Origin: Lepisosteus oculatus
Lineage: Eukaryota > Chordata > Actinopteri > Semionotiformes > Lepisosteidae
Direction of reading: 5' to 3'
Assembly (NCBI RefSeq): GCF_040954835.1
Contig: NC_090706.1
Coordinates: forward strand, 29,583,148 to 29,647,147
DNA: 64,000 nucleotides
Of the stretch, positions 1 through 64,000 are shown piece by piece (within the stretch, counting starts at the first letter, position 1; each line of letters begins with the position of its first letter). A program made the position numbers and the translations under genes. The notes under the pieces were generated by a model. It was given only the letters and a program-made list of their open reading frames with translations, had not been told where the DNA came from and did no database searches.

Positions 1-45
1 GTCAGGGTTGGAACCTTCTGATCCTTCTCTTTTACCTTTTGCCAG

Positions 46-3000
46 AGTATGAAACCAGAGCTGAGCTATCTGGCTCACAACCTGTGTGAGATCGACAAGT
101 ACCGTGTGGAGACCTGCTGTGTCATCGGTGAGTGTGCTCCAGAGAACACCCAGGGCTGGTCTGGACAGGTGTGAGGGAGAGAGGGCAAGGTTCACTCTAG
201 CCCTGCACACGGGTCTAGGTGGTGGGATTCATTGAGGGTCCTGACAGTGCTCTCTTGCTCTCAGGTAACTACTACAGTCTGCGCTCACAGCATGAGAAGG
301 CTGCGCTGTACTTCCAGAGAGCACTGAAGTTGAACCCACGCTGCTTGGGTGCCTGGACACTCATGGGCCATGAGTACATGGAGATGAAGAACACGTCTGC
401 AGCCATACAGGCCTACAGGTAATACACACCTGGAGTCCAGGTAATACACTACAGCACACCTCTAATACAGGTAATACACACCTGGCGTACAGATAATACA
501 CTATAGCACACCTCTAATACAGGTAATACACACCTGGCGTACAGATAATACCGAACAGCACAACTCTAATACAGGTAATGTACAGATAATACTGTACAGC
601 ACACCTCTAATACAGGTAATACACACCTGCAGTACAGGTAATACTGTACAGCACACCTCTAATACAGGTAATGTACAGATAATACTGTACAGCACACCTC
701 TAATACAGGTAATGTACAGATAATACTGTACAGCACACCTCTAATACAGGTAATACACACCTGGCGTACAGATAATACTGTACAGCACACCTCTAATACA
801 GGTAATACACACCTGGCGTACAGATAATACTGAACAGCACACCTCTAATACAGGTAATACACACCTGGCGTACAGATAATACTGTACAGAACACCTCTAA
901 TAGAGGTAATACGCACCCGGCGTACAGGTAATACTGTACAGCACACCTCTAATACAGGTAATACACACCTGCAGTACAGGTAATACTGTACAGCACACCT
1001 CTAATACAGGTAAGACACACCTGCAGTACAGGTAATACTGTACAGCACAACTCTAATACAGGTAAGACACACCTGCAGTACAGGTAATACTGTACAGCAC
1101 ATCTATAAAACGGACCCACATATCACACATGTTACCTAACAGATAGAACTCTGCACATCTGTGTGGAGTCTGAATGTTCTTCCCATGGTCCCTTGGCTTT
1201 CCTCCAGGTGCTCCCTCAGTCTGAAGGCACGCTTGTAGGTTAATTGGCTTCTTGAAAAATGAGCCCTGGTGTGAGAGTGCACGGGTCTGTGTCTGCGTGT
1301 GCCCTGCGATGGACTGGCGTCCCATCCAGGGTGTTCCCAGGCTTGCTCCCGTTGCCTGCTGGGATAGGCTCCAGCTACCCTGCGACCCGGTGCTGCATGA
1401 GGCGATGAGAAGAGGGGTGGTGGGTGGGTAGCTCCCCTGTTCTGAGGGCGACGCCAGTGCGCACCTGTAACACAGACGTGTTGATTTTTGCAGGCATGCG
1501 ATCGAGGTGAACAAGAGGGATTACCGGGCCTGGTACGGGCTGGGACAGACCTACGAGATCCTCAAGATGCCCTTCTACTGCCTGTACTACTACCGCCGAG
1601 CGCACCAGCTGAGGTCAGTCCGCGCGCCCGTGTGGGCCGGCCGCCCCGCGCCCTGTAACCCCCGCGTCCTGTCACAGTGCGTCTGTCCCGCAGGCCCAAC
1701 GACTCGCGCATGCTGGTGGCGCTGGGGGAGTGCTACGAGAAGCTGGCGCAGCACGTGGAGGCCAAGAAGGTACTGGGCCGTGTGTTCGACCAGGCGGTGG
1801 CGCTGTTCTGGGGTTTAAGGGCAGGAGCGCCGCTCTCTCCAGAGTCAGTGGGACAGCCCTGGGGAGGTCTGTGAGGTCTGTGTCCCAGTGGCATGATGGG
1901 GTGTGCAGGTTTCAGTCTGTGTTTACAGGCAGGAGCGCCTCTCGCTCCAGAGTCAGTGGGACAGCCCTGGGGAGGCCTGTGAGGTCTGTGTCCCAGTGGC
2001 ATGATGGGGTGTGCAGGTTTCAGTCTGTGTTTACAGGCAGGAGCGCCTCTCGCTCCAGAGTCAGTGGGACAGCCCTGGGGAGGCCTGTGAGGTCTGTGTC
2101 CCAGTGGCATGATGGGGTGTACAGGTTTCAGACTGTTTACAGGCAGGAGCGCTGCTCTCTCCAGAGTCAGTGGGACAGCCCTGGGGAGGCCTGTGAGGTC
2201 TGTGTCCCAGTGGCATGATGGGGTGTGCAGGTTTCAGACTGTGTTTACAGGCAGGAGCGCCTCTCGCTCCAGAGTCAGTGGGACAGCCCTGAGGAGGTCT
2301 GTGTCCCAGTGGCATGATGGGGTGTGCAGGTTTCAGACTGTGTTTACAGGCAGGAGCGCTCTCTCCAGAGTCAGTGGGACAGCCCTGGGGAGGTCTGTGA
2401 GGTCCGTGTCCCAGTGGCATGATGGGGTGTGCAGGTTTCAGACTGTTTACAGGCAGGAGCGCCTCTCGCTCCAGAGTCAGTGGGACAGCCCTGGGGAGGT
2501 CCGTGTCCCAGTGGCACGATGGGGTGTCCAGGTTTCAGACTGTGGCTGCAGTCTGGAGCTCATTGCTAGCGGTGGTGGTGACGTGTTTCTGTGCTCTGTG
2601 TGCCAGTGTTACTGGAGGGCGCATTCGGTGGGAGATGTGGAGAGGATGGCCCTGCTCAAGCTGGCTAAGTGAGTACCTGTCCGTCACGCCCGTCTCCGCC
2701 CGTGTCTCCTTGTCGTAGTCTTCGCCTGCACCCTTGTCTCTCTGTCTTCCTGAGCTTTCATTCTGCGTGGTACAGTACATGAGGGGTGTGTCTACTGCAC
2801 ATGTGTGTCAGAGACAAGGGGTTTGTTCCACTGAGCACAGTGTTGCAGTACAGTGTACACTACAGCTGTAGTACAGTGCGGTGTGGTGTGTGCTTGGTAC
2901 AATGTGCAGTGTGTGTGGTACGATGTGCAGTTCAGTGTGTGCGTGTGGTACGATGTGCAGTGTGCGCTACATTGTGGCTTTTTTCAGGCTTCATGAGCAG

Positions 3001-3972
3001 CTGAACGAGTCTGACCAGGCAGCTCAGTGCTACGTCATTTACATCCAGGATATCTTCTCCTGTGGGGTGAGTCTGCGCTGCCTATTTCCTGCACAACTGC
3101 ACATGCTGCATGGTAGGGCATTTGTGCACAGCTGTACAACTGCGCAACCCTACTGAACTAATACACGCCTACTGTACAGTGTAAGCACACAAAGCAATGC
3201 ACATGTTCATTAGATGATCAGATCACAATTGCTGTGAGGACAATGTCCTAACGTGTCACTCCGTATCTCCACTCCGTAGGAGCAGCTGGAGCATGTGGAG
3301 CTGAGCACGGCGTTCAGGTATCTGGGCCAGTACTACTTCAAGAACAAGCGCTACGACGAGGCCTCTCTCTGTGCCCAGCGCTGTTGCGACTACAATGACG
3401 TGAGTCAGCCTGCGACCCGTGTCCTTCCCAGCATTCCTCAAGAGTCGCGCGCAGTGTCCAGTCCATGGGGACTGTGTCAGCAGAATGGACTTAATGGGCA
3501 TCATCCATGTCCATATTGTAATGACCTGCATCTTCCTAGTCTGAAATCTCACATTGCAGCCAGTGTGTCATGATGCCGTGTGATAAATATTCACACTGCG
3601 GCCGGTGTGTGGCGGTGCTGTGTGCTAAATATTTTATACCGCGGCCAGTGTGTCGTGGTGCAGTGTGGTAAATATTGCCTGTTTTGGCAGTAGCTGTGAT
3701 ATTTAAGTAGTTGTTGGCTTCTGGCTGGCTGCTGCTCAGATTAAACTAACGCCCCTTGTCATGTGAGTGCGTGTAATTAACAGCCGTGATGTCGTCTTCC
3801 CCAGGCCCGGGAGGATGGGAAGGCACTCCTGCGCCAGATCTCTCAGGTCAGAGGTCAGGGCGAGGCCGCGTCCTCTGACCTCCCTCTGCCATTTGTCTTC
3901 GGGCCGCTGTCCAACAACAACACCCCTGTTCGAAGAGTGTCTCCCCTTAACCTATCCTCCGTCACCCCCTGA
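46..3972 (+). CDS. CDC23: CDC23 (APC8), anaphase-promoting complex TPR subunit, C-terminal half
   Basis: Eight exons: 46-127, 265-418, 1494-1613, 1694-1769, 2607-2668, 2988-3066, 3280-3399, 3805-3972. They sum to 861 nt (286 codons plus TGA) and all junctions keep phase. The protein begins [20 protein letters not shown] and ends [10 protein letters not shown], and is near-identical to vertebrate CDC23 as I know it. It carries the C-terminal tetratricopeptide repeats, for example [20 protein letters not shown] and [17 protein letters not shown]23 is a scaffold TPR subunit of the APC/C ubiquitin ligase that drives mitotic exit in the nucleus and cytoplasm. The human protein is about 597 aa, so the N-terminal half lies left of the window. 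The tail [15 protein letters not shown] resembles the known mitotically phosphorylated end. Introns 2 and 4 are filled by minisatellites. The gene is convergent with KIF20A. Family identity is certain; exact edges are inferred from splice consensus. Confidence 0.96.
412..1103. repeat. Minisatellite in CDC23 intron 2, built from the 5' splice site
   Basis: About 52-bp units with repeated CAGGTAATACACACCTGG and TACAGATAATACTGTACAGC motifs. The true exon 2 junction TACAG|GTAATACACACCTGG is itself the first unit, so about 15 further CAG|GTAATA donor-like sites follow it. Confidence 0.92.
1815..2541. repeat. 107-108 bp minisatellite in CDC23 intron 4
   Basis: About seven copies of a 107-108 bp unit containing GCATGATGGGGTGTGCAGG and AGAGTCAGTGGGACAGCCCT. 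Several copies carry short deletions. The array starts about 45 bp after the exon 4 donor. Confidence 0.93.
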
Positions 3973-4163
3973 TGGCACGCCGGTATCCTCCGCCTCTCCC
4001 CCACTCCCCCCCCCAGCGGTGCCCCCTGGGGTGCCTGTGATGAGCCAGGCTGTGCCCTTGGTGTGCTTAGGCCCCCTCTTTCCTCCTCATGTGTTTTCTG
4101 CTGTTGTGCTGGTCCTCTGTGGGGGCAGCAGCCAGGCCTACCTGAACAGCCCCCCGTCCTCCC

Positions 4164-4169
4164 AATAAA
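4164..4169 (+). promoter_or_regulatory. CDC23 polyadenylation signal (AATAAA)
   Basis: An AATAAA lies 191 bp after the CDC23 stop codon, which gives a short 3' UTR. It is the first such hexamer downstream of the stop. Confidence 0.6.
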
Positions 4170-4317
4170 GCCCCTCTGGACAGCTGTGGCGCTGGGGGCC
4201 GGCGCTTTCACTGGCTTCTCCCAGCTTTTACCAAGAAGAGTGCAGCCACTCACAACTGCAACAGCCTGGTGTGCTTCTGTCCCTGAACTCCTGATCCTCT
4301 GAGGCACTCCTTCCTTC

Positions 4318-4572
4318 AGGCCAGGATCAGAACACAGCCCAGATCTCCCACCTGCGGCCAGGACTCAAACAGCCCAGATCTTCCGACTGCTGCCAGACCT
4401 AGAACACAGCCCAGATCTCCAGACTGCTGCCGGGCCTAGAACACAGCCCAGATCTCCCACCTGCGGCCAGGACTCAAACAGCCCAGATCTTCCGGCTGCT
4501 GCCGGGCCTAGAACACAGCCCAGATCTCCAGACTGCGGTTGGGCCTCGAACACAGCCCAGATTTTCGACTGC
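4318..4572. repeat. Short tandem repeat downstream of CDC23
   Basis: About 35-bp imperfect units alternating AACACAGCCCAGATCTCC and CTCAAACAGCCCAGATCTTC with intervening CTGCGGCCAGGA-type spacers. Confidence 0.8.
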
Positions 4573-5248
4573 GGCCTGGATCAGAACACAGACTCGGAGT
4601 GGGGCGGATCTATTTAGGACTTGTAACCTGGGGCTGGAGCCCCTCTGTGCCCATCGACTGCCTACTCTTATTGGTGTAGTGAGGGCTGAATGTTCTGTAA
4701 TTAAACAACCACCGGGCTCCAGCTCACTTCTGTAATTAAGGAGTAGCTGGAGAAAAGACTTGTAATGGGCAGGAGTCCGGGGGCCAAGCTTGACTGCTCC
4801 CAATTTAGTCTGTCCTTGTTCTCACACAGCAGTGCCAATTAACCAGGTAAAGTCATGGGGTCTTCCCATAATCACAGTTCAGTTGTGGACATTAAAAAAT
4901 ATATATTAAGTGGTTTTCTGAATTTCAGGATGTCTGTTTTTTTTTTCTTCTAATATTAACTTTACACCCAAGAGGCACTGGTTGGGGAAACGGGAGATCA
5001 TGACAGAGATAAAAAAGCACCAGCGCTTACTGAGCTGATGTTCAGTGCAGGCTCTGAGATACCAACCCCTGGTGCGGGGTGAGCACCAGTCCCAGCTGCC
5101 AGGAGAATCGGCATGGCTGGGGTGCTGCTGCTCTCCCCGTGCACGAGAATGTGAGTATAAGACACACCCTCCTGCTCACAGGGTGAACGGGGTGTCACAC
5201 TGAGTAACAAAGGCACAACATCAGGGTGAGGGTTTGCACTCTCATTGT
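4573..5248. other. Intergenic spacer between CDC23 and KIF20A
   Basis: No exon, RNA gene or identifiable repeat is seen here. The sequence is unique-looking and AT-rich near 4,880-4,960. Confidence 0.4.
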
Positions 5249-5254
5249 TTTATT
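5249..5254 (-). promoter_or_regulatory. Minus-strand polyA signal, candidate for KIF20A or the orphan exon
   Basis: AATAAA in CCAATAAAACAATGAG on the minus strand, 1.1 kb beyond the KIF20A stop. I saw no nearer minus-strand AATAAA, so KIF20A either has a long 3' UTR or uses a variant hexamer. Confidence 0.4.
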
Positions 5255-5771
5255 GGCAGTTAGAATATTGCACAACGCCGTGAACATGCATAGGAGAACA
5301 GACCACAGCTGGTGCTGCCTCACCCAGCAGGCGAACCAGACACTGGTGTAGACACGTCACACACACACACACGTATACAGAACAGCACAATACTGGTGCA
5401 AAGCATTCACAGACACTGCAGCAACACCAGCCCTCCACCTCCTTAACTCGGGTATGCTAGGCTGCACCAGAACTCTGGACCCACAGAGAAAACAACCTTT
5501 AACTCGGGTATCATTCAAGCTGGTCCGCATTAATATCTTGCCTTCGGTTTGGACACTGATCAATGGTGTCAGATCTCACCCATGTGGAGACCACCATGCT
5601 GGGATACACAGGGCCCAGGTTCACAGACGCAAGCACTAGCTGGTCACCCTGGTGATGTGCTGGGGTCAGCCGGATCTGTCCATTAGTGTTCAGAATCTGC
5701 CCAGTCCCCTTCTCGACAGCAAACCCACATGACTCCCCACCATCCCACAGCTGGAGGGACAAGCATGCCTG
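5249..5771 (-). other. Possible orphan terminal exon with polyA signal
   Basis: On the minus strand a good acceptor (CCCTCTGCAG, ending near 5771) opens an 84-86 codon frame that stops at 5511. It is followed by about 260 bp of UTR-like sequence and AATAAA at 5254-5249. The frame reads CLSLQLWDGGESCGFAVEKG near its start and VVSTWVRSDTIDQCPNRR near its end. An internal GTGAGA donor follows STW. I do not recognise the family; a faint likeness to an avidin-type C-terminus is too weak to use. It lies just downstream of KIF20A, so it may be an alternative KIF20A 3' exon, a relic of another gene, or chance. Confidence 0.35.
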
Positions 5772-5789
5772 CAGAGGGCCACAGTATTA

Positions 5790-6349
5790 AAAAAAAATAC
5801 ATAAAAAACACCAATAAAAAGAGGAGCAGGTACATAAAAACTCCCATAAAAATAAAGCTACAAATGTGATATGAAAGTGTATAAAAGATACTGTCTTACT
5901 AAATTGCAAAGGCTGTGCTCTGTGTAACGAGACCTGCCCACAGAGCTGAATTGTCCAGTCCCTAGCTTGCACACCCCACTGCAGTGCTGTGGTGTTGGAG
6001 ACTGCTCATTTCTGTGCCAGGTTGTATGCTGGCACAGTGCACTCTGGCACAGCTCTGGAGAAGAATCCTGGCTGGTTTCCTCTCCAAATACAAGCAGGGA
6101 TCTTCGGGGGTCCCTGGCCGAAGACGCTCGGTGATCACCAGGCACCTGCGTCTGGGTTAATTAAGCACAGCGAGAGCTGCCTGGCGAGGAAGGGAAGCCA
6201 GAGGAGCCGAAACACAAGCCCCTGCATGCAGGAGGGAACCTGTGGGGCCGGCAGGCACTCGGGCCTCATGGGAGCAGAGAGGTTTGGACTGGCGGGACTG
6301 GTAGAAGAAGGGATCAGAACCAGAACTGGGAGGCGGCCAGCCCGGGCCG
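5790..6349. other. Region just downstream of the KIF20A stop (3' UTR candidate)
   Basis: A-rich from 5790 to 5870, otherwise unique-looking. No coding frame is credible here. It is probably KIF20A 3' UTR or an intron leading to the orphan exon. Confidence 0.35.
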
Positions 6350-6892
6350 TCACAGCTTAAAACGGTACTTGCTGGGGGTGGCCAGGGTGGGCGTCTGCTG
6401 GCGCGAGCGCAGGATGCAGCTGTAGGGCGTGCTGGGGGTTTGGGGTGTGGGGGTGTTGCGCTTGTGGAACAGGCCGTGCAGCAGGGGCCGCTTCTGGGGG
6501 CGCACGTTCTCCAGGTCTGCCACCCCACACCCCCTCCTCTTGCAGGAGCTCGCAGTACCGGAGGCAGCCAGAGGGGGGTAGTGTCCACTGCGCTGGAGCT
6601 CTGCCAGGCTCTCGGCTTTCCTCTTGAGGTCCATCTTGACCAGGAGCATGTTGTTCTGCAGGTCCGCCAGCGTCTGATCCTGCAAAGAGAGATGGGGGAC
6701 AGCAGGTCAGTATGGCACCCAGTACAACACAGTAGAACAGTGTATAGTGGAGAAACACACTCCAGTACAGGACAGTGTCTAGTCCAGTGTGAGAGAGAGA
6801 GACACTCCAGTACAGGACAGTAGGACAGTGTCTAGTCCAGTGTGAGAGAGAGAGACACTCCAGTATGGGACAGTAGGACAGTGTCTAGTCCA

Positions 6893-6969
<77 letters not shown>

Positions 6970-7002
6970 TCCAGTATGGGACAGTAGGACAGTGTCTAGT
7001 CC

Positions 7003-7038
<36 letters not shown>

Positions 7039-10000
7039 TCCAGTATGGGACAGTAGGACAGTGTCTAGTCCAGCCAGGTCAGGGACAGTACCTGTTTGGC
7101 CAAGATGCTGTCGCAGGCCTCCAGTGCGAGTCTCAGCTTCTCTCCAGCCGTGTTGTGGCAGCAGGCTCTCTCTGCGGACTGCAGTCCTGTCCCCAGCGTG
7201 GACAGCTCCTGGCGCAGCAGCCGGACATTCTGCAAGCACAGCACAGCCCACACCTCTCACACAGCTGCCGGACACTGCGGTCAGCACAGCACAGCCCACA
7301 CCTGTCACACCACTGCCGGACACTGCGGTCAGTACAGCACAGTCCACACCTGTCACACCACTGCCGGACACTGCGGTCAGCACACCACTGCCGGACACTG
7401 CGGTCAGTACAGCACAGTCCACACCTGTCACACCACTGCCGGACACTGCGGTCAGTACAGCACAGCCCACAACTCTCACACCGCTGCCGGACACTGCGGT
7501 CAGCACGGCACAGCCCACACCTGTCACACCGCTGCGGTCAGCACTGCACAGTCCACACCGCTGCCGGACACTGCGGTCAGCACAGCCCAGCCCACACCTG
7601 TCACACCGCTGCCGGACACTGCGGTCAGCACAGCCCAGCCCACACCTGTCACACCGCTGCCGGACACTGCGGTCAGCACAGCCCAGCCCACACCTGTCAC
7701 ACCGCTGTGGTCAGCACAGCCCAGCCCACACCTGTCACACCGCTGCCGGACACTGCAGTCAGCACCACACAGCCCACACCCATCACTCACCCATCACTCA
7801 CCCTCTGGCTCTCCTCCAGCTTCCTGTCCACCCTGGAGGTCAGCGTGGTCTCGGTGGGGGCCAGCCGGACCAGGTCGTGGTACTGCTGCAGCTCTGGGGA
7901 GAGAGGGCACACCCGTGGGTCAGTCACCCCGGCGGCCAGGCCGCGGCTCCGAGCCCCCCCGCCGGCTCCCCCCCTCACCCTTCGTCTTCTGCTCCAGCTC
8001 GGCCCGGCTCTGCTCCAGCTCGGCCTGCAGGCGGCGCTGCTCCGGCCCCTGGGAGGCCAGGCGCCGGGAGCGCCGCAGCGCCAGGGGGGGCGGGCTGGGG
8101 GCCGGGGGCTCCTTCCTCTCCGCCTCCTGCAGGGCTGCGGAGATCTCCTCGATCTGCTCGTCCCGCTCCTGAGAGAGAGAGAGAGGGGGTCTCAGCTGTG
8201 CTCCGCTTTCTTCACCGGTCGTCATTCTTTAGACTCCACTGCACCCCCAATCCGGAGAGGGGCCCCCACCGCACCCCCCAATCCGGAGAGCACCAGGTCT
8301 CCCACCACACCCCCAGGCTGGAACCCGGGCTCGGAGAGCTCACCTGGATCTCCCGGCTGTAGTATCTCGTCAGGGACTCCTGCAGGTTCTGGATCTTGTC
8401 CTCGTACTGCTCCTCCAGCAGCTCGCGCTCGCTCTGCAGCGTCTCGCTGTGCGGACAGGGGAGCGTCAGAGTCTCCCCCACTCTCCCTCTCTCCCTGTAC
8501 CCAAAGTCCTCCTCTCTCCTCCCTCTCTCTCTCCCTGTACCCAAAGTCCTCCTCTCTCCTCCCTCTCTCTCTCCCTGTACCCAAAGTCCTCCTCTCTCCT
8601 CCCTCTCTCTCTCCCTCTACCCGAAGTCCTCCTCTCTCCCTCTACCTGAAGTCCTCCTCTCTCCGCCCCCCCTCTCCCCCCTCCCTCAAATCCTCCCTCT
8701 CTCCCTGTACCCAAAGTCCTCCTCTCTCTCTCCCTGTACCCAAAGTCCTCCTCTCTCTCTCCCTCTCTCCCTGTACCCAAAGTCCTCCTCTCTCCTCCCT
8801 CTCCCTCTACCTGAAGTCCTCCTCTCCCCCCCTCCCTCAAATCCTCCCTCTCTCCCTCTACCTGAAGTTCTGCTCTCTCCTCCCTCTCTCTCTCCCTGTA
8901 CCCGAAGTCCTCCCCTCTCCCGGTACCTGAAGTCCTCCTCCCTGCGGTTCAGGAGCTCCATCATCTCGGACACCACCTGCTCCCGGATGTTGGCCTCCAG
9001 CGCAGCCCTCTCTCTCCTCTCGCCCAGCAGCGTCTGCTTCAGCACCTCCACCGCGCGCAGCAGCGCCTGCAGCCCAGGGACAGAGCGTCAGGGAGGGCCT
9101 GCGGATACGCGCCAGCACAGGCGAGGCGGACACTGACCTTCGTGTCGAACATAGCGATCTCCTCCTCCTCCTCCTCCTCCTCCTCGCTCTCCTCTTCCGT
9201 CGCCCCGCCCTCCTCCTCGCACTTGCTCTCATTGATCTTCATCCCGTGCTCCCTCAGCAGCGACTGGATGTAGGCCACTCTGGTCCTGGTGGGGGGGGCG
9301 TGGACAAGCTGGAGGAGAGAAACAAGGTATGTCACACCGCCCCCTGCTGGGCGAGTGGGGAACTACACCGGACCAAAATGAAAAGTCTGACCACGTCTCG
9401 GTTTAGCGGTGCATTGTGGGAAAGAAGGGAGGATGGGAAGGAGCTCATACAAGACGGAAGATGGACGGCCAGACACAAGAGGGACAGACGAGGGAGAGGG
9501 GCTTGAGAGAGGCAGAGGGCGAGCCCCACCTGCGTCGCGATGGCGGAGAACTTCAGCGCCTGCAGCGTCTCGTCGTAGGTGGAGGTGCAGGGGTTGATGT
9601 TGACGATCATGCAGGAGCGCCCGCGGCCGCAGAAGAAGGACTGGAAGACGCGGGTCAGCTTGCTGTCCCGGAACGGGACCACCTTCGGAGGCTTTGACCT
9701 GCAGCAGGCAGAGGCACAGGAGAGAGTCAGCCATCAGCCACACGGGGAGAGACAGAGAGACAGAAAGAGCACACAGGGGCACAGGAGAGAGACAACTGAG
9801 CTCAACAAAGAGCCCTGTGAGCCAGCTGGTTCTGAAGCTCACTGGCCCGAGCCACACCGACACCAGCCAGCCTCAGGACAGCACTGCTAGAGCACCACAA
9901 CTCAACCACATCACAGCACAGGTCAACCAGCAATCTCTCACACACTGGGACGGACACACACACGCAAACTGGAATGCTACAGAACCCTAAATAGACAATA

Positions 10001-13000
10001 CACACTAGCCGAATGTCTAACCAAGATAAATAACAGCAAACAGAAACAGAACCCTCAGGCTCAGTGACCACAGCCTGGCTATAGAAACTGGACACAGGCA
10101 GACCTGACTGTCCAGAGAGGACAGGCTCAGTGACCACAGCCTGGCCATAGAAACTGGACACAGACAGACCTGACTGTCCAGAGAGGACAGTAGATTTTTT
10201 TATGCCAATTGTATTTGTTTTGCTTTGGCAACACTGATTGTGCTCATCAGTCATGCCAATAAAGCACCTTGGATTGAACTGAATAGAGAGGAGGAGGAGG
10301 GACAGGAGAGAGGGGTACCTGTGGGCCTGGTTGTGCCGCAGGGCGGCGATGCAGCGCCCCAGCGTGTGCAGGGAGGTGTTGATGTTGTTGGCCTCCTTCA
10401 TCCTCTCCCCACAGCGCTGCTCCTTACAGCGCTCCGACCCCGCCAGGTCACACAGGGACAGCCTGGGGACAGAGCGGGACAGGTCAGGGTGGGGTGGGAG
10501 TGTGGGACAGATCAGGGCAGGACAGGTCAGGTCAGGGCAGCAGTGTGGGACAGGGCAGGGCGTGACAGGGCGGGCTGGCAGAGTGCGGCGACACCGGCCG
10601 CGATCGCAAGAGAGGAGCGACACTCACTCGCTGATCCGCGCTCCCTGTCCGTCCGGGGCGTCCGGGTTGATGTGCAGGATCCGGATAGAGAAGATGCTGT
10701 GACTGCAGAGGGACAGACAGTCAGTGAGAGAGGCCAGGTGCTGCGCAGTCTAAAACTCCCCCCCGCCGAACACTGGACTAGATCGGGCCGGCTCCCCTAC
10801 TCCCCTCCCCCACACCGGACCAGACCGGGCCGAGCTGAGCCCACTCCCCCCGGACTGGACCGGACCGAGCAGCCTCTTTCTCCCCCTCCCCCACGAGACC
10901 GGGCCGGGCCCCAGTACCTGCGGCTGGAGGCCTGGTTCAGGTGGGTGCTGGCGAAGCTCTGGTTCCTGCGGCCGACCTGCAGCACGCGCCACGCCTCCTC
11001 CGCGCTGCGCACGTTCACCCAGGTCAGGTCTGAGACACACGGACAGAGAGCCAATCAGAGCGCCGGCACGGTGACCATCCACCAATCAGGAGCAGCCTCC
11101 CATCTGCCACGCTGGCACCACATACAGTCAACACAGACACACAGCCTGGCCACTCTGGGCATCGAAAAACACAAAGACCTCAAAAGGCAGCAGGCCATTC
11201 AGCCCATCTAGCAGTTTATCGACAAATCGTAGCTTCATTTCAGCCAGGCTCTTCCTGGAACTCAGTGGTTAGGCCTCAACAGCTGTTCCAGACACCCGCA
11301 GCTCTCTGGGTACAGAGGCTCTTCCTCCTCTCCGTCCTAAACAGACTCCCTCTACTTTTCCAGCAGTGGCTCTTCAGCAGAGCCCCGATCCCTTGCCCTC
11401 CACCTTCTGCGCTCCTCTCGCAAGCTGCCTCTTTACGAAACGCCACCTCTTCCTTCGCCCTGCCCCCCCAAACTGTACATCCACCCTCACCCCCGGAACT
11501 GCGGCACCCTCAGACTGACGCAGGGAGGGCCTTTCCTGCCCCCACCAGGACCAGCTTGCTGCCTGCCCCCCCCCCCCCCCCCAGATCCCAGCTGTCAGTG
11601 CTGCTCAGCGCCCCCGCACCCTTGACGTAGGGGTTCCCGTGGCGGTCGTCGCACAGCCTCAGGGTGGCCCTCTTGCGGAGCTGGCCGGGCGGCGTGTTGA
11701 GCAGGTCGTACAGGAACTCGTTGTAGATCTCGAAGAAGGAGACCCAGATGGAGTAGCGCACGCCCTCGGCACCGGCGCTGCTGTCCAGGGACAGGCCGTC
11801 GAAGTCCAGACAGACGCTGTCCGGCTCTGGAGAGAGGACAGAGTCAGTAAGTGCGGAAAGGGCCATCTGACATGAGGAGCTGCAGCCTGCAGAATTAAGG
11901 GTGGTGCTGTTTCCCTAGTGGGCTAGAAGACACTGAGAAGGTGGGTATCGGTCTGCTCTGGTCAGTGCTGGGAAGGTGGGGGAGACCTCAGAGGAGCACC
12001 AGGTCAGTCAGTGGAACAGTAGGTGGCGCTCTTTGCCCAGTTTGAGCACTGGGGACATTGAGCTGCAAGAGACTTGTACAAGAATCAGAATGACACAAGC
12101 TCCCACTACCGGCTCCCAAACTAAGAGGCACGTCTAAACGAGGGTGCCCATATCCCCCTAACCTGGGCCCTAGGTGCCTTCAGGAGGGGGGTCCCCTCAC
12201 AGAAAATGGGGGTGAGGTCTTTTACCGAGGGGACACAGTGCGTCACTAGGGCTGCCCTCACTCACCGTCCAGCCGGGTGGCACTGCAGCTGTTGGCAGAG
12301 AGGCTAGCGATGCCGCTGTCGTAACTGGTCACCCCTCGAACGCGGGACCGCTGGGGTGTCTGGCATTCATCCTAGGAGGGAAGAGACAGTGTAAGGCCCT
12401 GGCTCGCTCGTGGTATCCACACCCAGGACAGCTGTGAGCACGCCGTGGCAACGGCTCACACCCCATCGTGCCAGTGGGCAGCAAAGCCCACACCCCAGAA
12501 ACCACATGATCCCCGATAGCTCCGCCCATACCCCCCACTTGTTCCACCCAGAACCCCACCCCAGCCACCCACATGCCGCACCCAGAACCCCACCCCTGCC
12601 ACCCACATGCCACACCCCAGAAACCATGTGACCCCGCCCATAGCTCCACCCATACCCCCACTTGTCCCACCCAGAACCCCACCCCTACAACCCACCTGTG
12701 CCACCCGTGTCACGCCTAGAGCCCTGACCCGGTAACCCACTGCCCCACCCCTACTACCCACCTGCCCCCTCCTACTCCCCCTGCGCCCCACCCCCCTCAC
12801 CTCCTGCAGCAGGGCCGCGCGCCTCAGCTCCTCGATCCGCACCTCGGCGCTGTCCAGCCAGCGCACCTGCTGGCACAGGACCGGCTTCAGGTCCAGGGAG
12901 GGGTACAGCCGGCCCTGCAGGCTGCCGAACACGGTCGCCAGGGAGCGGGGCAGCAGCCCGCCGTCGCTGCCCACACCTGGGGGAGGGAGAGAGGCCGTTA

Positions 13001-13968
13001 CCGCCGGGGACCCCGCAGGTCCACCCCCCCCCCCAGGCGCCCCGCCGGGCCACTCACCCTGGACGGTGTAGGTCTTGCCGGAGTTGGTGACCCCGTAGGT
13101 GTAGACCAGCCAGCTCTCGCCCCTCAGCACGTCCCTCACCGTCTCCCTCATCGTGCGCTCGAAGAACTCCTTCTGGCTCGTGTCGGGACGGCAGATCTGC
13201 ACCGTGCAGAGCAGGAGGCCGTCACTGCCCGCCCCTGTCCCTCTGCTCCCCACCCCCAGCGTCCCTGCGCCTCACCTGCCTGAAGGTGAACCTGTGCACG
13301 GCCCGCCCCTGCCCCTCTCCCCCCCCCCATGCCCAGCGTCCCTGCGCCTCACCTGTGTGAAGGTGAACCTGTGCACGGCCTGGCCCTGCCCCCCCCACGC
13401 CCAGCGTCCCTGCGCCTCACCTGTGTGAAGGTGAACCTGTGCACGGCCTGGCCCTGCCCCCCCCACGCCCAGCGTCCCTGCGCCTCACCTGTGTGAAGGT
13501 GAACCTGTGCACGGCCTGGCCCTGCGCCCCCCACGCCCAGCGTCCCCGCGCCTCACCTGCGTGAAGGTGAACCTGTGCACGGCCTGCCCCCCCCCCCCGG
13601 CGTCCCTGCGCCTCACCTGTGTGAAGGTGAACCTGTGCACGGCCTGGCCCACGCCCCGCTCCGTGTTCCTCATGGCGGCGGAGTCCTGGGGGGCCCGCAG
13701 GAGCAGGGTGTCCTCGCCCTCCACGCTGACGCAGCACTGGGGAGGGGAAGAGGGTTCGCTCCCGTTTCACACACACACACACAGAGAGAGCAGAAACCCC
13801 AGAACCCTGAGCCCCGAACCCCCGGCCGGCCGGCGGCTGACCTGGTCTTCCCCTCGCTCCTGCTCCGCTTCTGTCAGCGGCCGGATCCGCAGGAACACCT
13901 TCACCTTCTCCACGCCGGCCTCCGCGCTCAGCTGGGGACCAGGAAGAGGACCCGGTGTTAATACGCAC

Positions 13969-14024
<56 letters not shown>

Positions 14025-15518
14025 ATTTAGTCGATGGAAATCTAGACGAAAAAGTTCCCTGACAACCTGTTTTTTGGTTTTAGTTAACGAAGTTGAGAGG
14101 CTCATGACAATAGCCCGCAATGACGATGACTAAATCGCTTTGCATTTTTGAGTGCAATTGACCAAAACTCATAACAGCAACGAAGTTCGTCCGTTTGCAC
14201 TTTTACTTTCCGTCTGGCACATGGCTGGCTAACACTGGTGTCAGGATTAGAGAGAGGGAGAGAAAGAGCGCGTGAGATGAGGAGCTGGGAGCATGCCCAG
14301 GAGCAAGAGAGTGGGGGGAGAGTGTGTGTGCGTGCCGCAAGCATGCCGGAGAGAGTGCACGCACAGTAGAGCGAGTGCAGGTGAGAGGGGAAAGCAAAAC
14401 CGCATACACCACGAGTGTGCGAGAGAGCGCACGAGAGCAGGAGAGCGTGCCCAGGAGCAAGAGAGAGGGAGAGTTCACACGAGAGCAGGAGAGCGTGCTG
14501 TGAGTGTGCGAGAGAGCACGCCCAGGTGCAAGAGAGAGGGAGAGTTCACACGAGAGCGTGCTGTGAGTGTGCGAGAGAGCACGCCCAGGTGCAAGAGAGA
14601 AGGAGAGCTCACACGAGAGCAGGAGAGCGTGCTGTGAGTGTGCGAGAGAGCAGGCCCAGGAGGAAGAGAGAGGGAGAGCTCACACGAGAGCAGGAGAGCG
14701 TGCTGTGAGTGTGCGAGAGAGCACGCCCAGGAGCAAGAGAGAGGGAGAGTTCACACAAGAGCAGGAGAGCATGCTGTGAGTGTGCGAGAGAGCACGCCCA
14801 GGAGCAAGAGAGAGGGAGAGTTCACATGAGAGCAGGAGAGCGTGCTGTGAGTGTGCGAGAGAGCACGCCCAGGAGCAAGAGAGAGGGAGAGTTCACACGA
14901 GAGCAGGAGAGCGTGCTGTGAGTGTGCGAGAGAGCAGGCCCAGGTGCAAGAGAGAGGGAGAGCTCACACGAGAGCAGGAGCGTGCTGTGAGTGTGCGAGA
15001 GAGCACGCCCAGGAGCAAGAGAGAGGGAGAGTTCACACGAGAGCAGGAGCGTGCTGTGAGTGTGCGAGAGAGCACGCCCAGGAGCAAGAGAGAGGGAGAG
15101 TTCACACGAGAGCAGGAGAGTGTGCTGTGAGTGTGCGAGAGAGCACGCCCAGGAGCAAGAGAGAGGGAGAGTTCACACGAGAGCAAGAGAGCGTGATGCG
15201 GGTGTGCGAGAGAGTGAGAGTTCACACTAGAGCAAGAGAGCGTGATGTGAGTGTGCGAGAGAGGGAGAGTTCACACGAGAGCAGGAGAGCTTGCACACGC
15301 TGCGAGGGGTTTGATATCCCAGCACGGCTCCGCCTGCGCTGCCCCGTCGCCTGTCTCACCGGCGTGGGGGCGTCCGCTCCAGGGGAGATGACTGACAGCT
15401 CGGCGAGGCGATGACCCCCTCTCTGCCCGCCGCCGGTCTCGGCCGCCGTCGACTCGAACACCGCAGCCTCCTCCTCGTCCGACAGCAGGCCGCGCGGTGA
15501 GGCCCCATACGTCGCCAT
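6350..15518 (-). CDS. KIF20A: KIF20A (MKLP2/Rabkinesin-6), mitotic kinesin-6, complete
   Basis: Eighteen coding exons, in transcript order: 15518-15360, 13931-13842, 13736-13617, 13196-13058, 12976-12801, 12371-12266, 11826-11620, 11029-10918, 10702-10628, 10462-10319, 9698-9530, 9308-9138, 9066-8927, 8446-8344, 8168-7979, 7893-7802, 7229-7092, 6679-6350. They sum to 2661 nt, that is 886 aa plus stop; the human protein is about 890 aa. The start MATYGASPRGLLSDEEEAAV matches the family N-terminus. The motor domain has P-loop GVTNSGKT (about residue 158), switch I SSRSHS (about 368) and switch II DLAGSE (about 400). A Glu-rich run (about 535-555) precedes a coiled coil with EEQYEDKIQNLQESLTRYY, then a basic Pro/Thr-rich tail. 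The exon 7 donor is GTGCGG. KIF20A moves the chromosomal passenger complex to the central spindle for cytokinesis. Exon 3 has a duplicated 3' end (see repeat). Confidence 0.97.
6745..7078. repeat. Minisatellite with embedded (GA)n in KIF20A intron 17
   Basis: Units of CACTCCAGTATGGGACAGTA plus GGACAGTGTCTAGTCCAGTG, separated by GA runs of variable length. The longest GA runs are near 6892-6965 and 7007-7034. Confidence 0.92.
7241..7790. repeat. Minisatellite filling KIF20A intron 16
   Basis: About 48-bp units with CACACCTGTCACACCGCTGC and CGGACACTGCGGTCAGCACA. At the exon 16 donor the intron starts GTGAGTGATGG duplicated back to back. The array runs from there almost to the next acceptor. 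Confidence 0.92.
8478..8926. repeat. Minisatellite in KIF20A intron 13, derived from the exon 13 donor
   Basis: On the minus strand the true junction GAGGAGGACTTCAG|GTACC is followed by about a dozen imperfect copies such as GAGGAGGACTTCAGGTAGAG and GAGGAGGACTTTGGGTACAG. They are spaced by GGGAGAGAGAG runs. The repeat is a degenerate copy of coding sequence plus splice donor. Confidence 0.9.
10030..10285 (+). mobile_element. LINE 3' end with 61-bp units, KIF20A intron 10
   Basis: Two 61-bp units are followed by TTTTGCTTTGGCAACACTGA, TCATCAGTCATGCCAATAAA and GCACCTTGGATTGAACTGAA, a non-LTR retrotransposon 3' end with an AATAAA. The orientation is opposite to KIF20A. Confidence 0.7.
12478..12760. 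repeat. Short minisatellite in KIF20A intron 5
   Basis: Imperfect repeats of CCCATACCCCCACTTG and CACCCAGAACCCCACCCC with CACACCCCAGAAACCA. About four degenerate units. Confidence 0.75.
13268..13655. repeat. Tandem copies of the KIF20A exon 3 3' end plus splice donor
   Basis: Six copies of a block whose minus strand encodes QAVHRFTFTQ followed by a consensus CAG|GTGAGGCGC donor. The + strand copies of CCTCACCTG start at 13270, 13347, 13415, 13483, 13551 and 13611, so spacings are 77, 68, 68, 68 and 60 bp. The 13611 copy is the native exon end, fixed by phase and by family alignment. The other five lie in intron 3. Confidence 0.95.
13973..14021. repeat. (GT)n microsatellite
   Basis: An almost pure TG dinucleotide run in KIF20A intron 1, about 40 bp upstream (minus sense) of the exon 2 acceptor. 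Confidence 0.95.
14400..15295. repeat. 71-bp minisatellite in KIF20A intron 1
   Basis: About 12 copies of a 71-bp unit containing GTGCTGTGAGTGTGCGAGAG and GCACGCCCAGGAGCAAGAG. The period is not a multiple of three, so overlapping frames start every 71 bp. The array ends about 65 bp from the exon 1 donor. Confidence 0.95.
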
Positions 15519-15582
15519 GACAACCACTGCGAAAGCAGCAGACAGCCTCAGGTTAGAGGGGTGACACCCCACCATCTCCCAG

Positions 15583-15774
15583 ACCCACTACACCTGCAGC
15601 CACTGCCCACTGAAGGGACGCACACCCACACCCACTCACACCCCCCTCGGTCCCTGAGCCCCCTACACCTGCAGCCACTGCCCACTGAACCGACACACAC
15701 CCACACCCACTCACACCCCCCTCGGTCCCTGAGCCCCCTACACCTGCAGCCACTGCCCACTGAACGGACACACA
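15583..15774. repeat. Three-copy tandem repeat of about 63-65 bp
   Basis: Three units containing CACCTGCAGCCACTGCCCAC and CCCCCTCGGTCCCTGAGCC, just upstream of the first coding exon of KIF20A. Confidence 0.9.
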
Positions 15775-15789
15775 CTGGTCCATATACCC

Positions 15790-17830
15790 ACAAACAGCAG
15801 GGAGACTGAAGCTTTTTTCAAATAAATGAAAATCAGCAGTATAACAACAGAGCAGACAGCCAGTGATGATTTTACAATAAAGCTAATCACTCCAGGCTTT
15901 ACAGTGCTGTCAGTCACACTCCCAGTGCACAGCAGTACAAGTCTCACGCTAACAAGTTTCGCTCCAACAAATAGGAATAATAGCAAAGCATCAGTCCAGA
16001 AAAATAGCTCTAAACCACTGGCTCAAACTCCGAGCTTCTATTGTTTACTGGGTCCTGTTTGTGTTCTAGCAGTAGCACATAAGGAGGCGAGAGACCCGAT
16101 TCTCCGTAGGCAATTAGCAGAACTCTTCCAAATAGTCGCTCAGGCACAGAAAGGGCAAAAAACGGAGGCAAGTCAATCTGATCTACGCTTCAGATCAATG
16201 TTAACACCTACTACAACTACACCAGACAATCGTCTCTGCGAGACTCTCAGAAAAGGTGGGTCTTGTTCAGCCGGGCAGAGCTACAACAGTAACAGACAGC
16301 ATCCAGCATGGGATACATGGGGTCTCGGTAGAGGCATAATCCCACTGCTGGCAGCAGGTATTCATGGATGTGTTGGGATTGGGAACTGGTCAATGGGCAG
16401 GACACTCAGGATGGCGGATGTAATCAGTGGAGCACCACAGGGATCTGTACCGAGAACCCTGCTCTTCAGAACTCACAAGTATTTGCCCAGTCCCGAATGC
16501 TGTCTAAATCTTAAGAATCCTCCGAGTTCTCGAGTTTAATTCCTTGTTGTTACAGTCCGTCTATCAGCTTTTCAAAACCTTAGGAAAACTCCCGTGTCCA
16601 ATTTAGGTTAATTAGGTTAATGAATGGACTACAGAGGGCGCAAGGCCCTGCAGGGGCCAAGTTAGAGGCTTGGGACAGTGTCACAGGGGTCAGGTGCAGG
16701 TAGGTGGTTAGAGAAGTCTGGAAGGAGCCAGCAGCCTGCAGGGCACAGGGCTGCCTCACTGAACACAGACCAGCTTCAGAGCTGCCTCCCTCTCTCTCAG
16801 CAGTGGAGGTAAATTCCACATGGGGCCAGTCCACTAAATTCCACAGGTAACTGCTAATCCCAGCGAGAGAGCTGGACAAGGGGGAAAAACAGAAACTCCA
16901 AGGGGACAAGCTCGTCCCACAAGGCTCTCCCACACCCCCTCTACACAAAGAGAGCCGTAGAACAAGCTGCCCAGCCAGTCAGGACAGGAGGCACGTCTGT
17001 ACACAAAGAGTGGTGGGAGTGTGGTACAAGCTGTCCCGCTACGTTGTGGAAGCCGATACCCTGTTTTTTTTTTTTTACAAGAAACAGCTGATCACTGATC
17101 CCGGGATCAATTAGCTACTATCGATCAAAGCGGTCAGACGGGCCCTCCTCTCGCTTGTTAGCCCTGGTTCAGATCAAGTCTTAGAGCGCGGTGTGGAGTG
17201 AAAAACCGCATCGGACCCGGGACTCTCCGGGTCCAGGAATTAACAGCAGTGTTGGTATTGCGGTGCTGCAGTTTGTTCCTAATTTGCAAGCCTGTGCGTG
17301 AAGCTCACTTTCACGAGGATAAACAAGTCAGGCGAGCACGCCCCCCCACCCACCCCCGGAGAAAGGAAACCCGCACAGATACAGGGATAGTCTGTGGAGA
17401 ACCCGGCCGTTTCAAACCAGTTCCGCGGGTGGACAACCCACTCAGACCGCGCACGACCCTCTCTCTGCGGACCAGCAGGCTGGGGCAATTTCAATGCCGA
17501 GAAGCGAAGAACATGCACACGGGGGGTCAGGCGCACGCGTCCTTTTAAAAAGGGTTTTTGCCCGCCTCGCAGTCTGATACTCTCGATTTTATTCTCTAAC
17601 CTCTTCAATACAGGGCTTTCTTTTGTCAGTTCACAAAAGTCATGCAATAAAAACTGTAAGAACACAATATACCATCAAATTTAGAAATAAGAGGAACACT
17701 GGGGTGTTTATAGCAACTGTATCTTACCAGGTCGGAAGTCTGTTTACGGTAGAAAGAGCGCACGCAGTCGGGGGGTCCACAGATTAATTTACACGACCAC
17801 ACTGTCCGCAGTGATTTTAAGGTTTCGCTC
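15790..17830. other. KIF20A 5' intron, mostly old interspersed-repeat sequence
   Basis: No credible exon seen. An open frame from 15826 to 16539 looks non-coding by composition. Around 16985-17165 there is a copy of the dispersed 108-bp family (GAGTGTGGTACAAGC, AAGAAACAGCTGATCA). Confidence 0.4.
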
Positions 17831-17854
17831 TCTTGGTCTTTTTTTTTATTTACT

Positions 17855-17900
17855 GAAGTTTATTGGCGTGACCGACGAATTACTGTTGTAATACTTCATA
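17855..17900 (-). mobile_element. Degenerate LINE 3' tail
   Basis: The minus strand reads a decayed form of TCATCAGTCATGCCAATAAA, the 3' end shared by other LINE fragments in this window. Confidence 0.5.
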
Positions 17901-18220
17901 CAGTAACAGCAATCGGGTGTAGGACATTTATGTCTTCGAGCGGTGTGTCCTCAATCTGAAAATTACCCACATTCACTATCGAGAGAAAACACGCAACCTC
18001 ATTTAGTTCAAAGACAAAACAAAACACTAACCTTCTTTAAATACAAACGCAGGTTTTTCCGTAAAGTTCTGACGTCTTCTGACTGAGTGTCCTCTCTAGA
18101 AGTTTAAATAGAGGCACATTAAAAGTCCTATAAACCCTTTCCTCTGTCGACTAAACTTAAATTAACAACCGCGCTGAACTAAGAACTCTGGGACCAGCGT
18201 TCAGCCCCTCAGCAAACCGA

Positions 18221-18235
18221 TTCAAACGTCGCGCC
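18221..18235 (-). promoter_or_regulatory. CDE/CHR cell-cycle element of the KIF20A promoter
   Basis: The minus strand reads GGCGC-GACG-TTTGAA: a CDE half, a 4-nt spacer and a canonical CHR (TTTGAA). This layout recruits DREAM/MuvB and gives G2/M expression. KIF20A is a known CHR-type target in mammals. The 5' UTR exon probably lies between about 18,180 and 18,036, where AAG|GTTAGTG is a possible donor. Confidence 0.7.
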
Positions 18236-18247
18236 CCGGAGGGACAG

Positions 18248-18413
18248 CCAATCACCTTCCGAGTGCCGCCCGCAGCCGCCCAATGGCAGCGCTCGGAATG
18301 CGAGGGCCGCCGCTCCAGCCAATCGGACGGCACGCTGAACCCTCGCCCAAGGCGCAGGCGGAGAAAGGGCGCGGCGGCGTGCCTCTGTGAAGGAGAAATA
18401 GAGTGCGACCAAT
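18248..18413. promoter_or_regulatory. Four CCAAT boxes (NF-Y) in the KIF20A promoter
   Basis: CCAAT on the + strand at 18248, 18280, 18319 and 18409. The first pair is 32 bp apart, the spacing typical of NF-Y sites in CHR promoters. They lie directly upstream of the CDE/CHR in a CpG-rich stretch. Confidence 0.65.
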
Positions 18414-18469
18414 GGAAACTGGCTCCATGTTGGCTCAAAAAAAGAAGCACCGTGGCGAGCTGAGCCAAC

Positions 18470-19340
18470 ATGGCGATCTACCGCAGCTGGTGGGTGCTCG
18501 TTTAAACCTTTAGTTGTTCCTTTGCATCGCTACAGAGTAGCCTCTAAGAGCTACGTATTCATGTTCACATCGGCTTTATTCCCACATGAGTAGATATTGT
18601 ACTTATCTACTTGAATAAACCTGCTGTGTGAATTTAGTCGAGAGAAGCCAGCGTTTCTCGCCCCCTTACAGATATGTTATTCTTCCTGTGCTAATAGATT
18701 ATCTAAACAGCATGCCATCTTTAGACAGCCGTGCAAATTCGTTTAGTGTGTGGGCAAGCACCTCTTTCCCTCGGGGACTGAACAATAAATGTGAACAGTA
18801 TTCACTTCGGCGGTACTAAAGAAGCATTGATGTGAACCCACATCGATTTGATAAACATCTGGACCGCCTGTCCCACACAAACGGCGCATTGTTGGCAGCT
18901 GAGGAGCCGCAGGGCACAGCGGGTCACGTGGGTCGGCCGGTCGGGAGTTTGCACTTCCCAGCATCGCCGTCAGGAGTCGCTGTTGTCGCCCCCCCTCTGG
19001 GCCGCGTCTTGCCTTGATGGCGCTGATCTGCGGGCGAAGTCTGTCCCAGCCCGTTGTGTTAGGAAAGGCGCCTTTGATTGTGGGATACTAGGGGTTGCAA
19101 ATAGACGCCTGTTTAAAAGTGTAAACTCAGATTAACATAGGCAGAGGTATCCAAATATAGGACACAACTTAGAAGTATGTAGTATTATAGAAACAAATAT
19201 AGGTAGTAATGTAAAATATATAATCGTGTAGACACGCGAACACGGATGATACTGTAGAAAGTTGAATGCAGTTGATTTTGCAGAATTACAGTATATAACA
19301 CCCCAGAAATGCAAATATAGGTGATACTGCAGTGCAGAAA
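18470..19340. other. Divergent promoter spacer between KIF20A and BRD8
   Basis: Contains a YY1-like CCAACATGGCGATC near 18466, a CACGTG at 18925-18930, and a ZNF143-like GCACTTCCCAGCATCG near 18951. A 24-codon ATG frame starts at 19016 (MALICGRSLSQPVVLGKAPL at its start). I see no spliced gene. Confidence 0.35.
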
Positions 19341-19347
19341 AAGTCTT

Positions 19348-19420
19348 TGGAGGATGCGGGCATCGATCCCGCTACCTCTCGCATGCTAAGCGAGCGCTCT
19401 ACCATTTGAGCTAATCCCCC
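19348..19420 (-). tRNA. tRNA-Ala (AGC)
   Basis: 73 nt on the minus strand beginning GGGGGATTAGCTCAAATGG and ending GCCCGCATCCTCCA. It has a full cloverleaf, AGC anticodon in CGCTTAGCATGCG, an intact A box and a B box region GGGATCGATGCC. As I remember it, the sequence is indistinguishable from the vertebrate tRNA-Ala-AGC consensus. A T-run (GACTTTTTC) for Pol III termination follows within about 10 nt. The gene has no intron and lies about 270 bp upstream of the BRD8 start codon, on the opposite strand. Confidence 0.96.
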
Positions 19421-19600
19421 TTTCTTATTGGGCCGGCCCTGAAGTCTGTATATAAACTAATGTAAACAGTACAGTTTACAGAAACAAAGACTTTAGAAAG
19501 TACAATATTCCCACCTTATTTGTATTTCTATAGATAAAGTGTATTTTCCATGAGCGATATATAAATTGGTCATACTGTACATGTCCCTCCAAAGCCAAAG

Positions 19601-19622
19601 ACTTCATTTCCCAGGCAGCATC
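19601..19622 (+). promoter_or_regulatory. ZNF143/Staf-like site upstream of BRD8
   Basis: ACTTCATTTCCCAGGCAGCA resembles the ZNF143 consensus ACTACAATTCCCAGCATGC. It lies about 75 bp before the BRD8 ATG, and the ATG itself sits in a YY1-type AAGATGGCGG. Confidence 0.4.
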
Positions 19623-19693
19623 GGGGCTAGAAAAGCACTTTGACCTGGAAGTGCAAGTGCTCAGTGGCGGTGTGGGAGGGGCAAGGAGTCAAG

Positions 19694-22600
19694 ATGGCGG
19701 GCGGCATAGGGAGTAGGTGTTGTTTATATTTTAATTGTGTCTTTGTACCTTTATCAGTGTTTTGGAGTTGTTTCTGTGTTTTTGTGTGTCTGTTCTGCGC
19801 GATGAACGGATGTTTCTCCTTACTCCTTATGTAAGGTTACCGTGACTTTCCCCAGAAATAAGTGGTATTCTGGTAACGGACGGTTTTTAACGTAACATTA
19901 GGAGTAACGTAACGCAGACACAAAGACTGTAGTTCAGGATTTGGCCCGGGGTGTACGAGAGCGTCTCAGTTTTCGGTCTGTGTGTCATACAGAGTCTGAA
20001 CCTGAAAGAAAGTTAAGAGAAACCACGCTGGTAGCTGTACTAACGCTTGATAGGGGCTGGCTGTTACTTCCTACGACACCGCTAGGCGTGCGCGTATCTC
20101 TTGTTTATTACTGAACACTTCCCACGTTTTTAGTACCAGTTAGTACTAACTATCCATGATCGGTAGCCGGGTAAATATCCTTTAGAAATATTCTCGCCAT
20201 GGCCGGTTGAGTATCTTTTAGACCAGTGGTCCCCAGTCCTGTAGAGAATATTCCTGGAGCCCGAACGCTTGCTGCCTTTTATTCCAGCCAGACCTCAGGT
20301 ACACGATCCAACTCTTAACTGACTGAACCAGGTTTGACTCGGGCTGTTTGTTCTCAGCAGGCGGCATGGTGGCACAGTTGTTATCATTTCCTCAGCGTCA
20401 GTGACTCCTTTTGTGATTAAAGAGCCAGGTTTCAGTGTCTGGTACAGTGAGAGGGAGACTGTCATTTTGCTCACACATACAGTTTATCTGTTTTAATATG
20501 ACCTTTCTCTCTCTCCCTCCTCTCCTATAATTTCTCTGCCCTGTCCCCTGTCTCCTCCTCTCCTGTCTTCTCTCTTCTCTGCCCCCTGTCCTTTCCCTCC
20601 TCTCCTGTCTCCTCTCTGCTCTGTCCCCTGTCCGCTCCCTCCTCTCCTGTTTACTCTCTGCCCTGTCCCCTGTCCTCTCCCTCCTCTCCTGTCTTCTCTC
20701 TGCCCTGTCCCCTGTCCTCTCCCTCCTCTCCTGTCTTCTCTCTGCCCTGTGCTCTCCCTCCTCTCCTGTCTTCTCTCTGCCCTGTGCTCTCCCTCCTCTC
20801 CTGTCTTCTCTCTGCCCTGTCCCCTGTCCTCTCCCTCCTCTCCTGTGTCCTCTCTGCCCTGTCCCCTGTCCTCTCCCTCCTCTCCTGTGTCCTCTCTGCT
20901 CTGTCCCCTGTCCTCTCCCTCCTCTCCTATCTTCTCTCTGCCCTGTCCCCTGTCCTCTCCTATCTTCTCTCTGCCCTGTCCCCTGTCTTCTCCCCGACTC
21001 TCTCCAGAGCACAAGCTGATGTCGCTGGGCCCCACAGAGCCCTGGTCTGTGAGGGAGAAGCTGTGTTTGGCCTCGTCTGTGATGAGGAGTGGAGACCAGA
21101 ACTGGTAAGAGGGGCTCTTTCTTCCTGTCTCTCTGTCTGGCGCTCATGGCTGCCAGACAGTTTCCCTCCAGAACTGTCCCCTCTTGCTCCTCTCCCTTCT
21201 CTCTCCTTTGCCTGTGTCCCCGTCTCTCTCCTCTCATTCTCTCAATTTCCAGCTGTCCCCCCTCTCCTCTCCGTCCGTCTCCATGTCTCTCCTCATCCTC
21301 TCTCTCTCCCAGCCTATCAGATTCAAAGAGCTTCACTGGCGTGACCGATCAGCCGCAGTGTTCACAAGGCAGGTACAGTTAACTCCACAGTAACAGATAC
21401 ATCTCCCTCTGCCAGGGTGTCGGTCAGCAGAGCCATCAAGCCCTTTGCAGAAGCAGGCCGCCCTCCGGACTGGTTCTCTCAGAAGGTAGGAGACACAGTG
21501 ATGCTCGTTCTCCTGCAGTGTTTCCTCGACCTCTTCAGCGCCGTGACGGTAGTGTGTTTTTCCTCCTTCCTGTCTGTCTCTCTCAGCACTGTGCCTCCCA
21601 GTACTCGGAGCTGCTGGAGACCACAGAGACGCCCAAGTGAGTGCAGCTCCCCATCCCTTGTTCTTGTGTTGTGTTGTGTCTCGGGTGTGAGCAGGTGGGG
21701 GTGGGGGAGAGAGAGTGCGGTGTTGTGTTGTCTGGTGTGTGAGAAGGGTGGGGTGAGGGAGAGAGAGTGTGTTGTTGTGTTGTGTCTCGGGTGTGAGCAG
21801 GGTGGGGTGAGGGAGAGAGAGTGCCTTGTTGTTGTGTTGTGTCTCGGGTGTGAGCAGGGTGGGGTGAGGGAGAGAGAGTGCGGTGTTGTGTTGTGTCTCG
21901 GGGGAGGTGGTGGGGAGACAGTGCAGGAGTGTTGTGTAATGTTGTGTCTCTCTCAGGCGGAAGAGGGGAGAGAAGGGTGAGGTGGTGGAGACTGTGGAGG
22001 ACGTGATTGTGCGCAGACTGACAGCAGAGAGGATAGATGAGCTCAAGAGGCTGATCAAAGACACTCAGGAACTGCACAGGTACTATTTTGTCCTGTTACT
22101 CTATCCTGTGTCCTACAGTATTGTCCTGGTAATCTGAACTATTGTGTAATGTTACTCTACACTGTTTTCTACAGTATTGTCCTGGTAGCCTGAACTGTTG
22201 TGTAATATTACTCTACACTGTTTTCTACAGTATTGTCCTGGTAGCCTGTGCTGTTGTGTACTGTTACTCTAACCTGTGTCCCTGTATGCTGTGCTGTGTT
22301 GTGACCTGATGGTCCTCACTGTAGTCCACTCTTACTGCGTCTCTCCCTGCAGGAAGCTGAAGAAGGAGGCAGAACTAATCCAGGCTGGACATCTGGACAA
22401 CAAGTTGGAGGAGCTGTGGGGGGAGATCGTCCTGTGAGTCTGTCCATCTCCCAGTGTCTGTGAAAGGCCGCCTGTCCTTCTGTGTACTTGCCTGGGTCTC
22501 GTTGCCTGTGCGTCTGGCTCAGGAGATGTCTGTGATTTGATTGTGGTTGTGGCGCGGTCGGCAGGCGGTGGCGGCGTCACTGATGCGGTTACTGTTCCCG

Positions 22601-25600
22601 CCTCCAGGAAGAAGAAACAGGACGAGGAAGAGGCGGAGCTGAAGCGGAAGGCCACAGATGCAGCCTATCAGGGTACAGTACAGGGACACGCCCACTGTCG
22701 GTCCTGCTACAGCAGGGGACCCCAGTCCTGGTCCTGCTGGAGATGTAGAGCTCATCCCTGCTGGTTTCCGTTCCAGCCCAGCGCTCAGTTGCTCAGCTGA
22801 ACCGTTAGTCGACTTAGGATCAAATTAAACCGCTTGAACGTGTTCAACCCTTAAACATGCTGGAGAGTTCATTTTCTCTTTTGCATTTCATAAGTAAGAT
22901 CAAACCCCAAACTTCCGAGTATATATACAGTGGTGTGAAAAAGTGTTTGTCCCCTTCCTGATTTCTTTTTTTTTTGCATGTTTGTCACACTGAAATGTTT
23001 CAGATCATCAAACAAATTGAAATATTAGACAAAGATAACACAAGTAAACACAAAATGCAGTTTTTAAATGAAGGTTATTATTATTAAGGGGAAAAAAAAA
23101 TCCAAACCTACATGGCCCTGTGTGAAAAAGTGAAGGGGGAAAACACTGCATATATAAAAAAAAGCCTTTCCAGCGTTCTGCTCGAGTGTCTGGTTGGTTC
23201 AGTGAAGCTTCAGGAAAGTGATTAAGCCGGGCGGGAATGAGAGCCAGCAGGAACGTGGGCCAGCAGGACCGGGATTGGGATGGCCGGCCTGCCAGCCAGC
23301 ACCTGCCCCAACTGTCCTCAGATCTCTGCCACCGTGGAATAGGAGGCGCTCGGTCCTCCCCTCCCTGACTCCTGTCTCCACCTCTGTCTGTGTCTGCAGC
23401 CCGGCAGGCAGTGAAGAACACCCCTAAGCGCGTCCCCAGCGTGACGGTTCGCTCTCCGCTGGGCTCCAGCTCCCCAGGCCTGGACTTTCCCATGGCCGAC
23501 CCCCCCCAGCCGGTCCCCGAGGAGGCCAGCGCCAGCGTGAGTCTGTCCCCCGCCCCCTTCCCCCTGTCTCTCTCGCCTGCGCCCCCTCTCTCTTTCCCTG
23601 TTTCCCCTCCTCTTCTTGCATTCTGTCTCCGGATATGATTACAACTGCTGATCCTGCCTCCCTGCCCCTCCCCACAGACCCCTGGGGCGCCGGTCTTCAT
23701 GCCCCTGACAGAGTCAGCAGGCCCCGGGCCCCTGGAGCCCAGCCTGGGGCCTCTCCTAGATGACTCCCCGCAGAAGAAGGTCCTGGGGCAGAAGGTCACC
23801 CCGCCCCCCTCGCCCCTGCTCTCCGAGCTGCTGAAGAAAGGCAGCCTGTTGCCAACCAGCCCCAGACTGGTGAGTGGTGTGGGGAGGTGGGATAGGGGCA
23901 GTCGTGATGCTTTCAGGATCCCGAATAATCCCAAATCCGGGCTCCGTCCAAACATTTCTGTTCCTAACGAGTAGAGAAACACGAGCCGGAGGACCCCAGT
24001 GCAAACTACAGCAAGCGCATTGAAAACAGGAGGCACTTCTTTAAATAAAGGATAGTGGGGGTGTGGAACAAGTTGCCAAGCAACGTAGTTGAAGCTGATA
24101 CACTTTTCTAACAAGAAACAGCTGGATGAGATTCTCCAGTCAGAACAGAAAGCACTTCTTTACACAAAGGGGGATGAGGGTGTGGAACGAGTAGGATAGG
24201 ATAGTCAGATCAAATTTCTACTGAGTAACTACAATAGCTTGGTAGGTAACTACAAGCAAACGGGCTGGGTGAGTGATCTGGCCATCATCTCTTCTGTAAT
24301 CTTTATGTATATAATCAGTGCCTTCACAGGGCCTGTCAGAGCTGCTCTCTGTAGCATCAAACAAAGACAGCATTTTTGACAGTGTTTTTTTAAAGAAAGT
24401 ATTCATATTTTGGAAATTGATTAAATGATAGGTTTGTCATTTTGTTTAATTGATGATACACTCTCTCCGATCTCTGGCTGGTGTGTGAGCTCTGAATGAC
24501 CTCACGGGTGGAGGAGTGGACTGGGCACAGGTAATGGGGGTGATTCTGCCTGTCGAATGTCACGCCTGGTGAACAAATATGTCCCAGTTTTCAAGAGAAT
24601 AGCATGTTCGTGCCATTCGTTTCTGGGAGGCTGAACCTCAGGTAGACTGGGCATGCAAGGAGCTCAGTCCTCTGTGAAGATGAGTCAGGCTTGTGTGTTG
24701 ACCAAGTGTGGCACAGATCTGCTAACTGTAGAGTACAGCTGACCGCCGATAGGGAGGTTCTAGTGTGAACATTTGAGCAGAAGTGTCTGATCCCCACCGA
24801 AACCCCACCTGTAGTGAGCAAGAGCAACTTGAGGGCTGGGTGCTATATTGATCAAGTCCTGGGGCTCACACAATGGCCCAGGGTAGGAGAGAGTCCCACA
24901 GCACAACATCTCTAACCAGACACAAAGTGCGAGTCACAGACCTACAGCTTGAGCTGATTCCAGCAGGAGCCCCGTGCTGCCATTTTCACAGCAGGGAGCC
25001 CCTGGTGATCATCACTGCTGTGACATGCTAACCTGCCATGCCTGTTCAAGAGCACCTGCTACAAAAGACTGTGATGTTCCTGATAGTAATAGTAAATGTG
25101 CTGTAGGCACGAGCGATACTTTTCTTCTGATGCTCAGCCTAGTCTGCCTCCTGTCTGAGCCCCTGGAGGAGGGCTAGTGGCAGAACGTGGCTGGCGAGTG
25201 AGGAGGTGAGCGAGGAAGAGGAGGAGTGGGTTGACGGGAAAGTTTGAAGAGGGTCACTAGCGCAGGCTGGCAGTCCACCTCTCTCTGTTCCTGGTGGGAT
25301 ATTATCATGTGCTTGTTCCACAGGTGGGGGACGGAGACGTACCTGCGGGTCACATGACTGGAGCAGGTGTGCATGGGGCAGATCTTCAGGTCAACGGTCC
25401 TGCTATCCCAGCATCCCAAGCAGCCACAGGTAACCATGCCGACGTCATTCCCTCACAGCGGGTACACTCGAGCTCCACACACTGCTGTCCACACTAAATC
25501 TACACCATCAGAATTTTGGAAACCTTGATTCTAAAAGTGCAAAGTCCAAATTCAGCAATGTGCTGCAGAATTACATGATAAACATGTCAGCAATTAAACG

Positions 25601-28600
25601 GGTCAACCTTGAAATGTGTGATCCAGGCCAGAATCTGTTTAAGCATAACACAGAAGACGTTTGCTCCAACGACCCACAGCAACACAATGATTTCAGACTA
25701 TATTCGGCTAACTCCAACCAAGAAAATACTGCTTTAAAATCCCACCAAATCAGCCATTCACCATCTGGTTGGGGTCAGAACCTGTTTCTCCACAAAAGAG
25801 CACAGAAAACACTATGCTCCCACAAAGCTGTCAGTGAGAACTGTCTCTCCTCCGGTCAGTGCTGACTACTGTGATCCTACAGTGCTGTCAGTGAGAACTG
25901 TCTCTCCTCCGGTCAGTGCTGACTCTACTGTGATCCTACAGTGCTGTCAGTGAGAGCTGTCTCTCCGGTCAGTGCTGACTCTACTGTGATCCTACAGTGC
26001 TGTCAGTGAGAGCTGTCTCTCCGGTCAGTGCTGACTCTACTGTGATCCTGCAGTGCTGTCAGTGAGAGCTGTCTCTCCTCCGGTCAGTGCTGACTCTACT
26101 GTGATCCTACAGTGCTGTCAGTGAGAGCTGTCTCTCCTCCGGTCAGCGCTGACTCTACTGTGATCCTACAGTGCTGTCAGTGAGACCTGTCTCTCCTCCG
26201 GTCAGTGCTGATTCTGCTGTGATCCAGCCAGCCTCCTGGATGCTGAGACTGCTGTCAGTGTGCCTGCGTGCCATCTTGCTCTTCTGCGTGCTAACTAGAA
26301 TCACTGCTGTCTTGTGTAGCTGTGTTGTTGTGTCAGTTGCGTGCGTGTGTGTGTGTGTTGCTGGCCTGCTGACTGCTTGCTCTGCTCTGTGTCAGGTGCT
26401 CCCACGCTGTCTCGGCTGCTGGAGGCCGGCCCCACCCACTTCACCGTGCAGCTCGGCTCCACCCTGCCCACCAGCGCCGAGCCCCCCGGCGCTGCCAGCG
26501 CTGTGCCCTCGCTGCCGCAGCCGGACCCCTCCACCCACCTTGCGGACGCCCCCGAGACGCGCGCCACAGGTCTCCGTCAGCCTTGTCTGGGTGCCTGGTC
26601 CCTGTGTCTTTCCCCGTCTCCCCCATCTGTCTGTCCGTCTGCGCCCTCCCTCTGTCTCTGGCGTGGACCGGGCTCAGGGCTCGACGAGTTACTCGCTGTG
26701 CCAGTTTGGGTGTCGGGGTGCCCGTCCCCGAACAGGGTGCAGGGCCGCGTGAACCTGGGGTCAGGCCTCAGCGGAGGGCAGGCCGGGGCAGCGCCAGTGA
26801 CGGCATGTGTTGTGTGGGTGCAGGTGCTGACGAGGGGGCCAGCGGGCAGCTCCAGGGCAGCCCCGCCCCGGGCGAGGTCAAGGGCGAGCTGGGAGAGGAG
26901 GAGGACCTGGTGGCCGTGTCCTACATGGGGGACGAGCTGGACCTGGAGACAGTGGGGGACATCATCGCCATCATCGAGGAGAAGGTGGGTGAGGAGCTGC
27001 TGCGTGCTCGCTCCGAGATGAAATGGAGTCGGGCTGCATGGAGACAAACTCACACTTTCTTCCCATTGCTTCGCCTTTCCCTTCTTTTCTGTTCTCCTTC
27101 TGTCTTTCTCCACCCTCTCCTCTTTTGCCTCTTTTGTCGGCTTGAACTTCTTCTGCTCTTCCCTGCCCTCCTCTCCTGCCCTGCTCTCCTCTCCTCCTCT
27201 CCTCTCCTGCCCTGCCCTCCTCTCCTCTCCTCTCCTCTCCTGCCCTGCCCTGCCCTCCTCTCTTGCCCTGCCCTCCTCTCCTGCCCTGCTCTCCTCTTCT
27301 CCTCTCCTGCCCTGCCCTCCTCTCCTGCTCTCCTCTTCTCCTCTCCTGCCCTGCCCTCCTCTCCTGCTCTCCTCTGTTCCTCTCCTGCTCTCCTCTTCTC
27401 CTCTCCTGCCCTGCGCTGCTCTCCTCTCCTGCTCTCTTCTCCTCGTCCCTCCTATCCTCTCCTTTCTCCAGGTTGATGACAATGCTGAGGCCCTGGATGC
27501 TGCAGCCGTGGAGGCGGCCCTGTCTCTGTGTGAAGAGGCTGCTGACTCCCACTCCCTCTCAGGCCCCTGGGAGCCCTCCTTCAAGGCCCCCGACCCTGCC
27601 ACGGCGCCCCCTGTTGGGCCTTCCGTGCACAGCAGCTTGGAGGTCAAGAAAGAGCTGATCGAGGAGGAGGTGGGAAGAGAGGCAGGGGCTGGGAGCAGGA
27701 TGCTCAGCTCTCCCCCTCCCTCGCAGATAGCCCAGCCTCCTCCAGCTCAGGACAGCACGGCCTCCACCACAGCCCCCTCTCTCCCTCTGCCTCCCCCTGT
27801 CACCCCTGATAATCCCCTCGCCTCCTCGGGCAGCAACCCAGAGACACTTCACAGAGCTGAGAGCCAGGAGGCAGCCGAGCGTCTCGTCAGAGAGGAGGTA
27901 AAGAATATCTCTCCACCCTGTCTGATCATATCTCTACACACTGAACAGCCCTGTCCTGTACTGTGCTGTCTGGAGCACACTGCTAGACATTGAACAGCCC
28001 TGTCCTGTGCTGTATGGAGCACACTGCTACACATTGAACAGCCCTGTCCTGTGCTGTATGGAGCACACTGCTACACATTGAACAGCCCTGTCCTGTGCTG
28101 TATGGAGCACACTGCTACACACTGAACAGCCCCGTCCTGTCCTGTCTGGAGCACACTGCTACACACTGAACAGCCCTGTACTGTGCTGTCTGGAGCACAC
28201 TGCTACACACTGAACAGCCCTGTACTGTGCTGTCTGGAGCACACTGCTACACACTGAACAGCCCTGTACTGTGCTGTCTGGAGCACACAGTTACACACTG
28301 AACAGCTCTGTGCTGTCTGGAGCACACAGTTACACACTGAACAGCCCTGTCCTGTCTGGAGCACACTGCTACACACTGAACAGCCCTGTACTGTCCTGTC
28401 TGGAGCACACTGCTACACACTGAACAGCTCTGTGCTGTCTGGAGCACACTGCTACACACTGAACAGCCCTGTACTGTCCTGTCTGGAGCACACTGCTACA
28501 CACTGAACAGCCCTGTACTGTGCTGTCTGGAGCACACTGCTACACACTGAACAGCTCTGTGCTGTCTGGAGCACACTGCTACACACTGAACAGCCCTGTA

Positions 28601-31600
28601 CTGTCCTGTCTGGAGCACACTGCTACACACTGAACAGCCCTGTGCTGTGCTGTCTGGAGCACACTGCTACACACTGAACAGCCCTGTGCTGTGCTGTCTG
28701 GAGCACACTGCTACACACTGAACAGCCCTGTGCTGTGCTGTCTGGAGCACACTACTACACACTGAACAGCCCTGTGCTGTAACATCGTGTTGAATGATCT
28801 GTCTGTCTGTTCCAAAGGTCTCTCCCAGAGCCCATTCCCCCATAGTCAACATCAAGTGTGAGAGTGACGACTGGACACAGCCTGGACCCGAGACACACTC
28901 CCACTGTGCAGGTGAGTGTAGGACTCTGACACACTGGCACAGTCTGCGACCTGCTTACGGACACTTAGATACCGTGTCTGACGCAGAATCCCTAGCACAG
29001 TCACAGGCACAGCAAAACTTTTGGGGTTACACAGGGTCTGACACGGCGACACCCTTGGGGTTCGATAGAGTCTGACACGGCGACACCCTTGGGGTCTGAC
29101 TCGCCTCAGAAGCACACTGACAGGACTGACCACCGACCTCTGTCCCCCACTGTGTGAGCATTAACGCTGTGTTTGTCTCTTGTAGAAACTGTGACAGAGG
29201 ACAGCTCGGCATCTGGAAAGGAGCATGCAAAAGTAATGCACTTCCTCCATCTATTCCTCCCTCTTCCATCTCCCCATCCCTCTATCTCATTCTCCTCCTC
29301 CATTTCTTTATCCTCCTTTCTCTTCATCCCTCTATCGCTTTATAGTTCTATTGCTCATCCCTCCATCTCATCCTCCTCTTCCATCTCTTCATTCTTCCAT
29401 TGCTCATCCCTCCATCTCATCCTCCTCCTCCATCTCTTCATTCTTCCATTGCTCATCCCTCCATCTCATCCTCCTCCTCCATCTCTTCATTCTTCCATTG
29501 CTCATCCCTCCATCTCATCCTCCCCCTACTCTTATCTGTTCATTCTTTCATTGCTCATCCCTCCATCTCATCCTCCCCCTACTCCACCTCTTCATTCTTC
29601 CTTTGCCCATGCCTCCATCTCATCCTCCCCCTACTCCATCTGTTCATTCTTTCATGGCTCATCCCTCCATCTCACCCTCCTCCTCCTCCATCTCTTCATT
29701 CTTTCATTGCTCATCTCTCCATTTGATCTCCCCACCCCTATTTCCCCGATTGGCAGAATCCTCATCCTTCCATCTCCCCTCATCGTCGTAGTCCTCATTC
29801 CTCGGCCCCTGTCCTGACTTGGCCGCCTCTCACGCGCGGCTCTCGCTCTCCCGTGCAGGAGGTGAAGGAGGAGGATGGCGGGAGCGAGGCAGAGGGCAGC
29901 ATGTCGGAGATGAAGGAGAGCGAGGGCGGGGAGGCGTACCTGTCCGAGGCGGAGATGGAGCGGGCGGAAGGCGAGAGCGAGGATGGCTACAGTGTCCACA
30001 ACACCTCGCTGCAGCTGCACACGACAGCGGACTCCATCCCCAGCAGCCCAGCCTCCTCTCAGTTGTGAGTCATTGTCTCTCCTCTTCCACACACTGTCAG
30101 GACCTGACACTCTGCTCTTCCACACACTGTCAGGACCTGACACTCTGCTCTTCCACACACTGTCAGGATCTGACACTCTGCTCTTCCACACACTGTCAGG
30201 ACCCGACACTCTGCTCTTCCACACACTGTCAGGACCTGACTCTGTGCTCTTCCACACACTGTCAGGACCTTACTCTGTGCTCTTCCACACACTGTCAGGA
30301 CCTGACTCTGTGCTCTTCCACACACTGTCAGGACCTGACACTCTCCTCTTCCACACACTGTCAGGACCTGACACTCTCCTCTTCCACACACTGTCAGGAC
30401 CTGACACTCTCCTCTTCCACACACTGTCAGGACCTGACACTCTGCTCTTCCACACACTGTCAGGACCTGACTCTGTGCTCTTCCACACACTGTCAGGACC
30501 TGACACTCTCCTCTTCCACACACTGTCAGGACCTGACTCTGTGCTCTTCCACACACTGTCAGGACCTGACTCTGTGCTCTTCCACACACTGTCAGGACCT
30601 GACTCTGTGCTCTTCCACACACTGTCAGGACCTGACTCTGTGCTCTTCCACACACTGTCAGGACCTGACTCTGTGCTCTTCCACACACTGTCAGGACCTG
30701 ACTCTGTGCTCTTCCACACACTGTCAGGTCCTGACTCTGTGCTCTGACACTGTGCTCTTCCACACACTGTCAGGACCTGACTCTGTGCTCTTCCACACAC
30801 TGTCAGGACCTGACTCTGTGCTCTTCCACACACTGTCAGGACCTGACTCTGTGCTCTTCCACACACTGTCAGGACCTGACTCTGTGCTCTTCCACACACT
30901 GTCAGGACCTGACTCTGTGCTCTGACACTCTGCTCTTCCACAAACTGTCAGGTCCTGAGTCTGTGCTCTGACACTCTGTTCTTCCACACACTGTCAGGTC
31001 CTGATTCTGGGCACATGGTCAGTCCCTGACCCTGTTCACATGCTCTGGCACGCTCTGACACTGTGCTCTTCCACACACTGTCAGGACCTGACTCTGTGCT
31101 CTTCCACACACTGTCAGGTCCTGACTCTGTGCTCTGACACTGTGCTCTTCCACACACTGTCAGGACCTGACTCTGTGCTCTTCCACACACTGTCAGGACC
31201 TGACACTCTGCTCTTCCACACACTGTCAGGATCTGACACTCTGCTCTTCCACACACTGTCAGGACCCGACACTCTGCTCTTCCACACACTGTCAGGACCT
31301 GACTCTGTGCTCTTCCACACACTGTCAGGACCTTACTCTGTGCTCTTCCACACACTGTCAGGACCTGACTCTGTGCTCTTCCACACACTGTCAGGACCTG
31401 ACACTCTCCTCTTCCACACACTGTCAGGACCTGACACTCTGCTCTTCCACACACTGTCAGGACCTGACTCTGTGCTCTTCCACACACTGTCAGGACCTGA
31501 CACTCTCCTCTTCCACACACTGTCAGGACCTGACTCTGTGCTCTTCCACACACTGTCAGGACCTGACTCTGTGCTCTTCCACACACTGTCAGGACCTGAC

Positions 31601-34600
31601 TCTGTGCTCTTCCACACACTGTCAGGACCTGACTCTGTGCTCTTCCACACACTGTCAGGACCTGACTCTGTGCTCTTCCACACACTGTCAGGACCTGACT
31701 CTGTGCTCTTCCACACACTGTCAGGACCTGACTCTGTGCTCTGACACTGTGCTCTTCCACACACTGTCAGGACCTGACTCTGTGCTCTTCCACACACTGT
31801 CAGGACCTGACTCTGTGCTCTTCCACACACTGTCAGGACCTGACTCTGTGCTCTGACACTGTGCTCTTCCACACACTGTCAGGACCTGACTCTGTGCTCT
31901 TCCACACACTGTCAGGTCCTGACTCTGTGCTCTGACACTGTGCTCTTCCACACACTGTCAGGACCTGACTCTGTGCTCTTCCACACACTGTCAGGACCTG
32001 ACTCTGTGCTCTTCCACACACTGTCAGGTCCTGACTCTGTGCTCTTCCACACACTGTCAGGTCCTGACTCTGTGCTCTTCCACACACTGTCAGGACCTGA
32101 CTCTGTGCTCTTCCACACACTGTCAGGACCTGACTCTGTGCTCTTCCACACACTGTCAGGACCTGACTCTGTGCTCTTCCACACACTGTCAGGACCTGAC
32201 TCTGTGCTCTTCCACACACTGTCAGGACCTGACTCTGTGCTCTTCCACACACTGTCAGGACCTGAGTCTGTGCTCTGACACTCTGCTCTTCCACACACTG
32301 TCAGGTCCTGATTCTGGGCACATGGTCAGTCCCTGACCCTGTTCACATGCTCTGGCACGCTTTGACACTGTGTTCTGACACACACTATTAGTTCCTGACT
32401 CTGTGCATACGCTCTGTGACTCCCTGACTCTGGGTTCTGACACTGTGCTCTTTGACACACTGATAGATCCTGGCTGTGTGCTCTGACACACACCATCAAT
32501 GTGCTCTGACACGTGCTGTCAGTTCCTGATGACTAGCAGCTGAAGATTTAAAATTGTTAATTTTATTTTTATTCTTCTTTGTATTTTTCCCATGGTTGAA
32601 TTTTTAGATGTATCTCTCATATCTGCTACCCTCTCCAAATATCCCTCTCTCAGTTCCATGTGCAGTGAGGATCAGGAGGCAATCCAGGCCCAGAAAATCT
32701 GGAAGAAATCCATCATGCTGGTGTGGCGAGCTGCAGCCAATCACAGGTGAGCCCCGTCTCTTGTGTCCACCCTCTGCTGTACTGGGACTGTCCGACTGCA
32801 CTGGAAGTGTAGCTCCTATTGTAACAGGACTGTTCTACTGCACTGGGACTGTAGCTCATGTTGTAACAGGACTGTTCTACTGCCCTGGGACTGTAGCTCA
32901 TGTTGTAACAGGACTGTTCTACTGTACTGGGACTGTAGCTCCTATTGTAACAGGACTGTTTTACTGTACTGGGACTGTAGCTCCTATTGTAACAGGACTG
33001 TTCTGCTGTACTGGGACTGTAGCTCCTATTGTAACAGGACTGTTCTGCTGTACTGGGACTGTAGCTCCTATTGTAACAGGACTGTTCTGCTGTACTGGGA
33101 CTGTAGCTCCTATTGTAACAGGACTGTTCTGCTGTACTGGGACTGTAGCTCCTATTGTAACAGGACTGTTCTGCTGTACTGGGACTGTAGCTCCTATTCT
33201 AACAGGACTGTTCTACTGTACTGGGACTGTAGCCTCTATTGTAACAGGACTGTTCTACTGTACTGGGACTGTAGCTCCTGTTGTAACAGGACTGTTCTAC
33301 TGCACTGGGACTGTAGCTCCTGTTGTAACAGGACTGTTCTACTGTACTGGGACTGTAGCTCCTGTTGTAACAGGACTGTTCTACTGCACTGGGACTGTAG
33401 CTCCTGTTGTAACAGGACTGTTCTACTGTACTGGGACTGTAGCTCCTGTTGTAACAGGACTGTTCTACTGTACTGGGACTGTAGCCTCTATTGTAGCTGT
33501 TTCCACTTTGAGTGATTTCTGTGTATTTCTCCATGCCCAGGTATGCCAACGTGTTTCTCCAGCCTGTGACGGATGACATTGCGCCAGGATACCACAGTAT
33601 TGTGCACAGGTTGGTCCGGCTGACTGCCTGTTACCTGGGAGGAGAGTGAAAACAGTGGCTTAGTGGGGAGAAGAGACAAATGCTGTGTGAATATGAGGAT
33701 GACCACCGCATGTGAACGAATGCACTGAGAGCATCCGTTGCTGGTGTTCCTGGATGTGAACGTGCGCGTGTCTTTCTCTGTCTCCAGACCGATGGATCTG
33801 TCCACGATCAAGAAGAACATCGAGAACGGGCTCATCCGGACCACGGCCGAATTCCAGCGGGACATCATGCTGATGTTCCAGAACGCGGTGATGTACAACA
33901 GCTCCGACCACGACGTCTACCACATGGCGCTGGAGATGCAGAGGGACGTGCTGGAGCAGATACAGGTACACGGTGACCTCAGAGAGGTCACAGGTCACAA
34001 GGTCACGGGGGCCCCTTGGCCCATCTTGTCGGTGTGGCCATTAGGAGCTCGTTGATCTGGGAACCTCATCCAGCTCTGTCTTGCATGAAGCCAGGTATCA
34101 GCTTCAGCCTCGTGGCCTGGTAGCTTGCTCCACACTCCCACCTCCCATGGTGTAAAATAGTGCCTCCTGTTCTCCGTGTTAAACGCTCCTCTGGTTCTGA
34201 AGAAGACCTCTGGTGTAACTGCGCCCGTGAGGATTGTGAAGACTTGTATCGGGTCCTCCTGCAGCCTTCTCTGCTCAAGACTAAAGAAGTTTTAGCCTGT
34301 CACTCCCTTAAAACTGGGATTGCACCTGGGTGGTCTTCTCTGCAGTCGTTCCAGAGGAGAAATTTTTGGCAATGTGGAGACTATTATTTTACAGTGTATT
34401 CAGGAGGTGTGCTGAGCAGATATTGATATCACACTTTTTTGTTCATTTAAAAATGCATTTGAAGTGACAAAATAAAAGTCACTGTAGAGGGGAAGGGGGG
34501 GTGGTTACAAGTGTTGTGGGGGACATGATTCTGGGGGGATTGAAGTAGTGTTACAGGGGATAAGACCCTTATATAGCAATTTCCTAACTTCTCCTACCTG

Positions 34601-37600
34601 ACCTGTGACCGGGAGTCACGCAGTGACAGATTGAGAGTGCTGCCTCGTACTGTGTCCCAGTGTTTCTGCTCTCTCTGCCTGGCCCCCTCTCCGTTTACCT
34701 GTCCCCCTGTCCATCACCTCCTCTCTCTGTCCTGCCCCCCTCTCTCCCCTCTTCCTCTCTCCTTCCCTGCATGATCGGCCTTGCCCTCTGTCTCGTGCAG
34801 CAATTCCTGGCCACTCAGCTGATCATGCAGACCTCGGAGTCGGGGATCAGCGCCAAGAGCCTGAGAGGGCGGGACTCCACGCGGAAACAGGACTCGTCCG
34901 ACAAGGTGAGCGAGGAAGACAAGAGAACGGCTACACCTGTGTGTATGTGCATACACGCGTGTTCCCGTGCATCGCTTTAAATTTGCGTTCCCATTCATCC
35001 GGATTCCGAGCCCCGAAGTCCGAAAGGCGGGGTGTCCCCCTGTGGCTTGTGGCCGTGTGTGTCCGTCGGCCCGGTCAGGCCCACGCAGTGATCTGCAGTG
35101 AGGCCCGTCCACACTCACTGCTGCCGAGCGGGCACTGCCCTACACATTTCACTCCGCACTGCCCTCCGTCCCCGGCATCTGCCCCTCCTCCTCATCCCCC
35201 TTGCCATCAGCACACCCCCATGCATGGTTTCTCCGGCCCTGCGGGATGTCCCCCTTCCCTGTCGGGAGCGACGAGGGGGACCTTCGGTCTGCATGCCCGT
35301 TGGTGCCCTGCCTGTGGGACGGCACGGCATGTCGCTGTGTCACCAGGCGTGTCGGTTTGCGTCAGTGCATCAGGGTGTTTTCAGTGTGTGTCCCTGTGTG
35401 TATCATTGTGTCACTGCGTTTCAGTGAGTGTGTGTGCTGTATCAGTGTATTTCCAGCTCTGACTGTGTCGTTTGTCCTCTCACAGGACAGTGTGCCCATG
35501 GCCTCTCCTGCCTTCCTTCTCTCTCTCTTTGTAAGTATCACTCTGTATGCACAGCCCATTGTACTGACTGCAGCCTTCAGTGTGATACAACACAGCGCAG
35601 AGCCCTTCCCTCTCGCACAGCGCGGCGCAGAGCCCTTCCCTCTCGCACAGCGTGGCGCAGAGCCCATCGCCCCCAAAACAGCGCGGTGCAGAGCCCATCG
35701 CCCCCAAAACAGCAGGGCGCAGAGCCCTTCCCTCTTGCACAGCGCGGCGCAGAGCCCATCGCCCCCAAAACAGCGCGGCGCAGAGCCCATCGCCCCCAAA
35801 ACAGCGCGGCGCAGGGCGCAGAGCCCATCGCCCCCAAAACAGCGCGGCGCAGAGCCCATCGCCCCCAAAACAGCGCAGCGCAGAGCCCTCCCCTCTCGCA
35901 CAGCGCGCCGCAGAGCCCTCCCCTCTCGCACAGCGCGGCGCAGAGCCCTTCCCTCTCGCACAGCGCACCGCAGAGCCCTCCCCTCTCGCACAGCGCGCCG
36001 CAGAGCCCTTCCCTCTCGCACAGCGCGCCGCAGAGCCCATCGCCCCCAAAACAGCGCGGCGCAGAGCCCATCGCCCCCAAAACAGCGCAGCGCAGAGCCC
36101 TTCCCTCTCGCACAGCGCGGCGCAGAGCCCTTCCCTCTCGCACAGCGCGGCGCAGAGCCCTTCCCTCTCGCACAGCGCGGCGCAGAGCCCTTCCCTCTCG
36201 CACAGCGCACCGCAGAGCCCTCCCCTCTCGCACAGCGCGCCGCAGAGCCCTCCCCTCTCGCACAGCGCGGCGCAGAGCCCTCCCCTCTCGCACAGCGCAC
36301 CGCAGAGCCCTCCCCTCTCGCACAGCGCGGCGCAGAGCCCTTCCCCTCTCGCACAGCGCGGCGCAGAGCCCTTCCCTCTCGCACAGCGCGGCGCAGAGCC
36401 CTTCCCTCTCGCACAGCGCGGCGCAGAGCCCTTCCCTCTCGCACAGCGCACCGCAGAGCCCTTCCCCTCTCGCACAGCGCGGCGCAGAGCCCTTCCCTCT
36501 CGCACAGCGCGGCGCAGAGCCCTTCCCTCTCGCACAGCGCGGCGCAGAGCCCATCACCCCGACACAGAGCTGCCCTACGTACATTACCAGTTTACATTGT
36601 ACACAAACTTATACAGAGTCATAGAAAATGCAAGCAGATAGTGTCTTGTGCTGTGAGGTTGTTTTCCGAATGCAGTGATTTTAGAGTACAGTTTTACAGC
36701 TGTCAGTGTGCTGTGAAATTATGATTGTGAGGGGCTGCAACAAAGTGAACATTTTTGAAGATCATACTGACACTGTGACCATAGTAAAGCTTCCTCTGCT
36801 ACAGAACAGAGCTTACCATGCTATATCATATAGACTCTCCAGCTGTGTGTCTCAGTAGAGAGTCTCCAGTAAGAGTCTGTACTGTAGCTGTGTGTCTCTG
36901 TACAGAGTCTCTAGTAAGAGTCTGTACTCCAGCTGTGTGTCTCTGTACAGAGTCTCTAGTAAGAGTCTGTACTTCAGCTGCGTGTCTCTGTACAGAGTCT
37001 CCAGTAAGAGTCTGTACTCCAGCTGTGTGTCTCTGTACAGAGTCTCCAGTAAGAGTCTGTACTCCAGCTGTGTGTCTCTGTACAGAGTCTCCAGTAAGAG
37101 TCTGTAATCCAGCTATGCGTACATATGGCGTAGGTATTAGAGGAAGATCGACAAACATTCCCTGACCATCCTTCCCTCCTGTTTGTGTTCTGTTTACCCG
37201 GGTCAGTGTCCCTGGAAGAGACGGGGGTCAGTAGATCCGTCTCTGTGGAAAGACAGGGTAGAGGTGGGACAGAGCAGGAGCTCTGCCTTGATCAGAAAGA
37301 GGGACAGACAGCAGGCAGGGCAGCAGCAGTCTTCAGGACAGGGTCAGCACAGACAGAGGGGCAGGAGAGGTATGTACCTCCAGTTGGAGAGCCAGTCAGT
37401 TAGGATAGGAAACCTTTATACTTATGTACATGTATGGCCTGTAAAAGCCATCTGCTTTAAACTTCTTCTTATTATGGAATTTGGACATTACCAGTCACAA
37501 AAAACAACTCCAAAAACATTTCCTGTCTTCAAAGCACTTGATGTGAGTCTCTAGTCTCTTTTGAGTTGGTGCTCCACAGCTTTGGGGTACAGCGACACGA

Positions 37601-38115
37601 GGCCCTGCACCCACAGAGTGGAGACGCGTAAGGTGGGGTCGCACGGTTAACCCGAGTCAGCTGAGCAAAGGTCAGGTGGAGGGGAACGAATGGATCCGGG
37701 GGAGACCAGGCATGTGAAGCCTTGAATATAAGCAAAGGGATCTCGAAATCAGTTCAAAACCTGACAGGAAGCCGGTGCAGGGATTCCAGGACAGGAGTGG
37801 TGTGATCACTTGCACATGGCAAGGCTAAATGCCAGACTCTGCACATAATGCAAGTAAGTTTTAGAGAGCCCTGCAAGTGGCGTGTTGACACTCCTTGACA
37901 AGCCAGCGTGTCAGTCAATCAGTCTAGGTCCGGGTGTGAGGGACTCGGAAATCGTGTGAATTTCAGCTGGTCACTGTTTCAGCCCTTGTGCACCGCAGGG
38001 TGGCAAAGCCTTTCAGACAGCAGGCTCAGATTTCCTTCTTCTCTGCCCTGTTCAGGACGGAGGAACCAGGGGCCGGAGGTGTGCCATTGAAGCTGACATG
38101 AAAATGAAGAAGTGA
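19694..38115 (+). CDS. BRD8: BRD8, bromodomain subunit of the NuA4/TIP60 complex
   Basis: Exons: 19694-19712, 21008-21104, 21416-21485, 21587-21636, 21957-22079, 22353-22433, 22608-22672, 23400-23536, 23678-23869, 25324-25429, 26396-26569, 26824-26984, 27472-27669, 27727-27897, 28818-28911, 29186-29232, 29859-30064, 32654-32746, 33541-33609, 33788-33965, 34801-34905, 35486-35530, 38056-38115. The sum is 2541 nt (846 aa plus stop). The N-terminus MAGGIG|KHKL precedes a SANT-like WSVREKLCLASSVMRSGDQN, then a Lys/Glu coiled coil, TPPPSPLLSELLKKGSLLP, an acidic middle and one bromodomain (about residues 680-780, acetyl-lysine pocket MYNSS). The last exon encodes DGGTRGRRCAIEADMKMKK, the ending of the human short isoform. 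BRD8 reads acetylated histones for the TIP60 acetyltransferase and H2A.Z-exchange complex in the nucleus. No second bromodomain is present. Splitting of 27670-27726 is uncertain (see findings). Confidence 0.95.
19713..20500. other. BRD8 intron 1, 5' part
   Basis: AT-rich and without recognisable coding, RNA or strong repeat signal. A long pyrimidine-rich array follows. Confidence 0.4.
20505..21003. repeat. Pyrimidine-rich minisatellite in BRD8 intron 1
   Basis: About 43-bp units of CTCCTCTCCTGTCTTCTCTC and TGCCCTGTCCCCTGTCCTCT running up to the exon 2 acceptor. The purine strand is open in several frames only because of composition. Confidence 0.92.
21326..21385 (-). mobile_element. Degenerate LINE 3' tail beside the BRD8 exon 3 acceptor
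   Basis: AGCTTCACTGGCGTGACCG plus CAGTGTTCACAAGGCAGG matches, in reverse, the CCAATAAAGC tail family seen elsewhere here. It ends about 30 bp before the acceptor. Confidence 0.45.
21668..21935. repeat. Minisatellite in BRD8 intron 4
   Basis: Four imperfect units of about 56-61 bp with GTGTTGTGTCTCGGGTGTGA and GGGTGGGGTGAGGGAGAGAG, starting about 30 bp after the exon 4 donor. Confidence 0.9.
22081..22275. repeat. Minisatellite in BRD8 intron 5
   Basis: Three to four units of about 58 bp with TGTTACTCTACACTGTTTTC and TACAGTATTGTCCTGGTAGC. The array begins at the exon 5 donor. Confidence 0.88.
22928..23148. mobile_element. Tc1/mariner-type MITE in BRD8 intron 7
   Basis: 221 bp bounded by CAGTG and CACTG ends inside TATATA-rich flanks, consistent with TA target sites. 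It contains GTGTGAAAAAGTGTTTGTCC, ATGTTTCAGATCATCAAACA and CCAAACCTACATGGCCCTGT, a non-autonomous family widespread in fish. Assignment to a superfamily is inferred from the CAGT end and TA flanks. Confidence 0.7.
23995..24195 (+). repeat. Copy of a dispersed 108-bp family in BRD8 intron 9
   Basis: Contains GCACTTCTTTAAATAAAGG, GTGTGGAACAAGTTGCC and AAGAAACAGCTGGATGAGAT, about 1.6 units. Related copies occur near 17,000, 34,060, 46,055 and 58,420. Confidence 0.7.
24200..25320. other. BRD8 intron 9, remainder
   Basis: No exon or named repeat recognised. Mixed-composition sequence of interspersed-repeat character. Confidence 0.35.
25826..26220. repeat. 57-bp minisatellite in BRD8 intron 10
   Basis: About seven units with CTGTCAGTGAGAGCTGTCTC and TGACTCTACTGTGATCCTAC. 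Some units lack a CTC triplet. Confidence 0.93.
27150..27465. repeat. Pyrimidine repeat in BRD8 intron 12
   Basis: CTCCTCTCCTGCCCTGCCCT-type low-complexity repeat ending at the polypyrimidine tract of the exon 13 acceptor. Confidence 0.9.
27940..28780. repeat. Minisatellite in BRD8 intron 14
   Basis: About 19 units of 44-53 bp containing ACACTGAACAGCCCTGTACT and GTCTGGAGCACACTGCTAC. It starts about 45 bp after the donor. Confidence 0.94.
29250..29760. repeat. 49-bp minisatellite in BRD8 intron 16
   Basis: About 10 units of TTGCTCATCCCTCCATCTCA followed by TCCTCCTCCATCTCTTCATT. Confidence 0.94.
30085..32350. repeat. 33-bp minisatellite with higher-order structure, BRD8 intron 17
   Basis: More than 60 copies of CTCTTCCACACACTGTCAGG plus ACCTGACTCTGTG. 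Because 33 is a multiple of three, frames stay open on both strands. The same ordered set of variant monomers recurs 1063 bp apart (30165 and 31228). An array-end sequence GCACATGGTCAGTCCCTGAC occurs at 31011 and again at 32318. Confidence 0.96.
32775..33500. repeat. 42-bp minisatellite in BRD8 intron 18
   Basis: About 17 units of GTAACAGGACTGTTCTACTG followed by TACTGGGACTGTAGCTCCTA. The same unit forms a second array at 38,770-39,370. Confidence 0.96.
34055..34640. other. BRD8 intron 20 with a dispersed-repeat copy
   Basis: 34060-34165 is a minus-oriented copy of the 108-bp dispersed family (GCTCCACACTCCCACC). The rest shows nothing recognisable. Confidence 0.45.
35580..36560. repeat. GC-rich 30/31-bp minisatellite in the last BRD8 intron
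   Basis: About 32 units of CGCGGCGCAGAGCCCTTCCC or CGCGGCGCAGAGCCCATCGC with CTCGCACAG or CCCCAAAACAG linkers. It starts 50 bp after the donor at 35530. The long Arg/Ala-rich and Pro/Ser-rich frames through it are periodic artefacts. Confidence 0.96.
36830..37113. repeat. 45-bp minisatellite in the last BRD8 intron
   Basis: Six units of CTCCAGCTGTGTGTCTCTGT followed by ACAGAGTCTCCAGTAAGAGT. Confidence 0.94.
37120..38050. other. 3' part of the last BRD8 intron
   Basis: No exon seen before 38056. 37,560-37,860 (AACCTGACAGGAAGCCGGTG, GTGTGATCACTTGC) has the look of an old interspersed repeat, which I cannot name. Confidence 0.4.
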
Positions 38116-38319
38116 GAGTGGGCGGGGAGGAGAGAGAGGCGGAGGGGCGCCGGCGGGCCGTTGGAACAGTGTTGCTCTGGGGGAGAACGCTCCTCACGCC
38201 AGTCTCGCTGCCCCCCTCTCGCTCTCCTCCTCTGGCCTGGGCCCCGACTGGGACATGCAGTTTTCTCTCCAATTCCCTGTTTCACTTTGTTTTTTAAGTG
38301 ACTTATTTTTGTTTCTTCC

Positions 38320-38550
38320 TCTCTGTCCCGGGACATCTCCTTGCTCCTTCACTCTGTCCCGGGACATCTCCCTGACTGACTCCCTCCACTCCTCGCTCTG
38401 TCCCGGGACATCTCCTCCCTGACTGACTCCCTCCACTCCTCGCTCTGTCCCGGGACATCTCCTCCCTGACTGACTCCCTCCACTCCTCGCTCTGTCCCGG
38501 GACGTCTCCCTGCTCCCTCCCTCGCTTTGTCCCGGGATGTCTCCTCCCTC
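38320..38550. repeat. Tandem repeat in the BRD8 3' UTR
   Basis: Five units of about 50 bp with CTCTGTCCCGGGACATCTCC and CTGACTGACTCCCTCCACTC. They lie between the stop codon and the AATAAA, so they are probably in mature mRNA. Confidence 0.9.
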
Positions 38551-38692
38551 TGTTGTGTTGTTGTTGTTGTTGTTTGATTGTAGGAGTGCAGAGAATTTTG
38601 TCCTGTTGGCACAAGTGTGTGCACAGACCATACTGCCCTTGTGTACATATTTTCAATTTTCATTTTTTTGCTAATGTACTACTGAATGTTGT

Positions 38693-38698
38693 AATAAA
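38693..38698 (+). promoter_or_regulatory. BRD8 polyadenylation signal (AATAAA)
   Basis: AATAAA after a T-rich stretch, 578 bp beyond the stop codon. The implied 3' UTR includes the CCCGGGACATCTCC tandem repeat. Confidence 0.65.
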
Positions 38699-38769
38699 GA
38701 AATATTAAAAATGTTCTTTCTATATGACCTGTGTGGATTGAGCTGTCCCATGTGAGAGCTGGGATCTGG

Positions 38770-39370
38770 TACTCCTGTTGTAACAGGACTGTTCTACTGT
38801 ACTCCTGTTGTAACAGGACTGTTCTACTGTACTGGGACTGTAGCGCCTATTGTAACAGGACTGTTCTACTGCACTGGGACTGTAGCTCCTATTGTAACAG
38901 GACTGTTCTACTGCACTGGGACTGTAGCTCCTATTGTAACAGGACTGTCCTACTGTACTGCAACTGTAGCTCCTATTGTAACAGGACTGTTCTACTGTAC
39001 TGGACTGTAGCTCCTATTGTAACAGGACTGTTCTACTTCACTAGGACTGTAGCTCCTATTGTAACAGGACTGTTCTACTGTACTGGACTGTAGCTCCTAT
39101 TGTAACAGGACTGTTCTACTTCACTAGGACTGTAGCTCCTATTGTAACAGGACTGTTCTACTGTACTGGACTGTAGCTCCTATTGTAACAGGACTGTTCT
39201 ACTTCACTAGGACTGTAGCTCCTATTGTAACAGGACTGTTCTACTGTACTGGGACTGTAGCCTCTATTGTAACGGGACTGTTCTACTGTACTGGACTGTA
39301 GCCCCTATTGTAACAGGACTGTTCTACTGCACTGGGACTATAGCTCCTATTGTAACAAAACTGTTCACTG
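38770..39370. repeat. Second array of the 42-bp BRD8 unit, between BRD8 and NHP2
   Basis: About 14 units of 39-42 bp with AACAGGACTGTTCTACTGTA and CTGTAGCTCCTATTGTAACA, in the same orientation as the intron 18 array 5 kb upstream. Confidence 0.95.
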
Positions 39371-39591
39371 TACTAAGACTGGGCACTGGAACTGTAGCCC
39401 CTGTCATAACGTGTTCTGCTGTTCAGGGACTGTAAATGTAATTGTAAAATGCTATGGTAAAAGCTGTTCAGTGAATGTAACGGTTCGTCTCGAGAAAGTC
39501 CGTTTCGTGTTCAATACTCCTCCGTAGCACCAGAGGGCGCGAGTATCCCTCGGGCCACATGGCGAGTTAAAAATCAAGCAGGAAAGGGAAG

Positions 39592-39620
39592 TGACGTCAA
39601 GGATCCAGTAACAACACGTG
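39592..39620 (+). promoter_or_regulatory. CRE and E-box in the NHP2 promoter
   Basis: A full CRE (TGACGTCA, 39592-39599) and an E-box (CACGTG, 39615-39620) lie 95-125 bp upstream of the NHP2 ATG. Myc/Max-type E-boxes are common in ribosome-biogenesis genes. Occupancy is inferred. Confidence 0.55.
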
Positions 39621-39714
39621 TTGTGGCTGCAGACCGCGTCTCTAAAGCCAGAAGGTTGAACATTGCAGGCGCAATTCACGCGAGTAACAGAATAAGCAGA
39701 ATTTGTTTTAAAAA

Positions 39715-42700
39715 ATGACCAAAGCGAAAAAGGAGAAGGTGGAGGAGGAGAGCGGCAGCACGGAGAACACGTATCAGGACCTCATCGCCAATATCAACGC
39801 CATTGCCCAGCCGCTGGCGTCTCGGAAGCTCACGAAGAAACTGTACAAGTGCGTCAAGAAGGGTAGGAGCACTGCCGCCTCGCTGCTGCTGCTAACATGA
39901 GTGTGGACGCCCCTCTCCGGGCCTGCCGGACACCGGGGTCCGAGACGGGGTACCGTGCACGTCGGAGTGAATGCGCTGTTCATTAGCTGTGCTAATGAAC
40001 GGCTACTGGCGATAATGAGCAGACTGGTTATTTTGCTCGCTTTTCTATCCCTTCTCCTTTCTCTCTCCCTCCCCAACTCTTCTCCGTCTCACTCCTCCTA
40101 CATTCAAACAGCTTTATTGGCGGGGCCGATGAGTTACAGTGATGCCAAAGCACGTACAACTAACACGTTTACAGACATTTAAATATGGAGCATTATTGAG
40201 TGACAGGAGATCACACGCTGGGCTGCAGCTCTATTGAGTTTCCTCTCCCAGTAGGATCGGAAGCTACAATTGTGTAATTCAAGAGTTTTTACTCTCTCAC
40301 TCTATCCCAGCCTCCAAGCAGAAGCAGATCCGTAGAGGGGTGAAGGAGGTCCAGAAGTTCATCAACAAGGGGGAGAAGGGGTAAGTCAGAGGCGACTTTG
40401 GTGTGAGTGTGTCAGGTTGAATCGAATGTGTTGCTGTGGGTCAGGTGGGGAGTGTTGTTGTGCAGGACTGTGGTGATGCTGTGTGTCTGGGTCAGGTGGG
40501 GAGTGTTTGGTGTTGCAGGACTGTTGTGATGCTGTGTGTCGGTGTCAGGTGGGGAGTGTTGTTGAGCAGGACTGTGGTGATGCTGTGTGTGGGGGTCAGG
40601 TGGGGAGTGTTGTTGAGCAGGACTGTGGTGATGCTGTGTGTCTGGGTCAGGTGGGGAGTGTTGTTGTGCAGGACTGTGGTGATGCTGTGTGTCTGGGTCA
40701 GGTGGGGAGTGTTGTTGTGCAGGACTGTGGTGATGCTGTGCGTGGGGGTCAGGTGGGGAGTGTTGTTGTGCAGGACTGTGGTGATGCTGTGTGTCTGGGT
40801 CAGGTGGGGAGTGTTTGGTGTTGCAGGACTGTGGTGATGCTGTGTGTGTGGGTCAGGTGGGGAGTGTTTGGTGTTGCAGGACTGTGGTGATGCTGTGTGT
40901 GGGGGTCAGGTGGGGAGTGTTGTTGAGCAGGACTGTGGTGATGCTGTGTGTGGGGGTCAGGTGGGGAGTGTTGTTGAGCAGGACTGTGGTGATGCTGTGT
41001 GTGGGGGTCAGGTGGGGAGTGTTGTTGTGCAGGACTGTGGTGATGCTGTGTGTGGGGGTCAGGTGGGGAGTGTTGTTGAGCAGGACTGTGGTGATGCTGT
41101 GCGTGGGGGTCAGGTGGGGAGTGTTGTTGTGCAGGACTGTGGTGATGCTGTGCGTGGGGGTCAGGTGGGGAGTGTTGTTGTGCAGGACTGTGGTGATGCT
41201 GTGTGTGGGGGTCAGGTGGGGAGTGTTGTTGAGCAGGACTGTGGTGATGCTGTGTGTGTGTGGGGAGAGTGAGTGATGCTGTGTTCCTGACTTCTTGTCA
41301 CTGTGCAGGATTGTGGTGTTGGCCGGGGACACACTGCCTATCGATGTGTACTGTCACATCCCTGTCATGTGTGAGGACCGCAGCCTGCCCTACGCCTACG
41401 TCCCTTCTAAAGTGGTGAGAATCCCTCGTTATGCCATCATTACACCCTCCTCAACGCAGTCCTCAAGATTGTAACATCTGCATGGTTCTAGTGTTGAAGG
41501 CAACACTAAATGCTGCAGATAGTCCCTGTGGAGTCCAGCACACTGATGCAGCCCAGTCACAGGGCTCTAGACTCTTCCAGTCCCTGTGGTGTCCAGCACA
41601 CTGATGCAGCCCAGTCACAGGGCTCTAGACTCTTCCAGTCCCTGTGGAGTCCAGCACACTGATGCAGCCCAGTCACAGGGCTCTAGACTCTTCCAGTCCC
41701 TGTGGAGTCCAGTACACTGATGCAGCCCAGTCACAGGGCTCTAGACTCTTCCAGTCCCTGTGGAGTCCAGTACACTGATGCAGCCCAGTCACAGGGCTCT
41801 AGACTCTTCCAGTCCCTGTGGAGTCCAGTACACTGACACGGCCCAGTCACAGGCTCTAGACTCTTCCAGTCCCTGTGGAGTCCAGTACACTGACACAGCC
41901 CAGTCACAGGGCTCTAGACTCTTCCAGTCCCTGTGGAGTCCAGTACACTGACACGGCCCAGTCACAGGCTCTAGACTCTTCCAGTCCCTGTGGAGTCCAG
42001 TACACTGACACAGCCCAGTACTGGACTCCACAGGGACTGGGCTGTGTCAGGGCTCTAGACTCTTCCAGTCCCTGTGGAGTCCAGTACACTGACACTGCCC
42101 AGTCACAGGGCTCTAGACTCTTCTGGTCCCTGTGGAGTCCAGTACACTGACACTGCCCAGTCACAGGGCTCTAGACTCTTCCGGTCCCTGTGGAGTCCAG
42201 TACACTGACACGGCCCAGTCACAGGCTCTAGACTCTTCCAGTCCCTGTGGAGTCCAGTACACTGACACAGCCCAATCACAGGGCTCTAGACTCTTCTAGT
42301 CCCTGTGGAGTCCAGTACACTGACACAGCCCAGTCACAGGGCTCTAGACTCTTCCAGTCCCTGTGGAGTCCAGTACACTGACACGGCCCAGTCACAGGCT
42401 CTAGACTCTTCCAGTCCCTGTGGAGTCCAGTACACTGACACAGCCCAGTCACAGGGCTCTAGACTCTTCCAGTCCCTGTGGAGTCCAGTACACTGACACT
42501 GCCCAGTCACAGGGCTCTAGACTCTTCTGGTCCCTGTGGAGTCCAGTACACTGACACTGCCCAGTCACAGGGCTCTAGACTCTTCCGGTCCCTGTGGAGT
42601 CCAGTACACTGACACGGCCCAGTCACAGGCTCTAGACTCTTCCAGTCCCTGTGGAGTCCAGTACACTGACACAGCCCAATCACAGGGCTCTAGACTCTTC

Positions 42701-43463
42701 TAGTCCCTGTGGAGTCCAGTACACTGACACAGCCCAGTCACAGGGCTCTAGACTCTTCCAGTCCCTGTGGAGTCCAGTACACTGACACGGCCCAGTCACA
42801 GGCTCTAGACTCTTCCAGTCCCTGTGGAGTCCAGTACACTGACACAGCCCAGTCACAGGGCTCTAGACTCTTCCAGTCCCTGTGGAGTCCAGTACACTGA
42901 CACGGCCCAGTCACAGGCTCTAGACTCTTCCAGTCCCTGTGGAGTCCAGTACACTGACACAGCCCAGTCACAGGGCTCTAGACTCTTCCAGTCCCTGTGG
43001 AGTCCAGTACACTGACACTGCCCAGTCACAGGGCTCTAGACTCTTCTGGTCCCTGTGGAGTCCAGTACACTGACACTGCCCAGTCACAGGGCTCTAGACT
43101 CTTCCGGTCCCTGTGGAGTCCAGTACACTGACACGGCCCAGTCACAGGCTCTAGACTCTTCCAGTCCCTGTGGAGTCCAGTACACTGACACAGCCCAATC
43201 ACAGGGCTCTAGACTCTTCTAGTCCCTGTGGAGTCCAGTACACTGACACAGCCCAGTCACAGGGCTCTAGACTCTTCCAGTCCCTGTGGAGTCCAGTACA
43301 CTTGTGGGTATTCAAGCCTGCGTTTCTCTCTCTGCAGGATCTGGGCACCTCAGCTGGCTCCAAGCGCCCGACCTGCGTGATAATGATCAAGCCCCACGAG
43401 GACTACCAGGAGGCCTATGACGAGTGCCTGGAGGAGGTGACCTCTCTTCCTGCGCCTCTCTGA
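39715..43463 (+). CDS. NHP2: NHP2, H/ACA ribonucleoprotein subunit 2, complete
   Basis: Four exons: 39715-39862, 40311-40380, 41309-41414, 43338-43463. They total 450 nt, 149 aa plus stop (human 153 aa). The protein starts MTKAKKEKVEEESGSTENTY and contains AQPLASRKLTKKLYKCVKK, then the L7Ae-type core RRGVKEVQKFINKGEKGIVV, LAGDTLPIDVYCHIPVMCED and RPTCVIM. It ends EEVTSLPAPL. NHP2 binds the kink-type region of H/ACA RNAs with dyskerin, NOP10 and GAR1, for rRNA pseudouridylation and telomerase RNA stability, in nucleoli and Cajal bodies. Introns 2 and 3 are almost wholly minisatellite. The start is fixed by an in-frame ATG matching the family N-terminus. Confidence 0.97.
40091..40262 (-). mobile_element. 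LINE 3' end in NHP2 intron 1
   Basis: The minus strand reads CTACTGGGAGAGGAAACTCA, GCAGCCCAGCGTGTGATCTC, TGCTTTGGCATCACTG and CCGCCAATAAAGCTGTTTGA. The first two blocks are shared with 51,890-52,320 and the tail with 10,030-10,285. Confidence 0.7.
40425..41265. repeat. 51-bp minisatellite in NHP2 intron 2 with acceptor-like motif
   Basis: About 16 units of GTCAGGTGGGGAGTGTTGTT followed by GTGCAGGACTGTGGTGATGC. Each unit has TGTGCAG|GACTGTGGTG, close to the true exon 3 acceptor CTGTGCAG|GATTGTGGTG at 41309. A period of 51 keeps frames open. Confidence 0.95.
41512..43302. repeat. 58-bp minisatellite filling NHP2 intron 3
   Basis: About 30 units of GGGCTCTAGACTCTTCCAGT, CCCTGTGGAGTCCAGTACAC and TGACACAGCCCAGTCACA. 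A block of about 404 bp (seven units) repeats as a whole: the same unit order recurs at 42305 and 42709. An inverted piece sits at about 42,012-42,050. Confidence 0.96.
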
Positions 43464-44071
43464 CCGCGCCACACCCCCCAGTAGCCTGCCCGGGACACGC
43501 CCTGCCCCCCCCTCCCTTCCCCTAGCTGTTGCGATTCGGTCCGGGTTCTCTCTGTGAGAACAGTGGCTTGTGCACAGAGAGCACAGCTGTGGCACAACAC
43601 CAAGCACGCGAAGGAGCAGACCCCAACACCGCAGCGCTGCCCTGTGTGCTTTTCACGGGGCCTGACAAGGACGCTCTTGAGGAGTGCGGAAAGCCAGTCC
43701 GTTCGCGTTATCACCAGTCTTATAAAATTCCTGTCCCCTGCGCGTGGCTGGCTGGTGGTGAACAGCAGCAACATCTCCCACCTCTTTCTGTCCCCTTTTC
43801 CTTCTCCATTCCGGGCGGGACGCCTGTCTGTGTCTGTCCCAGTGCAGCCGGGTGCAGGGCTCCATTCCCGGGCTGGAATCCAGGCATGAAGCTCCTTTGG
43901 GATTCAAGTTCTGTAACTGGACACTCAGAGCAATAGGAACTTCAGCCCCCTTCTGCCCCCTGCTGGCCGCTATGAGGAACTGCGGCTCTGCCCCCCCTGT
44001 ATGTGTGTTCATGAGCAAGTGTTGGACAGCATTTAACTGTTTCCTTACTTTTTTAAAATACCTTCCTGCAC

Positions 44072-44077
44072 AATAAA
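44072..44077 (+). promoter_or_regulatory. NHP2 polyadenylation signal (AATAAA)
   Basis: AATAAA in CACAATAAAGATCC, about 610 bp after the NHP2 stop. The intervening sequence (43464-44071) is unique-looking and is probably the 3' UTR. Confidence 0.65.
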
Positions 44078-44303
44078 GATCCAGTGTTTAGTCTTTGTAC
44101 TGTTGTTGAAGACCTGGTGTTAATATTGACTCTGCTGCTGAAGCCGTAACCAGTGTTAGGGTATAAAGTTAAAAGTAAGGTCTCTTGCAACATTGGAACA
44201 AGTAATAGATTTATTCCATGCTGAAAAGAGAAGAAAGAAAACACGACGTTTCGGCTGTGGAGCCTTCTTTGTGTGTGAGACAGACAGGGCAGTCAGCAAA
44301 GAT

Positions 44304-44398
44304 AATATCTATGTGGGTTGCCACATAGATATTTATCACATATCTATGTGATTCCCACATAGTTACAGGGTGATATCGCCAGCAGCCATATCACCCTG
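44304..44398. other. Two adjacent perfect hairpins at the SINE/Penelope junction
   Basis: Stem 44304-44316 with 44321-44333 (13 bp, 4-nt loop) around GTTG, and stem 44366-44376 with 44388-44398 (11 bp). The right arm of the second is 5S-like SINE head. Confidence 0.7.
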
Positions 44399-44934
44399 CA
44401 ACTCACAACTGGCAGCCCACTGAAGCTCAGCAGGTGTGAGCCTGGTCAGTACCTGGATGGGAGACCTGGCGAAAACTAAGGTTGCTGCTGGAAGAGGTGT
44501 TAGTGGGGCCAGCAGGGGGTGCTCAGCCTGCAGTCTGTGTGGGTCCTAATGCCCCAGTATAGTGACGGGGACACTACTGTAAACAGGCGTCTTCCTTCGG
44601 ATGAGACGTAAAACCGAGGTCCTGACTATGGATATTAAAAATCCCAGGGTACTTCTCGAAAAGAGTAGGGGTGTAACCCCAGTGTCCTGGCCAAATTTCC
44701 CATTGGCCCTTACCAATCATGGCCTAATAATCCCCATCTCTGAACTGGACTGAACTTCGTCACTTTGTTCTCCTCCCCACTGAGAGCTGGTGTGTGGGGA
44801 GCGTTCTGGTGCACTATGGCTGCCGTCGCATCATCCAGGTGGGGCTGCACACTGGTGGTGGTGGAGGGGAGACCCCATTACCTGTAAAGCGCTTTGAGTG
44901 GAGTGTCCAGAAAAGCGCTATATAAGTGTAAACA

Positions 44935-44967
<33 letters not shown>

Positions 44968-44969
44968 AT
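44378..44969 (+). mobile_element. 5S-rRNA-derived SINE (SINE3 type), copy 1
   Basis: The head GCCAGCAGCCATATCACCCT through CTGGTCAGTACCTGGATGGG, AGAC copies 5S rRNA, including its internal Pol III control region. A long body follows (GATGAGACGTAAAACCGAGG; GGTGTAACCCC; CCAGGTGGGGCTGCACACTG). The 3' end is LINE-type: AAAGCGCTTTGAGTGGAGTG and AAAAGCGCTATATAAGTGTA, then an (ATT)n tail. It is inserted in the Penelope remnant. Confidence 0.88.
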
Positions 44970-45429
44970 AGATCTGGGGAAAACACAAGCCAGGAGAGCG
45001 GAGGCGGGAGCAGGGGGAGGCAGAGTGGCCAGTCAGGTGGTGTGAGGCCGAGAGGGGTGAGGAGAGGGGTGAAACTAAACCTACAGATGAACAGAGAGGA
45101 TTGGAAGAAAACAATCTGTCGTTGAGAGAAGGGGGAAGTGTGAGCCAGGTTTCAGGATCATTTTCGTTTCTGATGTCTTTCTGCTATGGGAGTTAAACCC
45201 TACTTTGAGAACGGAGATGGAGAGATCAGTGTGATCATGGCCGTCTGAGGTGAAATGAGAAACTATGGGCTTGGAGAGATCTTTAGTCTTCGTGGCCCTA
45301 ACACGTCCTCTGAAGCGGTCTCCGAGTCTCCTTCCTGTTTCCCCAGTGTGGACGGCTGGGCATTTACTGCAGGAGATACAGTAAACGAGGTTGCTGGAGG
45401 TACAAGATGTCATCCGAGTGATCAGGAAT

Positions 45430-46050
45430 GGTCCTGAGGTGGAACTGCACCACCCGGGCCCAAGAAAGTTCTGGGAAAAAAATCCAGCACTGAGCTTAAA
45501 TATTGTCTAAGTAGTTTGTGAATGCTAACCCTGACCCTACCTCGGGTGTCAACTGAGCATTTCTGCGATCTATGGATTTTGACTTGTTCCCCAAACCTAA
45601 AGGTAAGAGTGGGAAACAATCAAGACCGTTGATCAAAGCTCTTCAGTTTGCTTGGTGACAATGTTTAACCTGAACGACTCAGTTTCGGGATACAACTACT
45701 GTGCAGTGCCCAGTGCCCAGGCCCCAGTGAGCTTCTGAAAAACAAAATGTGAAAATGAGTGTGGTGTTATTTATGTACTTGCTGGTGATACAGTGAGCCC
45801 TGTTGCAGGGGAAAATGCAGCCTACGCATGCTGACGCTGCTACCTACCTGAACTACTCTTGCAACATTTATGCTTTTTCCACTAGCACACAAGGATCTTG
45901 AATGTCAAATTGCACTTGTTTTTAAGAAAAAACACTCGTGTTTTGTCCCTTTCCTCTTCTAATCCATTATTAGTCAGAAATCCAGTTTTATTCATGATCA
46001 TTCTAAGGGTCTCATCCAGCTGTTTCTTAGAATCTCTTCAGGGTATTTGC
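45430..46050. other. Unassigned spacer after the Penelope remnant
   Basis: No credible exon. It may include further decayed Penelope sequence, but I cannot show it. Confidence 0.35.
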
Positions 46051-46054
46051 CTTA

Positions 46055-46425
46055 ATAACATGGTTGGGCATCTTGTTCCACACTCCCACCACTCTCTGTG
46101 TAAAGAAGAGCCTCCTGTTCTGACTGGAGGATCTCATCCAGCTGATTGGTGAGGGAAGCCAGGCTATCAGTTTCAGCATCTTGTTCCACACTCCCACCAC
46201 TCTCTGTGTAAAGAAGAGCCAACTGTTCTGACTGGAGGATCTCATCCAGCTGATTGGTGAAGGAAGCCAGGCTATCACCTTCAACATCTTGTTCCACACT
46301 CCCACCACTCTCTGTGTAAGGAAGAGCCAACTGTTCTGACTGGAGGATCTCATCCAGCTGATTGGTGAGGGGAGCCAGGCTATCAGCTTCAACGTCTTGT
46401 TCCACACTCCCACCATCCATTAAGG
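46055..46425 (-). repeat. Tandem copies of the dispersed 108-bp family
   Basis: About 3.3 units; TGTTCCACACTCCCACCA recurs at 46074, 46182, 46290 and 46399 (period 108-109). Each has CTGACTGGAGGATCTCATCC and CAGCTGATTGGTGAGGGAAG. It is the reverse complement of the + oriented copy at 23,995. Confidence 0.88.
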
Positions 46426-46429
46426 CAGG

Positions 46430-48180
46430 TAAATTCGGTAAAACCTCGGTTGATGCCCAGTTTAACCAGCTACATGCAGTTGAGTAACATGTTTCTGTAA
46501 AATTGACAACACGACGCATTAGTTTAGCAGGCTCTTTAATGCAGCCTCGGAGAAGCAACTTGCCCAATGGTACAAGATGCTTCAGCCTGGGGTTCGAGCC
46601 TGGGACCCTCTGGACCACAGGCTCGAGCACTGACCCCTGGTGCAGTCTGCTGGTCTACTCCACAGTCCCATACCGTAGCCTGCAGAGAGCTGGACACTGG
46701 GGTCACTGCGTGAGCAGGACTGTTCTGGCTTGAGAAACCGGCACAGGACAGCTGGATCGGTGGAAACCGCTAACGGCAAATGAAGAGAGGAGACGTGGGG
46801 TCTCAATGTACACTAAGGGCTTCTGAAAAATGAGCTGCACTGCGGGAGCCTCCCGTGAGCATTCCTGGTCACTCGGCAGCAGGTGGTGCAGTTCCACTTT
46901 TCTACCACTGGGTGGCAGTGGCGTCCCACCGGCGAGCAAGCACCGCCTGTTTGCGACCACCGGCCATGTCCGTCCACAAGAGGGCGCTGTTCTTCCGAAT
47001 TCCCCTGAAAAAGGTTTGATTTTTTTTTTTTAAAAAAAGCAGACGCCTTTTCTCAACATCTTGCCTGCACTCTCCTTATATCACTCTGTGGCTCTGCTTT
47101 TCTGTCTCCTTGGCTCTGCCTGTGCCCAGGCTCCTGTATTTAGTGAAGAAACACCCAGTGTTAGCTGTTGAAACTGATAAACAGTTGGTACCACTGACAC
47201 TGCCAGCATCCAGCTGGCCTCTGTGTCCCATTCCGCACAGCTCTCCTCATCCACACCAAGGCCAGGGCTGGGAAAATTGTTTATTCGATGTTGACATCTC
47301 AAATATTTTATGGTCAAATAGGATTTTTTCTTGTTTGTTGTGTTTTTCCCTCAATCTTGTATATAAGCCCGAGAGAGAGTGGGCTCTGCAGCACAGATCT
47401 GCTCAGGAAAGGGAGAGCAGGGACTGGAGTCGGACTGGAGGGTCTGCTGGGATTCCCTTTCGGAAGACCCTGGAGTCTGGCGTGGCTGGAAAACTGGGGA
47501 TTCTCCTCCCCTCGGGAATCTGGGCGTCCACCAGGGATTCGATCCGGGACCGCCTCCTGTGCGGTGTTCCCCTGAACTGGGACCGCCTGGGGAGAGTTCA
47601 GAGGTCATGCCCTGCTGTCTCCATGGGCCTGTGGACTCCGACAGGACAGGACTGCAGCCAGCTCGTTCCAGAAATCTGGAAATCACATGGACAGTTTGTT
47701 CAGGTATTCTTCATTCCTGGCTCTTCCTGTGACCTTCTGGACTCACACAGCAGGGTTGAGGTCACACAGCAGGGTTGAGGAGGAGCCGGATCTTTCCAGG
47801 CCTGAGGTGGGATTCGGGACAGTTTTCTGGGATGTTCACTCATCCTGGTCCCCAGCAGCGGAGGGATTCTCTGGGTACTTGTGGGTGGGCAGTGACCGAC
47901 AGAGGGGTTTCAGATCATGGGGTGACAAGTGGTGTTTGTTGTGTCTCCCCCTCCTGTGTGTGTGTGTTTGTGCAAGAGACCCCCCCCCCAGGGCTCCCCA
48001 GAAACCCCCTCCTCATTGAGAGGTGCTGGTTTTATACAGAGATGACAGGCCTGCCAGCCTGCACTGGGAGAGTTTGACCGTCCAGCCAGGGGACCCTCCA
48101 GAACTGCGCTGCTCCAGATCGCAGAGAGGCGGAGACTGGTGAGTATCTGACCAGGGTGAGAGACAGCAAAGAGCAACAGA
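46430..48180. other. Low-information region with a TATA-like element
   Basis: A TATATAAG at 47360-47367 is followed by a long GC-rich stretch, and a consensus donor CTG|GTGAGTAT occurs at 48139. No recognisable protein is encoded. It could be a non-coding or 5' exon of an unseen downstream gene, or chance. Confidence 0.3.
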
Positions 48181-48184
48181 CCTG

Positions 48185-48735
48185 ACAGGCTCAGTGACCA
48201 TAGAAACTGGACACAGACAGACGTGACTGTCCAGAGAGGACAGGCTCAGTGACCACAGCCTGGACATAGAAACTGGACACAGACAGACCTGACTGTCCAG
48301 AGAGGACAGGCTCAGTGACCACAGCCTGGACATAGAAACTGGACTCAGACAGACCTGACTGTCCAGAGAGGACAGGCTCAGTGACCACAGCCTGGCCATA
48401 GAAACTGGACACAGACAGACCTGGCTGTCCAGAGAGGACAGGCTCAGTGACAACAGCCTGGCCATAGAAACTGGACACAGACAGACCTGACTGTCCAGAG
48501 AGGACAGGCTCAGTGACCACAGCCTGGACATAGAAACTGGACTCAGACAGACCTGACTGTCCAGAGAGGACAGGCTCAGTGACCACAGCCTGGCCATAGA
48601 AACTGGACACAGACAGACCTGACTGTCCAGAGGGGACAGGCTCAATGACCACAGCCTGGCCATTGAAACTGGACTCAGACAGACCTGACTGTCCAGAGAG
48701 GACAGGCTCAGTGACCACAGCCTGCCCATAGAAAC
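48185..48735. repeat. 61-bp minisatellite, LINE-associated
   Basis: Nine units of GAGGACAGGCTCAGTGACCA, CAGCCTGGCCATAGAAACTG and GACACAGACAGACCTGACTG. The same unit occurs at 10,050-10,195, 59,800-59,995 and 63,715-63,765. Confidence 0.96.
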
Positions 48736-48880
48736 GGAGACAGAGATGCACTTTCTGCTGCTCTGTGAGAAACTCTGGGATCAGCCAAACATTCTTCCCT
48801 AAAATAACAAATCGAATCCCAGAATTCCCACTCCTGCCAGAATCAGAACAGGTCCCGGTCCTACTGGGAGAGGGAGAGGA
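48736..48880 (+). mobile_element. LINE fragment (ORF2 C-terminus and 3' UTR start)
   Basis: GAGACAGAGATGCACTTTCT encodes ETEMHFLL, followed by CCAGAATTCCCACTCCTGCC. Both are shared with the minus-strand LINE at 51,890-52,320. It follows directly on the 61-bp array. Confidence 0.65.
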
Positions 48881-49289
48881 GAGAGGACGGGAGCTGTGCG
48901 TGCTCTCGGGGGCAGCCTGCCTGTCCCTGACGCGCTCGGTTGCGTGCGTCTGTGTTTACACACAACGCGGCGTGCGGTCAGGGCCGAGCCCAGGGCCGCC
49001 GGTCTGCCTGCATGGCCTGACATCTAAGCTCCGCTCAGTTTACTAAACACAGGCGGGCGAGCCGGGGACGGAGGACGGTGTTGGGTAAACAGCTCGGCGC
49101 GAGCAGCGTGTGTTTGTGTTTTGGGTTGGCGGCCCAGCCTCTACCTGGAACTCGCTCCTCTTTCTCCGAGGAGAAACTGGGAGGAGCAGAACCCACTGGA
49201 GGGCTTGTCTCCGCTGGTGCCAGCCAGAACGACACAGGGCCTCCTCTCCCCTGTCTCCGGAGGTCAAGGGTGCAGGAGAGAACCCAGAT

Positions 49290-49615
49290 CCAACACCAGA
49301 GTCAAAAGGGTTCATGTTTAATACTGGAGTCAGGGCTCTAGTTTAGAGAAAAGGGTTCATGTTTAATACTGGAGTCAGGGCTCTAGTTTAGAGAAAAGGG
49401 GTTCATATTTAATACTGGAGTCAGGGCTCTAGTTAAGAGAAAAGGGTTCATATTTAATAGTGGAGTCAGGAATCTAGTTTAGAGAAAAGGGTTCATATTT
49501 AATAGTGGAGTCAGGGCTCTAGTTTAGAGAAAAGGGTTCATATTTAATAGTGGAGTCAGGGCTCTAGTTTAGAGAAAAGGGGTTCATGTTTAATACTGGA
49601 GTCAGGACCATATTT
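49290..49615. repeat. 45-bp minisatellite
   Basis: Seven units of AAAAGGGTTCATATTTAATA followed by CTGGAGTCAGGGCTCTAGTT. Confidence 0.94.
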
Positions 49616-49619
49616 AAGG

Positions 49620-50130
49620 AAAAGGCAAGGCCCGGTCCCTGTGTATCTCTTCCCATCTCAGCTCCTCCTGCAGGAGGGGTCCGAGACAGAGTGGGACCCC
49701 TGGACTAGTTCTGTTGCCTTGCACTGGGGGAAAGCTGTTTTTGGGAGTCTTGGAAGAGGCTCGCTGTAGCTGATCTGGGAGGAGGTGCACTGCCCCCCAG
49801 GTCACCCTGGCCCTGCCTCGGGGTGCGAGTGTCCCCCCTGAGTCCTGTGCTCAGCAGAGGCCCAGCTCAGCCCTCTGGACTAGGGCCCTGGCAGAGCCCG
49901 GCGCGCTGATTACATCTCCGCACAGGGCCTTTAAAGTTAATGACCCTCCCCAGCCAGGGGCCTCCGCTGAGCCAGGCCAGGTTCCAGGCAGCGCAGTTCG
50001 GCGGGAACGGGCCCGGGTCCAGACGCGCCTCCGGCACTAGAACCGCGCTCTCCCAGGCAGATCGGAGCGCCTCTCTCTGCCAGGTACAGCGCTCTCCCTG
50101 TGCTCACAGACCGTGGTCTCACATGTTCTG
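49620..50130. other. Unique-looking spacer
   Basis: Moderately GC-rich. No gene or named repeat seen. Confidence 0.35.
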
Positions 50131-50134
50131 TACT

Positions 50135-50960
50135 GTGCTTCTACCCTGATCTCACTGGGCTGTACTGCACTGTACTGTGTTTTTACTCTGATATCACTGG
50201 GCTGTACTGCACTGTACTGTGTTTTTACTCTGATCTCACTGGGCTTTACTGCACTGTACTGTGTTTTTACTCTGATCTCACTGGGCTTTACTGCACTGTA
50301 CTGTGCTTCTACCCTGATCTCACTGTATTTTACTGCACGGTACTGTGCTTCTACCCTGATCTCACTGGGCTGTACTGCACTGTACTGTGCTTCTACCCTG
50401 ATCACACTGGGCTGTACTGCACTGTACTGTGCTTCTACCCTGATCTCACTGGGCTGTACTGCACTGTACTGTGTTTTTACTCTGATATCACTGGGCTGTA
50501 CTGCACTGTACTGTGTTTTTACTCTGATCTCACTGGGCTTTACTGCACTGTACTGTGCTTCTACCCTGATCTCACTGTATTTTACTGCACTGTACTGTGC
50601 TTCTACCCTGATCTCACTGGGCTGTACTGCACAGTACTGTGTTTTTACTCTGATATCACTGGGCTGTACTGCACTGTACTGTGTTTTTACTCTGATCTCA
50701 CTGGGCTTTACTGCACTGTACTGTGCTTCTACCCTGATCTCACTGTATTTTACTGGACGGTACTGTGATTCTACCCTGATCTCACTGGGCTTTACTGCAC
50801 TGTACTGTGCTTCTACCCTGATCTCACTGGGCTGTACTGCACTGTACTGTGTTTTTACTCTGATATCACTGGGCTGTACTGCACTGTACTGTGTTTTTAC
50901 TCTGATCTCACTGGGCTTTACTGTGTTGTACTGTGCTTTTACCCTGATCTCACCTCGATC
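50135..50960. repeat. 42-bp minisatellite, array 1
   Basis: About 19 units of CTGATCTCACTGGGCTGTAC followed by TGCACTGTACTGTGTTTTTA. The same unit recurs at 61,655-62,285. Confidence 0.95.
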
Positions 50961-51192
50961 TCACTGGACAGTCCGTCAGCCTGTCCGTCTGCTCATCCAG
51001 TGCCAGCAGGCTGCCCTCCCTGTGACACTCCAGCAGGACAGAGCAGAGCAGCGTGGAGATGCCTGTGGGGTGTGCAGTGGTGTAGAGATCTGAGAGATGG
51101 CAGGAATCCCCAGATGTTAATGTACCCAGAGCAGCAAAGACTGTGGAGAGCGTGATAATCGACACAGCAATAATACCAATCCACTCCTCCAT
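50950..51192 (-). other. Small open frame with one predicted membrane segment
   Basis: An ATG at 51192 (minus) opens 80 codons starting MEEWIGIIAVSIITLSTVFA, a convincing single hydrophobic helix, followed by a polar, Cys-containing tail. It is not periodic and lies mostly outside the neighbouring array. I do not recognise a family. It could be a small membrane protein, an exon, or repeat-derived. Confidence 0.25.
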
Positions 51193-51199
51193 CTTCTGT

Positions 51200-51880
51200 C
51201 CACTCTGTCCAGTAAAGGGTCGCGTGGGAGCCGGAGTCAGTCCCAGCAAGCAACGGCCACAAAGCAGGATCCAGGCTGGACGGGACAGCAGTCCACCATT
51301 ACAATAATAATAATTCTTACAATAATAATACTTAACAGGAGGATGTGCTCCAGATCAGAGAATAGAATATTTAGTGCTCTCCAGGAGTGAGAGCCTCAGC
51401 CCAGGGAGCAGGAGAGCGGAGATCACCTCACACCACAGCTTGGAGCTCCCTGAGGGACCCCGTTACCCTGGGTGTCCTGGGCGGCGCTGAGGGGCAGCGT
51501 GGAGAGGCAGGCTGGCACGCGGGCCCCGCCCCACCCTGTCCGGGAACCCCAGAGCAGAGCAGGGGGTGTCTGCCAGGCCGGGGGGCACACGGCCCTGACT
51601 GTGTCACCGAATAAAGGAGAAACCTTCCTGGAGCTCCGCGTTCATTCTTGAGTCCTGTGTGTGTGTGTGTGTGTTTGAGAGGTGCTGGTGGATTGATCCC
51701 CAGTGGGCATCGTGTCTCAGGCCCTGGCGCCGCGTCAGGACGCCCCGCTTGTTACCACACCTCGGCGGATTCCGGGCCCGCGGACAGGCCGTGCAGGGCT
51801 GTTCCCTAAGGCTCAGAGCCCCCCTCCGCTGCACCGCTGGACGGGTCTGGGAGCTACGCGCTGTGAGCTACAGTGTGGAC
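51200..51880. other. Spacer with an isolated AATAAA
   Basis: A GC-rich stretch from 51,390 to 51,600 ends in AATAAA at about 51,610, as a transcript end would. No coding frame is convincing. Confidence 0.3.
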
Positions 51881-51889
51881 CAAGCAGAT

Positions 51890-52320
51890 TCAATGAACAC
51901 ATCTCCAGACACTGACAGTACAGCCACCTGCCTCCCCTCTCGCCACTCAAAGTCACACTCACCTTCTAAGAGTTTTAAAGCAAATAGAATCAACACAAAG
52001 TCTACAGACATTTACAGCTCCGACATGATACAACATTTACATACAGCACATAGAGCAGTACTGGGAGACAGGCTCACTGTCTGTCCTCAGGCTGTGACAG
52101 GAGATCACACGCTGGGCTGCAGCTCTCTTGAGTTTCCTCTCCCAGTAGGAACAGAAGCTGATTCTGGCAGGAGTGGGAATTCTGGGATTAGATTTCCCAG
52201 ATCCCAGATTCCCAGATTAGATGGGTTATTTCAGGGAGGAATGTTTGTGTCATTCCAGAGTATTTCTCACAGTGCAGCAGAAAGTGCATCTCTGTCTCTT
52301 CTTCTCTCTGCTGGCAGCGT
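51890..52320 (-). mobile_element. LINE fragment, ORF2 C-terminus and 3' UTR
   Basis: The minus-strand frame ends CQQREEETEMHFLLHCEKYS and FLPEITHLIW, the Cys/His C-terminal signature typical of fish LINE ORF2 proteins. The 3' UTR follows, with GGAGAGGAAACTCAAGAGAG and CAGCCCAGCGTGTGATCTCC. It is truncated upstream by a CT/GA repeat. I do not assign a clade. Confidence 0.7.
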
Positions 52321-52424
52321 GTGTGTCCCTGTGTGTGTGTCCCTGTGTGTGTGTGTGTCCCAGGGGGTGAGGTAGTGGTGCTTGGCTTGTGCTTTGATTT
52401 GGTTGACTTTGCCTTTCTCCCCTC

Positions 52425-52835
52425 TCTCTCTCGTCTATTCTCTGTCTCCTCTCTCCTCTCCCCCCTCCCCCTCTCTCTCCTCTCTCTCCTCTCTCTCTCC
52501 TCTCTTTCTCCTCTGTCTATCTCCTCTCTCCCCTCTCTCCTCCCTCTCCTCACTCCTCTCTCCCCTCTCTCTCTCGTCTCTTTCTCCTCTTTCTCCTCTG
52601 TCTCTCTCCTCTCTCCTCTCTCCTCTCTCTCCTCTCTCTCTCCTCTCTTTCTCCTCTGTCTATCTCCTCTCTCCCCTCTCTCCTCTCTCTCCTCACTCCT
52701 CTCTCCCCTCTCTCTCTCGTCTCTTTCTCCTCTTTCTCCTCTGTCTCTCTCCTCTCTCCCCTCTCTCCTCTCTCCTCTCTCTCCTCTCTCCCTCGTCTCT
52801 TTCTCCTCTGTCTCTCTCCTCTCTCCTCTCTCTCT
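52425..52835. repeat. CT-rich low-complexity repeat
   Basis: TCTCCTCTCTCCCCTCTCTC-type pyrimidine repeat with two near-identical blocks about 160 bp apart. Confidence 0.93.
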
Positions 52836-53289
52836 GAAGGTTTCCTCCTGCTGCTGAGGAGCTCCAGACTGCAGGCTGCAGGCCCCGAGCTGGCGTGCCG
52901 TGTGCTTCAGATGGAGGTGATAAAGCTGTTGATATTCACAACAGAGGGCCAGGTGGGGGGGGGCAGGTGATGGGGTTCTGGGGGGTGGCACACCTCTCGC
53001 TGTGTTTTGGGCTGGCGCGGATCGCCGCTGTGTTTACCCTGTCAACAGCGGCCTGCCGCCTCACGCCCCGGGCACACTCCACCTGCAGTCCCGTTATTCC
53101 CGAGCCATTCCCGAGTCCCAAGAGGGCAGGGCACCCACGCCTGGGGTTGACTCACCGGGGCGGGTGACCAGGCCGTCTGACCCAGGCTGAGAGGGGGCAC
53201 CCCCACCCCAACTAAACTAAATGAGCTGCAGGGACAGCTCCACAGCTGCAGGCGTTCAGAGCATTGTGGGTAACCGGAGGGGCGGCTGT

Positions 53290-54330
53290 CCTGAGACCAC
53301 ACTGTCACTACAACTACTGTCCTGAGACCACACTGTCACTACAACTACTACTGCCACTACAACTACTGTCCTGAGACCACACTGTCACTACAACTACTGT
53401 CCTGAGACCACACTACCACTACAACTACTACTGCCACTACAACTACTGTCCTGAGACCACACTGTCACTACAACTACTACTGCCACTACAACTACTGTCC
53501 TGAGACCACACTGCCACTACAACTACTGTCCTGAGACCACACTGTCACTACAACTACTACTGCCACTACAACTACTGTCCTGAGACCACACTACCACTAC
53601 AACTACTACTGCCACTACAACTACTGTCCTGAGACCACACTGTCACTACAACTACTGTCCTGAGACCACACTGCCACTACAACTACTACTGCCACTACAA
53701 CTACTGTCCTGAGACCACACTGTCACTACAACTACTGTCCTGAGACCACACTACCACTACAACTACTACTGCCACTACAACTACTGTCCTGAGACCACAC
53801 TGCCACTACAACTACTGTCCTGAGACCACACTGTCACTACAACTACTACTGCCACTACAATTACTGTCCTGAGACCACACTGCCACTACAACTACTGTCC
53901 TGAGACCACACTGTCACTACAACTACTACTGCCACTACAATTACTGTCCTGAGACCACACTGCCACTACAACTACTGTCCTGAGACCACACTGTCACTAC
54001 AACTACTACTGCCACTACAACTACTGTCCTGAGACCACACTGTCACTACAACTACTGTCCTGAGACCACACTGTCACTACAACTACTACTGCCACTACAA
54101 CTACTGTCCTGAGACCACACTGCCACTACAACTACTGTCCTGAGACCACACTGCCACTACAACTACTACTGCCACTACAACTACTGTCCTGAGACCACAC
54201 TGCCACTACAACTACTGTCCTGAGACCACACTGCCACTACAACTACTACTGCCACTACAACTACTGTCCTGAGACCACACTGTCACTACAACTACTGTCC
54301 TGAGACCACACTGTCACTACAACTACTACT
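53290..54330. repeat. Composite minisatellite of about 1 kb
   Basis: Alternation of CTGTCCTGAGACCACACTGT, CACTACAACTA and CTACTGCCACTACAACTA subunits, more than 20 cycles. Confidence 0.95.
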
Positions 54331-54597
54331 GCTTCAGGAAGCAGGGGTCTGTCTCCTCTGTCTGTGTCTGTCTGCTCCTGTCTCCTCCTGTCTCTTTCTG
54401 TCTCTCGCCTCTCTGTCTGTGTTTGTCTCCCCGTCTTCTCCTTCTCTCTGTCTCTCTCGGGCTCAGCCTGTCTCTCCTGTCTCTTTCTGTCTTTGGCCTC
54501 TCTGTCTGTCTCTGTCTTCTCCTGTCTCCTCTGTCTCTCCATGTTCCCCGTCTCCCCCTCGCTCTCTCTGTCTCTCTCTTTTCCCCATCTCTCACTC

Positions 54598-55285
54598 TCT
54601 GATATTCTGACTCTGTGACTCTGTGACTCTCTGACTCTCTGACACTCTGACTCTGTGACACTGTGCCTCTCTGACTCTGTGACACTCTGATATTCTGACT
54701 CTGTGACTCTCTGACTCTCTGACTCTCTGACTCTCTGACACTCTGACTCTGTGACACTGTGCCTCTCTGACTCTGTGACACTGATATTCTGACTCTGTGA
54801 CTCTCTGACACTCTGACAATCTGACTCTGTGACTCTGTGACTCTTTGACACTCTGACACTCTGACACTCTGACTGTGTGACACTCTGACACTCTGACTCT
54901 GTGACACTGTGCCTCTCTGACTCTCTGACACTCTGACACTTTGACTCTGTGACACTCTGACACTCTGACTCTGTGACACTGTGCCTCTCTGACTCTCTGA
55001 TACTCTGATATCCAAACTCTCTTACTCCATGACACTCTGACTCTGTGACACTCTGATATTCTGACTCTGTGACACTCTGACACTCTGACACTCTGACTCT
55101 GTGACACTCTGACACTCTGACTGTGTGACACTCTGACTCTGTGACACTGTGCCTCTCTGACTCTCTGATACTCTGATATTCACACTCTCTTACTCCATGA
55201 CACTCTGACTCTGTGACACTCTGATATTCACACTCTCTTACTCCATGACACTCTGACTCTGTGACACTCTGATATTCTGACTCTG
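54598..55285. repeat. Short-period repeat of CTCTGACTCTGTGACA
   Basis: 9-11 bp subunits (CTCTGACTCTGTGACACTCT, TGATATTCTGA) with larger blocks bearing TACTCCATGACACTCTGACT repeated three times. Confidence 0.93.
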
Positions 55286-55779
55286 TTCCCCAGTGACCCT
55301 GTGACTCTGAGTCTCCAGAACTCCCGCTGTCTGGGTGAAGGCAGTTCTGCGGGAGCAGGTGTATGGCAGACTGCCATGGCCCTGAGAGCAGGTGTACCTG
55401 TAGATTTATTGATTGCAGTCGCACCGAGTTGAGCAATATTCCCAGCGCCTCGGGCTGTGGCGCTCTGCCCCTGACATGCCGGCCTCATGATTGATCATGT
55501 TTTTCTTTTCAGAAAAGAAAGTGAGCGCAGTGTGTGTGTTTATAAATCCATTACTTTCAGCCCCACTCCCTGGGGCATTCGGTGTCTGTGTCTTTATCCT
55601 GCTCCTGCAGAGGACTGACAAACTCGCCTCATCGAGGACAAAACGATGTTTCCATAGAGGGACAGAGCAGAGTGCAGCTGAGGATGTGAAAGAACAGGAG
55701 GCACAGACACACAGCTTGTCTCTCGCTGTGCTTCAGAGTCCAGACATGAAGTTTTTCATTTCTCTTCGGTGTGTCGTGT

Positions 55780-56115
55780 TTGTGTGTGTTTGTGTCCGAG
55801 CGTGTGTCAGTGTAGGTGTACCCGTGTGAGTCAGTGTGTGTGTGTGTCTGTGTGTGTTTGTCAGAGCGTGTGTGTCTGTGTGGGTCTTTGTGGGTCTGTG
55901 TGTGTCAAAGTGTGTGTTTGTCAGAGCGTGTGTGTCTGTGGGTCTGTGTGTGTGTCAGATTGTGTATCAATGTGTGTCTGTGTGTTTGTCCGAGCGTATG
56001 TCTGTGTGAGTCCGTGTGTGTGTGTCAGTGTGTGTGTCTGTATGAGTCTGTGTGTTTGTCAGAGCGTGTGTCAGTGTGTGAGTCTGTGTGTGTTTGTCAG
56101 TGTGTGTGCATGTGT
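55780..56115. repeat. GT-rich repeat
   Basis: GTGTGTCTGTGTGTGTTTGT and CAGAGCGTGTGTC variants. It lies directly before the second 5S-SINE. Confidence 0.9.
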
Positions 56116-56150
56116 CACTGTCAGAGTGCTCACGTGCCTGTTTGTGCGTG

Positions 56151-56695
56151 TTATCAGGCTCTATCACTACAACTCCCAGCCAGCAGCCACTGAAGCTCAG
56201 CAGGTGTGAGTCTGGCCAGTACCTGGATGGGAGACTCCTGGGAAAAACTAAGGCTGCTGCTAGAAGAGGTGTTAGTGAGACCAGTAGGGGGCGCTCACCC
56301 TGCGGTCTGGGTCCTAATGCCCCATTATAGTGACGGGGACACAATACTGTAAAAAAGAGCCCATCTGTCAGATGAGATGTAAAACTTAGGTCCTGACTCT
56401 GTGGTCATTAAAAACCCCAGGGCGTTTCTCAAAAAGAGTAAGGGTGTAACCCCGGCTTCCTGGCCAAATTTCCCCCTGGCCTTTACCCATGATGGCCTCC
56501 TGATAATCCCCATCTCTGAGCTGGCTTCATCACTCTGCTCTCCTCCCCACTGAGAGCTGGTGTGTGGTGAGCGTACTGGAGCATCATCCAGGTGGGGCTG
56601 CACACTGGTGGTGGTGGAGGGGATCCCCATTACCTGTAGAGCACCTTGAGTGCAGTGTCCAGGAAAGTGGTATGTAAGTCTGAGGATATTATTAT
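56151..56695 (+). mobile_element. 5S-rRNA-derived SINE, copy 2
   Basis: Same order as copy 1: 5S-like head (AAGCTCAGCAGGTGTGAGTC, CAGTACCTGGATGGGAGACT), body (GATGAGATGTAAAACTTAGG; AGGTGGGGCTGCACACTGG) and decayed tail (CACCTTGAGTGCAGTGTCC). The 5' 20 nt are more diverged and the tail lacks the long (ATT)n. Confidence 0.88.
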
Positions 56696-57034
56696 GTGGC
56701 AGCGTGCCTGCAAGCAGGTGCATGTGTGTGCGTGTGTGTGTCGGTGTGTGTTGAGCAATGCTGGGAGCTGTGTGTGGCAGTCTGGTGTCAGCAGGCTTGC
56801 CTCAGGCAATGTGTGTCCTCTCCGTCTCTCACAACCTGCAGCGACTTGTCTCCGCTCCATGGGACAGATTACCTTTGCGTACATAAACGTCTGTCTATTA
56901 CAGCAGTTTACAGCTTAAATTTCCGGTTAGGATTGGAGATAAAATTTGGTCTTTCGTTCAAACGGGGACCAACTGTCAGACCACAGGAGAGCTCTGATAA
57001 GACTGAGCTGCTGCAGTCTGGGGGCCCAGAGTAG

Positions 57035-57285
57035 GAGAGACAGACGTGTGAGGGACAGGGGGACAGGGAGAGGGAGAGAGAAGGACAGAGGGACAGAGGG
57101 GTGAGGGACAGAGGGACAGGGAGAAGGAGAGAGACAGAGGGACAGAGGGAGAGGGATAGAGGGAGAGAGAGACAGAGGGACAGACGTGTGAGGGACAGGG
57201 GGACAGGGTGAAAGAGAGAGTAGGACAGACAGATAGAGGTATAGAGGGATAGAGAGGTGGGGAGAGAGGGAGAGAGGGAAGGCAC
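57035..57285. repeat. GA-rich repeat
   Basis: GGACAGAGGGACAGGGAGAG-type units. Confidence 0.85.
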
Positions 57286-57569
57286 AGTCATCCTTGAGCC
57301 AGAATCTAGGAGAAAGGCTGGAAAGACACATCAAGATTTTACAGCATGCTTCACTGAACACTTATGGAAAAAACACCAAAAAGCAGTGCATCAGAAAACC
57401 ACTGGTTACCATCTGTCAGCGCCTGATCCTATCAATGCAGTGAGCTGCCACTCACATTGACTGAGTGTGCTCTTTCCCCAACTGCTCAGATCACCTCGTT
57501 AGGTAATTAATTTCACATACAGAGTGTCTCACACACAAGAGAGGACTCACTTCATCCCCACTCCCATTC

Positions 57570-57830
57570 AACAGCCCCACGACACACAGATCAGGGGAGG
57601 AGAGGGAAACTGTACAAGACCAGAGTGGGGTTCAGTCCTCCTGCAGCCCCACGACACACAGATCAGGGGAGGAGAGAGAAACTGTACAAGACCAGAGTGG
57701 GGTTCAGTCCTCCTGCAGCCCCATGGCACACAGATCAGGGGAGGAGAGAGAAACTGGACAAGACCAGAGTGGGGTTCAGTCCTCCTGCAGCCCCACGACA
57801 CACAGATCAGGGGAGGAAAAAGAAGCTGCT
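57570..57830. repeat. 72-bp minisatellite
   Basis: Nearly four units of CCCCACGACACACAGATCAG, GGGAGGAGAGAGAAACTGTA and GACCAGAGTGGGGTTCAGTC. Confidence 0.94.
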
Positions 57831-57834
57831 TCAC

Positions 57835-59080
57835 AAGGTGTATTAACACTCCACTGCACCTCCAACACGCCTGTTCTTGCTGTCAGCTAGTACTCAAGTT
57901 TCACGCAGACTTTCACTAGCACCTCAGGATGAGGACATCAAAGATCTTATTTGACTGCTCCTTCTTCCCTACAATTACAATTAGCCAGGAGGGGAATTTC
58001 TGTCACGTTTATAACATATAAACAGACCAACCTGGGCCTTGGCCCCTGACCCTTAACCTTTGCCCTTTGTAACTTGATTATTGACTGTTGGAACACAGGT
58101 GCAGCCACCACACACAGCTGCCATTCCCGGCTCTGATACGAAGCAATTAACGGACCTGCCCCCAGACTCTCGCACAGAGACCGATGTCCCAGCGGGCACA
58201 GAGTCGCAGCAGACGAGGACAGGGTGTTGCAAGGAGGGAACACAAAGTAAGGGACACGCCGAGCTGGGAGAGGCTGCTTGTGAGACCGGGAGAGATGTGG
58301 GGTTGACACATCGTGGTCACTGGGGTCATCTGCCGGACACTGAGGAAGCGAGGAAACAGGCCAGCAGAGAGAGGACGCAGGATCAACAGCGCAGGATCGA
58401 AACCAAGTCGAACCCTGTCGAAACTGTGTCACACTCCAGCAAGACCTCACTGAGAGCTGAGAGCTGTTGAAGCTGATAGCCTGGCTTCTTTCTAGAAACA
58501 GCAGGATGGGATCTGGGATCAATGAGCTAGCAGCCACCCCAAAGGCAGGGCCAGGCAGATCTGGGGGGCCACGGCTCCAGTCCTGGAGGGTCACAGGAGG
58601 TGACCAGTGGAGTTGACCCCTCAAATTCATTTTCAGCTCCAGATAAGTTACAGATTTCTAGCTGCTGAAGAGTATTTCTCAGTGAGATGACAGCTCTGAT
58701 AGCCTGTCACAGTGAAAACGTTATTAAAGCCCTTGCCTTTTACATCCCCAGTAAGCTGAATCATAGTTTACAGCCAGTCCGTTGCGTAGACCATGGAGTC
58801 TGGGACAAGACAGGAAACAGCACAATTCTTCTGCCCCTGTGGATTCAGCCCTGCTGTCTCAATAAAAAGATCAGCAATCTGGGGGTGCTTGGGCACACAA
58901 AGCACCCACAGAACTGGTACCTGTGGAGAACTAGTTAATGTCTCTGGGAGGTGGGAGGAAGCACATGGGCACAGAGAGGACATGCAGACTGCACACAGAT
59001 CTGCCACACCATGTGGTGTGTTCATGCATGTGGGGTGCTCTTAAGTCAAGCCACACTCTCATGATCATGACTAAGTTCAG
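57835..59080. other. Spacer with one dispersed-repeat copy
   Basis: 58,420-58,540 resembles the 108-bp family (AGCTGTTGAAGCTGATAGCC, AGAAACAGCAGGATGGGATC). The remainder is unassigned; no gene is seen. Confidence 0.4.
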
Positions 59081-59084
59081 AGAC

Positions 59085-59390
59085 AGAGACAGAGTCAGGC
59101 AGAAAGACACACAGACAGACAGTCAGGCAGGACAGAGGCACAGTCAGACACACACAGACAGTCAGAGACAGGTAGGCAGACACACAGACAGTCAAACAGA
59201 GACAGGCAGGGACAGACAGACAGACAATCAGACAGGACAGATGCACAGTCAGACACACACAGACAGTCAGAGACAGGCAGGGACAGACACACACAGACAG
59301 TCAGAGACAGATACAGTAGGCAGACAGACAGGCAGGGACAGACAGACACACAGACAGTCAAACAGAGACAGGCACGGAGATAGACACACA
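59085..59390. repeat. CAGACAGT-rich repeat
   Basis: GACAGACAGTCAGGCAGGAC and CAGAGACAGGCAGGGACAGA variants. Confidence 0.88.
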
Positions 59391-59799
59391 CTAGATGGAG
59401 TCACACATTGGTGTAAAGGACTGGGTCTGCTGTATGTGCAGTCATGTCTCTGTAAGTTCTTCTGAAAGACTCTGAGACTCCCCACACTGGCAAGATGAAC
59501 TGTATTGTTGACCTTCAAGAAAAAACTCAATTTGCATTGAGCTCTTTTCCAAAGCTGTGTGTGTTTTGTGTGCACGGTCTCTAACTCTGCGGTTTCGGAG
59601 AGAGCTGGCAGGCCTCAGAGGGGATAAGGGCTGTGCTGACAGGGCGTCTTCCCTGGACAGGTTCAGACAGGACTGGGGCTCCTGTCACTGTCACTCTGCA
59701 CATAGGGGCTGGAGGAGCAGGACAGATTCAGCCAGCATGTGTCTGTGTCCCTCTCTTTCTCTCCTTGTCTCCCTCTCTCCCAGCTCTGCCTGTTTCTCC

Positions 59800-60000
59800 C
59801 GGTTTCTATGGCCAGACTGTGGTCACTGAGTCTGTCCTCTCTGGACAGTCAGGTCTGTCTGTGTCCAGTTTCTATGGCCAGGCTGTGGTCACTGAGCCTG
59901 TCCTCTCTGGACAGTCAGGTCTGTCTGTGTCCAGTTTCTATGGCCAGGCTGTGGTCACTGAGCCTGTCCTCTCTGGACAGTCAGGTCTGTCTGTGTCACC
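59800..60000. repeat. 61-bp LINE-associated unit, three copies
   Basis: Reverse orientation relative to 48,185: GTCTGTCTGTGTCCAGTTTC, TATGGCCAGGCTGTGGTCAC and TGAGCCTGTCCTCTCTGGAC. Confidence 0.95.
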
Positions 60001-60344
60001 CAGTTCTGGATTTGGGAAGCTGTGGGCACAGAGGATATTCCCCGAGGAAAGCCCAGGGTGGCACAGAGGTGGTTTGGCTCCAGAGCTAGATGACTTCATG
60101 CTAACCCCACACCCTGGAACTGTCACTGCTGCTGAGCTCGGCTCAGAGACGGCACAGCTAAGCTCTGTGATTTGGCTGTCAGTTGAGCTGTTTATTGCTG
60201 TTAAGGTGTGTCAGACAGAATGGGATTAATGTGCTGAGTCCTGAGGTATTGGGTATCAACTAGAGCCATTAGAGAGCTGGCAGGAGACATGACTGCTGAC
60301 AGACTCTGTGAAGGTGTACATGTGTGAGACAGATTCCACACAGG

Positions 60345-61200
60345 CAGTGATATACACACACCGACACACTCACACACACTGACACACTTACAGTGAGATA
60401 CACTCACACTGGCACTGACATGCTGAAACACACTGACACAAGCTCACATTCACACTCACACTGACACAAGCTCACACTCATTGACACACTGACACAAGCT
60501 CACACTCACTGACACACACAGGTATTTGTGTTCCTGTATGTCTGAGGTCTGCCCACTGGATCCCATTCTGTGTCAATACATTGTTCCCTGCTCACACTGA
60601 CACAAGCTCACACTCACCGACACACACTGACACTGACACAAGCTCACGCTCACACTCACACACTGACACTGACAAAATTTCACACTCACACACTGACACT
60701 GACAGAAGCTCACACTCACACTCACACACTGACACTGACAGAAGCTCACACTCACACTCACACTCACACACTGACACTGACAGAAGCTCACACTCACACT
60801 CACACACTGACACTGACAGAAGCTCACACTCACACTCACACTCACACACTGACACTGACAAAATTTCACACTCACACTCACACAATGACACTGACACAAG
60901 CTCAGACTCACACTGACAATGACACAAGCTCACACTCACACTCACACTGACAATGACACAAGCTTACACTCACACTGACACTGACACAAGCTCACACTCA
61001 CACAAGCTCACAGTCACACTGACACACACTGACACTGACACAAGCTCACACTCACACTCACACTGACACACTGACACTGACACAACCGCACACTCACACA
61101 AGCTCACAGTCACACTGACACACACTGACACTGACACAAGCTCACACTCACACATACTGACACTGACACAAGCTCACACTCACACTGACACACACAGGTC
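60345..61200. repeat. CACACTGACA-rich repeat
   Basis: Units of CACACTGACACTGACACAAG and CTCACACTCACACTCACACA with AAATTTCACACTCAC variants. Confidence 0.93.
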
Positions 61201-61654
61201 TGCCCATTGGTTTCCATTCTGTGTCAGCACACTATTCCCTGGTCAGATCTACAGGCCCACACTGACACACACTCTCTCTCCCACACACGGACAGACAGGG
61301 GTACAGACACGCACCTGGCAAACCCTTACGAGCCCTATCATGCCGGGACACCACTCCAGTACAAAATAGCATTACAGGGAACAAGACAGCCTGCAGGGCT
61401 GTGGCCCCAGGAAGCATCCACATTCCCTGGAAATTTCTCGCAGTTCCATCAGAATTGTTTTCCTGGGAAAGGAGCCATGCAGGATCTACCCTGTGGAGTT
61501 TCTGAGGCTCTCCAGCTGTATGTGTGCAGGCCTGGGGTTTGACTCCTGTCTGCCCCACCCTCTGCTCAAATCCCAACAGTCTTCTGGGCTGTGTTACTGT
61601 GTACCTGACCTCTGCTGCGAGCTGGGGCTCTGACCACACCTGTCCTTGCTTTAT

Positions 61655-62285
61655 CAGGGTCTATACTGCGCTGTACTGTGCTTTTACCCTGATCTCACTG
61701 TGCTTTACTGCGCTGGTCTGTGCTTCTACCCTGATCTCACTGGGCTTTACTGTGCTGCACTGTGCTTTTACCCTGATCTCACTGAGCTTCACTGCACTGC
61801 ACTGTGCTTCTACCCTGATCTCACTGCGCTTTACTGCACTGTACTGTGCTTTAACCCTGATCTCACTGGGCTGTACTGCACTGTACTGTGTTTCTACCCT
61901 GATCTCATGGGTTTTACTGCGCTGTACTGTGCTTCTACCCTGATCTCACTGGGCTTTACTGCGCTGCACTGTGCTTTTACCCTGATCTCACTGTGCTTTA
62001 CTGCGCTGTACTGTGCTTCTACCCTGATCTCACTGTGCTTTACTGCGCCGTACTGTGCTTTTACCCTGATCTCACTGTGCTTTACTGCACTGTTCTGTGC
62101 TTTTACCCCGATCTCACTGGGTTTTACTGCACTGTTCTGTGTTTTAACCCTGATCTTAGTGGGCTTTACTGCGCTGTACTGTGCTTTTACCCTGATATCA
62201 CTGGGCTGTACTGCACTTTACTGTGTTTTTACTCTGCATTGTACTGTGCTTTTACCATGATCTCACTGTGCTTACTGTACAGTGC
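61655..62285. repeat. 42-bp minisatellite, array 2
   Basis: About 15 units of CTGATCTCACTGGGCTTTAC followed by TGCGCTGTACTGTGCTTTTA. Same family and orientation as 50,135-50,960. Confidence 0.95.
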
Positions 62286-62399
62286 TTTCAGCGTACCTAA
62301 CAGGCACAGGGAAGACATCTAAATGTTGAACTGTCAGTATGTTAAGGGGACTATGTGTTGTGTGAGATAAGGTCACAGCTCTGTAGGTGGTCAGATGCC

Positions 62400-62900
62400 A
62401 GAATGGCATCACAGACAGTCCCCTGGACTGGCGTGGCATCACAGAGACCCCTCTGTACTGGGCCTGGTGTCACGGACAGCCTCCTGGACTGGGCCTGGCA
62501 TCACGGACAGCCCCCTGGACTGGGCCTGACATCACAGACAGTCCCCTGGACTGGGCCTGGCATCACGGACAGCCCTGTGGACTGGGCCTGGCATCACGGA
62601 CAGCCCCCTGGACTGGGCCTGGCATCACGGACAGTCCCCTGGACTGGGCCTGGCATCACAGACAGCCCTGTGGACTGGGCCTGGCGTCAGGGACAGTCCC
62701 TCTGGACTGGGCCTGGCATCACGGACAGCCCTGTGGACTGGGCCTGGCATCACTGACAGTAGCTCTGGACTGGGCCTGGCGTCAGGGACAGTCCCTCTTG
62801 ACTGGGCCTGGCATCACGGACAGCCCCCTGGACTGGGCCTGGCATCACTGACAGCCCTGTGGACTGGGCCTGGCGTCAGGGACAGTCCCCCGGATTGGGC
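62400..62900. repeat. 31-bp minisatellite
   Basis: About 16 units of ACTGGGCCTGGCATCACGGA followed by CAGCCCCCTGG. Confidence 0.95.
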
Positions 62901-62904
62901 ATGG

Positions 62905-63320
62905 CATCACGTCGGTGCCCAGACCTGTAAGCTTCTTGTGAGCAGGGAGAACAGACAGGGGCATTGTTTGAGGGTAAATACCCAGACAGCCCTAGGGCAT
63001 CAGAGCACTGCCTTGCCCTCTGACCTTTCATCTGAGAGACGAGACGGCTTTGCAGGGGGGCAGGCGGTGCACTCCGGCCTGGGGGAGGAATGCTTCCCTC
63101 TCCCCCTCGCTCCCTCACGCAGTCCCTCCAGCCCCACGAGCTGAGAGCTCACGCCCAGCACTGTCCCCGGACCAGCGGATCCAGTTCCCAGGACAGACCC
63201 AGGTGACAGAGCCCGGAGTTAGCACTCATGGGGGCTCAGAAACGGCTCTTCTTGTTTTCCCACCTTGTGTCTCGGAGGAAGTTGTTCGAATCACTGCTGT
63301 CAGCAGCTCCCACTCGCCAT
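62905..63320. other. Unassigned spacer
   Basis: No gene or named repeat recognised. Confidence 0.35.
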
Positions 63321-63324
63321 CTCA

Positions 63325-63590
63325 CACTTGAGTCAGCACTCTCTGTGACCCCTGTCGAAGGGAGGGGCGTCTCCCAGGATCCCCCACACACTCATTTGAG
63401 TCAGCACTCTCTGTGACCCCTGTCGAAGGGCGGGGTGTCTCCCAGGATCCCCCACACACTCATTTGAGTCAGCACTCTCTGTGACCCCTGTCGAAGGGCG
63501 GGGTGTCTCCCAGGACCCCCCCACACACTCATTTGAGTCAGCATTCTCTGTGACCCCTGGCGAAGGGCGGGGCATCTCCCAGGATCCAGC
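63325..63590. repeat. 68-bp minisatellite
   Basis: Nearly four units of CATTTGAGTCAGCACTCTCT, GTGACCCCTGTCGAAGGGCG and GGGTGTCTCCCAGGATCCCC. Confidence 0.95.
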
Positions 63591-63714
63591 TGCTTGCCTG
63601 GGCTCAAACGAGAGACCCACCTGGGGGTGAGAGACAGAGAGAGAGGAGCAGAAGGAGAGTCCTCACTCAGCTCCAGTGAGAGCCAGGAAAACAGACTGAA
63701 ACAGACCACAACTC

Positions 63715-64000
63715 AGGTCTGTCTGTGTCCAGTTTCTATGGCCAGACTGTGGTCACTGAGCCTGTACTTCATCAGAATCTGTTTCTCTTTGCTGTCTCTT
63801 AACCCAGTCAGATACTGGCAGATGCTCAAATAGTGTGTATTGTTGGTTTAGGCACCTGTAGCATTCCACTTTGATTATGTGTGTCCCAGTGAGTGAAACA
63901 GAGTCTGGCTTGTGTGGTGATTCGCTCACCCCCTCTCGAATTCAGATTCTAAGTTTATTGGCATGACTGATGAATTACAGTGCTGTCAGGACAATAACTC
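63715..64000 (-). mobile_element. LINE-related sequence at the window end
   Basis: One 61-bp unit (63,715-63,765), then from about 63,950 TTTATTGGCATGACTGATGA, the reverse complement of the LINE 3' tail. The element runs off the right edge. Confidence 0.6.

Follow-up and report, generated by a model that had tools for sequence, protein, structure and literature searches.

Minisatellites that duplicate an exon-intron boundary have been described in amphioxus under the name 'mirages' (PMC3087553, PMC3902484). In the text available from these two reports, the mirages leave regular splicing undisturbed, as judged by RT-PCR. A related case is the VNTR of intron 18 in human ABCA7, for which the accessible part of the paper (PMC5954066) describes a 25-bp unit whose first two bases correspond to the donor site. 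One-unit retention accounts there for 2 +/- 1% of transcripts and is not changed by VNTR length, while skipping of exon 19 ranges from 12-45% by tissue and increases with VNTR length. Transcripts bearing a PTC increase under NMD block, expression falls with VNTR length, and alternative transcripts combined exceed the canonical one in 90% of the cases for one brain area. A third related system is intron gain by tandem duplication of an AGGT stretch, in which, according to the portion available of the report (PMC3443670), the duplicated AG/GT makes spare splice sites.

Here we describe an array in the kif20a gene of Lepisosteus oculatus, together with similar arrays elsewhere in the window (the whole analysed stretch of 64,000 nucleotides) and in the genome. 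Judged by the structure of its repeat unit, the kif20a array classes as a mirage-type minisatellite duplicating an exon-intron boundary.

A minisatellite at the kif20a exon 3/intron 3 boundary

Exon 3 of kif20a, by which we mean its coding exon 3, lies on the minus strand and ends ...QAVHRFTFTQ. It is followed within intron 3 by five extra copies of its tail and splice donor. The features of the region are listed below; a slash in a sequence marks the splice position.

13617..13736, minus strand: kif20a coding exon 3, native copy, 120 nt, phase 0 at both ends
13248..13650, minus strand: minisatellite spanning the exon 3/intron 3 boundary, period 68, 5.9 copies
13611..13619, minus strand: donor 1, native to kif20a exon 3, CAG/GTGAGG
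13587..13598, minus strand: run of 12 G (C on the plus strand) that sets the frame of donor 2
13551..13559, minus strand: donor 2 (+60), in frame, open, would add VRRRDAGGGGQAVHRFTFTQ
13483..13491, minus strand: donor 3 (+128), frameshift, stop in exon 4; the TGA blocking read-through to donors 4-6 lies here
13415..13423, minus strand: donor 4 (+196), stop within the extension
13347..13355, minus strand: donor 5 (+264), multiple of 3, stop within the extension
13270..13278, minus strand: donor 6 (+341), stop within the extension; the remaining intron would be 79 nt
13058..13196, minus strand: kif20a coding exon 4, whose acceptor closes intron 3

Tandem Repeats Finder gives the array a score of 606, so it did not arise by chance. 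It takes in 34 nt of exon 3 and 369 nt of the intron, which is 420 nt long, and ends about 51 nt short of the acceptor of exon 4, which starts at 13196. The last exon bases of the six donors are 13617, 13557, 13489, 13421, 13353 and 13276. The preliminary description of this DNA had reported six tandem blocks at spacings of 60, 68, 68, 68 and 77; all six donors were placed at these spacings, the extra ones at +60, +128, +196, +264 and +341 from the native site. It had also assigned QAVHRFTFTQ to every block, which is correct for five of the six; copy 6 is divergent and encodes RAVHRFTFRQ. All six donors read CAG/GTGAGG, that is CAG/GTGAGGCGC, and are identical over nine positions. The middle copies are near-identical (99% over 136 nt when adjacent two-unit blocks are compared), copies across the array differ in substitutions and lengths, and the stretches between donors carry 2 to 6 G-runs per unit. 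A search of the assembly (1,200,105,466 bases, 813 contigs) with the 469-base stretch holding exon 3 and the array returned one match. The array is confirmed as real; its exact copy number may be wrong.

The native donor and the reading frames of the others

The 18 mapped coding exons of kif20a join into one open frame, and the first 11 of them match the PDB entry for KIF20A, 8f18 (E 4.3e-182). Because this match crosses the exon join FTFTQ-ICRPD without a gap, donor 1 is the native site; phase and family alignment thus agree with the earlier claim that the outermost donor is the real exon end. Frame reading likewise supports what had been said of donor 2: it lies 60 nt on, the frame is open, and its use would add 20 residues, VRRRDAGGGGQAVHRFTFTQ. 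This open frame hinges on the exact length of the 12-G run at 13587-13598, and runs of this kind are the most prone to mutation and to errors of length. Use of donor 3 (+128) would cause a frameshift and a stop in exon 4. Read-through to donors 4, 5 and 6 (+196, +264, +341) stops because the sequence at donor 3 reads AGG-TGA in that frame. The 68-bp copies had been said to shift the frame, and the offsets +128, +196 and +341 are indeed not multiples of 3; +264 is a multiple, yet it is closed by the same TGA.

Site strength gives the first donor no advantage, since the nine positions and the U1 duplex energy (-11.6) are the same in all six. Local RNA folding was rejected as a discriminator: every donor is predicted to be mostly paired, and the chance of being unpaired is highest for the last donor (0.034, vs 0.0001 for the first).

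Other boundary-spanning arrays in the window

The gene order over positions 1-43463 is CDC23, KIF20A, BRD8 and NHP2, and 48 introns were mapped in these four genes; the first three are neighbours in human also. CDC23 was identified by PDB 4ui9 (E 1.6e-66) and NHP2 by PDB 7bgb (E 3.9e-76). BRD8 is the probable identity of the remaining gene, given a bromodomain (E 3.1e-24) and synteny; a BRD8 fragment had no match in PDB at E 1e-10. Two more arrays in the window span a donor.

414..1108, plus strand: array after CDC23 exon 265-418 (CDC23 intron 2), boundary TACAG/GTAATACACACCTG, 5 nt exon overlap
8483..8938, minus strand: second kif20a boundary array (intron 13), exon tail GGACTTCAG/GTACCG, 12 nt exon overlap

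In CDC23 intron 2 the native CAG/GTAATA is followed by 18 GT sites whose U1 pairing is at least equal to its own; two of these, reading CAG/GTAAGA, are stronger than the native site. The exon ends in AG, and any extension reads AGG-TAA, an immediate stop. As a chain of donors this array is more extreme than that of kif20a intron 3. The kif20a intron 13 array carries three decoys, CAG/GTAGAG at +65, +116 and +281, with a U1 energy of -8.0 vs -7.1 for the native CAG/GTACCG; all three of these stronger sites shift the frame. An array in BRD8 intron 4 was rejected as a boundary-donor array; it starts 2 nt past the donor and has no copy that matches the native donor in quality.

Between positions 414 and 63587 there are 50 merged arrays of period at least 20, which take up 23,248 bases, or about 36% of the window, against 7% in the first kinesin stretches described below. 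By eye, a 66-bp unit (CCATAGAAACTGGACACAGACAGACCTGACTGTCCAGAGAGGACAGGCTCAGTGACCACAGCCTGG) recurs at 10056-10190, 48198-48744 and 59802-59997, one of these on the opposite strand, as a dispersed minisatellite, and a 42-bp unit (GGACTGTTCTACTGTACTGGGACTGTAGCTCCTATTGTAACA) lies within and past BRD8 at 32785-33495 and 38769-39381. A short repeat at 9167-9218 lies within kif20a coding exon 12, in an acidic run (EEEE...), away from any boundary.

Survey of kinesin genes and a kif22-like locus

A kinesin family search of the assembly returned 130 matches, of which 124 were scored; those left out were three matches to kif20a, two intronless one-frame whole-domain matches and one further match. The terminal 24 nt of each match were compared with the neighbouring sequence within 450 nt, at an identity of at least 80%. 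By this test, which is scored at HMM match ends (some matches contain stops, so some overrun an intron) and is blind to arrays with few exon bases such as that of CDC23, an exon tail is copied downstream in 2 of 124 matches and an exon head upstream in none of the 124. Two near matches on the acceptor side were ascribed to HMM overrun after the flanking sequence had been read.

Both cases of tail copies belong to a single C4 gene with a match to KIF22 (PDB 6nje, E 7.8e-53). The first array has 12 copies of an exon tail with GAGAAG/GTACTG, one of them at 97%, and 11 of the donors are exact. The second repeats a tail ending CTGCTGCAG/GTTCGAC in at least 11 copies, the last of which is truncated where the stretch ends. 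In the two arrays, the frame read past the native donor closes after 4 and 16 codons. They lie at about 2.414 Mb (stretch 1033-2384) and about 2.426 Mb (stretch 1999-3501), and in both the exon tails are almost or wholly identical among copies while the intron parts vary. Arrays make up 80% and 86% of these two loci. The share over the first 20 kinesin stretches (102,620 bases) is 7.1% with the two kif22-like stretches included and, by subtraction, about 2.4% without them. This contrast suggests that boundary arrays occur where minisatellites are dense.

With two more arrays in the window, two in the kif22-like gene, and parallels in amphioxus and ABCA7, the chain of donors, first described as unusual, is not peculiar to this kinesin.

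Frequency and origin of the arrays

The five arrays hold 5 + 3 + 18 + 10 + 9 = 45 decoys, where the counts for kif20a intron 13 and CDC23 take in only donors whose strength equals or exceeds that of the native one, and those for the kif22-like gene only complete exact ones. The resulting chains hold 4 to 19 donors each, counting the native one and those that match or surpass it, and in each of the five arrays the native donor lies 5' of all the others. The protein frame stays open in just one of the 45 decoys, kif20a donor 2; every counted decoy breaks the protein in four arrays, and all but one do so in the fifth. In CDC23 and the kif22-like gene, every decoy lies past a stop.

Arrays of period at least 20 are present in 24 of the 48 mapped introns and cover 50% of intron bases. 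Under a crude model with uniformly placed seeds, 27 arrays gave three donor crossings vs 5.25 expected, and a special targeting of donors is unsupported. Because half of the intron bases are array and crossings do not exceed expectation, arrays at boundaries need no special cause. Acceptor crossings under the same crude model were none for the 27 arrays vs 5.25 expected (P 0.002). The pooled contrast of 5/172 donors vs 0/172 acceptors (Fisher P 0.06) mixes two scorings, an exact exon map with Tandem Repeats Finder for the 48 window introns and 24-mer copies at HMM ends for the 124 kinesin matches. Depletion on the acceptor side is not proved, given a P of 0.06 in the pool and the presence of acceptor-side mirages in amphioxus.

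Three successive CAGGTRAGT motifs gave 740+1043 matches in the genome vs 145+33 for the reversed pattern, figures that count overlapping matches within one array repeatedly, are not numbers of arrays, and do not cover the GTGAGG of kif20a. Loci were read for three arrays among the matches listed; one follows an open exon-like frame and two are without a clear exon. At C1:15.6135-15.6140 Mb (about 1500-1983 of the reverse-complemented stretch), an exon-like open frame ending ...HLLYHTFMT precedes ten CAG/GTGAGT sites at 51-54 bp spacing. This frame may resemble LETMD1; it had no match in Pfam and only weak ones in PDB, at E 0.089 or worse.

As to origin, we infer that a segment joining some 25-28 nt from the end of kif20a exon 3 to some 40-50 nt from the start of intron 3 was duplicated in tandem, probably between short matching stretches, and then expanded to six copies. 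Short stretches are shared at the unit ends by the native exon and the copies, as seen by eye (GGGCGTGGG in kif20a, GCTCAGC in the second kif22-like array), which fits duplication between short matches followed by expansion. Among three arrays, variable columns number 4/156 in the exon-derived parts of the unit vs 20/162 in the intron-derived parts (Fisher P 0.001; by array, 2/60 vs 10/40 with P 0.003, 0/70 vs 4/92, and 2/26 vs 6/30), with part lengths chosen by the analyst and with low complexity of the intron part and shared descent of the copies as confounders. CDC23, which lies outside this pool and has only 6 exon columns, leans alike (2/6 vs 16/20). Lower variation of exon-derived parts is not proved as a general pattern. 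We conclude that a genome rich in minisatellites probably produces such arrays repeatedly, as a by-product.

Which donor is used

The reading we favour, with a probability of about 0.8, is that of a mirage-type minisatellite in which the 5'-most donor, adjoining the exon body, accounts for almost all of the useful mRNA. The other five kif20a donors, which lie downstream, would be silent, or would yield low-level transcripts that are cleared by NMD, and the array would have no selected function, being tolerated because the native donor comes first. Useful mRNA of CDC23 and the kif22-like gene must come from the first donor, because translation past it ends immediately in CDC23 and after 4 and 16 codons in the two kif22-like arrays; by analogy, the same use of the first donor would hold for kif20a. 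The G-rich stretches between the kif20a donors could favour upstream sites and weaken downstream ones. In the part available of one report (PMC1877881), 26 of 31 cases showed suppression of the intron-proximal 5' site by conserved intronic regulatory elements set between the competing donors; in the corresponding 3' site reporter, the strongest such suppressor was a G-triplet motif. This effect fits the G-runs of kif20a; CDC23 is without such runs, so the G-run idea is not a general rule. An opposite influence is described in the accessible text of PMC5585400, where SRSF1 bound beside the sites favours the intron-proximal donor.

Counterpoints to the benign reading are the skipping of exon 19 in ABCA7, the identical strength of the kif20a donors, and the last donor being the least paired. 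Experiments with duplicated donors often favour the donor nearest the acceptor, which also counts against a win by the first. Low-level, NMD-sensitive leakage from the kif20a decoys is likely, and an effect of the array on splicing fidelity is possible.

Among the alternatives, the array could act as a dosage brake, with a sizeable share of transcripts using donors 3-6 and passing through a premature stop to NMD, or skipping the next exon, so that array length tunes kif20a mRNA. Donors 3-6 do all lead to stops, the intron would shrink to 79 nt with donor 6, and in ABCA7, as far as the text available goes (PMC5954066), expression drops and exon 19 skipping climbs with VNTR length; the unit-retention isoform, however, is only about 2% there and is unaffected by length. 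Skipping of 12-45% against retention of 2% implies that the next exon may suffer more than donor choice. We consider such a brake unlikely, some effect of the array on dosage being possible. Donor 2 could be a real alternative site that places the 20 residues VRRRDAGGGGQAVHRFTFTQ in the motor domain of a second KIF20A isoform. This would be the isoform choice raised in the preliminary description, and it is right that the site is in frame, open, and the same as donor 1 over nine positions. Its frame nevertheless depends on the 12-G run, the PDB KIF20A has no insertion at the exon 3/4 junction, the insert would repeat FTFTQ within the motor core, and none of the other 44 decoys is open; with one decoy open in 45, a role for the site is highly unlikely.

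Assembly is difficult across long G-runs and 68-bp copies that are nearly identical, and a single assembly was used, but we give an assembly artefact, or a collapsed or expanded repeat, a very slim chance: the copies differ from one another in substitutions and lengths, the array is found at one place in 1.2 Gb and 813 contigs, and independent arrays of the same type lie at other genes. The slimmest chance goes to recursive or nested splicing, in which the unit end TTCACCTTCACACAG/GTGAGG would serve as a joined acceptor and donor and the array would be removed unit by unit. Every kif20a unit does end in CAG/GT, and the pyrimidine share upstream of the unit ends is 0.53-0.59 vs 0.65 at the true acceptor, yet no long pyrimidine tract was seen in the units and an intron of just 420 nt requires no help.

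Beyond use of the first donor at kif20a, a wider proposition is tentative, and we rate it doubtful: that boundary minisatellites form a widespread directional class, in which donor chains are tolerated as the 5'-most site always wins, acceptor mirrors are removed by selection, and, through sequence exchange between copies and exon, selection on the native exon keeps the exon parts of the decoys nearly constant.

Significance and comparison with known systems

Work on how the spliceosome chooses among identical donors has relied mostly on constructed minigenes. The five arrays (two in kif20a, one in CDC23, two in the kif22-like gene) provide a natural series for donor choice among equal or stronger sites and, if the directional reading were true, one from which the donor-choice rule could be read in vivo. 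They show that a minisatellite can extend into coding sequence, and splicing may vary with the array length of an allele, as it does in ABCA7.

The kif20a array appears to be a new instance of a known phenomenon, the mirage, in a genome that makes several. No vertebrate boundary mirage with copied coding sequence was found among the titles and abstract openings listed by searches of the open-licence literature, and we make no claim of priority. As in intron gain by AGGT duplication (PMC3443670, from the text available), a duplicated AG/GT stretch makes spare splice sites; unlike that case, the acceptor in use at kif20a, as judged by homology, lies outside the array, and no new intron between two duplicated AGGT sites was found there, with exon 4 at 13196 and the array ending short of it. 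The likeness to the amphioxus mirages of Adh3, TnC, the globins BflGb6 and BflGb9, and PGBD5 is closer. The kif20a unit holds an exon end and an intron start, the AG/GT signals are kept in all six units, and the unit lengths of 60-77 bp fall in the reported range of 10-160 bp. The five arrays differ from the amphioxus mirages in being from a vertebrate and on the donor side only, whereas the latter occur on both sides. Splicing of the amphioxus mirages was checked by RT-PCR, and splicing and dosage effects were measured for ABCA7, while for the arrays described here, that of kif20a included, donor use is predicted from sequence. The ABCA7 intron 18 VNTR resembles the kif20a array in beginning at a coding exon's donor (PMC5954066, in the part available), and at kif20a the repeat likewise runs from the exon end with a donor in each unit. 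The ABCA7 units start at the GT, whereas the kif20a unit also holds about 25-34 nt of coding sequence.
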